Shown in pieces: positions 1 through 64,000 of a stretch of 64,000 nucleotides of DNA; positions within the stretch are counted from its first letter, which is position 1, and every line of letters starts with the position of its first letter. The stretch spans positions 1,674,001 to 1,738,000 of the forward strand of contig NZ_JACCKX010000001.1 of assembly GCF_013423955.1 (NCBI RefSeq), in the 5' to 3' direction. The notes below the pieces were generated by a model, which was not told the origin of the DNA, searched no databases, and saw only the letters and a program-made list of their open reading frames with translations. This DNA is from Ottowia beijingensis (GTDB taxonomy: Bacteria > Pseudomonadota > Gammaproteobacteria > Burkholderiales > Burkholderiaceae_C). The position numbers and the translations under genes are program-made.

Positions 1-2
1 AC

Positions 3-470
3 CTGGGCCGCTCGCTGATCGGGGCCTCAGTGAAGAAGGGCACACCCAAGCCCGACATCAGCAGCGTGCCGGCGCTGAAGGCCGCGCTGCTGAACGCCAA
101 GTCGGTCGCCTATTCGGCCAGCGCCAGCGGCACCTATTTGTCGGAAGAGCTGTTCCCCAAGCTCGGCGTGGCCGACCGCATGAAGGTGACGGCGAAGAAG
201 ATCATGAGCGAGCGCGTCGGCGCCGTGGTGGCGCGCGGCGACGCAGAGCTGGGCTTTCAGCAGGCCAGCGAGCTGCTGCCCTTCACCGAGCTGGACTACC
301 TGGGCCCGCTGCCCGACGAGGTGCAGCAGAAGGTGTTCTTCTCGGCCGGCGTGCTGAAGGACGCGCCCAACCCCGAGGGCGCGCGCCGCTTCATCCGCTA
401 CCTGGCCTCGCCGGCCGCGGCGGGCGTGATCGAATCGACCGGGCTGAGCCCGGTGGCGCGCAAGCCATGA
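3..470 (+). CDS. Extracellular solute-binding protein, C-terminal part
   Basis: The gene runs in from the left edge, so only the last ~155 residues are visible. The reading frame is open from base 3 to the stop at 468-470. The segments YLSEELFPKLGV, GDAELGFQQ and a C-terminal RFIRYLASPAAAGVIESTGL stretch are typical of periplasmic ModA-like binding proteins (substrate-binding domain of type-2 fold) that are common as orphan genes in Burkholderiales. The family binds small anions or organic acids in the periplasm and normally works with an ABC permease, but no permease gene follows. The substrate cannot be read from this fragment. The true start lies outside the window. Confidence 0.75.
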   Translation: MGRSLIGASVKKGTPKPDISSVPALKAALLNAKSVAYSASASGTYLSEELFPKLGVADRMKVTAKKIMSERVGAVVARGDAELGFQQASELLPFTELDYLGPLPDEVQQKVFFSAGVLKDAPNPEGARRFIRYLASPAAAGVIESTGLSPVARKP

Positions 471-570
471 AGCATCGGCGCCGCGTCGTGCCCGGCAACG
501 GACGCGCAGGCAGGTGCGCCTTCAGCACAGCGGGTTGATGGGAGAGCTGTCGACTGGAAGATGCGCTGAA

Positions 571-898
571 TTCTTGAACGCAGAGGACGCCAAGACTTCG
601 CAAAAGGCGCAGAACGAGATGGTGAAAACCTTGCGCGGCTTCAGGTTTCACAAGTGAGGGTGGCGATCTTCCTTGCTTCATGATCAAGAAGCGTCAGATG
701 ACGCTCGGGCCGCATCCGCCGTGTGGGAGCGGGCTTGCCCGCGATCAAGCGTTGGTGGCGACGAGGCGCCTGATCGCGGGCAAGCCCGCTCCCACAACAG
801 GGTCGGAGACTGCTTGACAGTCAAGCTTCCTTGATGAGCGTCAGACGATGCTTCTGCGTCTTCTGCGCTGCCTTGGCGACTTCTGCGTTCAAGGGTTT
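571..898. repeat. Inverted pair of 'acgcagagg'-type repeat
   Basis: The left arm begins gaacgcagaggacgccaaga at 571. The right arm, read on the minus strand from about 892, begins gaacgcagaagtcgccaagg. The arms match at roughly three quarters of positions and flank the REP hairpin at 721-796. The same repeat type forms a much better inverted pair at 30216-30362. Confidence 0.6.
721..796. repeat. REP-like hairpin, copy 1
   Basis: The arms tgtgggagcgggcttgcccg and its reverse complement are near perfect over about 25 bases, separated by a short spacer. The arm itself contains an inverted repeat (gcgggcttgcccgc). This matches the form of REP/BIME elements described in Pseudomonas. A second copy lies at 5165-5239. 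No RAYT transposase is seen in the window. Confidence 0.85.
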
Positions 899-998
899 TT
901 CAAGTGGCTTTCTTTCGAAGCCATGAGCGCACGGCGCAGGCGGGCGGCGACAATGCCCGCCTGGCCCACTTCCCGACGCGCCTCCGGCGCGTGCCTGC

Positions 999-1703
999 AT
1001 GCCCCGCACCACCCATCGCGAATCCCACAAGCTGCACAACGCCGGCTGGCTGCGCGCCGCCGTGCTGGGCGCCAACGATGGCTTGATCTCGACCGCCGGT
1101 CTCGTCGTCGGCATGGCGGCGGCGGGCACCGAGCTGAAGACGCTGCTGCTCACGGCCGCCGCCGGGCTGACGGCGGGCGCGTTCTCGATGGCGGCGGGCG
1201 AGTACGTGTCGGTCAGCTCGCAGGCCGACGTGGAGCAGGCCGACCGCGCCACCGAAGCGCGTGAACTGGCCGAGCGCCCCGAGTGGGAGCTGAACGAACT
1301 CAAGCAGATTTACGTGCAGCGCGGCCTGTCGCCCGAGCTAGCCGACCAGGTGGCGCGCCAGCTGACCGAGAAGGACGCGCTGGGCGCGCACCTGCGCGAC
1401 GAGCTGGGCATCACCGCGCACAGCGCCGCGCGGCCGCTGCAGGCGGCGCTGGCCTCGGCCGCGTCGTTCGTGGTCGGCGCGCTGCTGCCGATTCTGGTGG
1501 TGCTGCTGTACCACGGCCCGGGCCTGACCACGCTGCTGGTGGGCGCCACGCTGGTGCTGCTGGCGGTGCTGGGCGCGGTGGCCGCCAAGCTGGGCGGCGC
1601 CCCCATGGGCAAGGGCGCGGCGCGCGTGCTGTTCTGGGGCGCGCTGGCCATGGGCGCCTCGGCACTGATCGGCAAGCTGTTCGGCACGGGCATGGTGGGC
1701 TGA
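999..1703 (+). CDS. VIT family iron/manganese transporter
   Basis: This 234-residue protein belongs to the VIT1/CCC1 family of membrane transporters for Fe2+ or Mn2+. Residues ~16-75 hold the hallmark GANDGLISTAGLVVG helix and GAFSMAAGEYVSVSSQ segment; a charged cytoplasmic hydrophilic domain rich in E and R (about 80-140) follows, then three hydrophobic helices to the C-terminus. Length and order fit bacterial members. It probably exports or detoxifies ferrous iron or manganese at the inner membrane, though direction cannot be read from sequence. It stands alone; no clear ribosome binding site precedes the ATG at 999. Confidence 0.88.
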   Translation: MPRTTHRESHKLHNAGWLRAAVLGANDGLISTAGLVVGMAAAGTELKTLLLTAAAGLTAGAFSMAAGEYVSVSSQADVEQADRATEARELAERPEWELNELKQIYVQRGLSPELADQVARQLTEKDALGAHLRDELGITAHSAARPLQAALASAASFVVGALLPILVVLLYHGPGLTTLLVGATLVLLAVLGAVAAKLGGAPMGKGAARVLFWGALAMGASALIGKLFGTGMVG

Positions 1704-1712
1704 GGCATGCGG

Positions 1713-1792
1713 ACCATATACTCCCTGGTTGATGGCCGCCAGCGCCCGTGCGATGGTCGTCGCATCCATATACTCCCCTGTTTTCAGCCTTT
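1713..1792. repeat. Hairpin repeat family, divergent copy
   Basis: The copy is bounded by ccatatactcc and tatactcccc and has the internal core ttgatggccgccagcgcccg. It belongs to the subtype with 'atactcc' at both ends, also seen at 5262-5330 and 60611-60677. It lies between the converging VIT and mnmA genes. Confidence 0.55.
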
Positions 1793-1823
1793 CCGCCGAA
1801 AGCGTGGAGCGGCGCGCGCGGTA

Positions 1824-2948
1824 TCAGGCCAGCGTGACCGCCGACGCGATCACGCCGCCACCCAGGCAGCGCTCGCCGTCGTACAGCACGGCGCTCTGGC
1901 CGGGCGTGACGGCCCATTGGGCCTCAGGGAAATGCAGGCGCAACGTGCCCGGCGCATCGCCGGCGGCCAGAGTGCAGGCCGCATCCTGCTGCCGGTAGCG
2001 CGTCTTGGCCGCATAGGCGCCGGGCGCCGGGGCTTCGCCGGCTGTCCACGCCGCGTCGTCGAACACCAGCCCGTGCGACAGCAGCCACGGGTGGTCGTGG
2101 CCCTGCACGGCGTAGAGCGTGTTGGTCGCCATGTCCTTGCGCGCCACGAACCACGGCGCGTGGTCGCCTCCGCCCCTTTGCGCACCTTTCTCCTTCACGC
2201 CGCCGATGCCCAAGCCCTGCCGCTGGCCGAGCGTGTAGAAGCTCAGCCCCACGTGCTCGCCGATCTTGCGCCCGCGCTCGTCCTTGATCGGGCCGGGTTT
2301 CGTCTGCAGATAGCGGTTGAGGAACTCGCGGAACGGCCGCTCGCCGATGAAGCAGATGCCGGTCGAATCCTTCTTCTTCGCGTTGGGCAGGCCGATCTCG
2401 GCGGCGATGCGGCGCACCTCGGTCTTGTGCAGTTCGCCCACGGGGAACAGCGTCTTGCCGAGCTGCGCCTGCGTCAGGCGGTGCAGGAAGTAGCTCTGGT
2501 CCTTGGCCGGGTCCAGACCCTTGAGCAGCTCGTGCCGCTGCAGCGCCTCGTTGAACCGCACTCTTGCGTAATGACCCGTCGCGATCTTCTCGGCGCCCAG
2601 CCGCATGGCGTGGTCGAGGAAGGCCTTGAACTTGATCTCGGCGTTGCACAGCACGTCGGGGTTCGGCGTGCGGCCGGCTGAATACTCACGCAGGAACTCG
2701 GCGAACACGCGGTCCTTGTAGTCGGCCGCGAAGTTGACGTGCTCGATCTCGATGCCGATCACGTCGGCCACAGCAGCGGCATCGACGAAATCGACGTTGG
2801 ACGAACAGTATTCGCTGTCGTCGTCGTCTTCCCAGTTCTTCATGAAGATGCCCACCACCTCGTGACCGGCTTGCTTGAGCAGGTAAGCGGTGACGGCGGA
2901 ATCGACACCGCCGGACAGGCCGACGACGACGCGGTGTTTGGCATGCAT
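1824..2948 (-). CDS. mnmA: tRNA-specific 2-thiouridylase MnmA
   Basis: MnmA is the cytoplasmic enzyme that puts sulfur on C2 of the wobble uridine (U34) of tRNA-Lys, -Glu and -Gln, using ATP and a persulfide relay. The N-terminus has the PP-loop SGGVDS right after VVVGL; the two catalytic cysteines are visible in NPDVLCN and STGICF; the C-terminal barrel domain ends near [10 protein letters not shown]. The protein is 374 residues from the ATG at 2948, the usual size. An in-frame upstream ATG at 2975 would add nine residues not typical of the family. A GATAAT hexamer lies about ten bases upstream of the chosen ATG, which suggests a very short or absent leader. The gene is complete. Confidence 0.95.
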
Positions 2949-3123
2949 GGTGCGGGGATTATCGAGTGTGGCCACCGCGGCCCTGCGCGCGCGCCGTCCA
3001 AGCCCACACGGCCGGTGGCAACGGCCTGGGGGTATTTACCCATAGATAAAAAGTGCACATTTTTTAACAATCACCCCTCATTCAAGGGGTGCAGCCTGCC
3101 CCGTCCACCTTGCACGCCCCCGG

Positions 3124-4296
3124 ATGAAGCCGATGAACACCCTGCCCTACGCTGCCGCTTTTCGACCGCGTTCCTTCGCTGTGCGGCCTGCCTGGCGCCG
3201 CGCAGCGGCCGCGCTGCTGTTGGCCGTGGGCGGGGTGGCCGCGCAGGCCCAGATCCTGATCGGCCAGACCACGGCCGTCACCGGCCCGGTGGCCGCCAGC
3301 GTGGGTGAGACGCTGGTGGGCGTGCGCCTGTACCTTGACCACGTGAACGCCCGCGGCGGCGTGCATGGCGAACAGATCAGGCTGATCACGCTGGACGACA
3401 AGTTCGAACCCAAGCTGGCGGGCGAGAACGCGCGCCAGCTGATCGAGGAGCACAAGGTGGCGGCGCTGTTCATGAGCCGCGCCACGCCGCACACCCAGGC
3501 CATCCTGCCGCACCTGGCCAAGCACCAGATCGCCCTCATCGCGCCCTCCACCGGCGCCATGGTGCTGCACCAGCCGGTCAACCCGCTGGTGTTCAACGTG
3601 CGCTCCAGCTACCAGGCCGAGACGGAAAAGGCCGTCGAGCACCTGCACACGCTGACGCTGCAGCGCATTGCCGTGGTGCACGTGGACGACTCGTTCGGCG
3701 AAGACTGCCTGGCCGGCGCCATGAAGGGTTTCGACCGGTTGAAGTTCCAGCCCGTCACCGTGATCAAGGCCGACCGCGCCAAGCCCGATTACGCCGCCAT
3801 CGTGCCGGAGCTGGTGGCCGCCAAGGCGCAGGCGGTGATCTGGATCGGCTCCAGCGTGGCGGTGAGCGGCGGCGTGAAAGCGCTGCGGGCGGCGGGCTCG
3901 GCGGCGCAGGTGGTCACGGTGTCCAACAACGCCTCGGGCGGCTTCATCAAGCAGCTGGGCGACGCGGCGCACGGGGTGATCGTGACGCAGGTGTTTCCCA
4001 ACGTGCGCGCCATGGGCTACGGCATCAACCGCGAGGCCGACGCGCTGGCCAAGGCCAAGGGCGACGTGGCCCTGTCGCCGCAGATGATGGAAGGCTTTGC
4101 CGGTGCCAAGGTGCTGGTGGAGGCGCTGCGCCGCGCCGGCCCAAAGCCCACGCGCGAGCGCATCGTGGCGGCGCTGGGCAACATGAGCCACTACGACCTG
4201 GGCGGGCTGGAACTGGGCTTCGGGCCGGGCGACCGCACCGGCCTGAACTTCGTCGAACTGTCGATCATCGGCAGCGACGGCCGCTTCAGGCGCTGA
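3124..4296 (+). CDS. Branched-chain amino acid-type ABC binding protein (LivK-like)
   Basis: This 390-residue periplasmic binding protein has an N-terminal signal with twin basic region and hydrophobic core ending at AQAQ (about residue 40), followed by the type-1 fold start ILIGQTTAVTGPVA and the GGVHGEQIRLI motif. The family (Peripla_BP_6) binds branched-chain amino acids or other small organic molecules for ABC import. No permease or ATPase gene is adjacent, so it is an orphan, as is usual in Comamonadaceae. A related gene lies at 31506-32654. A second in-frame ATG nine bases downstream (3133) is an equally possible start. The substrate is unknown. Confidence 0.85.
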   Translation: MKPMNTLPYAAAFRPRSFAVRPAWRRAAAALLLAVGGVAAQAQILIGQTTAVTGPVAASVGETLVGVRLYLDHVNARGGVHGEQIRLITLDDKFEPKLAGENARQLIEEHKVAALFMSRATPHTQAILPHLAKHQIALIAPSTGAMVLHQPVNPLVFNVRSSYQAETEKAVEHLHTLTLQRIAVVHVDDSFGEDCLAGAMKGFDRLKFQPVTVIKADRAKPDYAAIVPELVAAKAQAVIWIGSSVAVSGGVKALRAAGSAAQVVTVSNNASGGFIKQLGDAAHGVIVTQVFPNVRAMGYGINREADALAKAKGDVALSPQMMEGFAGAKVLVEALRRAGPKPTRERIVAALGNMSHYDLGGLELGFGPGDRTGLNFVELSIIGSDGRFRR

Positions 4297-4308
4297 GGCG
4301 CCGCCGCC

Positions 4309-5064
4309 TCAGCCGCTGCGCGCAAAAACAGCGCGCTCATCACCAGCCCAGTCACGATGACGATGGCGCGCACCACGCGCACCGGCAGGCGCTTGGCCAG
4401 GCCGGCGCCGGCAAAGCCGCCCAGCGTGGCGAACACGGCCATCAGCAGCGCGGGCTTCCAGACAATGGCGCCGCCGATGGCGAAGGCGATGACGGAGACC
4501 ACCGAGAGCACGAAGGAGTTGAGGTTCTTCAGCGCGTTGACGGTGTTCAGCCGCTGCTCGCCCACCAGCAGGTACAGCGCCATCAGCAGGATGCCCAGGC
4601 CACCGTTGAAGTAGCCGCCGTACACCGCCACGGCCAGCAAGCCCACGCTGCGCCAGCCGGCCAGGCCGCCGCCGTGCCCGCCACCCGCCCAGCGCGCCAG
4701 CCGCGGGCCGAGCGCGAACAGCGCGGTGGCGAACAGCAGCAGCCACGGCACCACGCCGGCGAACACCCTGGCGGGCGTGACCAGCAGCAGCAGCGCCCCG
4801 GCCACGCCGCCGAGGGCGCTCAGCACCACCTCGCGCACCAGCAGCGCGCGCGGCAGCGCCGCCAGCTCGGCCCGGAAGCCCAGCGCGCTGCCCAGGTAGC
4901 CGGGGCACACGGCCAGCGCGCTGGTGGCGTTGGCGGCAATCGGCGGCACGCCCGCCCACACCAGCGCCGGAAAGGTGAGAGGTGCCGCCGCCGGCGATGG
5001 CGTTCAGCACGCCGGCCGCGAAGGCCGCGGCGGCGAGCAGGGCGAAGTTGAGGATCGGATCCAT
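4309..5064 (-). CDS. TauE/SafE family permease, frameshifted
   Basis: The product is an inner-membrane permease of the sulfite exporter TauE/SafE family (export of sulfite or organosulfonates). The start at 5064 gives MDPILNFALLAAAAFAAGVL and AIAGGG; after about base 4978 the family sequence continues in another frame (PPIAANATSALAVCPGYLGS through VTGLVMSALFL). A run of five T on the coding strand near 4330 probably carries a second indel: adding one T restores an ending ALFFARSG and a stop at 4309, giving about 252 residues, the usual length. As written, the middle frame runs on to 4191 and overlaps the neighbouring binding-protein gene. Both breaks look like sequence error. Confidence 0.8.
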   Translation of the reverse strand: MDPILNFALLAAAAFAAGVLNAIAGGGTSHLSGAGVGGRAADCRQRHQRAGRVPRLPGQRAGLPGRAGGAAARAAGARGGAERPRRRGRGAAAAGHARQGVRRRGAVAAAVRHRAVRARPAAGALGGWRARRRPGRLAQRGLAGRGGVRRLLQRWPGHPADGAVPAGGRAAAEHRQRAEEPQLLRALGGLRHRLRHRRRHCLEARAADGRVRHAGRLCRRRPGQAPAGARGARHRHRDWAGDERAVFARSG

Positions 5065-5164
5065 GCGAGGCGAGGTGAATGCCAGGGTGGCGGGCGCAGC
5101 CAGTGTAGACAGCGCGCTGCAGCCGGGCCGTTGGCGCGGTTCAGCGGCTGCTCAGAGGCGATGC

Positions 5165-5239
5165 TGTCGGAGCGGGCTTGCCCGCGATGCGGCGGCGCCT
5201 CCGTCCAACCCTGCATCGCGGGCAAGCCCGCTCCCACAA
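5165..5239. repeat. REP-like hairpin, copy 2
   Basis: The arms ggagcgggcttgcccgcgat and atcgcgggcaagcccgctcc face each other across a ~28-base spacer. It is the same element as at 721-796 and sits between the start of the TauE-type gene and the end of the Nudix gene. Confidence 0.85.
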
Positions 5240-5261
5240 GGCAAGATGCGCTCTGCTGCGC

Positions 5262-5330
5262 CACATACTCCCCATACACCCATCCGACAGCGCTTGATAT
5301 TCGGGCGCTAAAACCGTATACCCCCACATC
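5262..5330. repeat. Hairpin repeat family, 'atactcccc' subtype
   Basis: The copy starts cacatactccccata, has a core cagcgcttgatattcgggcgct forming a short stem, and ends tatacccccac. It is closest to the copy at 60611-60677. Confidence 0.65.
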
Positions 5331-5363
5331 AATGCACTGCCCTCTAGCAGAACCCGCGGTCCT

Positions 5364-5846
5364 TCAGCCCGGTGCGCCGGCCGACGGGTCCATGTGCACC
5401 GCGTCCAGCGCAAAACGGCGGCCGGCCAGATGGTCCTGCACGCAGCGCCACACCAGCGGGCTGCGGTGGCGCGCCTGGCTGGCCTCGATCTCGGCCGGGG
5501 TCAGCCACAGCGTGCGCACGATGCCGTCGTCCAGCGGGCGCGCCGGGTCGGCCTCGCCGGCGCGGCCGCAGTAGGCAAAGCGCAGCCAGGTCGTCGGCTC
5601 GCCGCGCGCGTCGTGCGAGGCGGCCATGTACACGCCCAGCAAGGCCTCGGGCGTGAACACGCGGCCGGTTTCCTCCAGCGCCTCGCGCACCGCGCCGTCC
5701 TGCGGCGACTCGCCGGGCTCCAGGTGCCCGGCGGGCGTGTTCAGGCGCAGGCCGTCGCGGGTCTGTTCCTCGACCAGCAGGTAGCGGCCCTCGTGCGCGA
5801 TCACCGCGGCCACGGTGACGCTGGGTTTCCATCGGCTCGAATTCAT
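5364..5846 (-). CDS. Nudix hydrolase (NudJ-like)
   Basis: This 160-residue protein carries a full Nudix box, GHLEPGESPQDGAVREALEE followed by TG, at about residues 41-62, so it should hydrolyse a nucleoside diphosphate linked to another group with Mg2+ at the glutamates. In many Betaproteobacteria a NudJ-type phosphatase gene sits just upstream of mnmA; here the same two genes lie in the same direction but are separated by about 2.4 kb carrying two other genes. NudJ acts on thiamine pyrophosphate precursors in E. coli; the substrate here is inferred only. The start at 5846 gives MNSSRWKPSVTVAAV, a standard beginning. The gene is complete. Confidence 0.88.
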   Translation of the reverse strand: MNSSRWKPSVTVAAVIAHEGRYLLVEEQTRDGLRLNTPAGHLEPGESPQDGAVREALEETGRVFTPEALLGVYMAASHDARGEPTTWLRFAYCGRAGEADPARPLDDGIVRTLWLTPAEIEASQARHRSPLVWRCVQDHLAGRRFALDAVHMDPSAGAPG

Positions 5847-5935
5847 GGCGGGCGATTATGTGGCCCGCCAGCCGGCGCGCCGCTTGCGGCCCGCCCGGGG
5901 TGTCGCGCAAGGCGCTGGGGCGGCACCAAAATAAA

Positions 5936-6040
5936 GCATAATCGGTTCGAGGGAGTTTGCTTTGATAAGCTCTCACTTATACAAACCCAGTACAGCGTGC
6001 CAGGCATGGCCGGCCCGCTGCCCCCACGAGGAGACGTTTC
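5936..6040 (+). promoter_or_regulatory. Likely promoter and leader of the transhydrogenase operon
   Basis: This is the only AT-rich stretch upstream of pntAa. A ttgctt hexamer and a tataca hexamer about 15 bases apart could be -35 and -10 boxes. A ribosome site gaggag lies 6-12 bases before the ATG at 6041. No operator is recognised. Confidence 0.4.
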
Positions 6041-7200
6041 ATGCTGATTGGCGTACCTGCCGAAACGGCGGCTGGCGAGACCCGCGTTGCCGTGACCCCG
6101 GAAACGGCCAAGAAGCTGGTCGGCCAGGGCCACACGGTGCGTGTGCAGTCCGGCGCCGGCCTGCGCGCCAGCGCGACGGACGAGGCCTATCAGGCCGCCG
6201 GCGCCGAAATCACCGATGCCGCGGGCGCCTTCGGCGCCGAGATGGTGCTGAAGGTGCGCAACCCTCGCCCGCCGAAATCGCCGCCATGAAGCCGGGCACG
6301 GTGCTGGTGGGCATGCTGGAGCCGTTCAACGCCGAGGGCCTGCAACGCCTGGCCGCGGCCAACCTGACCGCCTTTGCGCTCGAAGCCGCGCCGCGCACCA
6401 CGCGCGCGCAGAGCATGGACGTGCTTTCAAGCCAGGCCAACATCGCCGGCTACAAGGCCGTGATCATGGCGGCCGACAAGTACCAGAAGTTCTTCCCCAT
6501 GCTGATGACCGCCGCCGGCACCGTGAAGGCGGCGCGCGTGGTCATCCTGGGCGTGGGCGTGGCCGGCCTGCAGGCCATTGCCACGGCCAAGCGCCTGGGC
6601 GCGGTGATCGAGGCGAGCGACGTGCGCCCGAGCGTGAAGGAGCAGATCGAATCGCTGGGCGGCAAGTTCATCGACGTGCCGTATGAAACAGCCGAGGAGA
6701 AGGAAGCCGCCGAAGGCGTGGGCGGCTATGCCCGCCCCATGCCGCCCAGCTGGCTGGAGCGCCAGAAGGTCGAGGTGGCCAAGCGCGTGGCGCAGGCCGA
6801 CGTGGTGATCTCCACCGCGCTGATCCCCGGCCGCGCCGCGCCGGTGCTGATCACCGAGGACATGGTGAAGAGCATGAAGCCCGGCTCCGTCATCATCGAC
6901 ATGGCCGCCGGCAAGGGCGCGCCCAACCCCGACGGCAGCGTGGGCGGCAACTGCCCGCTGACCGAGGCCGACAGGACGGTGCAGAAGCACGGTGTGACCA
7001 TCGTGGGCGAGACCAACCTGGCGACCCTGGTGGGCGCCGACGCCTCGGCGCTGTACGCGCGCAACGTGCTCGACTTCCTCAAGCTGTTGCTGCCGCCCGC
7101 CGCCAAGGGCGAGCCGCCGGCCAGCTTCCGCATCGACATGGAGGACGACATCGTCGCCGCCTGCCTGATGGCGCACGAAGGCGCGGTGACGCGCAAGTAA
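6041..7200 (+). CDS. pntA: NAD(P) transhydrogenase subunit alpha part 1, frameshifted
   Basis: The product is the soluble NAD(H)-binding domain I of the proton-translocating transhydrogenase, which drives hydride transfer from NADH to NADP+ with the proton gradient. The first 75 residues (MLIGVPAETAAGETRVAVTP, then VLKVR) are in one frame and the rest (SPAEIAAMKPGTVLVGML onward) in another. One missing base near 6269 joins them exactly. The Rossmann motif VILGVGVAGLQAI and the RPSVKEQIESLGGKF region are intact. The joined length is about 386 residues, right for the split alpha-1 subunit. It heads an operon with a lipoprotein gene, pntAb and pntB. The break is most likely a sequence error. Confidence 0.92.
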
Positions 7201-7218
7201 GAGAACAGGCTGTACCTC

Positions 7219-8057
7219 ATGACCGTTCACACCCCGACATTCACCCGCGGCGCGCTGGCGCTGGCCACCCTGGCCGGCGCCGCCCTGCTGGCTGGCTGTG
7301 CCTCGCCGGGCACATGGTCGGCCAAGTGGCCCGACCGCGGCAGCCCGGCGGCCGTGGCCGGCAGCGCCGCCGCGCCGCTGATCCAGGTGCCGCCCACCAG
7401 CGTCGGCACCTGGTTCGACCTCGGCCATGTGCTGGCGCCCTGGATGGCCGGCGATGCGCCCGTGCCCGTCAGCGGTCCGGCCGCACCCACGCGCGTGGCC
7501 GGCCTGCGCCGCGAGGACGGCCGCTGGCTCGCCATCGTGCTGACGCAGACCGCGCCCGCCGGCGGCGCGCCGTGCCCGCTGCCGACCAGCCTGCACGTGG
7601 TCGACACCGGCACCACCGCCGACGGCTGCCTGCGCCTGCGCCGCGACGCCGACTTCGACCGCTGGCTGCAACAGCAGCATTCGGTGCTCTACCACTGGCT
7701 GGACGGCCGCGGCTGGACCTCGCAGCCACGTGCCTGGGTGGGCTACCGCGTGCCGGCCGACGGGGTCGCGCCATCGAGACACACGCGCTGATCGACCCGT
7801 CGCTGATTGAGCCGACCACGCGCAACAACACCGACTTCCTGGCCGGCGGCCAGCCCGGCCTGCAATGGGCACGCGAACTGGCGGCCGCCACGCGCGCGGC
7901 CAGCGGCAGCGGCGTGCTGAACGTGCCGCCGTTCCCGTTTGCGCCGCAGGTGGCGCCACCGGCCCCGCCGGCCGTCGTGGCACCGCCGCCGCCCGCCCGC
8001 GCCACGCAGGTGCCGCCACGCCCGCCCGTGCAGGCGCCGCGCCGCGACCGCGAATAA
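7219..8057 (+). CDS. Putative lipoprotein between pntAa and pntAb, frameshifted
   Basis: The N-terminus is a lipoprotein signal: a hydrophobic stretch and the lipobox LLAGC at about residue 27. The first frame runs to 7791; the sequence clearly continues from ETHALIDPSLIEPTTRNNTD in another frame to the stop at 8057, so one base is missing near 7768. The joined product is about 279 residues, with a proline-rich C-terminal tail (PPAPPAVVAPPPP). I recognise no catalytic domain. Its position inside the transhydrogenase operon, 18 bases after pntAa and 48 before pntAb, suggests co-expression, not a proven role. Function unknown. Confidence 0.7.
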
Positions 8058-8105
8058 CGCTTTTCAACCATTCCCCACACGAGCCCGAGACCCACGGAGA
8101 CCCGC

Positions 8106-8450
8106 ATGGAAGCCATTTCGCCCATCGTTTTCAACCTCATCATCTTCGTGCTGGCGATCTACGTCGGCTACCACGTGGTCTGGAACGTGACCCCGGCGCT
8201 GCACACGCCGCTGATGGCCGTGACCAACGCCATCTCGGCCATCGTCATCGTCGGCGCCATGCTGGCGGCGGCGCTGACCGAAGGCGGCTTCGCCAAGACG
8301 ATGGGCGTGCTGGCCGTGGCGCTGGCGGCGGTCAACGTGTTCGGCGGTTTTCTGGTGACCCGGCGCATGCTTGAAATGTTCAAGAAAAAGAGCGTCCTGC
8401 CAAGGCTGAGAAAGCCTGAGCAGCTACGAAATAAGGAGCATTCCACATGA
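8106..8450 (+). CDS. NAD(P) transhydrogenase subunit alpha part 2
   Basis: This short membrane subunit (PntAb, also called PntA2) supplies transmembrane helices of the proton channel. Three hydrophobic segments are visible (residues ~6-28, 36-58, 65-85), with VTNAISAIVIVGAM typical of the family. The C-terminus as written (SVLPRLRKPEQLRNKEHST) is unusual and overlaps pntB by four bases. If the run of five A near 8390 had six, the protein would end KKKERPAKAEKA with a stop at 8417-8419, leaving a normal aaggag ribosome site before pntB. I think that shorter form is the real one. Confidence 0.88.
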   Translation: MEAISPIVFNLIIFVLAIYVGYHVVWNVTPALHTPLMAVTNAISAIVIVGAMLAAALTEGGFAKTMGVLAVALAAVNVFGGFLVTRRMLEMFKKKSVLPRLRKPEQLRNKEHST

Positions 8451-9868
8451 GCATGAACCTCGTCGCCCTGCTGTACCTGGTGGCCAGCGTCTGTTTCATC
8501 CAGGCACTGAAGGGGCTGTCGCACCCCACCACCTCGATCCGCGGCAACCTGTTCGGCATGGTCGGCATGGCCATCGCCATCTTCACCACCGCCGGTCTCA
8601 TCATCTCGCTGGCCGGCTCGGCCCTGGGCCTGGGTTGGGTGCTGCTGGGCCTGCTGGTGGGCGGCACGGCCGGCGCCATCATGGCCAAGCGGGTCGAGAT
8701 GACCAAGATGCCGGAGCTGGTGGCCTTCATGCACAGCATGATCGGCCTGGCGGCGGTGTTCATCGCCATCGCCGCGGTGGCCGAGCCCTGGGCCTTCGGC
8801 ATCTCGGCCCACGGCCAGCCGATCCCGGCCGGCAACCGGCTGGAGCTGTTCCTCGGCGCGGCCATCGGTGCCATCACCTTCAGCGGCTCGGTCATCGCCT
8901 TCGGCAAGCTGTCGGGCAAGTACAAGTTCCGCCTGTTCCAGGGCGCGCCGGTGGTGTTCAGCGGCCAGCACATGCTGAACCTGATCCTGGGCATCGCCAC
9001 GGTGGCCTGCGGCCTGTGGTTCATGGCCACTCAGAGCTGGACCGCCTTCTACCTGATGCTGGCGCTGAGCTTCATCCTGGGCGTGCTGATCATCATCCCC
9101 ATCGGCGGTGCCGACATGCCGGTGGTGGTGTCGATGCTGAACAGCTACTCGGGCTGGGCGGCGGCGGGCATCGGCTTCTCGCTCAACAACAGCATGCTGA
9201 TCATCGCCGGCTCGCTGGTGGGCTCGTCGGGCGCGATCCTGAGCTACATCATGTGCAAGGCCATGAACCGCTCGTTCTTCAACGTGATCCTGGGCGGCTT
9301 CGGCGGCGAGGCGGGCGCGGGTCCGGCCGGCGCGCAGGAGCAGCGCCCGGTCAAGAGCGGCAGCGCCGACGACGCCGCCTTCATGCTGGGCAACGCCGAC
9401 AGCGTGATCATCGTGCCCGGCTACGGCCTGGCGGTGGCGCGCGCGCAGCACGCCGTGAAGGAACTGGTCGACAAGCTGGTCGACAAGGGCATCGACGTCA
9501 AGTACGCCATCCACCCCGTGGCCGGCCGCATGCCGGGCCACATGAACGTGCTGCTGGCCGAGGCCGAGGTGCCCTACGACCAGGTGCACGAGATGGAAGA
9601 CGTGAACGGCGAGTTCGGCCAGGCCGACGTGGCCATCATCCTGGGCGCCAACGACGTGGTGAACCCGGCCGCGCTGCAAAAGGGCAGCCCGATCTACGGC
9701 ATGCCGATCCTGGAGGCCTACAAGGCCAAGACGGTGATCGTCAACAAGCGCTCCATGGCCGCCGGCTATGCGGGCCTGGACAACGAGCTGTTCTACATGG
9801 ACAAGACCATGATGGTGTTCGGCGACGCCAAGAAGGTGGTCGAGGACATCGGCAAGGCCATCGAATAA
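8447..9868 (+). CDS. pntB: NAD(P) transhydrogenase subunit beta
   Basis: PntB carries the remaining transmembrane helices and the NADP(H)-binding domain III. The N-terminal half (residues 1-260) is a series of hydrophobic helices with the conserved GNLFGMVGMAIAI and SYSGWAAAGIGFSL segments. The C-terminal domain shows VIIVPGYGLAVARAQHAV and the HPVAGRMPGHMNVLLAEA loop that binds NADP. At 473 residues it is the usual length and is unbroken. It is preceded by an aaggag ribosome site. It ends the pnt operon; a GC-rich inverted repeat without a T-run follows at 9877-9897. Confidence 0.96.
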   Translation: MSMNLVALLYLVASVCFIQALKGLSHPTTSIRGNLFGMVGMAIAIFTTAGLIISLAGSALGLGWVLLGLLVGGTAGAIMAKRVEMTKMPELVAFMHSMIGLAAVFIAIAAVAEPWAFGISAHGQPIPAGNRLELFLGAAIGAITFSGSVIAFGKLSGKYKFRLFQGAPVVFSGQHMLNLILGIATVACGLWFMATQSWTAFYLMLALSFILGVLIIIPIGGADMPVVVSMLNSYSGWAAAGIGFSLNNSMLIIAGSLVGSSGAILSYIMCKAMNRSFFNVILGGFGGEAGAGPAGAQEQRPVKSGSADDAAFMLGNADSVIIVPGYGLAVARAQHAVKELVDKLVDKGIDVKYAIHPVAGRMPGHMNVLLAEAEVPYDQVHEMEDVNGEFGQADVAIILGANDVVNPAALQKGSPIYGMPILEAYKAKTVIVNKRSMAAGYAGLDNELFYMDKTMMVFGDAKKVVEDIGKAIE

Positions 9869-9909
9869 CCCCACGCCGGCCGGGTCGCTGGCCGGCACAC
9901 GATGCTGAA

Positions 9910-9925
9910 TCGCACGATCGTGCGA
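9910..9925. promoter_or_regulatory. 16-bp perfect palindrome upstream of fadD, candidate operator
   Basis: tcgcacgatcgtgcga is a perfect palindrome centred about 185 bases before the fadD start. Such sites are typical operators of TetR-type dimers that control fatty acid degradation genes in Proteobacteria. No regulator gene lies nearby, so the binding protein is unknown. Confidence 0.45.
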
Positions 9926-10102
9926 AAAGTATCATTGCGCGCTACTTTTTGTCGCGCGACGCTGGATTCTGGTAAACGCCAGTACCGCAGCGCAGCATGA
10001 CGTTACACAATGGTGCACAGGGGTGGCCATTCGCGGCCCACCCGTGCATCATTTCTTCTACCCGCCACGCCCCGTGGCGCAGCCTCCAGGAGTTGTCACG
10101 AC

Positions 10103-11811
10103 ATGACTGAGCGCATCTGGCTCGCCGATTACCCCGCAGGTGTCCCGGCCGACATCGACCCGTCGCAATACCCTTCGCTGGAGGCGCTGCTCGAGAACAG
10201 CTTCAAGCAGTACGCCGACCGCACGGCCTACAGCTTCATGGGCAAGGACATCAGCTACGCCGAGACCGACGCGCAAAGCCGCGCCCTGGCGGCCTACCTG
10301 CAGAGCCTGGGGCTGGCGCGCGGCGACCGCGTGGCCATCATGATGCCCAACGTGCCGCAGTACCCGGCCACGGTGGCCGCCATCCTGCGCGCCGGCTACG
10401 TGATCGTCAACGTCAACCCGCTGTACACCGCGCGCGAACTCGAGCACCAGATGAAGGACTCCGGCGCCAAGGCCATCGTCATCATCGAGAATTTCGCCGC
10501 CACGCTGCAGAAGTGCATCGCCAACACGCAGATCAAGCACGTGGTGCTGGCCAGCATGGGCGACCGCCTGGGCGGCCTGAAGGGGATGATCGTCAACTTC
10601 GTGGTGCGCAAGGTCAAGAAGCTGGTGCCCGCCTTCAGCCTGCCGGGCGCCGTGCGCTACAACGACGCCATCGCCAAGGGCCAGGGCGCGCCTTTCAGTG
10701 CACCGCAGATCGGCCCCGACGACGTGGCTGTGCTGCAGTACACCGGCGGCACCACCGGCGTGGCCAAGGGCGCCGTGCTGCTGCACCGCAACCTGATCGC
10801 CAACGTGCTGCAGTCCGAGGCCTGAACGAGCCGGTGATGAAGCAGATCCCGGCCGGCGAGCAGTCCACCAGCGTGTGCGCGCTGCCGCTCTACCATATCT
10901 TCGCCTTCACGGTGAACATGATGCTGAGCCTGCGCAACGGTGGCAAGGTGATCCTGATCCCCAACCCGCGCGACCTGCCGGCGGTGCTGAAGGAGCTGAG
11001 CAAGCACACCTTCCACAGCTTCCCGGCCGTCAACACGCTGTTCAACGGCCTGGCCAACCATCCCGACTTCAACACCGTCAACTGGAGCAACCTGAAGGTC
11101 TCCATCGGCGGCGGCATGGCGGTGCAGAGCGCCGTGGCCAAGCTGTGGCTCGAGAAGACCGGCTGCCCGATCTGCGAAGGCTACGGCCTGTCGGAGACCA
11201 GCCCCTCGGCCACCTGCAACCCGGTGACGTCGAAGGAATTCAGCGGCACCATCGGCCTGCCGCTGCCCAGCACCTACATCAAGATCCTGGACGACAACGG
11301 CCACGAGGTGCCGCTGGGCCAGGCGGGCGAGATCGCCATCAAGGGCCCGCAGGTGATGGCCGGCTACTGGCAGCGCCCGGACGAGACCGCCAAGGTCATG
11401 ACCGCCGACGGCTACTTCAAGAGCGGCGACATCGGCATCATGGACGAGCGCGGCTACACCAAGATCGTCGACCGCAAGAAGGACATGATCCTGGTGAGCG
11501 GCTTCAACGTCTACCCCAACGAGATCGAGGACGTGGTGGCCGGCATGCCCGGCGTGCTGGAAGTGGCCGCCGTGGGCGTGCCCGACGAGAAGATGGGCGA
11601 GGCCGTGAAGCTGGTCATCGTCAAGAAGGACCCTGGCCTGACCGAGGACGCGGTGCGCAAGTTCTGCCACGACAACCTGACGGGCTACAAGCGCCCGCGC
11701 GTCATCGAGTTCCGCGACGAACTGCCCAAGACGCCCGTCGGCAAGGTGCTGCGCCGCGAGCTGCGCGACAAGCCGGCACCCGTGAAGGCCGCGGGCGTAT
11801 CCGTCAACTGA
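10103..11811 (+). CDS. fadD: Long-chain-fatty-acid-CoA ligase, frameshifted
   Basis: This acyl-CoA synthetase activates free fatty acids to acyl-AMP and then acyl-CoA at the inner membrane for beta-oxidation. The ATG at 10103 (MTERIWLADYPAGVP) has an aggag site 11 bases upstream. The first frame contains the AMP-binding P-loop YTGGTTGVAKGA and stops at 10825; the rest starts at NEPVMKQIPAGEQ in another frame and holds GYGLSETSP, SGDIGIMDERGY and the C-terminal lysine region PKTPVGKVLRRELR. Restoring one G in 'gcctgaac' turns the stop into a Trp codon, giving about 569 residues. The break is therefore probably a sequence error and the gene intact. Confidence 0.93.
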
Positions 11812-11828
11812 GCGCCCGGCACCATCGA

Positions 11829-11896
11829 CGTTTGCTATTGATAAAATAGCTATCAGCGCTTGCCAGACAAGCGCCGAAGGTCGATTTGACATGAAA
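11829..11896 (+). repeat. Hairpin repeat copy that forms the mtnN start region
   Basis: The copy reads ttgataaaatagctatcagc, then a gcgcttgccagacaagcgc stem-loop, then gaaggtcgatttgacatgaa. Its 3' end carries the ATG of mtnN (11891) and a gaagg ribosome-site-like sequence ten bases before it. Other family members end in the same gatttgacttgaaa pattern. Confidence 0.75.
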
Positions 11897-12652
11897 ACCC
11901 ACGGTCGCACCGGCATTGTCGCGGCGATGCAGCAGGAGCTGTCGGCCGTGCTGGCGCGCCTGCCCGACGAGCAGCGCCAGCGCGTGGCCGGCCGCGACTT
12001 CTGGGTCGGCCACTGGCACGGGCACGAGGTGGTGGCGGTGCTGTCGCGCGTCGGCAAGGTGGCCGCGGCCACCACGGCGGCGGCGCTGATCGAGCGTTTC
12101 GGTGTCGACCGCATCGTCTTCACCGGCACGGCGGGCGGACTGGCGGAAGGCGTGCGCGTGGGCGACCTGGTGGTGGCCGACGCGTTCATGCAGCACGACA
12201 TGGATGCCTCGCCGCTGTTCCCACGCTTCGAGGTGCCGCTGTATGGCCAGTCGCGCTTCGCGGTGGACGCCGGTTTGTCCCAGGCGCTGGCGCAGGCCGC
12301 ACGCAGCGCGGTGGCTGCGCCGATGGTCACCCTGGGTGCCGATGCGGTGGCCGAGTTCGGCCTGGGCGCGCCGCGCGTTCACCAAGGCCTGATCGTCAGC
12401 GGCGACCGCTTCGTCGCCACCAGCGCCGAAAGCGCGGCCTTGCGCGCCGCCCTGCCCGATGCGTTGGCCGTCGAAATGGAAGGCGCCGCCGTCGCCCAAG
12501 TGTGCCACGACTACGGCCTGCCCTTCGCCGCCGTGCGCACCGTCAGCGACCGTGCCGACGACGCCGCGCATGTCGATTTCATGCGCTTCATCGACCAGGT
12601 CGCCAGCCGCTACAGCGCCGCGATCCTGGAGCATTACTTCGAAACGCTATGA
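11891..12652 (+). CDS. mtnN: 5'-methylthioadenosine/S-adenosylhomocysteine nucleosidase
   Basis: The enzyme cleaves the adenine from methylthioadenosine and S-adenosylhomocysteine in the cytoplasm, clearing SAM by-products. Family marks are GIVAAMQQEL at the N-terminus, the FTGTAGGL ribose-binding loop, the VEMEGAAVAQV segment with the substrate-binding glutamate, and SDRADD with the catalytic aspartate near residue 220. The 253-residue length is somewhat above the E. coli enzyme (232). The start region, including the ATG and a GAAGG site, lies in a repeat element, so its translation signals appear repeat-derived. The gene is complete. Confidence 0.93.
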   Translation: MKTHGRTGIVAAMQQELSAVLARLPDEQRQRVAGRDFWVGHWHGHEVVAVLSRVGKVAAATTAAALIERFGVDRIVFTGTAGGLAEGVRVGDLVVADAFMQHDMDASPLFPRFEVPLYGQSRFAVDAGLSQALAQAARSAVAAPMVTLGADAVAEFGLGAPRVHQGLIVSGDRFVATSAESAALRAALPDALAVEMEGAAVAQVCHDYGLPFAAVRTVSDRADDAAHVDFMRFIDQVASRYSAAILEHYFETL

Positions 12653-12710
12653 TTTAGGTAGCTTCTAGCGCTTGCCGGTTCTGGGCCACGACCGCTTTTT
12701 ATTGAAACCA
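12649..12710 (+). repeat. Degenerate hairpin repeat copy
   Basis: ggtagcttctagcgcttgcc matches the left half of the family, and the copy ends attgaaacc. The right stem arm is lost. It follows immediately after mtnN. Confidence 0.4.
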
Positions 12711-12873
12711 GCCCTCACCCCAACCCTCTCCCGCCAGCGGGAGAGGGAGTAAAGCGCTGCGCAGCAAGCGCGATCGGAAGGCCGCGGAGCAGGCCACGCG
12801 CGAACGCCGCGGCCGGGCTTGCACCGGCCGCAGGCGTTGTCCCCAGTGGGGAAGCCGCGCAGCGGCACAGGGG
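12711..12873 (+). repeat. Composite intergenic repeat, copy 1
   Basis: Module 1 (12711-12750) is ccctcaccccaaccctctcc with a ctcccgccagcgggag hairpin. Module 2 (12754-12873) runs from gcgctgcgcagcaagcgcga through ggccgcggagcaggcca and gcgttgtcccc. Both modules recur together, inverted, at 22988-23165; module 2 alone recurs at 34268-34390; module 1 alone recurs at 28246-28398. Confidence 0.75.
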
Positions 12874-12876
12874 GCG

Positions 12877-13863
12877 TCATTTCAACCAGCCCTTGCGCCG
12901 GAAGTACCACATCGGCAGCAGCGCGCTGACCGCCATCAGCCCCAGCGCCCAGGCGTAGCCGTACTGCCATTCCAGTTCGGGCATCAGCTTGAAGTTCATG
13001 CCGTACAGGCTGGCCACCAGCGTGGGCGGCAGCAGCGCCACGCTGGCCACCGAGAACAGCTTGATGATCTTGTTCTGGTTGATGTTGATGAAACCGACCG
13101 TGGCGTCCATCAAGAAGTTGATCTTGTCGAACAGGAAGGTGGTGTGGCTGTCCAGCGAGTCGATGTCGCGCATGATCTGGCGCGCTTCCTCGAACTGCTC
13201 GGCATCCAGCATCTTGCTGCGCATCAGAAAGCTCACCGCGCGACGCGTGTCCATCACGTTGCGGCGCACGCGGCCGTTCATGTCTTCCTGCCGGGCGATG
13301 GTGGCCAGCACCTCGCCGGCCACCTCGTCACCCACGTTGCCGTCCAGCACCTTCTTGCCCGCCGCCTCCAGCGCGTCGTAGACGCCCTCCAGCGTGTCGG
13401 CGCAGTATTCGGCGTCGCCATCCAGCAGCGCCAGCAGCACGTCCTTGGCGTCGTCCAGCAGGCCGGGCATGCGGCGCGCGCGCATGCGCAGCAGGCGAAA
13501 GGCCGGCACCGTCTCCTCGTGGATCGAGAACAGCACGCCATGGCTGCGCAGCTGCTGGTTGACGTTGTTCAGGATGAAGGCCACGCGCGCCTGGCGCGAC
13601 TCGTCGAAGTCGGCCACCAGAAAGTCGCTGCGGATGTGCAGCTCGCCGTTGTCCTCTTCGTAGAAGCGGGCCGATTCCTCGATGTCGTCGTCGGTCGCGT
13701 CCTCGGGAATCGACAGCCCGTAGTATTGCTTGACCCAGCGCTTTTCCTCCGGCGTCGGGTCCTCCAGGTCGACCCAGATCGGGAGGAACTTGGACAGTTC
13801 CTCCAGCGATTCGATCTCTTCCTGGAACAGCCGTCCGTTGGACAGCGTGAAGACGTTGAGCAT
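12877..13863 (-). CDS. corA: CorA family magnesium/cobalt transporter
   Basis: CorA is a pentameric inner-membrane channel for Mg2+ (also Co2+, Ni2+). The 328 residues comprise a large acidic cytoplasmic domain, a long stalk helix, and two C-terminal transmembrane helices; the signature GMN is at residues 288-290 inside SLYGMNF, followed by a basic end (RRKGWLK). An aggag site lies eight bases before the ATG at 13863. The gene is complete and alone on the minus strand, divergent from hpf. Gating by cytoplasmic Mg2+ is known for the family; no Mg-responsive leader is evident here. Confidence 0.95.
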   Translation of the reverse strand: MLNVFTLSNGRLFQEEIESLEELSKFLPIWVDLEDPTPEEKRWVKQYYGLSIPEDATDDDIEESARFYEEDNGELHIRSDFLVADFDESRQARVAFILNNVNQQLRSHGVLFSIHEETVPAFRLLRMRARRMPGLLDDAKDVLLALLDGDAEYCADTLEGVYDALEAAGKKVLDGNVGDEVAGEVLATIARQEDMNGRVRRNVMDTRRAVSFLMRSKMLDAEQFEEARQIMRDIDSLDSHTTFLFDKINFLMDATVGFININQNKIIKLFSVASVALLPPTLVASLYGMNFKLMPELEWQYGYAWALGLMAVSALLPMWYFRRKGWLK

Positions 13864-14242
13864 GGCAAGACTCCTGGGCGGTGAAGGCGGGTGTGGCGCG
13901 GCGGGCGGTGGGTGGCTTTCGGCCCCCGCGCGCCAGCGGTTCCCAGGGAGGCGAAAGCTATCGACTCGGGACGGGTTCCAAGGCGGGCTTTCGTTGAACG
14001 ATCAGGACGGGGCGGATTATGGCACTGCGCCATGATCCGCGAAGCGCACGGCGCCGCCGCTGTCAACCTTGCCACGGCCGAACCGTGTGCCTGAAAGGGA
14101 TTTGCCGGGCGGGATTGCTTTCGCCCCCGAACCGGCGCATAGTGGCTTGGCGTGACAGTGCCATGACGCCCCCGTCAGGTGCTGTGTTCCTGGCCACCGG
14201 GCGCTCCGGTCCGGGGCCGTCATCCCAGAAGGAGACTCCTTT
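13864..14242. other. Divergent intergenic region between corA and hpf
   Basis: This 379-base stretch holds the ribosome sites of both divergent genes (aggag before corA; gaaggag before hpf, 14230-14236) and presumably their promoters. I found no clear -35/-10 pair. A partial sigma-54-like string near 14150 has the wrong spacing. No ORF here looks real. Confidence 0.5.
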
Positions 14243-14572
14243 ATGAACTTGACGATCAGCGGACACCATCTCGAAGTCACTCCTGCGCTGCGCAGCTACG
14301 TGACGAGCAAGCTGGACCGGGTGACCCGGCACTTCGACCAGGTGGTGGACGTGAAGGTGTTGCTCTCGGTCGAGAACAAGCAGGAAAAGGACAAGCGCCA
14401 GCGGGCCGAGTGCCGCATCGGGGTCAAGGGCAACGACCTGTTTGCCGAAAGTGCCCACGAGGATCTGTACGCCGCCGTCGATGAGCTGGTCGACAAGCTC
14501 GACCGTCAGGTGGCCAAGCACAAGGAGAAGCTGCAATCCCACGACAGGGCGGCCGCCAAGCATTTGATGTAG
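14243..14572 (+). CDS. hpf: Ribosome hibernation promoting factor (short HPF)
   Basis: HPF binds the 30S decoding region and helps ribosomes dimerise into inactive 100S particles in stationary phase. The 109-residue protein starts [20 protein letters not shown] and has the beta-alpha-beta-beta-beta-alpha fold of the S30AE family, ending in a basic helix ([18 protein letters not shown]). It is the short form, lacking the long C-terminal dimerisation domain. A gaaggag site precedes the ATG. It is followed by a strong terminator and then ptsN and hprK, the usual Betaproteobacterial order, but without rpoN upstream. Confidence 0.94.
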
Positions 14573-14616
14573 TATCGTGTAACAACAACGAGCGAAGACT
14601 GTAGACTCCAGTTTGC

Positions 14617-14651
14617 AAGCCGCCCCGGCATCCTGCCGGGCGGCTTTCTTT
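14617..14651 (+). terminator. Rho-independent terminator after hpf
   Basis: The stem aagccgcccc-ggca/tgcc-gggcggctt is closed by a three-base loop and followed by tctttc. It lies 45 bases after the hpf stop and separates hpf from ptsN. Confidence 0.85.
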
Positions 14652-14759
14652 CAGTCCGAGATGTGCACGTACCCGGTGAAGTGCCCGAACTCGCCCCCTG
14701 GGCGATGCCTGCCTGCACGCGGTGGCGGCGCCGCCATGAAATGCCGCGCGCCACAGGCG

Positions 14760-14775
14760 CATAATTGCAGGGTCA
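14760..14775 (+). promoter_or_regulatory. Likely -10 box directly upstream of ptsN
   Basis: CATAAT at 14760-14765 lies ten bases before the ATG at 14776. Transcription from it would give a leader of only a few bases, and no ribosome site is present. Confidence 0.45.
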
Positions 14776-15252
14776 ATGCCCATGAACCGTCTAGCCTCCA
14801 TCCTTCCTGAATCGCAGGTGCTGGTGGGTGTCGAAGCCACCAGCAAGAAGCGCGCTTTTGAAGAAGCGGGCCTGCTGTTCGAGAACCTGCACGGCCTGTC
14901 GCGCGCGCTCATCACCGACAGCCTGTTCGCGCGCGAGCGCCTGGGCTCCACCGGCCTGGGCCACGGCGTGGCCATTCCGCACGGCCGCATCAAGGGCCTG
15001 AAGGCGCCCATGGCCGCGGTGCTGCAACTGGCGCAGCCGATCGGCTTCGACGCGCCCGACGAGCAGCCCGTGGGCCTGCTGATCTTCCTGCTGGTGCCCG
15101 AGGCGGCGACGCAGAAGCACCTCGAGATCCTGTCCGAGATCGCCGAGCTGCTGAGCGACTCGGGCCTGCGCGAGCGCATCAAGGCGGCGGGCTCGGTGCC
15201 CGAGCTGCACGGCCTGATCGCGCAGTGGCAGTCGGCCCAGGTTGCCCCGTGA
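14776..15252 (+). CDS. ptsN: PTS IIA-like nitrogen regulatory protein PtsN
   Basis: PtsN (EIIA-Ntr) is the final phosphate acceptor of the nitrogen PTS relay and regulates other proteins (for example K+ uptake) by its phosphorylation state in the cytoplasm. The phosphorylated histidine is in GHGVAIPHGR, His69 counted from the first ATG. The product is 158 residues, or 156 if translation starts at the second ATG (14782), which gives the commoner beginning MNRLASILPES. It is followed 43 bases later by hprK, as in other Betaproteobacteria, where an HPr kinase acts with an incomplete PTS. Confidence 0.94.
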   Translation: MPMNRLASILPESQVLVGVEATSKKRAFEEAGLLFENLHGLSRALITDSLFARERLGSTGLGHGVAIPHGRIKGLKAPMAAVLQLAQPIGFDAPDEQPVGLLIFLLVPEAATQKHLEILSEIAELLSDSGLRERIKAAGSVPELHGLIAQWQSAQVAP

Positions 15253-15295
15253 CCGCGGGCCCTGCCCGCGCCGCTGACGCGACGCAGCGCCGGCC

Positions 15296-16252
15296 ATGAA
15301 GCCCACCGTCATCAGTGCCGACGTCCTGTTCGAGGACCACCGCGCCACGCTGCGCTGGCACTGGATCGCCGGGCTCGAGGCCTCCGAGCGCCGCTTCGAC
15401 GATGCCGCCATCAGCCAGGCGCGCTCCAGTGCCGACCTGGTCGGCTACCTGAACTACATCCACCCCTACCGCGTGCAGATCCTGGGCGAGCGCGAGGTCG
15501 CCTACCTGACCAACGGCTCGCCCGAGGACTGCGCGCGCCGTGTGGCGCGCATCGTCACGCTGGAGCCGCCGGTGCTGGTGCTGTGCGACGGCCAGACCGC
15601 GCCGGACGCGCTGCTGTCGATGTGCGAGCGGGCGCAGATCCCGATGTTCGCCACGCACGAATCGGCGGCCTTCGTCATCGACGTGCTGCGCGCCTACCTG
15701 TCCAAGCACTTCGCCAACCGCACCACCATGCACGGCGTGTTCATGGACATCCTGGGCCTGGGCGTGCTGATCACCGGCGAATCGGGCCTGGGCAAGAGCG
15801 AGCTGGGGCTGGAGCTGATCTCGCGCGGCCACGGCCTGGTGGCCGACGACGCGGTGGACCTGTTCCGCATCAACCAGGCCACCATCGAGGGCCGCTGCCC
15901 CGAGCTGCTGCAGAACCTGCTGGAAGTGCGCGGCATCGGCCTGCTCGACATCCGCGCCATCTTCGGCGAGACCGCCGTGCGCCGCCACATGCGGCTGCGC
16001 CTGATCGTGCACCTGGTGCGGCGCGAAACCATGGAGCGCGACTACGAGCGGCTGCCCTACGAGCCGCTGACGCAGGAGGTGCTGGGCGTGCCGATCCAGA
16101 AGGCGGTGATCCAGGTGGTGGCCGGCCGCAACATCGCCGTGCTGGTGGAGGCGGCGGTGCGCAACCACATCCTGCAGCTGCGCGGCATCGACACCTACCA
16201 GGAGTTCGTCGACCGCCACCGCCGCGCGATGGAAAAAGGCGGCGACGCCTGA
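15296..16252 (+). CDS. hprK: HPr kinase/phosphorylase
   Basis: HprK phosphorylates and dephosphorylates a serine of the phosphocarrier HPr. The 318-residue protein has the N-terminal MurF-like domain and a C-terminal kinase domain with Walker [15 protein letters not shown] at about residue 160 and the HprK signature [16 protein letters not shown] near residue 205. In Gram-negatives this gene with ptsN and no sugar permeases points to a regulatory rather than transport role. It is complete. A copy of the hairpin repeat follows immediately (16261-16318). Confidence 0.95.
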
Positions 16253-16260
16253 CGCTTCCG

Positions 16261-16318
16261 TCTTGATAGCTGCTTACGCCCTACCGGCGGGCGCTGGAGG
16301 CCTTTTTGACCTGAAACC
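16261..16318 (+). repeat. Hairpin repeat family copy
   Basis: The copy reads ttgatagctgcttacgccct, then accggcgggcgctggaggcc, then tttttgacctgaaa. It fills the space between the converging hprK and fur genes and could work as a weak terminator for either. Confidence 0.7.
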
Positions 16319-16768
16319 TCAGCGCCGCACCGGCGGCGTGCCGCTGTCGCGGTAGGGGCACTTGGCCTTGGTGCAGTGGGCGTACAGGCTGAGCGCGTGG
16401 TCGGCAATGGTGAAGCCGCGCGCCTTGGCCACCGCGGTCTGGCGCTTCTCGATCTCGGGGTCGTGGAATTCCTCGACATGGCCGCAGTCCAGGCACACCA
16501 GGTGGTCGTGGTGCTCGTCCTCGCGCAGCTCGTACACCGCCTTGCCGGCCTCGAAGTGGTGGCGACTCAGCAGGCCGGCCTGCTCGAACTGCATCAGCAC
16601 GCGGTACACGGTGGCCAGGCCGATCTCGGACTGCTCGGCCAGCAGCACGCGGTAGACGTCCTCGGCCGTCATGTGGCGCTGCTCGGCCTTCTGGAAGATC
16701 TCCAGAATCTTCAGCCGGGGCAGGGTGGCTTTGAGGCCGGTGCTCTTGAGTTCGTCGATCATGTCCAT
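16319..16768 (-). CDS. fur: Ferric uptake regulator Fur
   Basis: Fur is the Fe2+-sensing dimeric repressor of iron uptake genes. The winged helix ([15 protein letters not shown] to [16 protein letters not shown]) is followed by the metal-binding [18 protein letters not shown] segment and a C-terminal HCTKAKC cysteine pair. The start at 16768 ([11 protein letters not shown]) gives 149 residues; MIDELKS at 16762 is equally likely. It lies back to back with bamE, the common proteobacterial arrangement, separated by 76 bases that must hold both promoters. Complete. Confidence 0.95.
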
Positions 16769-16807
16769 GCCGGATCGTCTCGTCACAGCGCGCCGTGGCG
16801 CCGCCGC

Positions 16808-16813
16808 TACAAT
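16808..16813 (+). promoter_or_regulatory. -10 box (TACAAT) for bamE
   Basis: TACAAT lies 32 bases before the bamE ATG (16845) in the short fur-bamE divergent region. No strong -35 is seen, and a classic Fur box is not evident. Confidence 0.45.
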
Positions 16814-16844
16814 GACCGGCCGTATTGTGCATGAGCCGCGACGC

Positions 16845-17402
16845 ATGTCTGTCATTCACCGAACCCATGCCCGCATGACCGCGCGGGTCATGCTGGCCGT
16901 GCTGGCCGCGGCCCTGGGCGCCTGCAGCAGCTTCGACCAGGGCACCCGCAGCCTGGCCGATGCCATCACCCTCTACAAACCCGAGGTGGTGCAGGGCAAC
17001 TTCGTCTCCAAGGAGCAGGTGGCCGCGCTGCAGCCGGGCATGACGCGGCTGCAGGTGCGCGACATCCTGGGCACGCCGCTGGTCACCAGCCTGTTCCACG
17101 GCGACCGCTGGGACTACGTGTTCACCATGCGGCGCCAGCGCGTCGAGCCGCAGAACTTCCGGCTCACGCTGTTCTTCCAGGGCGACGTGCTGGAGCGCTT
17201 CGAGGGCGACGACATGCCCAGCGAGACCGAGTTCGTGCAGCGCATCAGCCGCGAGCGCAAGGTCAAGGTGCCGCGGCTCGAGGCCACCGAGGAGCAGCTG
17301 GCCAAGTTCCCCGCCGCTGCCGGCCCGGCCGGTGCCGCTTCGGCCGCGCCCGCGTCCGCGCAGCCGGCGGGCAGCTACCCGCCGCTGGAGCCGGCGCGCT
17401 GA
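16845..17402 (+). CDS. bamE: Outer membrane protein assembly factor BamE
   Basis: BamE is a small lipoprotein of the BAM complex, which inserts beta-barrel proteins in the outer membrane. The N-terminal signal ends in a lipobox (LGAC, about residue 26). The SmpA/OmlA fold follows with the conserved [20 protein letters not shown] segment and the DRWDYVFTM and [19 protein letters not shown] strands. The 185-residue product has an Ala/Pro-rich C-terminal tail. An internal ATG at 16875 would shorten the signal peptide and is possible. Divergent from fur, upstream of dapB by 55 bases. Confidence 0.92.
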
Positions 17403-17457
17403 GCGCACGCCCCGCGCCGGCCCGCGGGCCGGTTGTCTGACTGGACTTCATCTGCCA

Positions 17458-18276
17458 ATGACCACCACCACTTCACCGCTGCGCGTTGCCGTTGCCGGCG
17501 CCACCGGCCGCATGGGCCAGATGCTGATCGAGGCCGTGCGCACCGCCGGCGACTGCGCCCTGGCCGGCGCGCTGGACCGCGAAGGCAGCCCCGCGCTGGG
17601 CCAGGATGCCGGCGGCTTTGCCGGCTGGGCCAGCGGCGTGGCCGTCACGGCCGACCTGGACGCCGGCCTGCAGGGCGCGCAGGTGCTGATCGACTTCACC
17701 CGCCCCGAGGCGACGATGGTGCACCTGGCCGCCTGCCGCCGCCATGGCGTGGCGCTGGTGATCGGCACCACCGGTTTCAGCGAGGCGCAGAAGGCCGAGA
17801 TCGCCGCTGCCGCGCAGGACATCGCCATCGTCATGGCGCCCAACATGAGCGTGGGCGTCAACGTCACCCTCAAGCTGCTGGAGATGGCGGCCAGGGCGCT
17901 GTCCACCGGCTACGACATCGAGGTGATCGAGGCGCACCACCGCCACAAGGTGGACGCGCCCAGCGGCACCGCGCTGCAGATGGGCGAGGTGATCGCCGCC
18001 GCGCTGGGGCGCGAGCTGAAGGATTGCGCCGTGTACGAGCGCTACGGCCACACCGGCGAGCGCGACCCGTCGACCATCGGCTTCGCCACCATCCGCGGCG
18101 GCGACATCGTGGGCGACCACACGGTGCTGTTCGCCGGCACCGGCGAGCGCATCGAGATCAGCCACAAGAGCAGCAACCGCCAGGGCTACGCGCAGGGCAG
18201 CCTGCGCGCCGTGCGCTTTCTGGCCGGCAAGCGCAGCGGCCTGTTCGACATGGCCGATGTGCTGGGCCTGAAGTGA
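17458..18276 (+). CDS. dapB: 4-hydroxy-tetrahydrodipicolinate reductase
   Basis: DapB is the NAD(P)H-dependent reductase of lysine and diaminopimelate synthesis. The N-terminal Rossmann motif is [12 protein letters not shown] (residues ~10-21); the catalytic signature [15 protein letters not shown] sits near residue 160, with the key histidines and lysine visible. At 272 residues the length is normal. It starts at the ATG 17458, giving [12 protein letters not shown]. It lies after bamE and before a TolQ/TolR-type pair. Complete. Confidence 0.96.
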
Positions 18277-18291
18277 CCGGCCTTCATTATT

Positions 18292-18376
18292 TTGATAGCT
18301 GCCAGCGCTTGATATATAACGATTTCAGCATGAAAACAACCTGAAATCGAGATATAACAAGCGCAAGCAGCTATGA
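18292..18376. repeat. Long nested hairpin between dapB and the TolQ-type gene
   Basis: Three inverted arms are nested: atagctgc/gcagctat outside, gcgcttg/caagcgc in the middle with an AT step, and cgatttcag/ctgaaatcg around a loop gcatgaaaacaac. It looks like two copies of the hairpin repeat family fused head to head. It may act as a terminator or RNA-stability structure. Confidence 0.75.
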
Positions 18377-18403
18377 TTTTCATATCACGTTGACCTCCAT
18401 CCC

Positions 18404-19042
18404 ATGAACCTGCAACAAGTCTTCATGCAGAGCGACGCCATCGGCAAGGCCGTGGCGATTTTGCTGCTGCTCATGTCCATCGCCAGCTGGGTGGTGATTC
18501 TGTGGAAGGCGTGGATGCTGCGCCGCGCCGGTGGCGACGTGGCGCGCAGCGTGGCGGCGTTCTGGCAGGCGCCCTCGCTGGCCGATGCGGCCGGCCGCGT
18601 CGGCGGCTTCGACCGCGGCCAGCTGGTGCTGCCGCTGATCCAGTCCACCCAGGCGCCCGCCGGCGGCACGCTGGCGGCGGCGGGCGACCGTGCGCAGCAG
18701 CTCACGCGCGCGCTGCGCGATGCGCTGCACGCCGTCATGGGGCGGCTGCAGTTCGGCCAGGTGCTGCTGGCCACCATCGGCTCCACGGCGCCCTTCGTCG
18801 GCCTGCTGGGCACGGTGTGGGGCATCTACCATGCGCTGATCGGCATCGCCGGCTCGGGGCAGATCAGCATCGAGCGCGTGGCCGGCCCGGTGGGCGAGGC
18901 GCTGATCATGACCGCCGCCGGCCTGGCGGTGGCCATCCCGGCCGTGCTGGCCTACAACTGGTTCGGCCGCGTCATCGGCAACATCGAGGCCGAGCTGGAA
19001 GGCTTTGCGCGCGACTTGCGCGAACTGCTGGCAAAACATTGA
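18404..19042 (+). CDS. MotA/TolQ/ExbB proton channel protein
   Basis: This 212-residue inner-membrane protein has the three-helix layout of TolQ/ExbB: one helix near residues 11-33, and a pair around 125-150 and 165-190 containing LLATIGSTAPFVGLLGTVWGIYHAL and the AAGLAVAIPAVLAYN segment. It works with a TolR/ExbD partner (the next gene) to couple the proton gradient to an outer-membrane-directed motor. Whether it is Tol (cell envelope) or Exb (TonB energising) cannot be decided: no tolA, tolB or tonB gene follows, which leans toward ExbB. Confidence 0.9.
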   Translation: MNLQQVFMQSDAIGKAVAILLLLMSIASWVVILWKAWMLRRAGGDVARSVAAFWQAPSLADAAGRVGGFDRGQLVLPLIQSTQAPAGGTLAAAGDRAQQLTRALRDALHAVMGRLQFGQVLLATIGSTAPFVGLLGTVWGIYHALIGIAGSGQISIERVAGPVGEALIMTAAGLAVAIPAVLAYNWFGRVIGNIEAELEGFARDLRELLAKH

Positions 19043-19167
19043 TGCACCCGAACATGTTCATCAACCTATCCAACACCCACCGGACGCCGCCGGGCCGCCC
19101 AAGGCGGCCGCGGCCCCTCGGGGGCAGCGCAGCACGCGCAGCGGCGAAGCGTGGGGGCATGTGACTC
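19043..19167. repeat. GC-rich repeat-like spacer between the proton channel genes
   Basis: This 125-base spacer separates two genes that are usually adjacent. It holds short inverted repeats (gggccgccc/ggcggccgcggccc) and a gcgcagcacgcgcagcggcg string of the kind common in Comamonadaceae intergenic regions. No ORF. Confidence 0.5.
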
Positions 19168-19617
19168 ATGGCATTCGGACGACTCGAACGCACCAAGGGC
19201 AGCGAGCCCATGAGCGACATCAACGTCACGCCGCTGGTCGACGTGATGCTGGTGCTGGTGGTGATCTTCATCATCACCGCGCCGCTGCTGGCCAGCTCGA
19301 TCCGGCTTGACCTGCCCAAGACCGACGCCGCCAAGCCGGGCGATCCGCCCAAGTTCGTCACCGTCGCAGTCGACAAGGCCGGCCAGGCCTTCTTCGACGA
19401 CAGGCCGGTGACGCAGGCCGAGCTGGGCGCCGCCCTGCAGGACGCCGCCCGCGCCAACCCCGAGACCGAGGTGCAGCTGCGCGCCGACCAGGGCGTGCCC
19501 TACGGCCGCGTGGTCGAGGTGATGGGCGAGGCGCAGAAGGCCGGGCTGAACCGCATCGGCTTCGTGGCCGAGGCGCCGGCCGGCGCCGCGCCACCGACGC
19601 CGGCAGCCTCCAACTGA
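19168..19617 (+). CDS. ExbD/TolR family biopolymer transport protein
   Basis: The partner of the preceding proton channel, 149 residues. It has a short cytoplasmic start, one transmembrane helix (residues ~22-43) containing the conserved INVTPLVDVMLVLVVIF with the proton-carrying aspartate, and a periplasmic domain ending in an Ala/Pro tail. It should form the rotor or peptidoglycan-engaging part of the motor. The N-terminus GRLERTKGSEPMSDINVTPL is typical of ExbD/TolR. Complete; followed by a reverse copy of the hairpin repeat and leuS. Confidence 0.9.
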   Translation: MAFGRLERTKGSEPMSDINVTPLVDVMLVLVVIFIITAPLLASSIRLDLPKTDAAKPGDPPKFVTVAVDKAGQAFFDDRPVTQAELGAALQDAARANPETEVQLRADQGVPYGRVVEVMGEAQKAGLNRIGFVAEAPAGAAPPTPAASN

Positions 19618-19690
19618 TTCAGAGCCTTTTCGGGCGTTTGCGCAGACACGGCAAGCGCCGGCAGCTATCAACCAGATAGCATCAACGAGA
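19618..19690 (-). repeat. Hairpin repeat family copy (reverse)
   Basis: On the minus strand it reads ggttgatagctgccggcgct, then tgccgtgtctgcgcaaacgc, then ccgaaaaggctctgaa. It lies directly after the ExbD/TolR stop codon. Confidence 0.7.
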
Positions 19691-19724
19691 GGCGCCGGCG
19701 CCGCAACCCCGCCACGCGCCCGCC

Positions 19725-19730
19725 TACAAT
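19725..19730 (+). promoter_or_regulatory. -10 box (TACAAT) of leuS; leaderless start likely
   Basis: TACAAT ends seven bases before the leuS ATG at 19737, the usual distance from a -10 box to the transcription start. No ribosome site lies between them, so the mRNA may begin at or next to the start codon. Confidence 0.55.
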
Positions 19731-19736
19731 TTGCCC

Positions 19737-22448
19737 ATGCAAGAGAAATACAGCCACACCGACGTGGAACGGGCGGCGCACGCCCATTGGCAGGCGCGCG
19801 ATGCCTATCGCGTGACCGAGGACGCGCGCAACGCCCAGGGCGCGCCCAAGCCCAAGTACTACGCCTGCTCCATGCTGCCCTACCCCAGCGGCAAGCTGCA
19901 CATGGGCCACGTGCGCAACTACACCATCAACGACATGCTGGCGCGCCAGTTGCGCATGAAGGGCTTCAACGTGCTCATGCCCATGGGCTGGGACGCCTTC
20001 GGCCTGCCGGCCGAAAACGCCGCGCTGAAGAACGGCGTGCCGCCCGCGAAGTGGACCTACGACAACATCGCCCACATGAAGGGCCAGATGCAGGCCATGG
20101 GCCTGGCCATCGACTGGAGCCGTGAAGTCGCCACCTGCGACGCCAGCTACTACAAGTGGAACCAGTGGCTGTTCCTGAAGATGCTGGAAAAGGGCATCGC
20201 CTACCGCAAGACCCAGGTCGTCAACTGGGACCCGGTGGACCAGACCGTGCTGGCCAACGAGCAGGTCATCGACGGCAAGGGCTGGCGCACCGGCGCCGTG
20301 GTGGAAAAGCGCGAGATCCCCGGCTACTACCTGAAGATCACCGACTACGCGCAGGAGCTGCTCGACCACGTGCAGATCGGCAACCCCAAGGCCACGCTCG
20401 ACGGCTGGCCCGAGCGCGTGCGCCTGATGCAGGAGCACTGGATCGGCAAGAGCGAAGGCGTGCGCTTTGCCTTCCCGCACGACATCCGGGGCGACGACGG
20501 CGCGCTGATCCAGGACGGGCGCATGTACGTGTTCACCACGCGCGCCGACACCATCATGGGCGTGACCTTCTGCGCCGTGGCGCCCGAGCACCCGCTGGCC
20601 GCGCAGGCCGCCAAGGGCAACCCCGAGCTGGCCGCCTTCATCGAGAAGTGCAAGCAAGGCGGCACCACCGAGGCCGAGCTGGCGCTGAAAGAAAAAGAGG
20701 GCATGCCCACCGGCCTGACGGTGACGCACCCGCTGACCGGCGAGGCCGTGCCGCTGTGGGTGGGCAACTACGTGCTGATGAGCTACGGCGACGGCGCCGT
20801 GATGGGCGTGCCCGCCCACGACGAGCGCGACTTCGCCTTCGCGCTGAAGTACGGCCTGCCCATCGTGCAGGTGGTGCATGTCGACGGGCAGGAATACAGC
20901 TACACCCAGTGGCAGGACTGGTACGCCGACAAGCAGAACGGCGTCACCATCAACTCCGAAAATTTCAGCGGCTTGGCGTACCCGGAGGCGGTGAACGCCG
21001 TCGCCAAGGCACTGGCCGATCAGGGCCTGGGCGAGAAGAAGACCACCTGGCGCCTGCGCGACTGGGGCATCAGCCGCCAGCGCTACTGGGGCACGCCGAT
21101 CCCGATGATCCACTGCGAGGCCTGCGGCACCGTGCCGGTGCCCGAGCAGGACCTGCCCGTGGTGCTGCCGCAGGACCTGGTGCCCGACGGCAGCGGCAAC
21201 CCGCTGAACAAATGCGAGGCCTTCCTGGCGTGCACCTGCCCGCAATGCGGCAAGCCGGCGCGGCGCGAAACCGACACCATGGATACCTTCGTGGACTCGT
21301 CGTGGTACTTCATGCGCTACTGCGACCCGGCCAACGACCAGGCCATGGTGGCGGGCGGCACGCAGTACTGGATGCCGATGGACCAGTACATCGGCGGCAT
21401 CGAGCACGCCATCCTGCACCTGCTGTACGCACGCTTCTGGACCAAGGTGATGCGCGACCTGGGGCTGGTGCAGATCGACGAGCCCTTCACCAGGCTGCTC
21501 ACGCAGGGCATGGTGCTGAACCACATCTATTCGCGCCGCAACGAGAAGGGCGGCATCGAATACTTCTGGCCGGCCGACGTCGACCCCGTGATCGACGCCG
21601 ACGGCAAGCAGGTGGCCGCGCGCCTGAACAAGGACGTGGGCAACCTGCCCGCCGGCACGCTGATCGACTACGAGGGCGTGGGCACCATGTCCAAGTCGAA
21701 GAACAACGGCGTCGATCCGCAGGCGCTGATCGACCAGTACGGCGCCGACACCGCGCGCCTGTACACCATGTTCACCTCGCCGCCCGAGCTGACGCTGGAG
21801 TGGAACGACGCCGCCGTCGAAGGCAGCTACCGCTTCCTGCGCCGCGTGTGGAACTTCGGCCTCAAGCTGAATACTATTGAAAATGTAGCTGCCAGCGCCC
21901 TATTGGCGGGCGCTGCAGCCCAGAATGGCATTCAATTCAGCAAGACCGCCAAGACCTTGCGCCACGAGATCCACAGCGTGCTCGGCCAGGTCGACTACGA
22001 CTACCAGCGCCTGCAGTACAACACCGTGGTGTCGGGCGCGATGAAGATGCTGAACGCGCTGGAAGCCTTCAAGGGCGACGGCTCGCCCGGCGACAACGCG
22101 GCGCTGGCCGAGGGCTTCAGCAAGCTGCTGCGGGTGCTGTACCCGGTCACGCCGCACATCACGCACACGCTGTGGCAGCAACTGGGTTTTGCCGCCGTGC
22201 AGGGCGAGCTGCTCGACGCGCCCTGGCCGCAGATCGACCCCGAGGCGCTGAAGCAGGACGAGATCGAACTGATGCTGCAGATCAACGGCAAGCTGCGCGG
22301 CGCCATCCTGGTGCCGGCCAGCGCCAGCAAGGACGACATCGAGCAGACCGCACTCGCCAGCGAAGCCTTCCTGAGGCACAGCAGCGGCGGCGCGATCAAG
22401 AAGGTGGTGGTGGTGCCCGGCCGCCTGGTCAACGTGGTGGTGGGCTGA
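19737..22448 (+). CDS. leuS: Leucyl-tRNA synthetase with in-frame repeat insertion
   Basis: LeuRS charges tRNA-Leu in the cytoplasm. Class I signatures are present: the HIGH variant in [12 protein letters not shown] (about residue 57) and the KMSKS variant in [10 protein letters not shown] (about residue 647), with the editing domain between and the anticodon-binding and C-terminal domains after. The product is 903 residues. Residues ~712-734 ([18 protein letters not shown] and on to GIQF) are encoded by a copy of the intergenic hairpin repeat (21868-21936), read in frame in a variable stretch between WNFGLKL and KTLRHEIH. The ATG at 19737 is preferred over TTG 19731. The stop overlaps the lptE start. 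Confidence 0.97.
21868..21936 (+). repeat. Hairpin repeat copy inside leuS, in frame
   Basis: The DNA reads ctgaatactattgaaaatgt, then a cagcgcc-ctattggc-gggcgctg stem, then cagcccagaatggcattcaa. It matches the family from the gaatactcc-like left end through the stem to the ggccaaaatggcttgaa-like right end. About 23 codons are added and the frame is kept. Confidence 0.75.
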
Positions 22449-22945
22449 TGGCCATGCCGCCGCGCCGCGCCCTGCTGCTGGCCGCTGCCACGGCGCCGCT
22501 GCTCAGCGCCTGCGGCTTCCAGCTGCGGCGCGCGCCCGAGTTCGCATTCCGCCGCATCGCCCTGGCCCTGCCCGCCGCGTCGTCACTGGCGGTCGAGCTG
22601 CGCCGCCAGCTCGAGGGCACGGGCCGGCTGGAGATCGTGGCCGACCAGAGCAAGGCCGAGGTGGTGCTGGAAAGCCCCGGCGAGCAGCGCGAGCGCACGG
22701 TGGTCAGCGTCACCGCCACCGGCGAAGTGCGCGAATTCCAGCTGCGCATCCGCTTCCGCTTCAGGCTGCGCACGCCCGAGGGGCGCGAGTTGCTGCCCAT
22801 GTCCGAGATCCTGCGCCAGATCGACCAGAGCTACAGCGAATCCGCCGCGCTGTCGAAGGAGCAGGAGGCGCTGATGCTGTACCAGAACATGCAGAGCGAC
22901 ATCGTGCAGCAGGTGATGCGGCGGCTGGCGACAGTAAAAATATGA
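22448..22945 (+). CDS. lptE: LPS assembly lipoprotein LptE
   Basis: LptE plugs the LptD barrel that places lipopolysaccharide in the outer leaflet. The 165-residue product begins with a signal peptide ending in a lipobox (LLSAC, Cys near residue 22), followed by the family start GFQLRRAPEFAFRRIAL. The motif TATGEVREFQLRIRFRFRL is characteristic. The ATG overlaps the leuS stop (TGATG), so the two are probably translationally coupled. Sequence identity in this family is low, but position between leuS and holA, lipobox and fold region agree. Confidence 0.9.
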   Translation: MAMPPRRALLLAAATAPLLSACGFQLRRAPEFAFRRIALALPAASSLAVELRRQLEGTGRLEIVADQSKAEVVLESPGEQRERTVVSVTATGEVREFQLRIRFRFRLRTPEGRELLPMSEILRQIDQSYSESAALSKEQEALMLYQNMQSDIVQQVMRRLATVKI

Positions 22946-22987
22946 CCCCCTGAGTCGCCTGCGGCGCCTTCCCCAGGATTCGAACAT

Positions 22988-23165
22988 CCCCTGAGCGGCT
23001 TGCGCCGCTTCCCTTCTCTCTGCGGGAAGGGGGACAACGCCAGTGGCCGGCGCAGGTCCGGCCACGGCGTTCTCGCATGGCCTGCTCCGCGGCCTTGGGT
23101 TCGGGCTTGCTGCGCAGCCCGTGTGCTCCCGCTCCCGCGTGCGGGAGAGGGTTGGGGTGAGGGCA
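22988..23165 (-). repeat. Composite intergenic repeat, copy 2 (reverse)
   Basis: Read on the minus strand from 23165: gccctcaccccaaccctctc, a cccgcacgcgggag hairpin, then gctgcgcagcaagcccgaac, ggccgcggagcaggccatgc, and gcgttgtccccc. It is the same two-module composite as 12711-12873, inverted, between lptE and holA. Confidence 0.75.
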
Positions 23166-23205
23166 CGCGTCCATCGCCCGCGCGCCTTCTGGCAAAGAGC
23201 GCCTG

Positions 23206-24264
23206 ATGCAACTCGCCGCCGCGCAACTCGCGAACCATCTGCAGAAGGGCGTGCGCCCGCTGTACACGCTGCACGGTGACGAGCCGCTGCTGCAGCAGGA
23301 GGCGGCCGACGCCATCCGCGCCGCGGCGCGTGCGCAAGGCTACACCGAGCGCACGGTGCACACCGTCGCCGGCGCGCACTTCGACTGGAGCGCGGTGCTG
23401 GCAGCCGGCAGCAGTCTGAGCCTGTTCGCCGACAAGCAGATCGTCGAGGTGCGCATCCCGTCCGGCAAGCCGGGCAAGGACGGCAGCGCCGCGCTGCAGC
23501 AACTGGCCGACAGCGCCGCCGGCAACGACAGCACGCTGACGCTGGTGCTGCTGCCGCGGCTGGACAAGCAGACGAAATCCGGCGCCTGGTTCACCGCGCT
23601 CGACGGCGCCGGCGCCACGGTGCAGATCGACAGCATCGAACGCGCCGCGCTGCCGCAATGGATCGCCCAGCGCCTGGCCGCGCAGGGGCAGCGGGTGATG
23701 CCGGGCGAGGAAGGGCAGCGCGCGCTCGCTTTCTTTGCCGACCGCGTGGAAGGCAACCTGCTGGCCGCGCACCAGGAGATCAGCAAGCTGGCGCTGCTGT
23801 ACCCCGCGGGCGAGTTGAGCGTCGAGCAGATCGAGGCGGCGGTGCTGAACGTGGCGCGCTACGACGTCTTCAAGCTGTCCGAAGCCGTGCTGGGCGGCCA
23901 GCGCGCGCGCGTGCAGCGCATGCTCGACGGCCTGCAGGCCGAGGGCGAGGCCGAGGTGCTGGTGCACTACGCGCTGGCCGAGGACATCCGCGCCCTCAAG
24001 CGCGTGAAGGACGCCGTGGGCGAAGGCCGGCCGCTGCCGATGGCGCTGCGCGAGCAGCGCGTGTGGGGCTTGCGCGAGCGCTTGTTCGAGCGCGTCCTGC
24101 CGCGCCTGACCGACATGCAGCTGGCCAACCTGCTGCATGCGGCGCACCAGGTGGATGGCATCGTCAAGGGCCTGAAGCACCCTGGCTGGCCGCAGGAGCC
24201 CTGGCCCGCACTGCACCGGCTGGCGCAAAGCCTGTGTGGCGCCTGCGGCGGCGCGGCCCGATAA
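23206..24264 (+). CDS. holA: DNA polymerase III subunit delta
   Basis: The delta subunit opens the sliding clamp in the clamp-loader complex. At 352 residues it matches the family length. The start MQLAAAQLANHLQKGVRPLY leads to the YTLHGDEPLLQQEAADAIR segment, the equivalent of the Walker region in the AAA+-like domain; the helical C-terminal domain has QRVWGLRERLFERVL. HolA is poorly conserved, but its place after lptE is standard. It is complete. Confidence 0.92.
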   Translation: MQLAAAQLANHLQKGVRPLYTLHGDEPLLQQEAADAIRAAARAQGYTERTVHTVAGAHFDWSAVLAAGSSLSLFADKQIVEVRIPSGKPGKDGSAALQQLADSAAGNDSTLTLVLLPRLDKQTKSGAWFTALDGAGATVQIDSIERAALPQWIAQRLAAQGQRVMPGEEGQRALAFFADRVEGNLLAAHQEISKLALLYPAGELSVEQIEAAVLNVARYDVFKLSEAVLGGQRARVQRMLDGLQAEGEAEVLVHYALAEDIRALKRVKDAVGEGRPLPMALREQRVWGLRERLFERVLPRLTDMQLANLLHAAHQVDGIVKGLKHPGWPQEPWPALHRLAQSLCGACGGAAR

Positions 24265-24385
24265 CCGGCCGCGCGGCGGTAGCGCGGTACGATTTCACGC
24301 CTGTCTGCGCTGCGTTGGCCGCCAGGCCCTGTGGATGCAGCTCTGAATGACATGCTCGTTAGAATGCAAGTTCAATCCAACGCGT

Positions 24386-24598
24386 ATGCGCAACCTCGAA
24401 CAGAAAACCGCCCGGCTGACCGTGCTCATCGACCCTTCCAAGAAGAAGGCGTTCGAGGCGCTGTGCGCGTCGCAGGACGTGACGCCGTCGCAGGTGGTGC
24501 GCCGCCTGATCCGCGACCATCTGCGCCAGCACGGCGTGCAGTGGGCGCCCGGCGAGATCGACGACCAGCAGCCGTCGTCGATGGCATCGCAGGACTGA
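24386..24598 (+). CDS. Small ribbon-helix-helix (CopG-like) protein
   Basis: The chosen start gives MRNLEQKTARLTVLIDPSKK; an upstream in-frame ATG at 24347 would add 13 residues of unlikely sequence. The 70-residue protein has the layout of a ribbon-helix-helix DNA-binding protein: a beta strand (ARLTVLID), a helix (KKKAFEALCASQ), a turn (DVTPS) and a second helix (QVVRRLIRDHLRQHG). It has no toxin gene beside it, so an antitoxin role is not supported. It may regulate its own or a neighbouring gene. Confidence in the gene is good, in function only moderate. Confidence 0.75.
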   Translation: MRNLEQKTARLTVLIDPSKKKAFEALCASQDVTPSQVVRRLIRDHLRQHGVQWAPGEIDDQQPSSMASQD

Positions 24599-24689
24599 CA
24601 CCCTCTGCTTCCCACTTGAAAACCCGAACCGCATGAAGCGTTGACGCGTCGCGCCCGCGGCTGCGCCATCGGCTCTCCGATGGGCCACG

Positions 24690-24717
24690 AAAAAGCCCCG
24701 GCATGCCGGGGCTTCGT
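24690..24717. terminator. Bidirectional terminator
   Basis: agccccggcatgccggggct is a perfect 20-base inverted repeat (24694-24713) flanked by gaaaa on the left and tcgtt on the right. It serves the converging ribbon-helix-helix and roadblock genes. Confidence 0.85.
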
Positions 24718-24743
24718 TCATTCGATGTGGCGCCAGGGCCAGA

Positions 24744-25103
24744 TCAGAAGTTCATTTCCTTGTCCACGTCCTGCACCTTGCGGCGGGCCATGGCCAGGTT
24801 GGCGCGCTGCTTGTCCAGCACGAAGTAGACGAACACGCCGTCCTTGCGCGCCGACGGGCGCAGGATGTGGTACTGCTTGCCCAGGGTGATCAGGATGTCC
24901 TCGATCACGTCGTTCAGGCCCAGCGAACGCATGGTCTTCATCTTGGAGCGGATCACTTCGGTGTTGCCGGCGGCAGCCACTTCCAGATCGACGCCGGAGC
25001 CGACCGAGCCCAGCATCATGCCGCTGGCAGAGTCGACCACGGCCGCGCACATGGCGCCATCCAGGGTCATCAGTTCGTCGAGGGTTTGCTTGATGGTCGC
25101 CAT
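24744..25103 (-). CDS. Roadblock/LC7 domain protein
   Basis: The 119-residue protein starts MATIKQTLDELMTLDGAMCA after an aaggaa site; an upstream ATG (25157) would add 18 residues with no family match. It consists of one roadblock/LC7 fold: helix, AAVVDSASGMMLGSVG strand pair, and KMKTMRSLGLNDVIEDILITLGKQYHILRP. Bacterial members often pair with small GTPases (MglA/MglB type) or sense states of motility and gliding. No GTPase gene is here. It looks standalone; role unknown. Confidence 0.8.
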   Translation of the reverse strand: MATIKQTLDELMTLDGAMCAAVVDSASGMMLGSVGSGVDLEVAAAGNTEVIRSKMKTMRSLGLNDVIEDILITLGKQYHILRPSARKDGVFVYFVLDKQRANLAMARRKVQDVDKEMNF

Positions 25104-25324
25104 GTTCGTTTCCTTCTTGGCCAATGGATTGAGGGGTTCGCTTGCTTCGCAGCACATTGCAATGCGTTACATGCTGATGGCATGGTAATTCGCGGATCAT
25201 GGGCGTCGCAATGCACCGCCGCGCCTTTGCGGCCGCTTCTCGTGATGGATTCGATGTTTAGCGCAGCAACCGGCCGCCACTGTCTTACGATGGCCGCATG
25301 CCAACCCGCAACTAGTTCACAACC

Positions 25325-25699
25325 ATGGTCTATCGACGCTTTCTTGCAGCTTCATCCTTGATCTTGCTGTCTGTGCTTTCGGCTTGTGCGGCGCACGCAC
25401 CGGCATCGTCGCCCGCAGGCGATGTGGTGAAGGTGTTCAAGAGCCGCGGCGCCGTGCAGTGCGAAGGCCGCGGCACCGCGCCCGAAGCCATGCGTGCCGA
25501 ACTCGAGCGCGCCGGCGTGCGCGTGCAGGCCAGCGCCTGCGGCTCGGATGGCCGCATGCGCCCGGCGGTGTGCGGCGCCGGCACGGACGAGATCAACCTG
25601 TTCGACATCGCCGCCGCCGACCTGCCGCGCGCCCAGGCGCTGGGCTTTGCGCCGCTGTCGCAACTGAAAGGTGAAGCGCAGGCGGCGCCCTGCCGCTGA
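25325..25699 (+). CDS. Small lipoprotein, unknown function
   Basis: A 124-residue protein with a lipoprotein signal, lipobox LSAC at about residue 20. The mature part holds four cysteines (in VQCEGRG, ASACGSD, PAVCGAG and the final APCR), which suggests disulfides in the periplasm. No recognised domain. The stop codon sits in the loop of the terminator at 25692-25710. It precedes proA by 24 bases. Confidence 0.75.
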   Translation: MVYRRFLAASSLILLSVLSACAAHAPASSPAGDVVKVFKSRGAVQCEGRGTAPEAMRAELERAGVRVQASACGSDGRMRPAVCGAGTDEINLFDIAAADLPRAQALGFAPLSQLKGEAQAAPCR

Positions 25700-25710
25700 A
25701 GCGGCTTTTT
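25692..25710 (+). terminator. Terminator overlapping a stop codon
   Basis: gccgc-tgaa-gcggc followed by five T. The TGA of the small lipoprotein gene lies in the loop. The run of T leads directly into the gacaat box before proA. Confidence 0.65.
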
Positions 25711-25711
25711 G

Positions 25712-25717
25712 GACAAT
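25712..25717 (+). promoter_or_regulatory. -10 box (GACAAT) of proA; leaderless start likely
   Basis: GACAAT ends seven bases before the ATG at 25724, the same geometry as at leuS, with no ribosome site in between. Confidence 0.45.
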
Positions 25718-25723
25718 CGGGGC

Positions 25724-27045
25724 ATGAACGCCCCGAACGTCGCCGACACCATGCACACCCTGGGCCTGCAGGCCCGCCAGGCCTCGCGCGCCATGGCCCG
25801 CGCCGGCACCGCCGCGCGCAACGCCGCGCTGCGCACGCTGGCGCGCCTGCTGCGCGAGAACGTGCCCGCGCTGCAAGCGCCCAACGAGCGCGACCTGGCC
25901 CGCGCCCGCGAGGCCGGCCTGGCCGAGCCGATGGTGGACCGCCTCAAGCTCACGCCGAAAATCATCGAGACCTGCGCCGAAGGCTGCGAGCAGCTGGCGG
26001 CCATGCCCGATGTGATCGGCGACATCGTGGGCATGAAGCAGCAGCCCAGCGGCATCCGCGTGGGCCAGATGCGCGTGCCCATCGGCGTGTTCGGCATGAT
26101 CTACGAGAGCCGGCCCAACGTGACCATCGAGGCCGCTTCATTGAGCATCAAGAGCGGCAACGCCTGCATCCTGCGCGGCGGCAGCGAGGCCATCGACTCC
26201 AACAAGGCGCTGGCCGCGCTGGTGCAGCAGGCGCTTGAAAGCGCCGGCCTGCCGCGCGAGGCGGTGCAGCTGGTGCCCACCACCGACCGCGCCGCCGTGG
26301 GCCAGCTCATCGCCATGCCCGAGTTCGTCGACGTCATCATCCGCGCGGCGGCAAGGGCCTGATCGAGCGCATCAGCGCCGAGGCCAAGGTGCCCGTGATC
26401 AAGCACCTGGACGGCAACTGCCACACCTATGTGGACGACCCGTGCGACCTCGACCTGGCCGTGAAGGTGACCGACAACGCCAAGACGCAGAAATACAGCC
26501 CCTGCAACGCCACCGAGAGCCTGCTGGTGGCGCGCGGCGTGGCGACGCAGTTCCTGCCGCGCATCGGCGCCCTCTTCGCGGCCAAGGGCGTGGAGATGCG
26601 CTGCGATGCCGAGGCCACCGACATTCTCAAGCAAAATCAGCCTCCAGCGCCCGCCAGTCAAGCGCAGACAGCTATTGATATTGAAGCATTGGTGAAGCCT
26701 GCGCAGGACGCCGACTGGTCGGAGGAATACCTGGCGCCCATCATCAGCATCAAGGTGGTGGCCGGCGTCGATGAGGCCATCGCGCACATCAACCGCTATT
26801 CCAGCCACCACACCGACGCCATCCTGACCACCGACCACGTCCACGCCCAGCGCTTTCTGCGCGAAGTCGATTCGGCCAGCGTGATGGTCAACGCCAGCAC
26901 GCGCTTTGCCGATGGCTTCGAGTATGGCCTGGGCGCCGAAATCGGCATCAGCACCGACAAGTTCCACGCCCGCGGGCCGGTGGGCATCGAGGGGCTGACT
27001 TCGCTGAAGTGGATCGTGCTGGGCGAAGGGGAAGTGCGGGGCTGA
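25724..27045 (+). CDS. proA: Gamma-glutamyl phosphate reductase, frameshifted, with repeat insertion
   Basis: ProA reduces gamma-glutamyl phosphate to the semialdehyde in proline synthesis. The first frame runs from [20 protein letters not shown] to a stop at 26362; the protein continues in another frame at [20 protein letters not shown]. One missing C near 26340 restores the PRGGKGLIE loop. The aldehyde dehydrogenase-like cysteine is in [12 protein letters not shown]; the C-terminal [18 protein letters not shown] is intact. About 20 residues ([20 protein letters not shown]) near residue 305 come from a reversed copy of the hairpin repeat (26629-26692), read in frame in a loop before [12 protein letters not shown]. 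Confidence 0.94.
26629..26692 (-). repeat. Hairpin repeat copy inside proA, in frame
   Basis: On the minus strand it reads ttcaatatcaatagctgtct, then gcgcttgactggcgggcgct, then ggaggctgattttgc, matching the family from the gatagct box through the stem to the ggaggccgattt tail. It adds about 20 codons to proA without breaking the frame. Confidence 0.8.
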
Positions 27046-27084
27046 GGACAGCACCGCGCCGGCCCGGCCGGCTTGCCCACGCCC

Positions 27085-27111
27085 AAGCCCCGTTCGATGC
27101 GGGGCTTTTTC
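27085..27111 (+). terminator. Terminator after proA
   Basis: aagccccg-ttcgatg-cggggctt followed by ttttc, 40 bases after the proA stop codon. Confidence 0.88.
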
Positions 27112-27227
27112 ATTCCCTATTGGATATAAAGAAACAATAAAAAAGTAGTTTGAGCTTTAAGGCGTGGCACACAGACTACCGCTTGCGGCCGGCACTTCGC
27201 CGGCCTTGCTGTTTCACAAGCCTCGCC

Positions 27228-28237
27228 ATGAAAACCTCGTTCCGCCTTCTTGTTTCCACCCTCGCGCTGGCCGCGGCCGGCAGCTTCAGCGCTGCCGCCA
27301 GCGCCCAGACCGCGCTGCTCAACGTCTCCTACGACGTGGCACGCGAGTTCTACAGGGACTTCAACACCGCCTTCGTCGCCCATTACAAGAAGACCACGGG
27401 CAAGGACATCAAGGTCGACCAGTCGCACGCCGGCTCCAGCGCGCAGGCGCGTGCCGTGGCCGACGGGCTGGCGGCCGATGTGGTGACCATGAACACCACC
27501 ACAGACGTCGACTTCCTGGCCGAGCGCGGCGTGGTCGCCAAGGACTGGCGCAGCAAGTTCCCCATGGCGCCTCGCCCACCACCTCGACCATGCTGTTCCT
27601 GGTGCGCCACGGCAACCCGAAGAACATCAAGGACTGGGACGACCTGATCCGCCCCGACGTGAAGGTGGTGGTGGTCAACCCCAAAACCGGCGGCAACGGC
27701 CGCATGGCCTATCTGGCGGCCTGGGGCCAGGTGCGCGCCAAGGGCGGCAGCGATGCGCAGGCGGCCGAGTTCGTGGGCAAGCTGTACAAGAACGTGCCGG
27801 CGCTGGCACGCGGCGGGCGCGATGCCACGGGCATGTTCCTGCAGCGCAACCTGGGCGACGTGCTGGTGACCTTCGAATCCGAAGTGGTGTCGGTCGAGAA
27901 CGAGTTCGGCAAGGGCAAGGTGGATGCCATCCACCCCAGCGCGAGCCTGGTCACCGAGAACCCGGTCGCCATCGTCGAGCGCACGGTGGCCAAGAAGGGC
28001 ACGGCCGCCGAGGCCAGGGCCTACCTCGACTTCCTGTACTCCGACGAAGGCCAGCAGATCGCCGCCAAGCACAACATCCGTCCGCGCAACGAAGCCATCC
28101 TGAAGTCCCACGCCAACGTGTTCAAGCCGATCAAGCTGTTCACGGTGGACCAGTACTTCGGCTCGCTGGCCGAGGCTCAGAAAGTGCACTTCAACGACGG
28201 CGGACAGTTCGACAAGCTGTACCAGCCGGGCAAGTGA
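27228..28237 (+). CDS. sbp: Sulfate-binding protein, frameshifted
   Basis: This is the periplasmic sulfate/thiosulfate-binding protein of the CysTWA importer. The ATG at 27228 gives a signal peptide (KTSFRLLVSTLALAAAGSFS to ASAQ), then the family start LLNVSYDVAREFYRDFN. The first frame ends in low-complexity sequence after RSKFPMAP; the true sequence resumes as GASPTTSTMLFLVRHGNPKN in another frame. One missing C in the cccc run near 27575 explains it. The remainder holds the GGRDATGMFLQRNLGDVLVTFESEV region and ends IRPRNEAIL...YQPGK. The joined length is about 336 residues. It leads the operon sbp-cysT-cysW-cysA. Confidence 0.93.
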
Positions 28238-28245
28238 GGTTTCTC

Positions 28246-28398
28246 ACTCCCTCTCTCGCTGGCGGGAGAGGACCGGGGTGAGGGTGACTTCACTCCCTCC
28301 CCGCTGGGGAGGGTTGGGGTGGGGCTGACGGCGTCTGAGCGACAAGAAGCGCCGCAGCCCTCACCCCAGCCCTCTCCCCAGAGGGGCGAGGGAGTAAA
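28246..28398. repeat. Cluster of 'ccctcacccc' hairpin modules
   Basis: Three modules in the space between sbp and cysT: ctctcgctggcgggagag with ggggtgaggg; ctccccgctggggagg with ttggggtgggg; and ccctcaccccagccctctcc with cagaggggcgaggg. They are tandem and partly inverted forms of module 1 of the composite repeat. Confidence 0.7.
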
Positions 28399-28445
28399 CA
28401 GCCGCCACCGCCCGCTGAACCTGCGCCAGCCGCTATTCATTTGAT

Positions 28446-29321
28446 ATGACCGCCGCCGCCCTCACCGCGCCCCCACTGCCGGCCACGCCCCGCCGCCGCG
28501 CGCGCCGCGTGCTGCCCGGTTTCAACCTCACGCTGGGCTACACGCTGCTGTACCTCAGCCTCGTCGTGCTGATCCCGCTGTCGGCGCTGGTCATCCACAC
28601 CTTGTCGATGAGCTGGGCCGACTTCTGGGCCGCCGTCAGCGCGCCGCGCGTGCTGGCCTCGTTCCGGCTCACCTTCGGCGCGTCTCTGATCGCCGCTTGC
28701 GTCAACGTGGTGGCCGGGCTGCTGGTGGCCTGGGTGCTGGTGCGCTACCAGTTCCCCGGCAAGAAGATCGCCGACGCGCTGGTCGACCTGCCCTTCGCGC
28801 TGCCCACGGCCGTGGCGGGCATCGCGCTCACCGCCATCCTGGCCGGCAACGGCTGGATCGGGCAATATCTGGAGCCGCTGGGCATCCAGCTCGCCTTCCA
28901 GCCCGCGGGCATCGTCATCGCGCTGATCTTCATCGGCCTGCCCTTCGTGGTGCGCACCGTGCAGCCGGTGCTGGAAGACACCGAGAAGGAGCTGGAAGAG
29001 GCAGCGGCCTGCCTGGGTGCCACGCGCTGGCAGACCTTCTGGCGCGTGATCTTCCCGGCCATCGCGCCGGCGCTGCTCACCGGCTTTGCCATGGCGTTCG
29101 CCCGCGCGGTGGGCGAATACGGCTCGGTCATCTTCATCGCCGGCAACATGCCCATGGTGTCGGAGATCACGCCGCTGGTCATCATCGGCAAGCTGGAGCA
29201 GTACGACTACGCCGGCGCCACCGCCGTGGCCTGCGTGATGCTGCTGATCTCCTTCATCCTGCTGCTCATCATCAACGGCCTGCAGGCCTGGGGCCGTCGC
29301 CGCTACGGGGGTGCGGGATGA
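28446..29321 (+). CDS. cysT: Sulfate ABC transporter permease CysT
   Basis: One of the two inner-membrane channels (also CysU) of the sulfate/thiosulfate importer. The 291 residues contain six predicted helices; the EAA loop that contacts CysA is visible in [25 protein letters not shown] at about residue 185-205. The N-terminus [19 protein letters not shown] is standard. The stop overlaps the cysW start (ATGA), so the two permeases are coupled. Complete. Confidence 0.95.
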
Positions 29322-30195
29322 GCGCCGCCGGCATCGCGCGGCGCGTGCGCACCACCGAGTCGCCCGCCATCCGCTGGCTGCTGACGGCGCTGGCGCTGGG
29401 CTTCATGGGGCTGTTCCTGGTGCTGCCGCTGGCGGCCGTGTTCGTCGAGGCGCTCAAGGCCGGCTGGACCGCGTACTGGGCCGCGCTGAAGGAGCCCGAC
29501 GCGCTGTCCGCCATCCGCCTGACGCTGCTCACCGCCGCCATCGCCGTGCCGCTGAACCTCGTCTTCGGCGTGGCGGCGGCGTGGTGCATCGCCAAGTTCG
29601 AGTTCCGCGGCAAGGCCTTTCTGACGACACTGATCGACCTGCCGTTCTCGGTCTCGCCCGTGGTCGCCGGCCTGGTCTACGTGCTGGTGTTCGGCGCGCA
29701 GGGCTGGCTGGGCCCGTGGCTGGCCGAGCACGACATCAAGATCATCTTTGCCGTGCCGGGCATCGTGCTGGCCACGGTGTTCGTCACCTTTCCGTTCATC
29801 GCGCGCGAGCTGATTCCGCTCATGCAGGCGCAGGGCAGCGACGAGGAGCAGGCCGCCCAGGTGCTGGCGCCAGCGGCTGGCAGACCTTCTGGCACGTGAC
29901 GCTGCCCAACATCAAGTGGGGGCTGATCTACGGCGTGATTCTGTGCAACGCGCGGGCGATGGGCGAATTCGGTGCCGTCTCGGTCGTCAGCGGCCACATC
30001 CGCGGCCAGACCAACACCATGCCGCTGCACGTGGAAGTGCTCTACAACGAATACCAGGGCCAGGCCGCATTCGCGGTGGCCTCGCTGCTGGCGCTGCTGG
30101 CCATCGTCACGCTCATCGTCAAGACGGTGGTGGAGTGGCGGCACGAGCGCGAGATGAAAGCCATCGCCGAGCTGCCGCCGGAGCGGCCGGCATGA
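29318..30195 (+). CDS. cysW: Sulfate ABC transporter permease CysW, frameshifted
   Basis: The second permease of the sulfate importer. The ATG at 29318 overlaps the cysT stop. The sequence is in one frame through [23 protein letters not shown] and then moves to another for [20 protein letters not shown]; one missing G in 'ctgggcgcc' near 29868 joins the halves at the EAA loop. The C-terminal half has [20 protein letters not shown] and a final helix, ending in a basic tail. Joined length is about 292 residues, normal for CysW. Probably sequence error. Confidence 0.93.
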
Positions 30196-30215
30196 AGACC
30201 GAACAACCCAACAGC

Positions 30216-30362
30216 CGGACGCAGAGGACGCAGAGGTTTCGCAGAAGGCGCAGAAAAACAGCCAAGACTTTCTTTCGGCTGATGGCGTTGACGCCCAAAG
30301 GAAAACCAGTTTTGGCTGTTTCTTTTGCGTCCTCTGCGAAACCTCTGCGTCCTCTGCGTCCG
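30216..30362. repeat. Large inverted repeat between cysW and cysA
   Basis: The left arm (30216-30268) starts ccggacgcagaggacgcaga and the right arm (30308-30362) is its near-perfect reverse complement, about 54 bases with few mismatches around a ~40-base loop. The arms contain the direct repeat acgcagagg twice. RNA from the operon would fold into a long hairpin here, which could lower cysA expression relative to the permeases. Confidence 0.85.
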
Positions 30363-30390
30363 GTATTCGGTATCAAGAAAGCCACCCCTC

Positions 30391-31481
<1,091 letters not shown>

Positions 31482-31505
31482 GCGCCCAGCGCACAGGCCG
31501 AGCGC

Positions 31506-32654
31506 TCAATGCACAAAGCGCCCCTGCGGGTTGACCAGCGACAGATCCACCAACTGCATGCCCAAGTGCTGGCCGGGTCGGTAGCTGTTGCGCAAGCCGG
31601 AAAGCTCCAGCTGCCCCGCCTTTTCAATGCCGGTCACCAGGCTCTCGCGCGTGGGCTGCGGGCCGGCCAGCCGCAGCGCCGCCACCAGCGCCTTGGCCGT
31701 GATGTAGCCTTCCAGGCTGCCGTAGGAAAACGCTTTGCCGGGATGGCGTTGCTTGAAGTCGTCCTGGTACTCGCGGGCGATGGCCGTCTTGCGCTCCCAC
31801 GGGCTGGGCACCACTTGCGCCACCACCATGCCCTGCGCCAGCGGGCCCAGGTTGGCCGCCAGTTGGGTGGCGCCTGAGTTCACGGCGCTGAACTGCACCT
31901 TCACGCCCTGCTGGCGCGCCTGGCGGATCAGCTTTTCATACACGCCAATGCCGCCGTGGTTGAACACCAGCTGCGTGTTGGAGCTGCCAAGGCGCTGGGC
32001 CAGCGCGGCGATCTGCGCATCGCTCTCATCCGATTTGAACGGCAGATCAGCCGTCAACTGCAAGCCCAGCTGCTGGCACAGGGCCTGCACGTTCTTCAGG
32101 TGCTGCTGACCCGTATCGGAATCGGCGCGCATGAAACCCACGCGCTGAATGCCGGTCATCTTGGCGTATTCCAGCAGCACGCGGAATTCCTCCTTGTGCT
32201 CGGCCCGCACCGGGAACACCATGGGTTGGTGCGGCACGCGCAAGCTGGGTGAGCCGGCCATGGGTCCGATAAAAGGCACCTTGTGCGACACCGCCACACG
32301 CATCACGGCGGTGGAGGGGCCGCCCTCAACAGAGCCGAACAGCACGAACACCCGGTCTTTTTCCACCAGCTGGCGCGCATTCGCCTCGGCTTTGGCGGCC
32401 TGGCTGTCATCGTCCAACGTGCCCAGCGCCACCTGGCGGCCATGCACGCCGCCTTGCGCGTTGATCTTGTCCAGGTAGGTGCGCACACCGTCCATCACGG
32501 CCGCGCCGTAGGCGTTCTTGCCTCCTTGCAGCGTGATGCTCTGGCCCACCAGCACCTGCTGGGCCGTCACGCCCTCGGCGGCGTGCAACCAGCCAGCCCA
32601 GGCCAGCAGCGCGCAGGCGGCAGCAGCCCGCAGTGTGTCTTTTCTTGACGGCAT
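31506..32654 (-). CDS. ABC transporter substrate-binding protein (LivK-like)
   Basis: A 382-residue periplasmic binding protein of the branched-chain amino acid type. Signal peptide RAAAACALLAWAGWLHAAEG, then VLVGQSITLQGGKNAYGAAV and GGVHGRQVALGTLDDD. It shares the layout and ending (LDLSLVNPQGRFVH-like) with the protein at 3124-4296, so the two are paralogues. No permease is nearby. It is convergent with cysA, 24 bases apart. Substrate unknown. Confidence 0.88.
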   Translation of the reverse strand: MPSRKDTLRAAAACALLAWAGWLHAAEGVTAQQVLVGQSITLQGGKNAYGAAVMDGVRTYLDKINAQGGVHGRQVALGTLDDDSQAAKAEANARQLVEKDRVFVLFGSVEGGPSTAVMRVAVSHKVPFIGPMAGSPSLRVPHQPMVFPVRAEHKEEFRVLLEYAKMTGIQRVGFMRADSDTGQQHLKNVQALCQQLGLQLTADLPFKSDESDAQIAALAQRLGSSNTQLVFNHGGIGVYEKLIRQARQQGVKVQFSAVNSGATQLAANLGPLAQGMVVAQVVPSPWERKTAIAREYQDDFKQRHPGKAFSYGSLEGYITAKALVAALRLAGPQPTRESLVTGIEKAGQLELSGLRNSYRPGQHLGMQLVDLSLVNPQGRFVH

Positions 32655-32827
32655 GTAGTCCCTCCCTTGATAAGTTGCTTCAAATTCTAGGATGCGCCTG
32701 GTGCTTTCCGCCGTGCTTTCGACACGGTTTGGCCCTCCTGGCCATGCCGCGCTGTGCTGCCGGGCCGGACGCCTGCGGCATCCAGCTCATCACCTGCCCA
32801 TATTTCGAAAAGAAAGGATCGCACGCC

Positions 32828-33217
32828 ATGACCATCCTCGTTGCCTACGTTGCCCGCCCCGAAGGCCAGGCCGCGCTCGACAAAGGCATTGAAATCGCCA
32901 CCCGCCGCAACGAACCGCTGGTGGTGGTCAACGCCGGCCCGGGCGGCAAGGACGACACCGGCGTGGTCGACGGCTACGAGGGCGAGCGTCTGGCCGAGCG
33001 CCTGGCCAAGCTGCCGGTGCCCGCCGAGTTCAAGCACTTCGTGCGCGGCAAGAGCACGGTCGACGAGATCGAGGCGTTGGTCAACCACCTGGACGTGTCG
33101 GTGCTGGTGATCGGCCTGCGCCGCCGTACCGCCGTGGGCAAGCTGCTGCTGGGCAGCACGGCGCAGGAGATTCTGATGACGGTGTCGTGCCCCGTGCTGT
33201 GCGTGAAAGCGGCCTAG
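32828..33217 (+). CDS. Universal stress protein (UspA family)
   Basis: A 129-residue single-domain Usp protein. The start MTILVAYVARPEGQAALDKG leads to the conserved Val-Ile-Gly-Leu-Arg strand (VLVIGLRRRTAVGKLLLGST) and the ending ILMTVSCPVLCVKAA. The G-2X-G-9X-G(S/T) ATP-binding pattern is largely kept (GLRRRTAVGKLLLGST). It probably acts in the cytoplasm under stress. Preceded by an aaagga site. Complete. Confidence 0.9.
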   Translation: MTILVAYVARPEGQAALDKGIEIATRRNEPLVVVNAGPGGKDDTGVVDGYEGERLAERLAKLPVPAEFKHFVRGKSTVDEIEALVNHLDVSVLVIGLRRRTAVGKLLLGSTAQEILMTVSCPVLCVKAA

Positions 33218-33224
33218 GCCCTAT

Positions 33225-33296
33225 CCGCGAATACTCTGTTTTTGATAGCTGCTGGCGCTTGATACACAAGCGCCAGGGGCCGATTTGGCTTGAAAA
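33225..33296 (+). repeat. Hairpin repeat family copy (best-preserved)
   Basis: gaatactctgtttttgatag, then ctgctggcgcttgatacaca, then agcgccaggggccgatttgg, then cttgaaa. The stem tggcgcttg/caagcgcca is perfect. It lies between two converging genes and serves as my reference for the family. Confidence 0.85.
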
Positions 33297-34190
33297 TCAA
33301 TCGCGGGGCGGCCGCACCGGCTCGCTGCCGCCGATGAGTGGGATGGCCGCATCGGTGCGGTCGGCGCGAAACGGCACGCGCGCATCGCCTTGCGTCACCT
33401 TGCCGATCAGCTCGCGCCCGGCGATGCGGCCGTCGAACTCGCGCAGCTGGCCCTCGGCATCGGTCAGCGCGAAGCGCACGCGGTCGCCGGCCAGCAGCGG
33501 CTGGCGCAGGCTGGCGGTGAAATCGCGGAACACGGCGGCGCCGCCGACCTGCTGAAAGCGCTGATCGACCTCCAGCAAACCGCGCGCCTCGCTGCCATCG
33601 GCGAGCGGAAAGCGCAGCGCCCATTCACCGCCAAAGTTCGCCGGCACCAGCCACAAAAAGGCCGTCGCCCCGCCCGCGTTGGTGACTTCGTCGGGCCGCC
33701 AGTCGCCCATGTCGAACGAGTGCGACACCACGCGCGTGCCCGGCGTGAGCGCCAGCAGGCGATGGCGCAGGCGCAGGTTCAGGCGCGGCAGCAGGTACAG
33801 CGTGACGATGCTGGCGCGCGAGAAGTCGGATTCAAAGATGTCGGCCTTTTCGAAGCGCGCGTGCTCGGCCACGCCGGCCGCCTGCGCGCGCTGCCGCGCC
33901 AATGTCACCAGCTCGGGGTTGTATTCAATGCCCAGCCCGCGCGCGCCAGCCTTGGCGGCGGCGATGACGATCTTGCCGTCGCCCGCCCCCAGGTCGATCA
34001 CGAAGTCGCGCGGCCTGAGACCCGCCAGCCGCAGCATGCGATCGACCATGGCATCGGGTGTGGGCGCCCAGATGACGTCCTTGCCGGGCTGGCCGAAGAT
34101 GGGGGCTGGCGCCGTGTCCTGCGCTCGCGCCACGAGTGGGGCGAATGCGGCGGCCCCCAGCAAGTGCCGGCGGGAGACGGTGTGGGTCAT
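33297..34190 (-). CDS. Putatively exported SAM-methyltransferase-like protein
   Basis: The start at 34190 gives MTHTVSRRHLLGAAAFAPLV, a twin-arginine-like signal with cleavage near ARAQ. Residues ~45-130 then form a class I methyltransferase: FVIDLGAGDGKIVIAAAKAG (SAM-binding motif I), GIEYNPELVTLAR (motif II) and FEKADIFESDFS. The fold resembles the FAM173/ATPSCKMT lysine methyltransferase group. A C-terminal domain of ~120 residues (GGATAFLWLVPANFGGEWAL onward) has no domain I recognise. Export of a SAM-dependent enzyme is odd. An ORF extension to 34262 would translate the upstream repeat and is unlikely. Complete, 297 residues. Confidence 0.8.
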   Translation of the reverse strand: MTHTVSRRHLLGAAAFAPLVARAQDTAPAPIFGQPGKDVIWAPTPDAMVDRMLRLAGLRPRDFVIDLGAGDGKIVIAAAKAGARGLGIEYNPELVTLARQRAQAAGVAEHARFEKADIFESDFSRASIVTLYLLPRLNLRLRHRLLALTPGTRVVSHSFDMGDWRPDEVTNAGGATAFLWLVPANFGGEWALRFPLADGSEARGLLEVDQRFQQVGGAAVFRDFTASLRQPLLAGDRVRFALTDAEGQLREFDGRIAGRELIGKVTQGDARVPFRADRTDAAIPLIGGSEPVRPPRD

Positions 34191-34191
34191 A

Positions 34192-34250
34192 TCAAAATGA
34201 TAGCTGTTCGCGCTTGATAGACAAGCGCTGGAGGCCTGTTTCATAAAAAC
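34192..34250 (+). repeat. Hairpin repeat family copy
   Basis: atcaaaatgatagctgttcg, then cgcttgatagacaagcgctg, then gaggcctgtttcataaaaa. It lies immediately upstream of the methyltransferase-like gene on the other strand, where its transcript would form the 5' leader. Confidence 0.75.
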
Positions 34251-34267
34251 ATGACCGCCCACTTCAT

Positions 34268-34390
34268 CCCAGGCTGCGCAGCAAGCCGCTCAGAAGGCCG
34301 CGGAGCAGGCCATGCCGGAACGCCGTGGCCGGGGTCCCCCGGCCGCCAGCGTTGTCCCCCACAGGGGAAGGCGCGTCAGCGCCTCAGGGG
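34268..34390 (+). repeat. Composite intergenic repeat, copy 3 (module 2 only)
   Basis: ggctgcgcagcaagccgctc, then ggccgcggagcaggccatgc, then gcgttgtcccccacagggga. It is the same sequence as module 2 at 12754-12873. Confidence 0.7.
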
Positions 34391-34395
34391 GAGCA

Positions 34396-34919
34396 TCAGA
34401 ACGGGATGTCGTCATCCATGTCGTCAAAACCCGAGCCGGGCTTTGACGCGGCAGGCGCCGGTGCGCGCGGTGCAGGGGCAGCGCGCGGGGCGGCGCCGCG
34501 CGGCGTGGGGCGTCGTAGCCACCGCCATCACCACCACCGCCGTAGCCGCCACCGCCATCGTCCGACGGGCCGCCCATGCCCTGGCGGCTGCCCAGCATCT
34601 GCATCTGGTCGACGCGGATCTCGGTGCTGTAGCGGTCCTGGCCGGTGGCCTGGTCCTGCCACTTGCGGGTGCGGATGCTGCCTTCGACGTAAATCTGGCT
34701 GCCCTTGCGCAGGTACTGGCCGGCGATCTCGGCCAGGCGGCCGTTGAACACCAGGCGGTGCCATTCGGTGTGTTCGCGCGGCTCGCCGCTTTGCTTGTCG
34801 CGCCACTTGTCGGTGGTGGCCAGCGTCACGTTGGCCACCTGGTCGCCGCTGGGAAAGGTGCGCATCTCGGGGTCGCGCCCCAGGTTGCCGACGAGGATGA
34901 CTTTGTTGACGGAGGCCAT
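34396..34919 (-). CDS. ssb: Single-stranded DNA-binding protein, frameshifted tail
   Basis: SSB coats single-stranded DNA in replication and repair. The N-terminal OB fold is intact ([20 protein letters not shown] to [20 protein letters not shown]), then a Gly-rich linker. The tail as written goes astray after DAPRRAAPP; in the next frame the normal end [20 protein letters not shown] followed by MDDDIPF appears, with a stop at 34396. One missing base near 34495 explains it: 524 bases plus one equals 175 codons. The acidic DDDIPF tip that recruits partner proteins is therefore preserved. About 174 residues. Confidence 0.93.
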
Positions 34920-35010
34920 GGCTTGTTCCTGTGAAAGTGAAAAGGGAAACAGCGGTTGAACTGAACGAAACTGGCAATTGTGCCGCAACGCCCATGCCAG
35001 AATGCCCCGC

Positions 35011-36521
35011 ATGAAGGACGATCCGGATTTCCTGGACCAGGTACGCAGCGAGGTGACCGACCCGCGCATCTGGATCGACCGCTTCGTCGTCGGCCTGTTC
35101 GCGCTGCTGGCCGGCTTGTCGGTGGTGCTGTTCACGCTGCTGGCCGACGCGGCCGAGCAGGCCTTCAAGTCGATGCAGGCCAGCGGGCGCTGGTGGCCGC
35201 TGCTGTGGACACCGGCACTGACGGCGCTGATCGTGTGGGCCACCACGCGCTTTGCGCCCGGCGCGGGCGGCTCGGGGCCGCCGCAGGCACTGGCGGCGCT
35301 CGATCCGCGGCTGGACGCGTCCTCGCGCTCGGCGCTGGTGTCGCTAAAGATTTCCTTGGCCAAGGCGCTGGCGGTGGTGGGCGGGCTGCTGGCAGGGCTG
35401 TCGATCGGGCGCCAGGGGCCGTCGGTGCAGATCGCCGCGGGCGTGATGTACGCCGCGCGGCGCTTTCTGTCGCCGCGCTCGGGCATCAGCGCGCGCGAGC
35501 TGCTGGTGGCGGCGCCGCGGCGGGCATCGCGGCGGCCTTCAACACGCCGCTGGGCGGCATCGTGTTCGCCATCGAGGAGCTGTCGCGCCGGCTGGAGACG
35601 CGCTCGTCCGGCCTGATGCTGGGCGCCATCGTGATGGCCGGCCTGGTGGCCGTGGCGGCGTTCGGCAACCTGTCGTATTTCGGGCGCATCCGCATCGAGC
35701 GCGTGGAATGGGGCGTGCTGCTGCCGGGGCTGACGCTGGCGCTGGTTTGCGGGCTGGTGGGCGGGCTGTTCGCGCGGCTGCTCATCGTGTCGCTGTTCGG
35801 CGGCACCGACCGCTTCAGCGCCTATCGTCGCCAACATCCGATCCGCTTTGCCGCCGCCTGCGGGCTGGCGGTGGCGGTGATCGGCCTGGTGACGCAGGCC
35901 ACGGCCGTGGGTGGCGGGCATGCGCACACGCGCACGCTGCTGGCGGGCGAATCGCCCGACGCGCCGCTGCTGTGGACGCTGCTGAAGTTCGTCGCCACCT
36001 GGCTGTCGGCCTGGTCGGGCGTGCCGGGCGGGCTGTTCACGCCCAGCCTGTCGATCGGCGCCAGCCTGGGGCACGACGTGGCGCAGCTGCTGGCGCCCGA
36101 ATACACCACGGTGCTGATCGCGCTGGGCATGGCCGGCTTTCTGGGCGCCATGACGCAGACCCCCATCACCGCCATGATCATCGTGATGGAGATGGTGGAC
36201 GGCTACGCCATGGTGCTGGGGCTGATGGCCTGCGCGCTGCTGGCCAGCCTGGTGTCGCGCATGGTCAGCCGGCCGCTGTACGCAACGATCGCCGACCAAC
36301 TGGTGGCGCGCCTGGCGCCCGACGCCACCGCTAGAACGCCCGAGCAGCAGATGGCGCAGCCGATGCCTTCGACGCCGGCATCACCTGCCCCCAGCCCAGC
36401 AGCAGCCACAGCAGCGCCAACACCGACGTTGCCACCAGCACCGCCTGCGGCCCCGGCCTTGACCAGCCAGCCGCCCAGCGCGCCGCCGGCAAACAGGCCC
36501 AGCGACTGCAGCGTGTTGTAG
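35011..36521 (+). CDS. ClC family chloride channel/transporter, frameshifted
   Basis: A ClC-type membrane protein for chloride transport, usually Cl-/H+ exchange. The start [20 protein letters not shown] leads to helices and the family motifs GGSGPPQ and GRQGPSVQI; after ARELLVA the frame changes, and one missing G near 35512 restores [23 protein letters not shown]. The later [15 protein letters not shown] anion-site motif is intact. The reading frame after [11 protein letters not shown] runs on to 36521 through Ala/Pro-rich sequence that is antisense to the neighbouring MFS gene, so the real C-terminus is uncertain and may carry another indel. Confidence 0.88.
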
Positions 36522-37526
36522 ACGCCCAGTGCCGCGCCGCGCGCATGCGCTGGCGCCAGGCGCGAGATCAGGCTCGGCTGCGTGGCCTCCAGCAGGTTGA
36601 AGGCGATGAAGAAGAACAACAGCAGCGCGCCCAGCGTCCACAGCCCCGGCGCACGCGGCGCCAGCAGCAGCAGCGCCAGTTGCACGGCAAACAGCAGCGC
36701 GATGCCGGTGCGCAGCACCGCGCAGCGCACCGCGCCGCTCGGCCGCGAACAGCCCGCCCAGCATGAGGAACGAGGCCAGCACCGCCGGCAGGTACACGTG
36801 CCAGTGCTGCGCCTTGGGCAGCCCGGCCTGCACCAGCAGCGCGGGCACCACCACCCACATCGCCATCTGCACCGTGTGCAGCACGAACACGCCCAGGTCC
36901 AGCCGCCACAGGTGCGGGTGCAGCCACACGTCGGCCAGGCGGCCGCGCGGCACGTCGGCGTGCTTGGCCGGCTCGGCCGGCGTCCACCACAGCACCACGG
37001 CGATGCCGGCCAGCGACAGCGCGCAGGTCAGCCAGAACAGCCCGCCCAGGCCGATCACCGCGGCCAGCGGCGGCGCCGCCACCAGCGACAGCGCGAACAT
37101 CGCCGCGATGCTGATGCCCACCAGCGCCATGCCCTTGGTGCGCACCTCGTCGCGCGTCTGGTCGGCCAGCAGCGCCGTCACCGCTGCCGACACCGCACCC
37201 GCGCCCTGGATGGCGCGGCCGATGATGAGCATCTGCACGCTGCCCGCCAGCGCCGCGACGGCGCTGCCCAGGGCGAACACCAGCAGCCCGACCACGATGA
37301 CCTTCTTGCGCCCCACGCGGTCGGACGCCAGCCCCAGCGGCACCTGCATGACGGCCTGCGTCAGCCCGTAGATGCCCATCGCCAGCCCCACCAGCGCCGG
37401 GTCGTCGCCGCCGGGGTAACGCGCCGCCTCCAGCGCGAACACCGGCAGCACCAGGAACAGCCCCAGCATGCGCAGCGCGAAGATGCCCGCCAGCGACAGG
37501 CTGGCGCGCCGCTCGTCCGGCGTCAT
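36331..37526 (-). CDS. MFS transporter, frameshifted
   Basis: A 12-helix major facilitator exporter. The start at 37526 ([20 protein letters not shown]) leads to the motif A loop [20 protein letters not shown] and further helices. The frame is lost near 36735 (after [13 protein letters not shown]) and again in a gggg run near 36465. With both repaired the product continues [20 protein letters not shown] and [12 protein letters not shown], then [20 protein letters not shown], and stops at 36331. Length is about 398 residues. The family exports small molecules, often drugs; substrate unknown. It overlaps the run-on end of the ClC gene. Confidence 0.85.
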
Positions 37527-37836
37527 GCGGTGGGAAACGGGGAGGAGGAGGAAGCAGCGGTCACGCGAATTGAACAACGAAGCCGGGCAGAACGCGGCCC
37601 CGCGGGCCGCGCCCGGTATTGTCGATCATCGGCGCGTAGCTGCCGGACAAGGCATCGAATCGGGCTTCAGGCGCCGTCCAGAAAGCGCTGGAAGCTATCC
37701 AAAAAGAGCGATAGAGGACTGCTGGGGTGACACCAGCAGGCACGGGCGTTGCTCACAAGGCAGGCAGCGTGTGCCGCAGAAATACTCCCGATTCAATAGC
37801 TTCCTGCGCAGTACTGGTAACGCCTGAAGGCCATTT
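37527..37836. other. Intergenic region with hairpin repeats
   Basis: The 310 bases between the MFS gene and the LysR gene hold no ORF I trust. They contain a partial reversed copy of the hairpin repeat (37679-37705, aagcgctggaagctatccaa) and a forward copy at 37780-37836. Confidence 0.6.
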
Positions 37837-37842
37837 TCATGC
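37780..37842 (+). repeat. Hairpin repeat family copy, degenerate stem
   Basis: gaaatactcccgattcaata, then gcttcctgcgcagtactggt, then aacgcctgaaggccattttc. The left (aatactcc) and right (aaggccattt) ends fit the family; the stem is poor. It overlaps the end of the LysR gene. Confidence 0.55.
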
Positions 37843-38744
37843 CGAATCTTCGGTACTGCGCAGCAGATCGAGCAGCGCGCGCAAACCCGCCGGCTGCAGG
37901 CGCCGGCTGGGGTGGTACAGGTACAGCTGCTCGGCCGGCGGCAGCCAGTCTTGCAGCACCCGCACCAGCCGCCCGGCGGCCACGGCGGGCGCGGCCTGCC
38001 CTTCGTAGACGTAGGCCAGCCCCAGGCCGGCCTCGGCCGCCAGCAGCATGGCCGTCTGGTCGTTGGCGGTGAAAGCGCCCGCCACCTGCACCTCGAACCC
38101 GCGCCCGTCCGGTGCGACGAACTCCCAGCCATACAGCCGCCCACTGGGAAAGCGCAGCCGGATGCAGGCGTGCGCCATCAGCTCGGCCGGCGTGCGCGGC
38201 GTGCCGTGGCGCGCCAGGTAAGCGGGCGCGGCGACGACGGCAAAGCGCTGCGGCGCGCCCACCGGCAGCGCCACCATGTCGCCCTGCAGACTCTCGCCAA
38301 AGCGCAGGCCGGCGTCGAAGCCGGCGGCCACGATGTCGACCAGCGCCTCGTCGCAGCTCAGCTCCACCGCCATGCCGGGGTGCGCGGCCAGAAAGCGCGC
38401 CAGCCGCGGCATCAGCACCAGGTGGGCGGCGGTGCGCGGGGCGGTCAGGCGCAGGGTGCCCCGCGGGTGTCGGCGGCCTCGCGCGCCTCGCCCACCGCGC
38501 GGCGGATGTCGGCCAGCGCCGGCGCCAGCGTGGCCAGCAGGCGCGCGCCGGCTTCGGTGGGCGCCACGCTGCGGGTGGTGCGGTGCAGCAGGCGCAGGCC
38601 CAGGCGCGCTTCCAGCGTGCGCAGGCTGTGGCTGACGGCCGAGGGCGTCACGCCCAAGCGCGTGGCAGCGGCGCGAAAGCTGCCCGCCTCGGCCACGGCG
38701 GCAAAGGCTTGCAGCTCGTTCAGCGGGGCGTCCGGCAAGGTCAT
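37837..38744 (-). CDS. LysR family regulator, frameshifted
   Basis: The N-terminal winged helix (MTLPDAPLNELQAFAAVAEA, then AVSHSLRTLEARLGLRLLHR) ends at TRG; the effector domain continues in another frame from TLRLTAPRTAAHLVLMPRLA. One missing G in the gggg run near 38462 joins them, giving about 302 residues. The effector part has the usual DAGLRFGESLQGDMVALPVG and AEAGLGLAYVYEG motifs of the CrgA-like subgroup. It is divergent from the aldo/keto reductase gene 98 bases away, which it probably regulates. Confidence 0.88.
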
Positions 38745-38841
38745 TGGTGAAAGTGGCTCAGCAATTCGATGAATGGCGGGGCGATTATCAAACGCAGCCG
38801 GCCGGCGTAAGCTGAACCCTCATTGAAGAAAAGGACCCGCC

Positions 38842-39847
<1,006 letters not shown>

Positions 39848-39870
39848 GCGCGCCCGAACACGCCGCGTTC

Positions 39871-39884
39871 TTGATGTTTGCTAA
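39871..39884 (+). promoter_or_regulatory. Possible FNR/Dnr-type half site
   Basis: TTGATGTTTGCTAA has a perfect left half (TTGAT) of the FNR/Dnr box TTGAT-N4-ATCAA and a poor right half. It lies about 90 bases before the first gene of a cluster that ends in a Crp/Fnr regulator. Weak on sequence alone. Confidence 0.3.
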
Positions 39885-39972
39885 GGATCGGAAGCTTCGC
39901 AGGAACGCGCGCTGAATCCCGCCCTCCGACGTTCCATGCAGGCGATGTCCGCCTGACGTCAAGGAGATGAGG

Positions 39973-40467
39973 ATGAAAGCCCTGAAATGGACGCTCGCGG
40001 CCACCGCCGTGGTCACGCTGATGACGCTGGGCGCGCCGATCCACGCCCAGGCCCAAACCGCCGCCCACGACCACGGCAGCGCGCCGCAGTCGCTGACGCT
40101 CAACCAGGGCCAGAAATGGGCCACCGACGCGCCGTTGCGCAAGGGCATGGATGGCATCCGGGGCCTGGTTGCACCGCAGCTGAAGGCCGCGCACGCCGGC
40201 AAGCTCAGCGCCGCCCAATACAAGCAACTGGCCGGCAAGATCGAACGCGAAGTCGCCGGCATCGTGGAGAACTGCAAGCTGGAGCCCGCCGCCGACGCCC
40301 AGCTGCACGGCCTGATCGCCGAGATCGGCGCCGGCGTCGACGCCTTGAACGGCAAGTCCGCCGACACCCGGCCGGTCGATGGACTGCTGAAGGTGACGCA
40401 CGCCGTCAACCAATACCCCCACTACTTCGACCACCCGGGCTTTCGTGCCCTCCCGATCGCGCACTGA
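39973..40467 (+). CDS. Exported small helical protein, DnrO-like
   Basis: An aaggag site at 39961-39966 best serves the ATG at 39973 (the ATG at 39967 is too close). The 164-residue product has a signal peptide (MKALKWTLAATAVVTLMTLG, cleavage near AQAQ). The mature part is predicted mainly helical: LNQGQKWATDAPLRKGMDGI, VENCKLEPAADAQLHGLIAE, then VTHAVNQYPHYFDHPGFRAL. The sequence reminds me of proteins annotated 'DnrO' next to denitrification regulators, from memory only. It has one mature cysteine and several histidines. First gene of a five-gene run to the Crp/Fnr gene at 42198. Confidence 0.72.
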   Translation: MKALKWTLAATAVVTLMTLGAPIHAQAQTAAHDHGSAPQSLTLNQGQKWATDAPLRKGMDGIRGLVAPQLKAAHAGKLSAAQYKQLAGKIEREVAGIVENCKLEPAADAQLHGLIAEIGAGVDALNGKSADTRPVDGLLKVTHAVNQYPHYFDHPGFRALPIAH

Positions 40468-40508
40468 GCGCTTCATGGCCCGTCTGACCACCACCTGAGG
40501 AGACCATC

Positions 40509-41101
40509 ATGACCTTCACCACTTTCCTTCGCACGCTGGCATCGTCGATCACCAGCCTCGTCATCCGCCCCGCCTCGGCGCACTGCGACACGGCTGACGG
40601 CCCCGCCGTCGTCGATGGCCGCCGCGCGCTGAGCCAGGGCAACGTCAACATCGCCCTGAAATGGGTCATGCCCGAGGGCGAGGACGAACTGCGTGCCGCC
40701 TTCGACCGCGCCCAGCGCGTGCGCGCCGTGGGCGGTGAAGCGGCCGCGCTGGCCGAGCAGTGGTTCCTGGAGAACATGGTGCGCATCCACCGGGCCGGCG
40801 AAGGCGCGGGCTACGACGGCATCAAGCCGGCTGGCCCCATGTCCCGGCCCAGGTGCGTGCCGCCGACGAGGCGCTGGAGAAGGGCAGCATCGAGCCGCTG
40901 CGCGGCCTGATCGACGCCGAGCGCTGGCCCGAGCTGGAAAAGCGCTTCGACAAGGCCATCGCGCTGAAGCACTTCGACGACGACGACCTGCCCGCCGCGC
41001 GCACCTACATGGACGCCTACGTGTCCTTCTTCAAATACGCCGAAGGGCACGACCACGAGCATGGGCACGGCCACCACGGTCATGGCGGCGACCACCACTG
41101 A
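40509..41101 (+). CDS. DUF6448-type protein with HCD motif and His-rich tail, frameshifted
   Basis: The product begins MTFTTFLRTLASSITSLVIR, then PASA, then HCDTADGP, so cleavage after ASA would leave His-Cys-Asp at the new N-terminus. The helical body contains FLENMVRIHRAGEGAGYDGI, which I associate with DUF6448. One missing C near 40840 joins KPAGPM to SPAQVRAADEALEKGSIEPL. The last 17 residues are almost all His, Gly, Asp and Glu (HDHEHGHGHHGHGGDHH), a likely metal-binding tail. Joined length is about 197 residues. A tgaggag site precedes the ATG. Next to an S26 protease; see findings for the parallel with nickel SOD. Confidence 0.75.
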
Positions 41102-41120
41102 TCGGAAAGGGATCACCGGC

Positions 41121-41564
41121 ATGTTGTGGCTCACCCGCGTGCAATCGCACTCCATGGCCCCGACGCTGCCCGGCGGCGCGCTGGCGCTGACGCGCCGGCT
41201 GTGGCGCCGCACCCCGGTGCGCCGCGGTGACGTGGTGGTGGTCGATTCGCGCGAGCTGGGCCGGCACGTGGTCAAGCGCGTCATCGGCCTGCCGGGCGAG
41301 ACCGTCGCCATCGAGGCAGGACGGGTGTCGATCAACGGCCAGCCGCTGGCCGAACCCTACGCCAGCCGTTCCGTCTTTACCGACACCTTTCACGTCCCCG
41401 CTGGCCACTACCTGCTGCTGGGCGACCATCGCGACGCCTCCAGCGACAGCCGCAGCTGGCGCCAGCCCTACATCGCCCGCGCGGCGCTCATCGGGCGCCT
41501 CATTGGCCGCGGCTGGTCGTGGCCGCAGCGTGGTTTGCCATTCGCGGTAGAGAGACCAGCATGA
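41121..41564 (+). CDS. S26 family peptidase without membrane anchor
   Basis: A 147-residue signal-peptidase-like serine protease. The catalytic serine is in QSHSMAPTLPGG (about residue 11) and the general-base lysine in HVVKRVIGLPGET; the GDHRDASSDSRSW box near the C-terminus is the conserved region E of type I signal peptidases. Unlike LepB, it has no hydrophobic N-terminal helix (MLWLTRVQSHSM), so it should be cytoplasmic, as are the proteases that mature nickel superoxide dismutase. It sits 19 bases after the HCD-protein gene and overlaps the next gene by four bases (ATGA). Substrate inferred: the HCD protein. Confidence 0.82.
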   Translation: MLWLTRVQSHSMAPTLPGGALALTRRLWRRTPVRRGDVVVVDSRELGRHVVKRVIGLPGETVAIEAGRVSINGQPLAEPYASRSVFTDTFHVPAGHYLLLGDHRDASSDSRSWRQPYIARAALIGRLIGRGWSWPQRGLPFAVERPA

Positions 41565-42163
41565 ACACGCCCGCTTACTACGACACCGTGCCGCCCATCA
41601 CGATGACCGACCCGCTGGCCGAAACGCTCGGCTCGGCCGAGGGCGGCACGCTCGAATACCGCTACCTCGACGCCGTCAAGTTGACCGGCCACTCCTGCCC
41701 CACCGTGGCCGGCGCGTGGCGCTTGACACGCGACGCGCTGGCCCGCCTGTACCCGCAGGGCACGCCACGGCGCGGCGAGATCAGGGTGGAGTTGCGGGAG
41801 TCGCTCGATGACGGGGTGGTCGGCGTGATCGCCAGCGTCGTCTCGCTGGTGACGGGCGCCGCCAATGCCGGCGGCTTCAAGGGCTTTGCCGGCCGCCATG
41901 GCCGCAAGGACCTGCTGGCCTTTGGCGTGCCGATGCGCGGCGACATCCGCTTCACCAGACTGGACGACGGCCGTTCGGTCGAGTTCACGCGCCAGGGCTT
42001 TGCCGTGCCGCGTTCGGCCGAACTGACGCAACTCCTGCGCGCCGCCGTGGCGCCCGAGGCCACCGAAGCTGCCCGGCGCGCCTTCGCCCAGCGCTGGAGC
42101 GGCTGGGTAGAGCAGATGACCGACCCGGCCTGCCCGCCGGAGTGGGTCGAGACGGCCGCCTGA
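41561..42163 (+). CDS. FmdE-like protein
   Basis: A 200-residue cytoplasmic protein. The segment LDAVKLTGHSCPTVAGAWRL (residues ~36-55) corresponds to the HGHxCPG-type Cys/His motif of the FmdE family (first described next to formylmethanofuran dehydrogenase genes), and ANAGGFKGFAGRHGRKDLLA follows. FmdE-like proteins bind metal and are of unknown function outside methanogens. No zinc ribbon is seen at the C-terminus. Coupled to the protease gene by an ATGA overlap and followed by the Crp/Fnr gene 34 bases on. Confidence 0.7.
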   Translation: MNTPAYYDTVPPITMTDPLAETLGSAEGGTLEYRYLDAVKLTGHSCPTVAGAWRLTRDALARLYPQGTPRRGEIRVELRESLDDGVVGVIASVVSLVTGAANAGGFKGFAGRHGRKDLLAFGVPMRGDIRFTRLDDGRSVEFTRQGFAVPRSAELTQLLRAAVAPEATEAARRAFAQRWSGWVEQMTDPACPPEWVETAA

Positions 42164-42197
42164 CGCCCCCGTTCGCGTTCGCGGTACGCTGTCGGGC

Positions 42198-42907
42198 ATG
42201 GCCCGGCGCGAAGTCCCCCTGAAACCCTGCTGGCGCGCCTGCCCTTGTTTAGCGCGCTGGACAAGGCCACGCTGGCGCGGCTGGCGGCTGTCGCCACGCG
42301 GCATGAATTCAAGCGCGGCGAACAGGTGTTCCGCCATGGCGAGCCGCTGGGCGGCATGTATGTCGTCGTCTACGGCCAGATTCGCCTGCTGGGCGCCGGG
42401 CCACCAGGCGCGCAGCGGCTGACCGGCATCGCGGGGCCCGGCCACAGCATTGCCGAACCGCTCGCGTTTCTCGACCACACCGCCGTGGTGACCGCCGAAG
42501 TCGCCAGCGATGCGCTGCTGCTGCAAATCCCCAAGCAGGCGCTGTTCGACGAGCTGGAGCGCAACCCTCTGCTGGCGCGGGGCATCATCGTCGGCCTGTC
42601 GCGGCGCGTCGAGAGCCTGGTGCAGGAGCTAGCGCTGCAGGCCCTCAGCAATGGCACCGAGCGCTTCATCGCCTGGCTGCTGCGCCGCTGCGACGACACC
42701 GGAGCGCCCTTCGTCGTCACCCTGCCCTCCACCAAGCGCGCCATCGCCTCGCACCTGAACCTGACGCCGGAACATTTCTCGCGCATCCTGCAGGAATTGC
42801 AGCAGGCAGAGCTGCTGCAGGTCAGCGGCCGAACCATCACGGTGCCGCACCCGGCGCGGCTGATGGCAGGCTGGCGCGCCTGCAATCTTTTGCCTGAAAA
42901 CCGATAA
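42198..42907 (+). CDS. Crp/Fnr family regulator, Dnr-like, frameshifted start
   Basis: The conserved beginning [20 protein letters not shown] is split: the ATG at 42198 (MARREVP) is in another frame from the rest. One missing C in the ccccc run near 42221 joins them and gives 236 residues. The cNMP-like domain ([20 protein letters not shown]) lacks the N-terminal cysteines that hold the Fe-S cluster of FNR, as in Dnr/NnrR regulators that sense NO through heme. The helix-turn-helix is [20 protein letters not shown]. It closes the 40-43 kb cluster and probably controls it. Confidence 0.87.
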
Positions 42908-42908
42908 T
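42903..42908 (+). promoter_or_regulatory. Candidate -10 box for uvrA
   Basis: GATAAT overlaps the stop codon of the Crp/Fnr gene, 33 bases before the uvrA ATG. A short hairpin ttgccctgcgccagggca follows. I see no LexA box in the usual form. Confidence 0.35.
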
Positions 42909-42940
42909 GGTCGGTTGCCCTGCGCCAGGGCACCGCTGTC

Positions 42941-45925
<2,985 letters not shown>

Positions 45926-45931
45926 CGGGCT

Positions 45932-46357
45932 TCAGCCGCCGTCGGCCGGATACTGGTATCCGCGCCCGTTGCGCGGTGCTGAGCGCTGCCAGTCACGGTC
46001 GTCGAAGCGCCAGTCGCGACGGCCGTCACCCAGCTCGCCGCTGTTGCGCGGCGCGTTGTAGCGCCGGCGCCCATCGCCCAGTTCACCGCTGTTGCGGCCC
46101 TGGCCGTAGGAGTAACCGTCGTTGCGCCACCGCCGCGGCCGGTCGTCATCGCGCCAGCGGCGGTCCTGCCAACGGCGCGAGTCGGGCAGGTCGCGGTCGC
46201 GCACGTACTGCACCGAGCCATCGGGCATTCGGTAGTAGCGCCCATCGGCTGCGGCGGCCGGCGCCGACAGGCCGAACACGCCCGCACCCAGCAGCGCGGC
46301 CAGTGCCGCAGCCACACCGCGGCGGGCGATACGGGAGTTGGAAGGGGTCTGTGTCAT
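45932..46357 (-). CDS. Exported Arg/Gly-rich repeat protein
   Basis: The ATG at 46357 follows a gaaggag site; an upstream ATG (46390) is unlikely. The 141-residue product has a signal peptide (GVAAALAALLGAGVFGLSAP, cleavage near AAAADG), then a highly charged region rich in Arg, Asp, Gly and Trp (RRWQDRRWRDDDRPRRW) with the decamer NSGELGDGRR repeated twice. Disordered and probably periplasmic. No function recognised. Convergent with uvrA, six bases away. Confidence 0.7.
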   Translation of the reverse strand: MTQTPSNSRIARRGVAAALAALLGAGVFGLSAPAAAADGRYYRMPDGSVQYVRDRDLPDSRRWQDRRWRDDDRPRRWRNDGYSYGQGRNSGELGDGRRRYNAPRNSGELGDGRRDWRFDDRDWQRSAPRNGRGYQYPADGG

Positions 46358-46712
46358 GTCGCTCTCCTTCGATGCAGGGCACCGATCCACGGTCGGCGTC
46401 CGCTGGCCTGTTCAACGCGTGGCACCCCGCCAAGGTTGAGGGGCCAGCGCCGGATCCCGGTGAAGCGCGGGTAAAGCTCGTCAGCATTTCCAACGCCAAC
46501 ACCCCGGCGAGGCGCCTCGACACAGCGTAAGGCCGCGCCCCGGCACTGATCGTCGGGCCGGGCGCACCGCGGCTGTCGGACAGCGGCTCACGCGCCGCGC
46601 ACGGCAGGTTTCTGCGCCCGCGGCATAAGCATGTGACGAAACTGTATTTGGCCGCCAGCCCCGACTGGCGAAAATATCAGGCTTTGCTTATTTGCCTTGC
46701 TGGTTTGGTTGC
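46358..46712. other. Intergenic region upstream of the thiosulfate genes
   Basis: 355 bases without a gene. Apart from GC-rich imperfect inverted repeats near 46530-46600 and an AT-rich stretch gaaaatatcaggctttgctt near 46670, which may hold the promoter of the rhodanese gene, I see nothing in it. Confidence 0.4.
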
Positions 46713-47678
46713 ATGCGAACCCTGATCTCGTTTTTCATCACCTGGCTGGCCGGCGCGCTGCTGGCGGCCTCGGCCTGGGCCGCGCCGCCGCTGCTGACAC
46801 CGGCCGAGCTGCAGGCGCTGCGCCTGACGGGCTCGGTGCGCATCGTCGACACGCGCGAAGGCCCAGCGTACGCGCTGCAGCACCTGCCCGGGTCCGTGTC
46901 GGCGCCCTACGGCCGCTGGCGCGGCCCGGCCACCAACCCCGGCCAGCTGCCGCCGATGAAGCAGCTGACGGCCTTGGTGCAGGAGCTCGGCCTGACGCCC
47001 GAGACGCACGCCGTCATCGTCTACACCGGCGTCGATTCGACCGACTTCGGCTCGGCCGCGCGGGTGTACTGGACGCTCAAGAGCCTGGGCATGCGCGAGC
47101 TGTCGATCCTCAACGGCGGGCTGAACGCCTGGAAGGCCGCCGGCCTGCCGGTGACGGCGCAGCCGGCCAGCGTGCCCGCCAGCAGCTGGCAGCCCCGCTT
47201 CAGCCACCAGTGGCTGGCCACGCAGGACGACGTGAAAGGCGACCTGCACGGCCAGGGCGCGGTGCTGGTCGATTCGCGGCCGGCGCCGTTCTTTCAGGGC
47301 CGCAAGTCGCACGGCGCGGCCAAGGCCGCCGGCACGCTGCCGGGCGCCATCAACCTCGACAGCGACCTGTTCTTCGAGCCCGGCAGCGCCGCGCTGATGG
47401 ACAAGGCGCAGCTGGCCAGCGAGGCCGCGGCCCTGCACGCGCGGCCCGGCCAGGCCACCGTGGCCTTCTGCAACACCGGCCACTGGGCCGCCACCGACTG
47501 GTTCGTGCTGTCCGAGGTGCTGGGCCAGCCCGACGTGAAGCTCTACCCCGGCTCGATGGTCGAGTGGAGCCAGGCCGCCACGCCACTGCCCATGGCCAAC
47601 GAGCCCGGCCGGCTGGCACAACTGCGCTACCAGCTGCTGGGCTGGTCGCACCGCAACCTGGGAACCAAGGCACCATGA
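46713..47678 (+). CDS. Periplasmic two-domain rhodanese (sulfurtransferase)
   Basis: A thiosulfate-type sulfurtransferase of 321 residues with an N-terminal signal peptide (SFFITWLAGALLAASAWA). Two rhodanese domains follow. The first has YTGVDSTDFGSAARVYW with no cysteine at the active loop, so it is inactive. The second has VAFCNTGHWAATDWF with the catalytic Cys. It should move sulfane sulfur in the periplasm. The stop overlaps the start of the YeeE/YedE-type permease (ATGA), so the pair forms a sulfur import unit. The start at 46713 is chosen over a TTG at 46692. Confidence 0.88.
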   Translation: MRTLISFFITWLAGALLAASAWAAPPLLTPAELQALRLTGSVRIVDTREGPAYALQHLPGSVSAPYGRWRGPATNPGQLPPMKQLTALVQELGLTPETHAVIVYTGVDSTDFGSAARVYWTLKSLGMRELSILNGGLNAWKAAGLPVTAQPASVPASSWQPRFSHQWLATQDDVKGDLHGQGAVLVDSRPAPFFQGRKSHGAAKAAGTLPGAINLDSDLFFEPGSAALMDKAQLASEAAALHARPGQATVAFCNTGHWAATDWFVLSEVLGQPDVKLYPGSMVEWSQAATPLPMANEPGRLAQLRYQLLGWSHRNLGTKAP

Positions 47679-48823
47679 GCACGCTTGTCACTTCACCCGG
47701 CGCGACCGTCGCCGCTGGCGCCACGCGCGCGCCCAGCCTGTGGGCGCAGCGCCTGCCCATCGCCATCGTCGTGCTGGCGCTGTTCGGCTGGCTGCTGTGG
47801 TCGGTCTCGTCGCGCCAGGCGCTGCTGCTGCTGGTGGGCGTGGGCCTGGGCTGGGGGCTGGCGGCGGCGCGCTTCGGCTTCACCACCGGCTGGCGCATTC
47901 TGGTGGAGCAGCGCGACCCATCCGGCGTGTACGGCCAGATCATCCTGCTGGCGCTGCTGGCGGCCGTCAGCATGCCGATGCTGGCGCACTTCCCCGAGAC
48001 GCACGCCGCGCTGGGGCCGCCCTCCATCAGCCTGGTGGTCGGCGCCTTCGTGTTCGGGCTGTGCATGCAGATCGCCGACGGCTGCGGCTCGGGCACGCTG
48101 TACAAGGCGGGCCTGGGCGTGCCGCTGAACATGGGCATCCTGCCGCTGTTCGCGCTGGGCAGCTTTCTGGGCTCGGTGCACCTCAACGGCTGGCTGGCGC
48201 TGGGCGCCACCGAGCCGGTGGGGCTGGTGCAATCGTTCGGCGCCACCGGCGCGCTGCTGGCCACGCTGGCGGCGCTGGCCGTGGTGGCCGTGGGGGTGGG
48301 GCTGTGGAGCGGCCAGCGCTTCAGCCTCAGGCGCATGCCGCGCCGCTGGGTGTGGGGCGCGGTGGTGCTGGCGCTGTTCGCCGCGCTCAACCTGCTGATC
48401 GCCGGCCAGCCCTGGGGCGTGGTGTACGGCTTCGGCCTGTGGGCAGCCAAGGGCGCCACGGCGCTGGGCCTGTTCGACCCGGCGCAGAACGCCTTCTGGA
48501 GCGACCCGGGCCACGCCCAGCGCCTTTCGCAGACGCTGCTGCTGGACGTGACCAGCATCACCAACATCGGCATCCTGGCCGGCGCGCTGTGGGTGGCGCC
48601 CAGGCGCCCGCAGGACGCCAAGCCGCTGACCGGCCAGCAATGGCTGATCGGCCTGGCGGCGGGCTTCATCATGGGCTACAGCTCGCGCCTGGCGTTTGGC
48701 TGCAACGTGGGCGCCATGGTCAGCGGCATCAGCACCGGCAGCCTGCACGGCTGGATCTGGGTGCCGATGGCCTTCCTGGGCACGCTGATCGGCATCCGCG
48801 TGCGGCGCCGCTTCGGCTTCTGA
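47675..48823 (+). CDS. YeeE/YedE family thiosulfate permease (TsuA-like)
   Basis: A polytopic inner-membrane protein of 382 residues, with ~9-10 hydrophobic segments. Family marks are the cysteine-containing loops QIADGCGSGTLYKAG and SRLAFGCNVGAMVSGIS, in which conserved cysteines pass thiosulfate through the channel (TsuA model). Another early motif is AARFGFTTGWR. Coupled to the rhodanese upstream by ATGA and followed 19 bases later by a 55-residue gene. The direction of transport (uptake) is by analogy with TsuA. Confidence 0.88.
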   Translation: MSTLVTSPGATVAAGATRAPSLWAQRLPIAIVVLALFGWLLWSVSSRQALLLLVGVGLGWGLAAARFGFTTGWRILVEQRDPSGVYGQIILLALLAAVSMPMLAHFPETHAALGPPSISLVVGAFVFGLCMQIADGCGSGTLYKAGLGVPLNMGILPLFALGSFLGSVHLNGWLALGATEPVGLVQSFGATGALLATLAALAVVAVGVGLWSGQRFSLRRMPRRWVWGAVVLALFAALNLLIAGQPWGVVYGFGLWAAKGATALGLFDPAQNAFWSDPGHAQRLSQTLLLDVTSITNIGILAGALWVAPRRPQDAKPLTGQQWLIGLAAGFIMGYSSRLAFGCNVGAMVSGISTGSLHGWIWVPMAFLGTLIGIRVRRRFGF

Positions 48824-48842
48824 TCGGAAGGCAGCACACACC

Positions 48843-49010
48843 ATGACCGCCACCAACGTCCGCCGCCTGCTGTTCTGGGGCCTGCTCGTGGGCTTCATCG
48901 CCTGGGACTTCGCGCAGTCCGATCCCGTCAACCTGCGGCTGGAGCCGCCCATGATCACCGCCGGCTCGGGCCAGGCCGTGTCGGGCGGGCACTGCGCCAT
49001 GCCCAAGTGA
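48843..49010 (+). CDS. Small single-helix membrane protein
   Basis: A 55-residue ORF (MTATNVRRLLFWGLLVGFIA and on to SGGHCAMPK) directly downstream of the YeeE-type gene, preceded by a ggaag site (48827-48831). It has a basic start, one hydrophobic helix (residues ~9-21), and a short tail with one Cys. Spacing of 19 bases, codon usage like its neighbours and a proper site support a real gene. Too short for homology from memory; possibly an accessory of the thiosulfate permease. Confidence 0.6.
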   Translation: MTATNVRRLLFWGLLVGFIAWDFAQSDPVNLRLEPPMITAGSGQAVSGGHCAMPK

Positions 49011-49022
49011 GCCGGCACACCG

Positions 49023-49094
49023 CAGAATACTCCTTTGTTGATAGCTGTCAGCGCCCACCCAGCAAGCGCTGAAGGCCAATCTGGCTTGAAACCA
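49023..49094 (+). repeat. Hairpin repeat family copy
   Basis: agaatactcctttgttgata, then gctgtcagcgcccacccagc, then aagcgctgaaggccaatctg, then gcttgaaacc. It has complete family ends. Confidence 0.8.
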
Positions 49095-49213
49095 GCGGGC
49101 GCCTGCACGCAGGGCGGCGTCCGACATCCGCCACGCCGCGCGGCAGGCAAAATGCCGTCAACCCGATCCTGCGCCGGCGGTGTCGGCGCACATCCCTGAC
49201 GAAGGAGTGACCC

Positions 49214-50032
49214 GTGAAATACCGTGCCCACCTGAGCGCCGTCCTCGCCGCCGCCCTGCTGGCCGCCGGCTGCGCCAGCACCACCACCGGCAGCGTCGCC
49301 TCGGGCGGCTCGGCGCGCTCGCAGCTGCTGCTGGTATCGCCCGAGCAGGTGATGCAGCAGTCGCTGCAGTACTACGATCAGCAGAACACCAAGGCGCGCG
49401 CGCAGGGCAAGCTGGTCACCAGCGGCGCCGAGTGGAACCGCGTCAACACCGTCATGCAGCGCCTGGTGCCGCATGTGGCCACCTTCCGCCCCGACGCCGC
49501 GCGCTGGCCGTGGCAGCTGGTGCTGATCGACGAGGACACCGTCAACGCCCACGTGATGGCGGGCGGCAAGATCACCTTCTACACCGGCATCATCCGCAAG
49601 CTGCGCCTGACCGATGACGAGATCGCCGCCATCATGGGCCACGAGATGGCCCACGCGCTGCGCGAGCACACGCGCGAGAAGATCTCGCAAAGCGCCGCCG
49701 GCGACATGGCGATCGCCATCGGCGGCGCGCTGCTGGGCGTGGGCGAAGGCGCGCAGCAGCTGGCCGGCCTGGGCAAGCAGCTGGCGCTGGACATGCCCTT
49801 CTCGCGCCACATGGAGAGCGAGGCCGACCTGTACGGCCTGGAGCTGGCCGCCCGCGGCGGCTACGACCCGCGCGCGGCCATCACGCTGTGGCAGAAGATG
49901 GCGCAGCAGGGCGGTGGCGGCGGACCGAGCTTCCTGTCCACCCACCCCAACTCGGGCGACCGCATGGCCGCGCTGCAGAACGCCATGCCGCGCGTGCTGC
50001 CGCTCTACGAGCAGGCGCGCGCCCGGCGCTGA
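49214..50032 (+). CDS. M48 family metalloprotease lipoprotein
   Basis: A 272-residue periplasmic protease of the LoiP/BepA type. The N-terminal lipobox is LLAAGC (Cys near residue 20). The zinc site is HEMAHALREH (about residue 143), with a further ligand in MESEADLYGLELAARGGYD; the end carries the THPNSGDRMAAL motif typical of these outer-membrane proteases. It probably degrades misfolded outer-membrane proteins. Complete. The closing Arg-rich end is at 50032; the next gene is convergent. Confidence 0.92.
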   Translation: MKYRAHLSAVLAAALLAAGCASTTTGSVASGGSARSQLLLVSPEQVMQQSLQYYDQQNTKARAQGKLVTSGAEWNRVNTVMQRLVPHVATFRPDAARWPWQLVLIDEDTVNAHVMAGGKITFYTGIIRKLRLTDDEIAAIMGHEMAHALREHTREKISQSAAGDMAIAIGGALLGVGEGAQQLAGLGKQLALDMPFSRHMESEADLYGLELAARGGYDPRAAITLWQKMAQQGGGGGPSFLSTHPNSGDRMAALQNAMPRVLPLYEQARARR

Positions 50033-50047
50033 GGACGCGCCAGCGCG

Positions 50048-51024
50048 TCAGTTGGCGTGAATGTTCCGGCTCTTGACGATGCCGGACCACTTGGCGTCTT
50101 CCTTCTTCATGAACTCGGTGAGTTCGGCGCGCGTGGTCGGCTGCGGCGTCAGGCCGTGACCTTCCAGCGCCTTCTTCACTTCGGCGTCGTTCAGCACCTT
50201 GACGATCTCGGTGTTCCAGCGGTCCAGGATCGGTGCCGGCGTCTTGCCCGGCGCCACGAAGGCGTACCAGTTCAGCGCCTCGAAGCCCGGGTAGCCCGAT
50301 TCGGCCACGGTGGGAATGTTGGGCAGGTAGGCGGGCCGCTTCAGCCCGGTGGTGGCCAGCGGAATCAGCTTGCCGGCCTCGACGTGCGGCATGGCCGTGG
50401 GCGGCGCGGCAAAGTAGGAGCTGATGCGCTCGCCCAGCAGATCCTGCAGCGCCGGTGCGCCGCCCTTGTAGGGCACGTGCACCATGTCGACCTTCGCCGC
50501 CTGGTTGAACATCTCCCCGCCAGGTGCGAGGCCGAGCCGGCGCCGGTGGAGGCGAACTCCACCCTGGCACCCGGTTTCTTGGCCAGCGCGACGAACTCGG
50601 CCAACGTCTTCGCGCCCACGCCCTTGTGCACCACCAGCACGTTGGGGAAGTTGACGCCACCGGACACCGGCGCCAAGTCCTTGAACGGGTCGTAGCCCAC
50701 CTTCATCAGGTGCGGCGCGATGGTCAGCGGGCCGATGGAGCCGAACAGCAGCAGCGAGCCATCGGCGGGCCCCTTGGCGGTGAACTGGTGCGCGATGTTG
50801 CCGCCGGCGCCGGCCTTGTTGTCGACCACCACGGTCTGGCCGACGTTTTCGCCCAGCTTCTTGGCGATCAGGCGCGCCGCGGCGTCGGCCGCGCCGCCGG
50901 CGGCAAAGCCCACCACCAGGGTCACCGGCTTCTTGGGCGGAAAGTCCTGTGCCTGGGCCAGGCCGCCGGCCAGGGCCGCGCAGACCAGCGCGGTGGCACC
51001 GCGCATCAGTTGACGCTTGTTCAT
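50048..51024 (-). CDS. Bug-type tripartite tricarboxylate transporter binding protein, frameshifted
   Basis: A periplasmic binding protein of the TctC/Bug family. Start MNKRQLMRGATALVCAALAG with a signal peptide (cleavage near AQAQD), then the family segments PVTLVVGFAAGGAADAAARL and VGYDPFKDLAPVS. The frame breaks after GSASHLAG; one missing G in the ggggag run near 50516 gives EMFNQAAKVDMVHVPYKGGA and the rest to NIHAN. Joined length is about 325 residues. It lies in the tcu cluster, so citrate or tricarballylate is its likely ligand; the TctA/TctB membrane proteins are not present. Confidence 0.9.
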
Positions 51025-51049
51025 CGCTTGTCTCCTTGAGTGAGTCGGA

Positions 51050-52225
51050 TCAGTCGGCGCCGAGGCCGATCGGGTTAGGTTGGCGCTTTTCCACCGCATA
51101 ACGCAGCAGGGCCGCGCTGCGGAAGACACCGTGGGCGAACTTGCCGTAGGGCAGCGTGGCGAACAGCGCCATCACCGCGCCCAGGTGCAGGCACAGCAGC
51201 AGGGCCATGGCGTGGCTGCCGCGTGCCCACCACAGCAGCAGGCCGCTGAGACTGACGAGGAACAGCAACGCGATGAAGCCCAGGTCCATCGGCTTCTGCG
51301 CCGCATCGCCATGCAGCGGGTGGCGCGCGCGGTTCAGCCGCCACAGGCCGACGGTGCCGATCACCAGGCTGACGCCACCGACCGCGCCCAGCAGCTTGGG
51401 CAGCGAAGGCAGGTCGTACGGGGCCGGCCAGCCGAACAGGTAGTGGTAGAGCGTGCCCACGCTGGTGGCGGCAAAGCACAGCAGAAAGCCGTAGAACGTG
51501 AAGTGGTGCATGCGCCGGCGGCTCAGCGTGTATTCGTCGTCTGTGTTGTGGCAGCCGTCGCCGTGGCCGCCGTCGAGATACTTCAGGCGCAGCACGTCGT
51601 GCGTGGCCTCGGCCGCCGCGGCGCCGCTGGCCGCCGCGCCGCTGGTGGCGGGCTTCACCTGGCGCAGGAAGCCGCGCACCCCCATGCCCAGCGCCAGCAC
51701 CGCGAACCCGAACACCGGCGCGAACAGGCCGACGAGCAGGTTGTGCGGAAAGATGGCGTAGAAGTCGCCACCCAGCCCCGCGCCCCAGATCGGCCCCCGG
51801 GTCATCACCGCCAGCACCAGGAACAGCGCCAGGCCCAGCGCCAGCGCCACCGACAGCATCAGCCCGTTGGTCTTGTACAGGCGGCCCAGCGCCGGTGGCC
51901 AGGCGTAGTCGGCATAGGTCTGGCCGCGCACCGTGGCCATGGCCTGCGGCACGTTGACCATGAACTCGTGCGGCGGCGCGTACTGGCAGGCGTGCAGGCA
52001 GGCACCGCAGTTGTGGCACAGGTTGGCCAGGTAGTGCACGTCGGCCTTGGCGAACTCCAGCCGGCGCGTCATGGCCGGAAACACGGCGCAGAAGCCTTCG
52101 CAGTAGCGGCAGGCGTTGCAGATGGTGAGCTGGCGCGCGACCTCGGTCTCGGCGGCCGTCATCGGCACCACCTCGCCGTTGGCCAGGGCGCGCGCGTTGC
52201 GTGCGAGGGCTTCAAGCGAGGCCAT
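51050..52225 (-). CDS. tcuB: Tricarballylate utilisation protein TcuB
   Basis: A membrane-bound iron-sulfur protein that reoxidises TcuA and passes electrons to the quinone pool. Two cysteine clusters near the N-terminus ([15 protein letters not shown] and [13 protein letters not shown]) bind [4Fe-4S] groups. Six or so transmembrane helices follow, with histidines ([15 protein letters not shown]) that could bind heme. At 391 residues it matches the TcuB/CitB family. It starts at 52225, overlapping the tcuA end by 14 bases. Complete. Confidence 0.93.
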
Positions 52226-53621
52226 GCAATGCTCCTTGATTCATGGCTGCCCGCGCCGCATTGGCGCCGGCGATGCGGCCAAACGCCGTGCCGATAGACA
52301 TGCCGACACCGGCCGTGTAGCCCTTGCCCAGCACATTGCCGGCCATCATCTCGCCGGCCACGAACAGGTTGGCGCTGGGCTGGTCGCCAAAGCGCACGGC
52401 GGCCGTGTCGTCGGTGTGCAGGCCGAGGTAGGTGAAGGTCACGCCCGGGCGCACGGCGTAGGCGTAGAACGGCGCGGTGTCGATGGGGCGCGCCCAGTGG
52501 GTCTTGGCGGGCGTCAGCCCTTGCGTGTGGCAATCATCGAGTGCGGTGTGGTCGAACGTGCCGGGCACGCAGGCGGCGTTGTAGGCGTTCAGCGTGCGCA
52601 TGAAGGTGGCCTCATCCAGCCCCAGCTTGCGCGCCAGCGCGGGCAGGCTGTCGGCCACCACGCCGGGGAACACCGGCGGCATGAAGCGGCCGATGGCCTT
52701 GGCGTCGATGATCGACCAGGCGATCTGCCCCGGCTGCTGCGCCACCAGGCGGCCCCAGATGGCGTAGCGCTTGGGCCAGAAGTCCTCGCCCTCGTCGTAG
52801 AAGCGCTCGGCCTCGCGATTCACCACCACGCCCAGGCTGACGCAGTCGATGCGCGTGCAGATGCCGCCGTCGTACAGCGGCGCGCGCGCGTCGATGGCCA
52901 CCATGTGCGCCTGCGTCGGGTCGCCGATGCGGTCGGCGCCGTGGTCATCCAGCAGGTGCTTGAGCAGCACACCCTGGTTGAAGCGCGTGCCGCGGATCAG
53001 GAAGTTGTCGGCCGGCCATTCGCCGCGCTCGTTGCGACCCCAGGCTTCGCGCAGCCAGTCGCGGTTGGACTCGAAGCCGCCGGCGGCCAGCACGCAGGTC
53101 CTGGCTTCGATGCGCTCGCCCTTCACGTATGCGGCGACGAAGCGGCCGTTCTCGATCTCGATGCGGTCGACCGGCGCCTCGTAGCGAATCTGCACGCCCA
53201 GCTTCTCGGCGCTGCGGTAGTAGGCATTGACCAGCGCCTTGCCGCCGCCCATGAAGAAGGCGTTGGTGCGCGCCACGTGCAGCGCGCCCGACAGCGGCGG
53301 CTGGAAGTGCACGCCGTGCGCGCGCATCCAATCGCGGCAGGTGGCGGAATGGCGGATCACCAGGCGCGCCAGGTGCTCGTTGGTCTGGCCGCCGGTCACC
53401 TTCAGCAGGTCCTGCCAGTACTCGTCTTCGGGGTAGGCGTCGACCAGCACGTCCTGCGGCGCGTCGTGCATGCAGCGCAGGTTGCGCGTGTGGCCTGAGT
53501 TGCCGCCACGCCATGCGCGCGGCGCCGCCTCCAGCAGCAACACGCTGGCGCCGGCCTCGCGCGCCATCAGCGCGGCGCACAGCGCGGCGTTGCCGCCGCC
53601 GATGACAAGCACATCGACCAA
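52212..53621 (-). CDS. tcuA: FAD-dependent tricarballylate dehydrogenase TcuA
   Basis: An FAD enzyme that oxidises tricarballylate to cis-aconitate. The FAD-binding motif [20 protein letters not shown] is at the N-terminus, with LLLEAA a little on; the C-terminal [19 protein letters not shown]-type segment is [14 protein letters not shown]. The long ORF opens at 53723, but an upstream ATG gives an unlikely 34-residue leader. I choose the TTG at 53621, which has a gaggag site six bases before it and starts next to the FAD motif. About 469 residues. Operon with tcuB and the Bug protein. Confidence 0.92.
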
Positions 53622-53700
53622 GAGTGTCTCCTCAGGTTTGCAGGGGCGAACTGTAGGCACCGCTGCGCGCACGCACAAGACGGCGCGCGGCAACGGGTCT

Positions 53701-54627
53701 TCAGTTCTTGTGAAGGGTGGCACCGGCCCAGCGCCCGGCGCGCACCAGCGCCCGCGCCACGTCGGCCAGCACCACGCGCGCGGCCAGCGCGGCGGGCGAC
53801 AGCTCGTCGTCCGACAGGCTGGCCAGCAGGTTGCGGCGCCCCGTCAGCGCATCGGCCAGCAGCACGCTGCGCACCGCGCCCTCGGGCAGCCGCGCCGTGG
53901 CGGCGCCGGGCTGGATGGTGGCGCCCAGCCCCGCGCGCACCGCGTCCATCAGCAGCGACAGGCCATCCACCTCGGCCTGCACGCGCGGCGTGATGCGCTG
54001 GCGCGCGAAGGCGGCGTCGGTCAGCGCGCGCAGGCCGTGGCTGGGCGACGGCAGGATGAGCGGCAGCGCGCGCAGGTCCTTCAGCCGCACGCGCGGTCCG
54101 GCGGGCATGCCGGGCAGATCGGGCGCGCCGATGACGAACAGTTTCTCTTCCAGCAACGGCGTCACGCTCCAGCGCCGCGCGGCGTCGTCGCGGAACAGGA
54201 TCGCCAAGTCGAGCTGGCGCGCGTTCAGCATCGTCGTGAGGTGCCCCGACAGCGCCTCGACCAGGTGCACGCGCACCGCCGGGTAGCGCTCGGCCATGGC
54301 CTGCATCAGCGGCACGCCCAGCACCGAGGCGGTGGTCGACGCCAGGCCGATGCTGACGTGGCCCGACAGGCGCGCCGTCTGCGCCGCATGCACCGCGTCG
54401 TCGGCGTGGCGCAGCGTCAGCTGGGCCTGCTGCAGAAACGCCAGGCCCGCATCCGTGGGCACCACGCCGGTGGCCTGGCGCTGCAGCAGGCGCGTGGCCA
54501 GCTCGCCCTCCAGCCGGCTGATCTGCTGGCTCAGCGCCGAGGTGGCCAGCCCCAGGTCGAGCGCGGCCTTGCCCATGCTGCCGGCTTCGCAGACCTTGAC
54601 GAAGTAACGCAGTTGGCGCAGTTCCAT
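53701..54627 (-). CDS. tcuR: LysR family regulator of the tcu genes
   Basis: A 308-residue LysR regulator. The winged helix MELRQLRYFVKVCEAGSMGK and SALSQQISRLEGELATRLLQ is intact, followed by an effector domain (HVSIGLASTTASVLGVPLMQ). It lies just upstream of tcuA in the same direction, 79 bases apart, the arrangement seen for TcuR. LysR proteins usually act from a divergent site; here all are on one strand, so the target would be the tcuA promoter in the gap 53622-53700. Symbol by position and family. Confidence 0.85.
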   Translation of the reverse strand: MELRQLRYFVKVCEAGSMGKAALDLGLATSALSQQISRLEGELATRLLQRQATGVVPTDAGLAFLQQAQLTLRHADDAVHAAQTARLSGHVSIGLASTTASVLGVPLMQAMAERYPAVRVHLVEALSGHLTTMLNARQLDLAILFRDDAARRWSVTPLLEEKLFVIGAPDLPGMPAGPRVRLKDLRALPLILPSPSHGLRALTDAAFARQRITPRVQAEVDGLSLLMDAVRAGLGATIQPGAATARLPEGAVRSVLLADALTGRRNLLASLSDDELSPAALAARVVLADVARALVRAGRWAGATLHKN

Positions 54628-54635
54628 GGCTGTTA

Positions 54636-54700
54636 CTTGCGAAAATGGCCTGTAACGCTTATTTGGCGGGCGCCGGAAGCTATCAAATCAAAAGCATCAC
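54636..54700 (-). repeat. Hairpin repeat family copy (reverse)
   Basis: On the minus strand: gcttttgatttgatagcttc, then cggcgcccgccaaataagcg, then ttacaggccattttcgc. It fills the space between pyrF and tcuR. Confidence 0.75.
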
Positions 54701-55524
54701 GCCGGGCGGGCGGCGTTCAGCGCGTCGCGCGTGGCCAGCGCCGCGGCGCGCGCGGCATCGGCGAAGTCGCTGCCTTTGCCGGCGTACAGGATGGCGCGCG
54801 AGCTGTTGACGACGATGGGGCCGTCGGGGCGCCAGCCGGCCTGCACCGTGGCCGCCGCATCGCCGCCCTGCGCGCCCACGCCGGGGATCAGCAGCGGCAG
54901 CGTCGGCGCCAGCGCGCGCACGCGCTCGATCTCCTGCGGGTAGGTCGCGCCCACCACCAGGCCCAGCTGGCCATTCAGGTTCCATGGCCCCTGCGCCAGC
55001 CTGGCCACGTGCTCGTACAGCAAGGGCTGGCCTTCGACCGACGCGAGGCGCTGGTTCTGCAGATCGTCGCCGCCCGGGTTCGACGTGCGGCACAGCAGAA
55101 AGGCGCCCTTGCCCTGGTATTTCAGGTACGGCTCGACCGAATCGAAGCCCATGAAGGGCGACAGCGTCACCGCGTCGGCGCCGAAGCGCTCGAAGGCCTC
55201 CTTGGCGTACTGCTCGGCCGTGCTGCCGATGTCGCCGCGCTTGGCATCCAGGATGACGGGCACCTTCGGCGCGATCTCGCGCATGCGGGCGATCAGGCGC
55301 TCCAGCTGCGGCTCGGCGCGGTGCGCGGCGAAGTAGGCGATCTGCGGCTTGAAGGCGATCGCCAGATCGGCCGTGGCCTCGACGATCTTCAAGCAGAAGT
55401 CATGGATGCCCTCGGCATCGCGCGTGATGCCGGTGGGAAAGCGGCTGGGCTCCGGGTCCAGCCCCACGCACAGCATCGACTGGTTCAGGGTTTCGGCTTC
55501 GCGCAGCTGGTCGAGGAAGGTCAT
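54697..55524 (-). CDS. pyrF: Orotidine 5'-phosphate decarboxylase (PyrF, type 2)
   Basis: The last enzyme of UMP synthesis. The start at 55524 gives [20 protein letters not shown]; the long open frame upstream (to 55755) is antisense to serC. The catalytic signature [20 protein letters not shown] holds the Asp-Lys-Asp network at about residue 92. The length of 275 residues and the [10 protein letters not shown] and [10 protein letters not shown] motifs place it in the longer type 2 subfamily common in Betaproteobacteria and Actinobacteria. Divergent from serC, 61 bases apart. Complete. Confidence 0.93.
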
Positions 55525-55585
55525 GGGGCGGATTCTAGAATCCATGGCTTCGCGCTCCCGTGCGCGGCCACTCTGTTCAGCCATC

Positions 55586-56707
55586 ATGCAAAAGCCCGCC
55601 GCTCGTCCCCGCAGCCCCCACTTTTCCTCCGGCCCCTGCGCCAAGCGGCCGGGATACGACGTGTCGCAACTCGATCTGCGCGCGCTCGGCCGCTCGCACC
55701 GCTCGGCGCTGGGCAAGGAGCTGCTGGGCAAAGCGTGCAGCGAAACCGCGCGCATCCTCGGCCTGCCGGCGGACTACCGCGTGGGCATCGTGCCGGCGTC
55801 GGACACCGGCGCGGTGGAGATGGCGCTGTGGAGCCTGCTGGGCGCGCGCGGCGTCGACGTGCTGGCGTGGGAAACCTTCGGCCTGACCTGGGTGAACGAC
55901 ATCGTCAACCAGCTCAGGCTGCCCGACGTACGCGTGTTCAAGGCGCCGTATGGCGAGCTGCCCGATCTGTCGCAAGTGGATGCGGCGCGCGACATCGTGT
56001 TCACCTGGAACGGCACCACCAGCGGCGTGCGCGTGCCGCATGCCGACTGGATCGCCGACGACCGCCAGGGCCTGACCATCTGCGACGCCACCAGCGCCGC
56101 CTTCAGCATGGACTTGCCCTGGCACAAGCTGGACGTGGCCACCTTCAGCTGGCAGAAGGCGCTGGGCGGCGAAGGCGCGCACGGCATGCTGGTGCTGAGC
56201 CCGCGCGCGGTGCAACGGCTCGAAAGCTACGCCCCGCCCTGGCCGCTGCCCAAGATCTTCCGCATGACTTCGGCCGGCAAGCTGATGGAGGGCATCTTCG
56301 TCGGCGACACGATCAACACGCCCAGCATGCTGTGCGTGGCCGACTACCTGGACGCGCTGGCCTGGGCCGACGCCCAGGGCGGCGTGCCGGGGCTGAAGGC
56401 GCGCAGCGAGGCGAGCCTGAAGGTGATCGAGGACTTCGTCGCCGCGCACCCGTGGCTGCATTTCCTCGCGCGGCGCGAGGACACGCGCTCGTGCACCAGC
56501 GTGTGCCTGACGCTCGACCTGCCGCCCGAGCAGGTCAAGCGCATCGCGCAGCTGCTGGAGACCGAAGGCGTGGCCTACGACATCGGCGCCTACAAGGACG
56601 CGCCGCCCGGCCTGCGCATCTGGTGCGGTGCCACGGTGGAGCCGGATGACGTGCGCGCGCTGATGCCCTGGATCGAGTGGGCGCATGCGCAGGTGCAGAC
56701 GGCCTGA
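55586..56707 (+). CDS. serC: Phosphoserine aminotransferase (alternative-type SerC)
   Basis: PLP enzyme that makes phosphoserine from 3-phosphohydroxypyruvate with glutamate. The ATG at 55586 gives [20 protein letters not shown]; the [20 protein letters not shown] and [18 protein letters not shown] parts are typical of the Alphaproteobacterial/Methanosarcina-type SerC, distinct from the E. coli type. The PLP lysine is in [19 protein letters not shown]. At 373 residues it is complete. Assignment to SerC rather than another small-molecule class V aminotransferase rests on these segments. Confidence 0.85.
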
Positions 56708-56775
56708 TTTTTAACCAAAACAGCCTGAAACCATTGCCACAAAAGCGCCGGCAGCTTCTTGTTTGGTAGCAAGCC
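56704..56775 (-). repeat. Hairpin repeat family copy (reverse)
   Basis: On the minus strand: gcttgctaccaaacaagaag, then ctgccggcgcttttgtggca, then atggtttcaggctgttttgg. The right stem arm has decayed. Confidence 0.6.
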
Positions 56776-56811
56776 TAGGGCGCCGTGCAGTCCGCAGGCG
56801 CCCTGGCCCGC

Positions 56812-57522
56812 TCACAGCGCGCGGCACTGGTCCGTCTTCAGCGCCGCCGTGTTGCCGCCGCCGGTGGGCGCGGGCTGGTTGGCCTGGCATTCCAGGTTGC
56901 CGTCGACGCGGTTGCCGTTGACGCTGACGCCGCCCAGGTTCTGCTTGATCTGCACGTTCTGGCCGACCTGGTTGCGCTCCACGCTCAGCGCGCCGCGGTT
57001 GTCGGTCAGCTGGATGTCGCCGTCGATGCGCGCGCCGGTCAGCGAGGCCGACTGGCCCTGCTCGATCTGCACCGAGCCGCCGATCCAGCTGCTGCCGACC
57101 AGCGTGACGTGCGCCGCGCCCTGCGCCTGGATGTTGCCGTTCATGCGCACGTCCTGCGCGTCCAGCAGCGCGCCCTGGTTGACCTTGGCCGTGCCGATGA
57201 GCTGCGTGCCGCGCAGCGCGCACTGAAAGCCCGCGGGCACTTCCAGGTTGTCGATGCGCACCGCCAGCAGCGTGGCGTTGCGGCACTGGTAGGTACCGCC
57301 GGTGGGCGCCGGGTCGACCGGCAGCTGGGTGGTGGGCGGCGGGGTGGTGGTGCCGCCGGTGCCGCCAGTGGGCGGCGGCGTGGTCGTGCCGCCGGTGCCG
57401 CCGGTGTCTCCGGTGCCGGCCCCCGGCGGGGTGGCGGGCGCGCTGGGGTTGTCATCGTCACCGCCGCCGCAGGCCACCAGCAGGGCGCAGCTCAATGCAA
57501 TCAGTCCGTGTTCGATCCTCAT
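56812..57522 (-). CDS. Lipoprotein with Gly/Thr/Pro linker and beta-helix-like domain
   Basis: A 236-residue lipoprotein from the ATG at 57522 (aaggag site present). The lipobox is LLVAC, with GGG following. A linker carries two copies of GGTGGTTTPPPT. The C-terminal domain (residues ~90-220) has short strands in regular steps: NATLLAVRIDNLEVPAG, TKVNQGALLDAQ-like rungs, NGNIQAQGAAHVTLVGSS, DGDIQLTDNRGALSV, NVQIKQNLGGVSVNGN. This resembles a right-handed beta-helix. Three or four cysteines. Surface protein of unknown role. Confidence 0.72.
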   Translation of the reverse strand: MRIEHGLIALSCALLVACGGGDDDNPSAPATPPGAGTGDTGGTGGTTTPPPTGGTGGTTTPPPTTQLPVDPAPTGGTYQCRNATLLAVRIDNLEVPAGFQCALRGTQLIGTAKVNQGALLDAQDVRMNGNIQAQGAAHVTLVGSSWIGGSVQIEQGQSASLTGARIDGDIQLTDNRGALSVERNQVGQNVQIKQNLGGVSVNGNRVDGNLECQANQPAPTGGGNTAALKTDQCRAL

Positions 57523-57667
57523 GGCGATCTCCTTGTAATGCGTGAAGGAAGCGCGGAGCCATCCATCACCTCCGCATTCCGACAACGGGCCGGCAAACGG
57601 CTTATTCCGTCATCGGGCACGAGGATGTAACAAGGAGTTTGGCCGGTGCGGACCGCATCGCACGGGC

Positions 57668-57739
57668 GCTGTTTTTCAAGCCAGATCGACCTTCAGCGCC
57701 CATCCACAGGGCGCCGACAGCTATCATATCAGTAGCAAA
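57668..57739 (-). repeat. Hairpin repeat family copy (reverse)
   Basis: On the minus strand: tactgatatgatagctgtcg, then gcgccctgtggatgggcgct, then gaaggtcgatctggcttgaa. A clear gcgccc...gggcgc stem; it begins right after the subtilase stop codon. Confidence 0.8.
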
Positions 57740-59019
57740 CTAGCACTTGCCTTCGAACCGCGGTTGCCCCCAGCCGAAGATCGGGTCGTGCCCTGGCGCC
57801 CCCAGGTCCAGCACGGGGCCGGCGCGGCCCTGCAGCAGTTCGTCGCGGCCGATGCTGCGCTGCGCCAGCGACTGCGACACGAAGGCCACCATGAACGGCA
57901 CGGCGTACGAGGTGCCGCTGCGCCGCCGGCCCTGGCCGTCCAGCCCGGCCGTCCACACCTCCACGCCGGGCAGCGCGAAGTCGATGTGGGCGCCACGCTG
58001 GGCACGGCGGTAGACCTGGCGCTTGGCGTCGATGGCGGTGACGCCCAGCACGCGCTCGAACGCCGCCGGATAGGCCGGCGCCGCGTTCGGCCCGCCGTTG
58101 CCGGCGGCCGCGGCCAGCCAGTCCAGGCTTTTGACCAGCGCGCTGGCGTCGGCGATGGGCTCGCCCTGGGCCGGCTGGTGAAACGGCGCCGCCGTGAACA
58201 GCCGCGCGCGCGGCAGCAGGCCGGCAAAGGCGTCGTCGGCCCGGCCCACCAGCAGCGCGGCCACGGCGGTGCCGTGGTCGGCCGGCGCGGCGGTGCGGTC
58301 GGCGTCGTGAAAGCCTTCGGCGCGCAATTCGGCCCCGGCCAGCGCCGGGTGGCTGGCCTGCACCGGCGTGTCGACCATGCCCACCACCTGGCCGCGCCCG
58401 CACTGGCGCGCATCGGCCGGCCAGTCGATCAGCCCCGCCAGGCGGCCGGGCATGGTGCAGGCCGGGCCCTCGCAGCGGTCGGCCGCCGGGGTGGCGGCCT
58501 TGGCCTGCTGCAGGGTGTAGCGGTGGTGGCGCTCGAACACGCCGGGATCGGTGGTCACCAGCTGGGCCAGCGCGTTCTGCACGCTCAGCCGCGCCGGCAG
58601 GCGCAGGCGCACCACGCGCAGCCCCAGCGCGCCGGCGGCCACGGTTTCCACCTCGGTGGCGCCGAGGGCGGTGGCGCGGCCCAGCGCGGCGGGGGTGGGG
58701 TTCAGCGCCAGCAGCTCGTTGGGCACCACGTCGGCGGGCGGCGGGGGCGGCTTGGGGCACGCTGGGTGCGGCGCGGCGGCGGGCGCGTGGGCCGGGCCGC
58801 GGGGCGGCTGGGCTCGCGCCACGGGAAGGTGAAGCCGCCCTCGCCATCGGCACCGCCGCCGCCATCACCGCCATCGCCATCGTCGGCCCAGGCGGCGGCG
58901 CCGTGCCGCCACTGCCCATCCCAGCCGCGCCATTCCAGCATCGGCAGCGCCAGCATCAGGGCCAGCGCCAGAGACAGGCGCAAGAGGCTTCGGACGAAAG
59001 TGAGGACTCGCGTTGGCAT
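57740..59019 (-). CDS. Subtilisin-like (S8) serine protease, frameshifted
   Basis: An exported serine protease. The N-terminus (MPTRVLTFVRSLLRLSLALA, then ALMLALPM) is a signal peptide in one frame, followed by a Gly/Asp-rich linker; the catalytic body is in another frame from PADVVPNELLALNPTPAALG onward. The break lies in a proline-rich stretch near 58750-58790. Catalytic residues: Asp in VVGMVDTPV, His in DHGTAVAAL, Ser in GTSYAVPFMVAF. The region before the catalytic domain looks like a propeptide (inhibitor-like). About 426 residues in all. Divergent from the ECF sigma gene 164 bases away. Confidence 0.85.
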
Positions 59020-59183
59020 GAATCGGAGGGTGCTGAATCGGCGTCAAGGGGGCACGCCGGGGCTTGCGTTAGCATGCCCACGCCGCACGATAACGCAAGG
59101 CGCGGGGGTTCATTCCCTTCGCGCCACCGGATCGGCGGAATAAACCCAGCCCCACCACGTTGTCTCCCCAAGCACGAGAGCGC

Positions 59184-59695
59184 ATGTCGCCCGCCACCGA
59201 TCCGCGTGCCGAACTGGTCAGTCTGCTGCCCCGGCAGCGGCGCTTTGCGCACGGCCTGACCGGCGACGGCCACGCGGCCGACGACTTGTGCAGGCGGCGC
59301 GCCTGAAGGCCATCGAGCGCTGGCACCAGTGGCAGCCGGGCACCAGCCTGGCCAGCTGGGTGTTCCGCATCATCCAGACCACCTGGCTGGACGAGCACCG
59401 CACCCGCCAGCGCCGGCAGACCGATACCGACACCGAGGCGCTGGCCGACGTGGTGGGCGAGGACGGCCGGCAGGTGCTGGAGGCCCGCAGCGATGCGCGC
59501 GCCGTGCGACGGTTGATTGCGACCCTGCCCGAGGAGCAGAAAGTGGTGCTGATGATGGTGACGGTGGACGGCCTGTCGTACAAGGACGCGGCGGCGGCCC
59601 TGGGCGTGCCTGTGGGCACCGTGATGAGCCGGCTGGCGCGCGCCCGCGGCAAGCTGGCCGACGGGCTGGGCCGCAGCGCCGGAGACGCGCCATGA
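59184..59695 (+). CDS. ECF-type RNA polymerase sigma factor, frameshifted
   Basis: A small sigma-70 family factor. The start at 59184 (MSPATDPRAELVSLLPRQRR) carries the beginning of region 2; the frame changes at DDL, where one missing G near 59288 joins it to VQAARLKAIERWHQWQPGTS. Region 2 has FRIIQTTWLDEHRTRQRR and region 4 the helix-turn-helix LSYKDAAAALGVPVGTVMSR. Joined length 170 residues. The stop overlaps the start of the anti-sigma gene (ATGA), so the pair is co-translated. Confidence 0.88.
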
Positions 59696-60537
59696 ACCCC
59701 GCGCTGATCGACGACGACACCCTGCTGGCCTACCTGGACGCGCAGTTCGATGACGAGGCGCGCTACGTCGCCGTCGAGGACGCGCTGGCCGCCCAGCCCG
59801 CCCTGCGCGCGCGCCTGCAGGCGCTGGTGGACAGCGGCGAGCAGGCGCGCCGCGCCTTCGACGCCGTGCTGGAGGCGCCGGTGCCGCCGGCGCTGATCGC
59901 CGCCGTCCTGAACGCGCCGCTGCCCACCGCGCTGCAGGCCACCCTCGCGCCGGCACCCGAACCCGCGCCGACCGGTGCGCGCCGCCCGCCACCCGTCGCG
60001 CCCAGCCTGGGTGAACGCCTGAGCGGCTGGCTGGGCCTGAACGGTGGCCTGAACTGGGGCGCCGCGGCCTTCGCCTCGGTCGCGTTGCTGGCTGTGGGCG
60101 GCTTTCTGGGCCACGCCTGGCAAGGCCCTGGCACCGCCGGCCCTGTGCTGGCCGAGGCCGGCCAGATCGTGCGCGAGCCCGCGCTGGCGCTGGCGCTGGA
60201 GGCCGCGCCCAGCGGCCGCCACCTGGCCACGGGCGATGGGCAAGTGGAACTGGTGGCCAGCTTTGCCCGCGCCGACGGCCAGGTGTGCCGCGAATTTGCC
60301 GCCACGCGCCCGGCCCCGGTGGCGCGCGACGAGGTGGGCGTGGCCTGCCGCGAGGCCGACGGCCAGTGGCGCCTGGCCTTTCTGCGGCACGCGCCGCACG
60401 CGGCCACGCCCGGTGGCGGCTACCAGACCGCCGGCACGGCGCTGCACGAAGCGGTGGATGCCTTCATCGCCCGCGAGCTGCCCGCCGGCGCGCTGAGCGC
60501 CGAGCAGGAGCAGGCGCGGCTGCTGCGGGGCTGGTGA
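59692..60537 (+). CDS. Anti-sigma factor, membrane-anchored
   Basis: A 281-residue partner of the ECF sigma factor. The N-terminal zinc-finger-like helix bundle is acidic (ALIDDDTLLAYLDAQFDDEA), without the HxxxCxxC motif of zinc anti-sigmas. One transmembrane helix (WGAAAFASVALLAVGGFLGH, about residues 119-138) separates a cytoplasmic part from a periplasmic domain with two Cys (VCREFAATR, VACREADGQWR). Such proteins hold the sigma factor inactive until proteolysis or a conformational signal. The subtilase on the other side of the sigma gene may act on it, a guess from position. Confidence 0.85.
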   Translation: MNPALIDDDTLLAYLDAQFDDEARYVAVEDALAAQPALRARLQALVDSGEQARRAFDAVLEAPVPPALIAAVLNAPLPTALQATLAPAPEPAPTGARRPPPVAPSLGERLSGWLGLNGGLNWGAAAFASVALLAVGGFLGHAWQGPGTAGPVLAEAGQIVREPALALALEAAPSGRHLATGDGQVELVASFARADGQVCREFAATRPAPVARDEVGVACREADGQWRLAFLRHAPHAATPGGGYQTAGTALHEAVDAFIARELPAGALSAEQEQARLLRGW

Positions 60538-60610
60538 GCCGGGCGCGCCCCACAGGGCGCCGCGCACGCTGGACGTGTGGACAGCGTGCGGCTGCGCAAG
60601 CGGCCAGCGT

Positions 60611-60677
60611 CACATACTCCCCATATAGACAGACCGCAGCGCCCACCAAACAAGCGCAACAAGCATATACCCCCACG
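60611..60677. repeat. Hairpin repeat family, 'atactcccc' subtype
   Basis: cacatactccccatatagac, then agaccgcagcgcccaccaaa, then caagcgcaacaagcatatac, then ccccac. Closest to 5262-5330. Confidence 0.65.
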
Positions 60678-60710
60678 ATTCCACTTTGAGATCGGAGCGA
60701 CCTTGCTTCC

Positions 60711-60784
60711 GTCATTCCGGCGAAAGCCGGAATCCAGACGACGCGCGTGGTGAGGGCATGGATCCCGGCTTTCGCCGGGATGAC
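60711..60784. repeat. Inverted repeat, 'gtcattccggcgaaagccgg' type
   Basis: The left arm gtcattccggcgaaagccgg-aatcca pairs with the right arm tggatcccggctttcgccgg-gatgac around a ~22-base spacer. A well-known type of dispersed repeat in Proteobacteria. Confidence 0.85.
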
Positions 60785-60874
60785 GATGGTCAACGCTTTG
60801 AAGCAGCAACGGCATTACCCGCCTCACCGCCCCACGAAGCCGGGCCGCGGATCGGCGCGTGGCGCGTCTCGGCC

Positions 60875-61774
60875 TCAGCCCAGCAGGCGCTGCAGCGCCT
60901 CGCGGTACTTGGCCGCCGTGCCGTCGATCACGGCCTGCGGCAGCGCCGGCGCCGGGGGCGACTTGGCCCAGGGCTGGCCGTCGACCTGCGCCGTCTCCAG
61001 CCAGTCGCGCAGGAACTGCTTGTCGAAGCTGGGCGGGTTGCTGCCCTCCTGGTAGCTGTCGGCCGGCCAGTAGCGCGACGAGTCGGGCGTCAGCACCTCG
61101 TCCATCAGCACCAGTTGGCCGGCGTCGTCCAGCCCGAACTCGAACTTGGTGTCGGCAATGATGATGCCCTTGGCCAGCGCGATGGCGGCGGCGCGCTCGT
61201 ACAGGCGGATGCTCACGTCGCGGATCTTTGCCGCCAGCTCGGGGCCGATCATCTGCTCGGTGCGCTCGAAGGTGATGTTCTCGTCGTGCTCGCCCACCGC
61301 GGCCTTGGCGGCGGGCGTGTAGATGGGTGCGGGCAGCTTGCTGGCGTTCTGCAGCCCTTCGGGCAACGGCACGCCGCACACGCTGCGGCTGTCCTGGTAC
61401 TCCTTCCAGCCGCTGCCGGCGAGATACCCGCGCACCACGGCCTCGACCGGGATGGGCTGCAGGCGCTTCACCAGCATGCTGCGCCCTTGCACCTGCGCCA
61501 CCTCACCCGGCACCACCACGCTTTCGGGCGCGTCGCCGGTCAGGTGGTTGGGCACGATGTCCTTCAACTGCTCGAACCACCACAGCGCCATCTGCGTCAG
61601 CAGCGCGCCCTTGCCCGGAATCGGCTCGCCCATGATGACGTCGAAGGCGCTGATGCGGTCGCTGGCGACCATCAGGATGCGGTCGTCGCCCACGGCGTAG
61701 TTGTCGCGCACCTTGCCGCGCGCGAGCAGGGGCAGGCTGGTGAGTTGGCTGGTGTGCAGGGCGGGGGTGTTCAT
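60875..61774 (-). CDS. purC: Phosphoribosylaminoimidazole-succinocarboxamide synthase
   Basis: SAICAR synthetase of purine synthesis: joins aspartate to CAIR with ATP. Motifs: [20 protein letters not shown] (ATP loop, residues ~16-35), [19 protein letters not shown], the [12 protein letters not shown] and the [11 protein letters not shown] segment. At 299 residues it is the longer type usual in Betaproteobacteria. The ATG at 61774 is the only sensible start. Complete. In this order purC sits downstream of the DUF2254 and fba genes on the same strand, as is often seen (fba-purC) in this order. Confidence 0.96.
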
Positions 61775-61828
61775 GGGACGTGCGGATTGGTGGCGAGGAA
61801 ATCCGGCATTGTCGCGCGGGACAGCTTC

Positions 61829-63151
61829 TCAGATCTGCGGCGCGGCACACTGGGCCTTCAGGGCTTCGCGGTCGGGTGCGTGCGTCAGCGCCGCCAGGGC
61901 TTGCTCGCAGGCGGTTTCGGCCTGGCGCCGCGCGGCGCGGGCCACGGCACCGCTGCGCGACCCCATGGCCAGCATGCCGAGCAGCTTCTGCATGCGGATG
62001 CCGACCTCGATCAGTCCGGCGCCATCGCGCGACAGCGGCTCGAAGGCGTCGTACACCAGGGCCGCCTCGTCCAGGGGAACCAGGGTGACGCGGTCGTGCT
62101 GCGGCGCTTCGGCGGCGGATGACGTGGCCGCCGCATCGTCGTCGTCGGCGCGCTGCGCGTCGATCAGCACGCGCACCAGGCGGTTCATCACGTCGATGGC
62201 GGTGCCGGGGTCGTTCACGGCGGCGGACAGCGCGCGCTGGCCAATCTCGCCCAGCACGATGAGGCCGAAGCGCGGGTCCTGGTCGAAGCTGCGCGCGTCG
62301 CCCACCGTCAGCGCGTCGCGCACGCGCTCGGCCAGCGCCTCGCCGGACAGGCGTTCGCTGTCCTCGGGCGGGCGCTCCGCGGCGGGCGTGCCGATGCGCG
62401 CGATCACCGCGCCGGGCCACACCATGGCGCCGGGCCGAACGCGCACATGCAGGCTGCAACCCGCCTGGCGCGCACAGGCCTGCAGTTCCGGCATGTCGAT
62501 GTGCTGCAGGTAGCCGGTGCGGGTGGCGTAGACGGGCGGGCCCAGCGCCTCGCCCTGGTGCTCGGGCGCGCCGGGGCGGCGCCCAGGAACGGGCGGCGCC
62601 AGTAGTCGGCCAGGGTGTCGAAAGCCACGTCCTCCACCTTGCGCAAGGTGTTGGTCATGGAGCCCAGCGACGACAAGGTGCGCACCCAGCGCACCAGCGT
62701 GACCAGCAGCCAGGCCAGCACGGCCAGCGTGCCCAGGAACAGGATGAAGCGGCCATTGGTGCCGTAGTAGCCGATGCCGAGCGCGATCTTGGCCACCACC
62801 GCGTAGATGAAGGCCGACAGGAAGGCGGCGATGGCGGTGCGCGTGCCATCGTCGGCCATCAGCAGGGGTGGCCCGCGGCGTCGCGCTGCCGGCGGCGGCA
62901 CCGAAGGCGCCGACCATGATCGACAGCGAGAAGGTGGTGACCGCCAGCATGCTGGAGGCGATCACCGTCAGCAGGTCGTCGAGGGTTTCGCGCTCGATGT
63001 CGGGGAAGGTGCCTTCGGCCACGAAGTAGGCACCCCACGACGCCGCCAGTGCCAGCAGCACCGCGGCGATGCTGGATACCACCTGCGTCGCCCACAAGCG
63101 GTTGTGGCGCGCGAACAGGTTGCGCCACCAGCGCTTGAGGCGGCTCAGCAT
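61829..63151 (-). CDS. DUF2254 family membrane protein, two compensating frameshifts
   Basis: A predicted inner-membrane protein of 440 residues with N-terminal helices (VVSSIAAVLLALAASWGAYF and SMLAVTTFSLSIMVGAFGAA) and a large soluble C-terminal part. The middle (RTAIAAFLSAFIYAVVAKIA to DYWRRPFLGAA) is in another frame. An extra C in a cccc run near 62877 takes the reading out of frame, and a missing C near 62572 brings it back; the uncorrected middle gives His/Gly-rich nonsense. After repair all family segments, including VFDTLADYW-like and VNDPGTAIDVMNRLVRVL, are present. Function unknown. Confidence 0.82.
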   Translation of the reverse strand: MLSRLKRWWRNLFARHNRLWATQVVSSIAAVLLALAASWGAYFVAEGTFPDIERETLDDLLTVIASSMLAVTTFSLSIMVGAFGAAAGSATPRATPADGRRWHAHRHRRLPVGLHLRGGGQDRARHRLLRHQWPLHPVPGHAGRAGLAAGHAGALGAHLVVAGLHDQHLAQGGGRGFRHPGRLLAPPVPGRRPGAPEHQGEALGPPVYATRTGYLQHIDMPELQACARQAGCSLHVRVRPGAMVWPGAVIARIGTPAAERPPEDSERLSGEALAERVRDALTVGDARSFDQDPRFGLIVLGEIGQRALSAAVNDPGTAIDVMNRLVRVLIDAQRADDDDAAATSSAAEAPQHDRVTLVPLDEAALVYDAFEPLSRDGAGLIEVGIRMQKLLGMLAMGSRSGAVARAARRQAETACEQALAALTHAPDREALKAQCAAPQI

Positions 63152-63170
63152 CGACCGCCCGCTGCGGCCA

Positions 63171-64000
63171 TCAGGTCACCACTTGCGCCAGCTCGCCCCT
63201 GGCATACTTCTCGGCCATCACCGACAGCGGCATGCCCTTGATCTTGCCGCCCTGGCCTTCGCAGCCGAACTCCAGGTAGCGCTGCTTGCAGATGGCCTTG
63301 GCGGCCTCGCGCGCGGGCTTCATCCACTCGCGCATGTCGAACTTGTCGGGGTTCTCGGCCTGGAACTTGCGCACCGCGCCAGTCATGCCCAGGCGGATGT
63401 CGGTGTCGATGTTGATCTTGCGCACGCCGTGCTTGATGGCTTCCTGGATTTCCTTCACCGGCACGCCATACGTCTCTTTCATCTTGCCGCCGTACTGGTT
63501 GATCAGCGCCAGCAGCTCCTGCGGCACGCTGCTGGAGCCGTGCATGACGAGGTGCGTGTTGGGGATGCGGGCGTGGATTTCCTTCACGCGGCTGATGGCC
63601 AGCACGTCGCCCGTGGGCGGGCGGGTGAACTTGTAGGCGCCGTGGCTGGTGCCGATGGCAATCGCCAGCGCGTCGAGCTGCGTGGCCTTGACGAACTGCG
63701 CGGCTTCCTCGGGGTCGGTCAGCAGCTGGTCGTGCGTCAGCTTGCCGGCGGCGCCCACGCCGTCTTCCTCGCCCGCCTCACCGGTTTCCAGGCTGCCCAG
63801 ACAGCCCAGCTCGCCCTCCACGGTGGCGCCGATCCTGTGCGCCATGTCGACCACTTCCTTGGTCACGCGCACGTTGTAGTCGAAGTCGGCGGGGTCTTGC
63901 CGTCTTCCTTCAGGCTGCCGTCCATCATCACCGAGCCAAAGCCCAGATCCAGCGCGCCCTTGCAGATGGCCGGGCTGGTGCCGTGGTCCTGGTGCATCAC
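63171..64000 (-). CDS. fba: Fructose-bisphosphate aldolase class II, partial, frameshifted
   Basis: The gene enters from the right edge, so its 5' part is missing. Visible are [11 protein letters not shown] (zinc-binding His), [18 protein letters not shown], then after one missing G near 63892, [20 protein letters not shown]. The rest holds [20 protein letters not shown] (a class IIB-type insert), [27 protein letters not shown] and [19 protein letters not shown]. The enzyme splits fructose-1,6-bisphosphate in glycolysis and runs in reverse in gluconeogenesis. About 275 residues visible. Confidence 0.93.

Follow-up and report, generated by a model that had tools for sequence, protein, structure and literature searches.

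A candidate DUF6448–S26 peptidase pair of Ottowia beijingensis that may work like the NiSOD/SodX system and is distinct from nickel superoxide dismutase

The stretch of DNA analysed here (the window) covers 64,000 nucleotides of the Ottowia beijingensis genome, and the features of the locus are collected in Table 1. The central gene encodes a protein of the Pfam family DUF6448 (PF20046), whose profile matches both halves of the product above the gathering cut-off of 27 bits, and it is followed by an S26 peptidase gene that starts 20 bases 3' of the DUF6448 stop. The first-pass annotation had described a leader ending in ASA before HCDTADGP and a His-rich tail; the translation indeed reads MTFTTFLRTLASSITSLVIRPASA and then HCDTADGP, and the tail, GHDHEHGHGHHGHGGDHH, is present, though in another frame than the leader. 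The same annotation had taken the protein for the product of one gene, which needs correcting: there is no single open frame, because a one-base frameshift near 40,840 interrupts the gene; a DNA alignment finds it one base short there compared with L021 and L022. Three further genes within 6 kb of DUF6448 are broken or truncated: the family matches of a LysR gene (37837-38744) and an aldo/keto reductase gene (38842-39743) each fall into two pieces in different frames, and a ClC gene (34980-36521) lacks the first 90 profile positions. Since these neighbours are broken too and the gene is intact in the two close relatives L021 and L022, the frameshift is likely an indel error of the assembly. 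All four split or truncated genes lie in positions 34980-41101, which points to an indel-prone assembly, and the genome was scored 89% complete. Homologues of the gene for the small predicted secreted protein upstream, which possibly shares the DUF6448 transcript, occur in four of the 80 loci described below: next to DUF6448 in L021 and L022, and close by in L038 and L039. The weakly FmdE-like protein downstream contains a GHSCP motif, its start overlaps the S26 stop codon, and a homologue was found in the same 80 loci only in L021, the closest relative.

Table 1. Features of the DUF6448–S26 locus (positions in the window)
Feature	Position	Strand	Basis or detail
Small predicted secreted protein upstream of DUF6448	39967..40467	+	ORF, no Pfam match
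DUF6448 leader and first-half frame	40509-40910	+	PF20046 positions 1-83, 112.2 bits
Leader, 24 residues, ends ASA, weakly hydrophobic, without Sec-type n-region	40509..40580	+	Translation
His-Cys-Asp, predicted N-terminus after cleavage	40581..40589	+	HCD conserved in relatives
DUF6448 first-half domain	40590..40845	+	His70 codon 40788-40790, Glu74 codon 40800-40802 (mature numbering)
Frameshift site, probable assembly error	40838..40850	+	DNA alignment with L021 and L022
DUF6448 second half and His-rich tail, other frame	40840..41101	+	PF20046 positions 80-147, 59.6 bits
His-rich tail, GHDHEHGHGHHGHGGDHH	about 41045-41098	+	Translation
Anchorless S26 (type I signal peptidase) protease	41121..41564	+	Ser11 codon 41151-41153, Lys52 codon 41274-41276
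Weakly FmdE-like protein	41561..42163	+	PF02663 18.2 bits, under cut-off 22.9
Crp/Fnr-family regulator	42245..42907	+	cNMP_binding and HTH_Crp_2 profile matches

The window peptidase matches PF10502 at 104.4 bits (cut-off 22.9). It had been read as an S26 peptidase with no membrane anchor, and this reading holds, with 10 residues before the catalytic Ser; the start is most likely that given in Table 1, the counterpart of the L021 start, rather than the in-frame upstream ATG at 41061. Ser11 and Lys52 are found in all 36 rows of the S26 alignment, including the window, the signal peptidase I profile TIGR02227 matches 20/20 aligned S26 sequences, and the model of the window peptidase (pLDDT 86) matches the structures of SpsB and LepB. 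The LepB paralogues of the same genomes show, by eye, hydrophobic stretches upstream of the catalytic Ser.

A scan of named genomes yielded at least 577 DUF6448 relatives, the best 80 of which to a window-like query were kept, so that this set leans to the subfamily of the window; two patterns were used, one holding HCD and DGP and one holding HR, either of which sufficed, and three hits (L071, L077, and L086) without a DUF6448 ORF were dropped before the counts. We found an S26 gene immediately 3' of DUF6448, in the same orientation, in 38 of these best 80 of at least 577 loci, spanning Pseudomonadota, Actinomycetota, Chloroflexota, and Bacillota. An S26 neighbour was also found in 9 of the 18 genes retrieved with the Pfam model, several of which are among the 80 as well. 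The co-occurrence in other genomes that the first-pass annotation had called for is thus common. In a neighbour clustering of 77 loci, from which DUF6448 itself and the ORFs antisense to it were left aside, S26 was present in 38 loci and the next family, an ABC transporter, in 10. The spacing differs between the types of pair: the distance from the DUF6448 stop to the catalytic Ser codon is 30-66 nt in the 24 pairs with a soluble-type peptidase, 96-124 nt in the 12 clade pairs with an anchored peptidase, 183 nt in L074, and 644 nt in L076, where it is counted from the first fragment of a split DUF6448 gene. Annotated plasmid records of Tetragenococcus and Aerococcus also show DUF6448 followed by lepB. 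The family itself is rare, occurring in 6/149 genomes of relatives, 6/399 of the family, 5/389 of the order, 3/398 of the phylum, and 3/384 of an actinobacterial class, where each count includes the centre genome and the samples overlap. Copies of DUF6448 are also carried on plasmids of Klebsiella, Salmonella, Citrobacter, Enterobacter, Raoultella, and Serratia (records H48-H56 and H59-H66).

The 80 loci hold 83 DUF6448 ORFs, of which 82 contain the motif HCD and one, a C-terminal fragment, lacks it; part of this conservation arises by construction because the scan patterns contained HCD and DGP, or HR. The motif is also present in 18/18 genes found by the Pfam model, which starts after HCD. 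We aligned 72 sequences from 81 plus-strand references, leaving out near-copies, truncated rows, one second copy, and the minus-strand second copy in L050; all were cut to begin at HCD, so His1 and Cys2 are there by construction. The invariant residues in this alignment are G7, P8, W28, R68, H70, R71, E74, G80, and Y147; His70 and Glu74 are thus kept in 72/72 sequences. The body of the protein, described from the window as helical, is predicted to be helical in the model of the mature protein of the close relative L021 (pLDDT 91.3), in which secondary-structure bridges occur at residues 4 and 82; in this model the N-terminus appears to pack close to where the helix with H70 and E74 ends. Sequence comparison of DUF6448 with solved structures gave a designed protein as the best hit (E 0.00076, with no stretch passing alone) and all others at E ≥0.8, a fold search with the model gave no match at E ≤0.001, and the VIA-align rows reached a Z of 5.3 at most, which is usual among helical bundles. 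Text searches of the literature collection used found no paper on DUF6448.

In the DUF6448 tree (without L046, L058, and L076), 34 of the 35 S26-linked loci and the window fall in one clade of 37 rows (99/89). This clade, hereafter the S26 clade, also holds L033 and L041, which have N-out leaders and no adjacent S26 gene, the contig of L033 ending about 370 bases downstream; the S26-linked L074 falls outside. The S26 tree (without L028, L046, L058, L121, and L124) is broadly similar in shape, and the pairwise distances of the two proteins are correlated (r 0.67, n = 34, Mantel test, 0 of 2000 permutations as high), a correlation that could be explained by shared descent or co-inheritance, as the Mantel test ignores the shared history of the species. 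SodX was also tried as a sister of the DUF6448-linked S26 peptidases; its branches are long and unstable, and we claim no placement. The leaders of the clade have Ala at -1 in 39 sequences and Ala or Val at -3, and those of the soluble-type loci have Ala at -1 and Ala or Val at -3 in 24/24.

The leader class and the peptidase class agree in 36 of the 38 S26-linked loci, with weak leaders defined by a best 12-residue hydrophobicity under 2.2, a cut-off chosen after the data had been seen. In the case of the weak, non-secretory leaders, 24 of 25 S26-linked loci encode an anchorless peptidase; the exception, L027, combines an anchored peptidase with a leader shortened by an upstream stop. In the case of the hydrophobic leaders, 12 of 13 S26-linked loci encode an anchored peptidase. 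In 11 of these 12 peptidases, as well as in that of L027, the charge follows the hydrophobic stretch, so that the catalytic domain is predicted to lie inside. Accompanying this arrangement, the leaders of the 11 loci have a net charge after minus before the stretch of +1 or +2 in ten cases, such as PRRASA-HCD, and of 0 in L062. L074, the twelfth, has a leader and a peptidase of the classical outward type, and by our reading the Tetragenococcus and Aerococcus plasmid pairs, with a Sec leader and an N-in anchor, belong to this type too. The thirteenth locus, L076, has a split DUF6448 gene and no in-frame anchor, with hydrophobic residues lying in another frame upstream of S26. In contrast to the 14 hydrophobic leaders of the S26 clade, whose charge after minus before the stretch ranges from 0 to +2, the 42 leaders outside range from -5 to +2: 36 are negative, that is, more positive before the stretch and Sec-like, four are even, and two are reversed. 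Most of the relatives without an S26 neighbour carry ordinary secretory signals. In this typing, L030, L037, and L065 were typed anew, L043 and L069 were trimmed, and the short leaders among six loci were replaced by the in-frame upstream stretch. The match of leader and peptidase topology is suggestive; it cannot reach significance because descent leaves one independent topology contrast on the starred branches and two on all branches, and Fisher tests on the leader groups, which were defined post hoc and ignore descent, were given no weight. Two independent origins of the soluble type were considered and are unsupported, a single soluble origin not being rejected (AU p 0.33).

The regulatory surroundings of the S26 clade differ from those of the other relatives. 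A profile search located a Crp/Fnr homologue no more than 2.5 kb from DUF6448 in 20 of 39 S26-clade loci vs 3 of 38 others; these genes had formed no single cluster in the neighbour clustering. FNR-type boxes (at least 9 of 10 letters matching) occur in the 300 nt before DUF6448 in 11 of 38 rows of the clade, compared with 3 of 43 outside it; shuffles predict 0.06 and 0.74, respectively. Within the clade loci, such boxes occur in 88 of 7400 random windows and in 17 of 651 regions upstream of ORFs of at least 200 residues. Six of the 11 clade boxes belong to one actinobacterial group, and the count becomes 10/36 rows after removal of near-copies, with descent ignored; no FNR box was found upstream of the window's own DUF6448 gene. 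Taken from the DNA, the Crp/Fnr regulators and FNR-type boxes suggest anaerobic or nitric-oxide (NO) control.

Genes of NO detoxification neighbour DUF6448 solely outside the clade. There, qNor adjoins DUF6448 in L051, L064, L068, and L075 and lies within 1.5 kb in L079, hemerythrin adjoins it in L042, L050, L051, L052, and L067, and L051 also carries NorV, amounting to 9 of 38 loci in total. No qNor, NorV, or hemerythrin neighbour appeared in the neighbour search of the S26-clade loci, and a weak Ric match was seen near DUF6448 in L076. A plasmid of Pelobacter propionicus (L160:1-5077) carries the order hcp-PAS-ric-flavorubredoxin-DUF6448-ferredoxin, placing nitrosative-stress genes around a Sec-type DUF6448, and in Sinorhizobium medicae DUF6448 adjoins hemerythrin. 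A link to NO through genome content was dropped, as qNor is not enriched genome-wide (over the cut-off in 7/38 pair genomes vs 23/150 genomes of the window's family, the latter set being composed differently); the window's genome has no qNor. The link to NO thus comes from the neighbours for the secreted members and only indirectly, via regulation, for the clade of the window. An NO or anaerobic role of the window-type DUF6448 is accordingly put forward tentatively, at lowered odds because the qNor, NorV, and hemerythrin neighbours all lie outside the S26 clade.

We propose that DUF6448 and the adjacent S26 peptidase form a substrate–protease pair that bares an N-terminal His1-Cys2-Asp3 as a putative metal site, a reading that we consider probable as a whole. 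That the two are a dedicated pair, in which this protease would cut this protein, is very likely. DUF6448 would be made as a precursor with a short leader ending in AxA, and the neighbouring S26 would remove the leader and bare His1-Cys2-Asp3. In the window type the cut would take place in the cytosol because both proteins are without secretory or anchoring sequences, and processing of the predicted precursor on the cytosolic side is likely, only a shade less so than the pairing itself. The bared end, together with the invariant His70 and Glu74, would then most likely make up a metal site, to which the His-rich tail could serve as a metal reservoir; that there is such a site at the N-terminus is somewhat better than an even guess. 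The protein may act in anaerobic or nitric-oxide stress metabolism rather than in superoxide removal. A bolder version, which we regard as speculative and rather unlikely in its entirety, is that DUF6448 represents a second family that, with no relation to NiSOD, works through a bared N-terminal His-Cys-Asp, that it moved from outside the cell to the inner membrane face and then to the cytosol, each time with a topology-matched S26, and that it serves as a metal protein under nitric-oxide or low-oxygen stress.

A different purpose of the cut has to be weighed, namely that it releases or localises DUF6448 or starts its turnover, unrelated to a metal site at His1. An N-out hydrophobic leader would hold the precursor at the membrane until cleavage set it free, and some relatives hold HCD without a long leader: in L091 (1685-2221), a methanogen bin, and in the two actinobacterial genomes L163 and L164, DUF6448 starts MPP-HCD. 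HCD is thus kept there without an AxA cut, and these leaderless members argue against a free His1 being needed universally. In L081 (7839-8558), L090, L097, L098, and L166, a further DUF6448 paralogue stands in tandem with a Sec-type copy; its N-terminus is long and partly hydrophobic and ends in ALG, GIG, or GIS before HCD, not in AxA. L155 combines an N-out leader and a Crp/Fnr gene with the lack of an S26 next door. Taken together, these relatives imply that HCD can persist where no S26 gene is adjacent, and perhaps where no cut is made at all. However, the soluble leaders leave nothing to free, yet the protease is retained, and conservation is seen at residues +1 to +3 from the predicted cut, which release alone would not need. 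We therefore hold a cut serving release or turnover alone to be rather improbable. In L081, L084, L095, L097, and L099, proteins of a heavy-metal-resistance type (PF13801) and of a zf-HC2 type are encoded upstream of DUF6448, resembling a metal-sensing sigma/anti-sigma set, with Pfam checked on one member per cluster. The DUF6448 protein of Tetragenococcus (L156:3902-4735) ends in a stretch that looks by eye like a LysM repeat and fits an extracellular location.

Ordinary secretion would make the leader a Sec signal and S26 an extra signal peptidase I; HCD would simply be where a mature periplasmic protein starts. This reading draws on the relatives outside the clade, which mostly have classical Sec leaders before HCD, on the best scores of the S26 proteins, which are with signal peptidase I, and on L074, L156, and L157, where a Sec leader is paired with a classical anchored peptidase. 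However, the window leader, which the first-pass annotation had asked to be checked as a normal Sec signal, is unlike one, with a best 12-residue hydrophobicity of 1.19 vs a median of 2.72 outside the clade (42 rows), and the peptidase encoded next to it is anchorless. The anchorless peptidases of the weak-leader loci (all but L027, under the post hoc cut-offs) and the charges after, not before, the stretch in the hydrophobic clade leaders speak against it as well, and we judge it improbable for the window. The split gene could also mean that the window copy is a decaying pseudogene and that the pair no longer works in the Ottowia beijingensis genome. Against this, the three other broken or truncated genes point to assembly indels, both halves still match DUF6448 with HCD, His70, and Glu74 kept, and L021 is 95% identical to the window over 85 columns of the first half; decay is a minor prospect, a little less probable still. 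That the pair is a diverged nickel superoxide dismutase and SodX, for which the HCD start, the similarly short leader, the helical body, and the neighbouring soluble S26 would speak, is very improbable given the failed profile match, the missing second hook Cys, the comparison of profiles, the S26 score under the SodX cut-off, and the FNR-type context, as set out below.

If the substrate–protease reading is true, it would add a second dedicated S26 system with an unrelated protein, and the baring of an N-terminal His-Cys for metal would be a recurring solution; to our knowledge, NiSOD with SodX is the sole dedicated S26 maturation system of such a kind. It would also give the first lead to a function for DUF6448, a Pfam family of function unknown, and a natural series in which substrate and protease apparently switch compartment together. 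The family (PF20046) comprises an S26-linked clade with N-out or soluble leaders, whereas most of the other relatives examined have Sec leaders.

Compared with NiSOD (SodN, PF09055) and SodX, the likeness consists of a short non-Sec leader, a predicted cut right before HCD, a small helical product, and an adjacent soluble S26-type peptidase. The window leader, with a hydrophobicity of 1.19, is close to the NiSOD leaders of L101-L103 (1.05-1.13), and a fourth NiSOD leader has -0.05. In a study of NiSOD and its model peptides, PMC5722923 gives His1, Cys2, and Cys6 as the nickel hook ligands and describes acetylation of the N-terminus as producing an inactive mimic, which changes of His1 did not. 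The window protein has His1 and Cys2 of this hook, and the absence of the second hook cysteine noted at first sight holds, mature position 6 being D, E, G, or N in 72/72 aligned sequences. The early judgement that the protein is no classical NiSOD is borne out: PF09055 does not match the window protein (with E up to 0.1, only DUF6448 does), Cys6 occurs in 0/72 sequences, and the profile-profile probability of DUF6448 and NiSOD is 0.4%, with four sequences only in the NiSOD profile. On these three grounds, membership of the window protein in NiSOD was rejected. NiSOD entries were not among the matches listed in the fold search with the DUF6448 model, which excludes nothing. A PF09055 search of the window's genome (89% complete) found no NiSOD, and NiSOD is absent from 34 of the 38 genomes with the pair, the window's included; in the other four, a SodX-like gene lies beside NiSOD and the S26 of DUF6448 on another contig. 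The window S26 scores 30.9 bits with the SodX profile TIGR02754, under the cut-off of 63.25, as do the SodX-like genes beside real NiSODs (22.9-48.7 bits).

There are further differences between the two systems. We found no sequence relation between NiSOD and DUF6448, and DUF6448 adds a His-rich tail and the invariant His70 and Glu74. The DUF6448-linked S26 scores as a signal peptidase I, unlike SodX, and the partner of the window S26 is DUF6448, an HCD-starting candidate substrate, instead of NiSOD. Furthermore, the DUF6448 pair has a Crp/Fnr context and secreted and membrane-linked relatives. In copper 'histidine brace' proteins, a free N-terminal His is likewise made by leader cleavage; in DUF6448, this His is followed by a conserved Cys, and the modelled structure is helical. 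LepB and SpsB share with the DUF6448-linked S26 the catalytic Ser/Lys, the overall fold, and the AxA cut motif in the predicted substrate. Compared with LepB, the window type lacks an N-terminal anchor, another type has a predicted reversed anchor orientation, and the DUF6448-linked peptidases are encoded directly after a single candidate substrate gene. By analogy, the DUF6448–S26 locus is a candidate pair that would work like NiSOD with SodX, yet it is not NiSOD.
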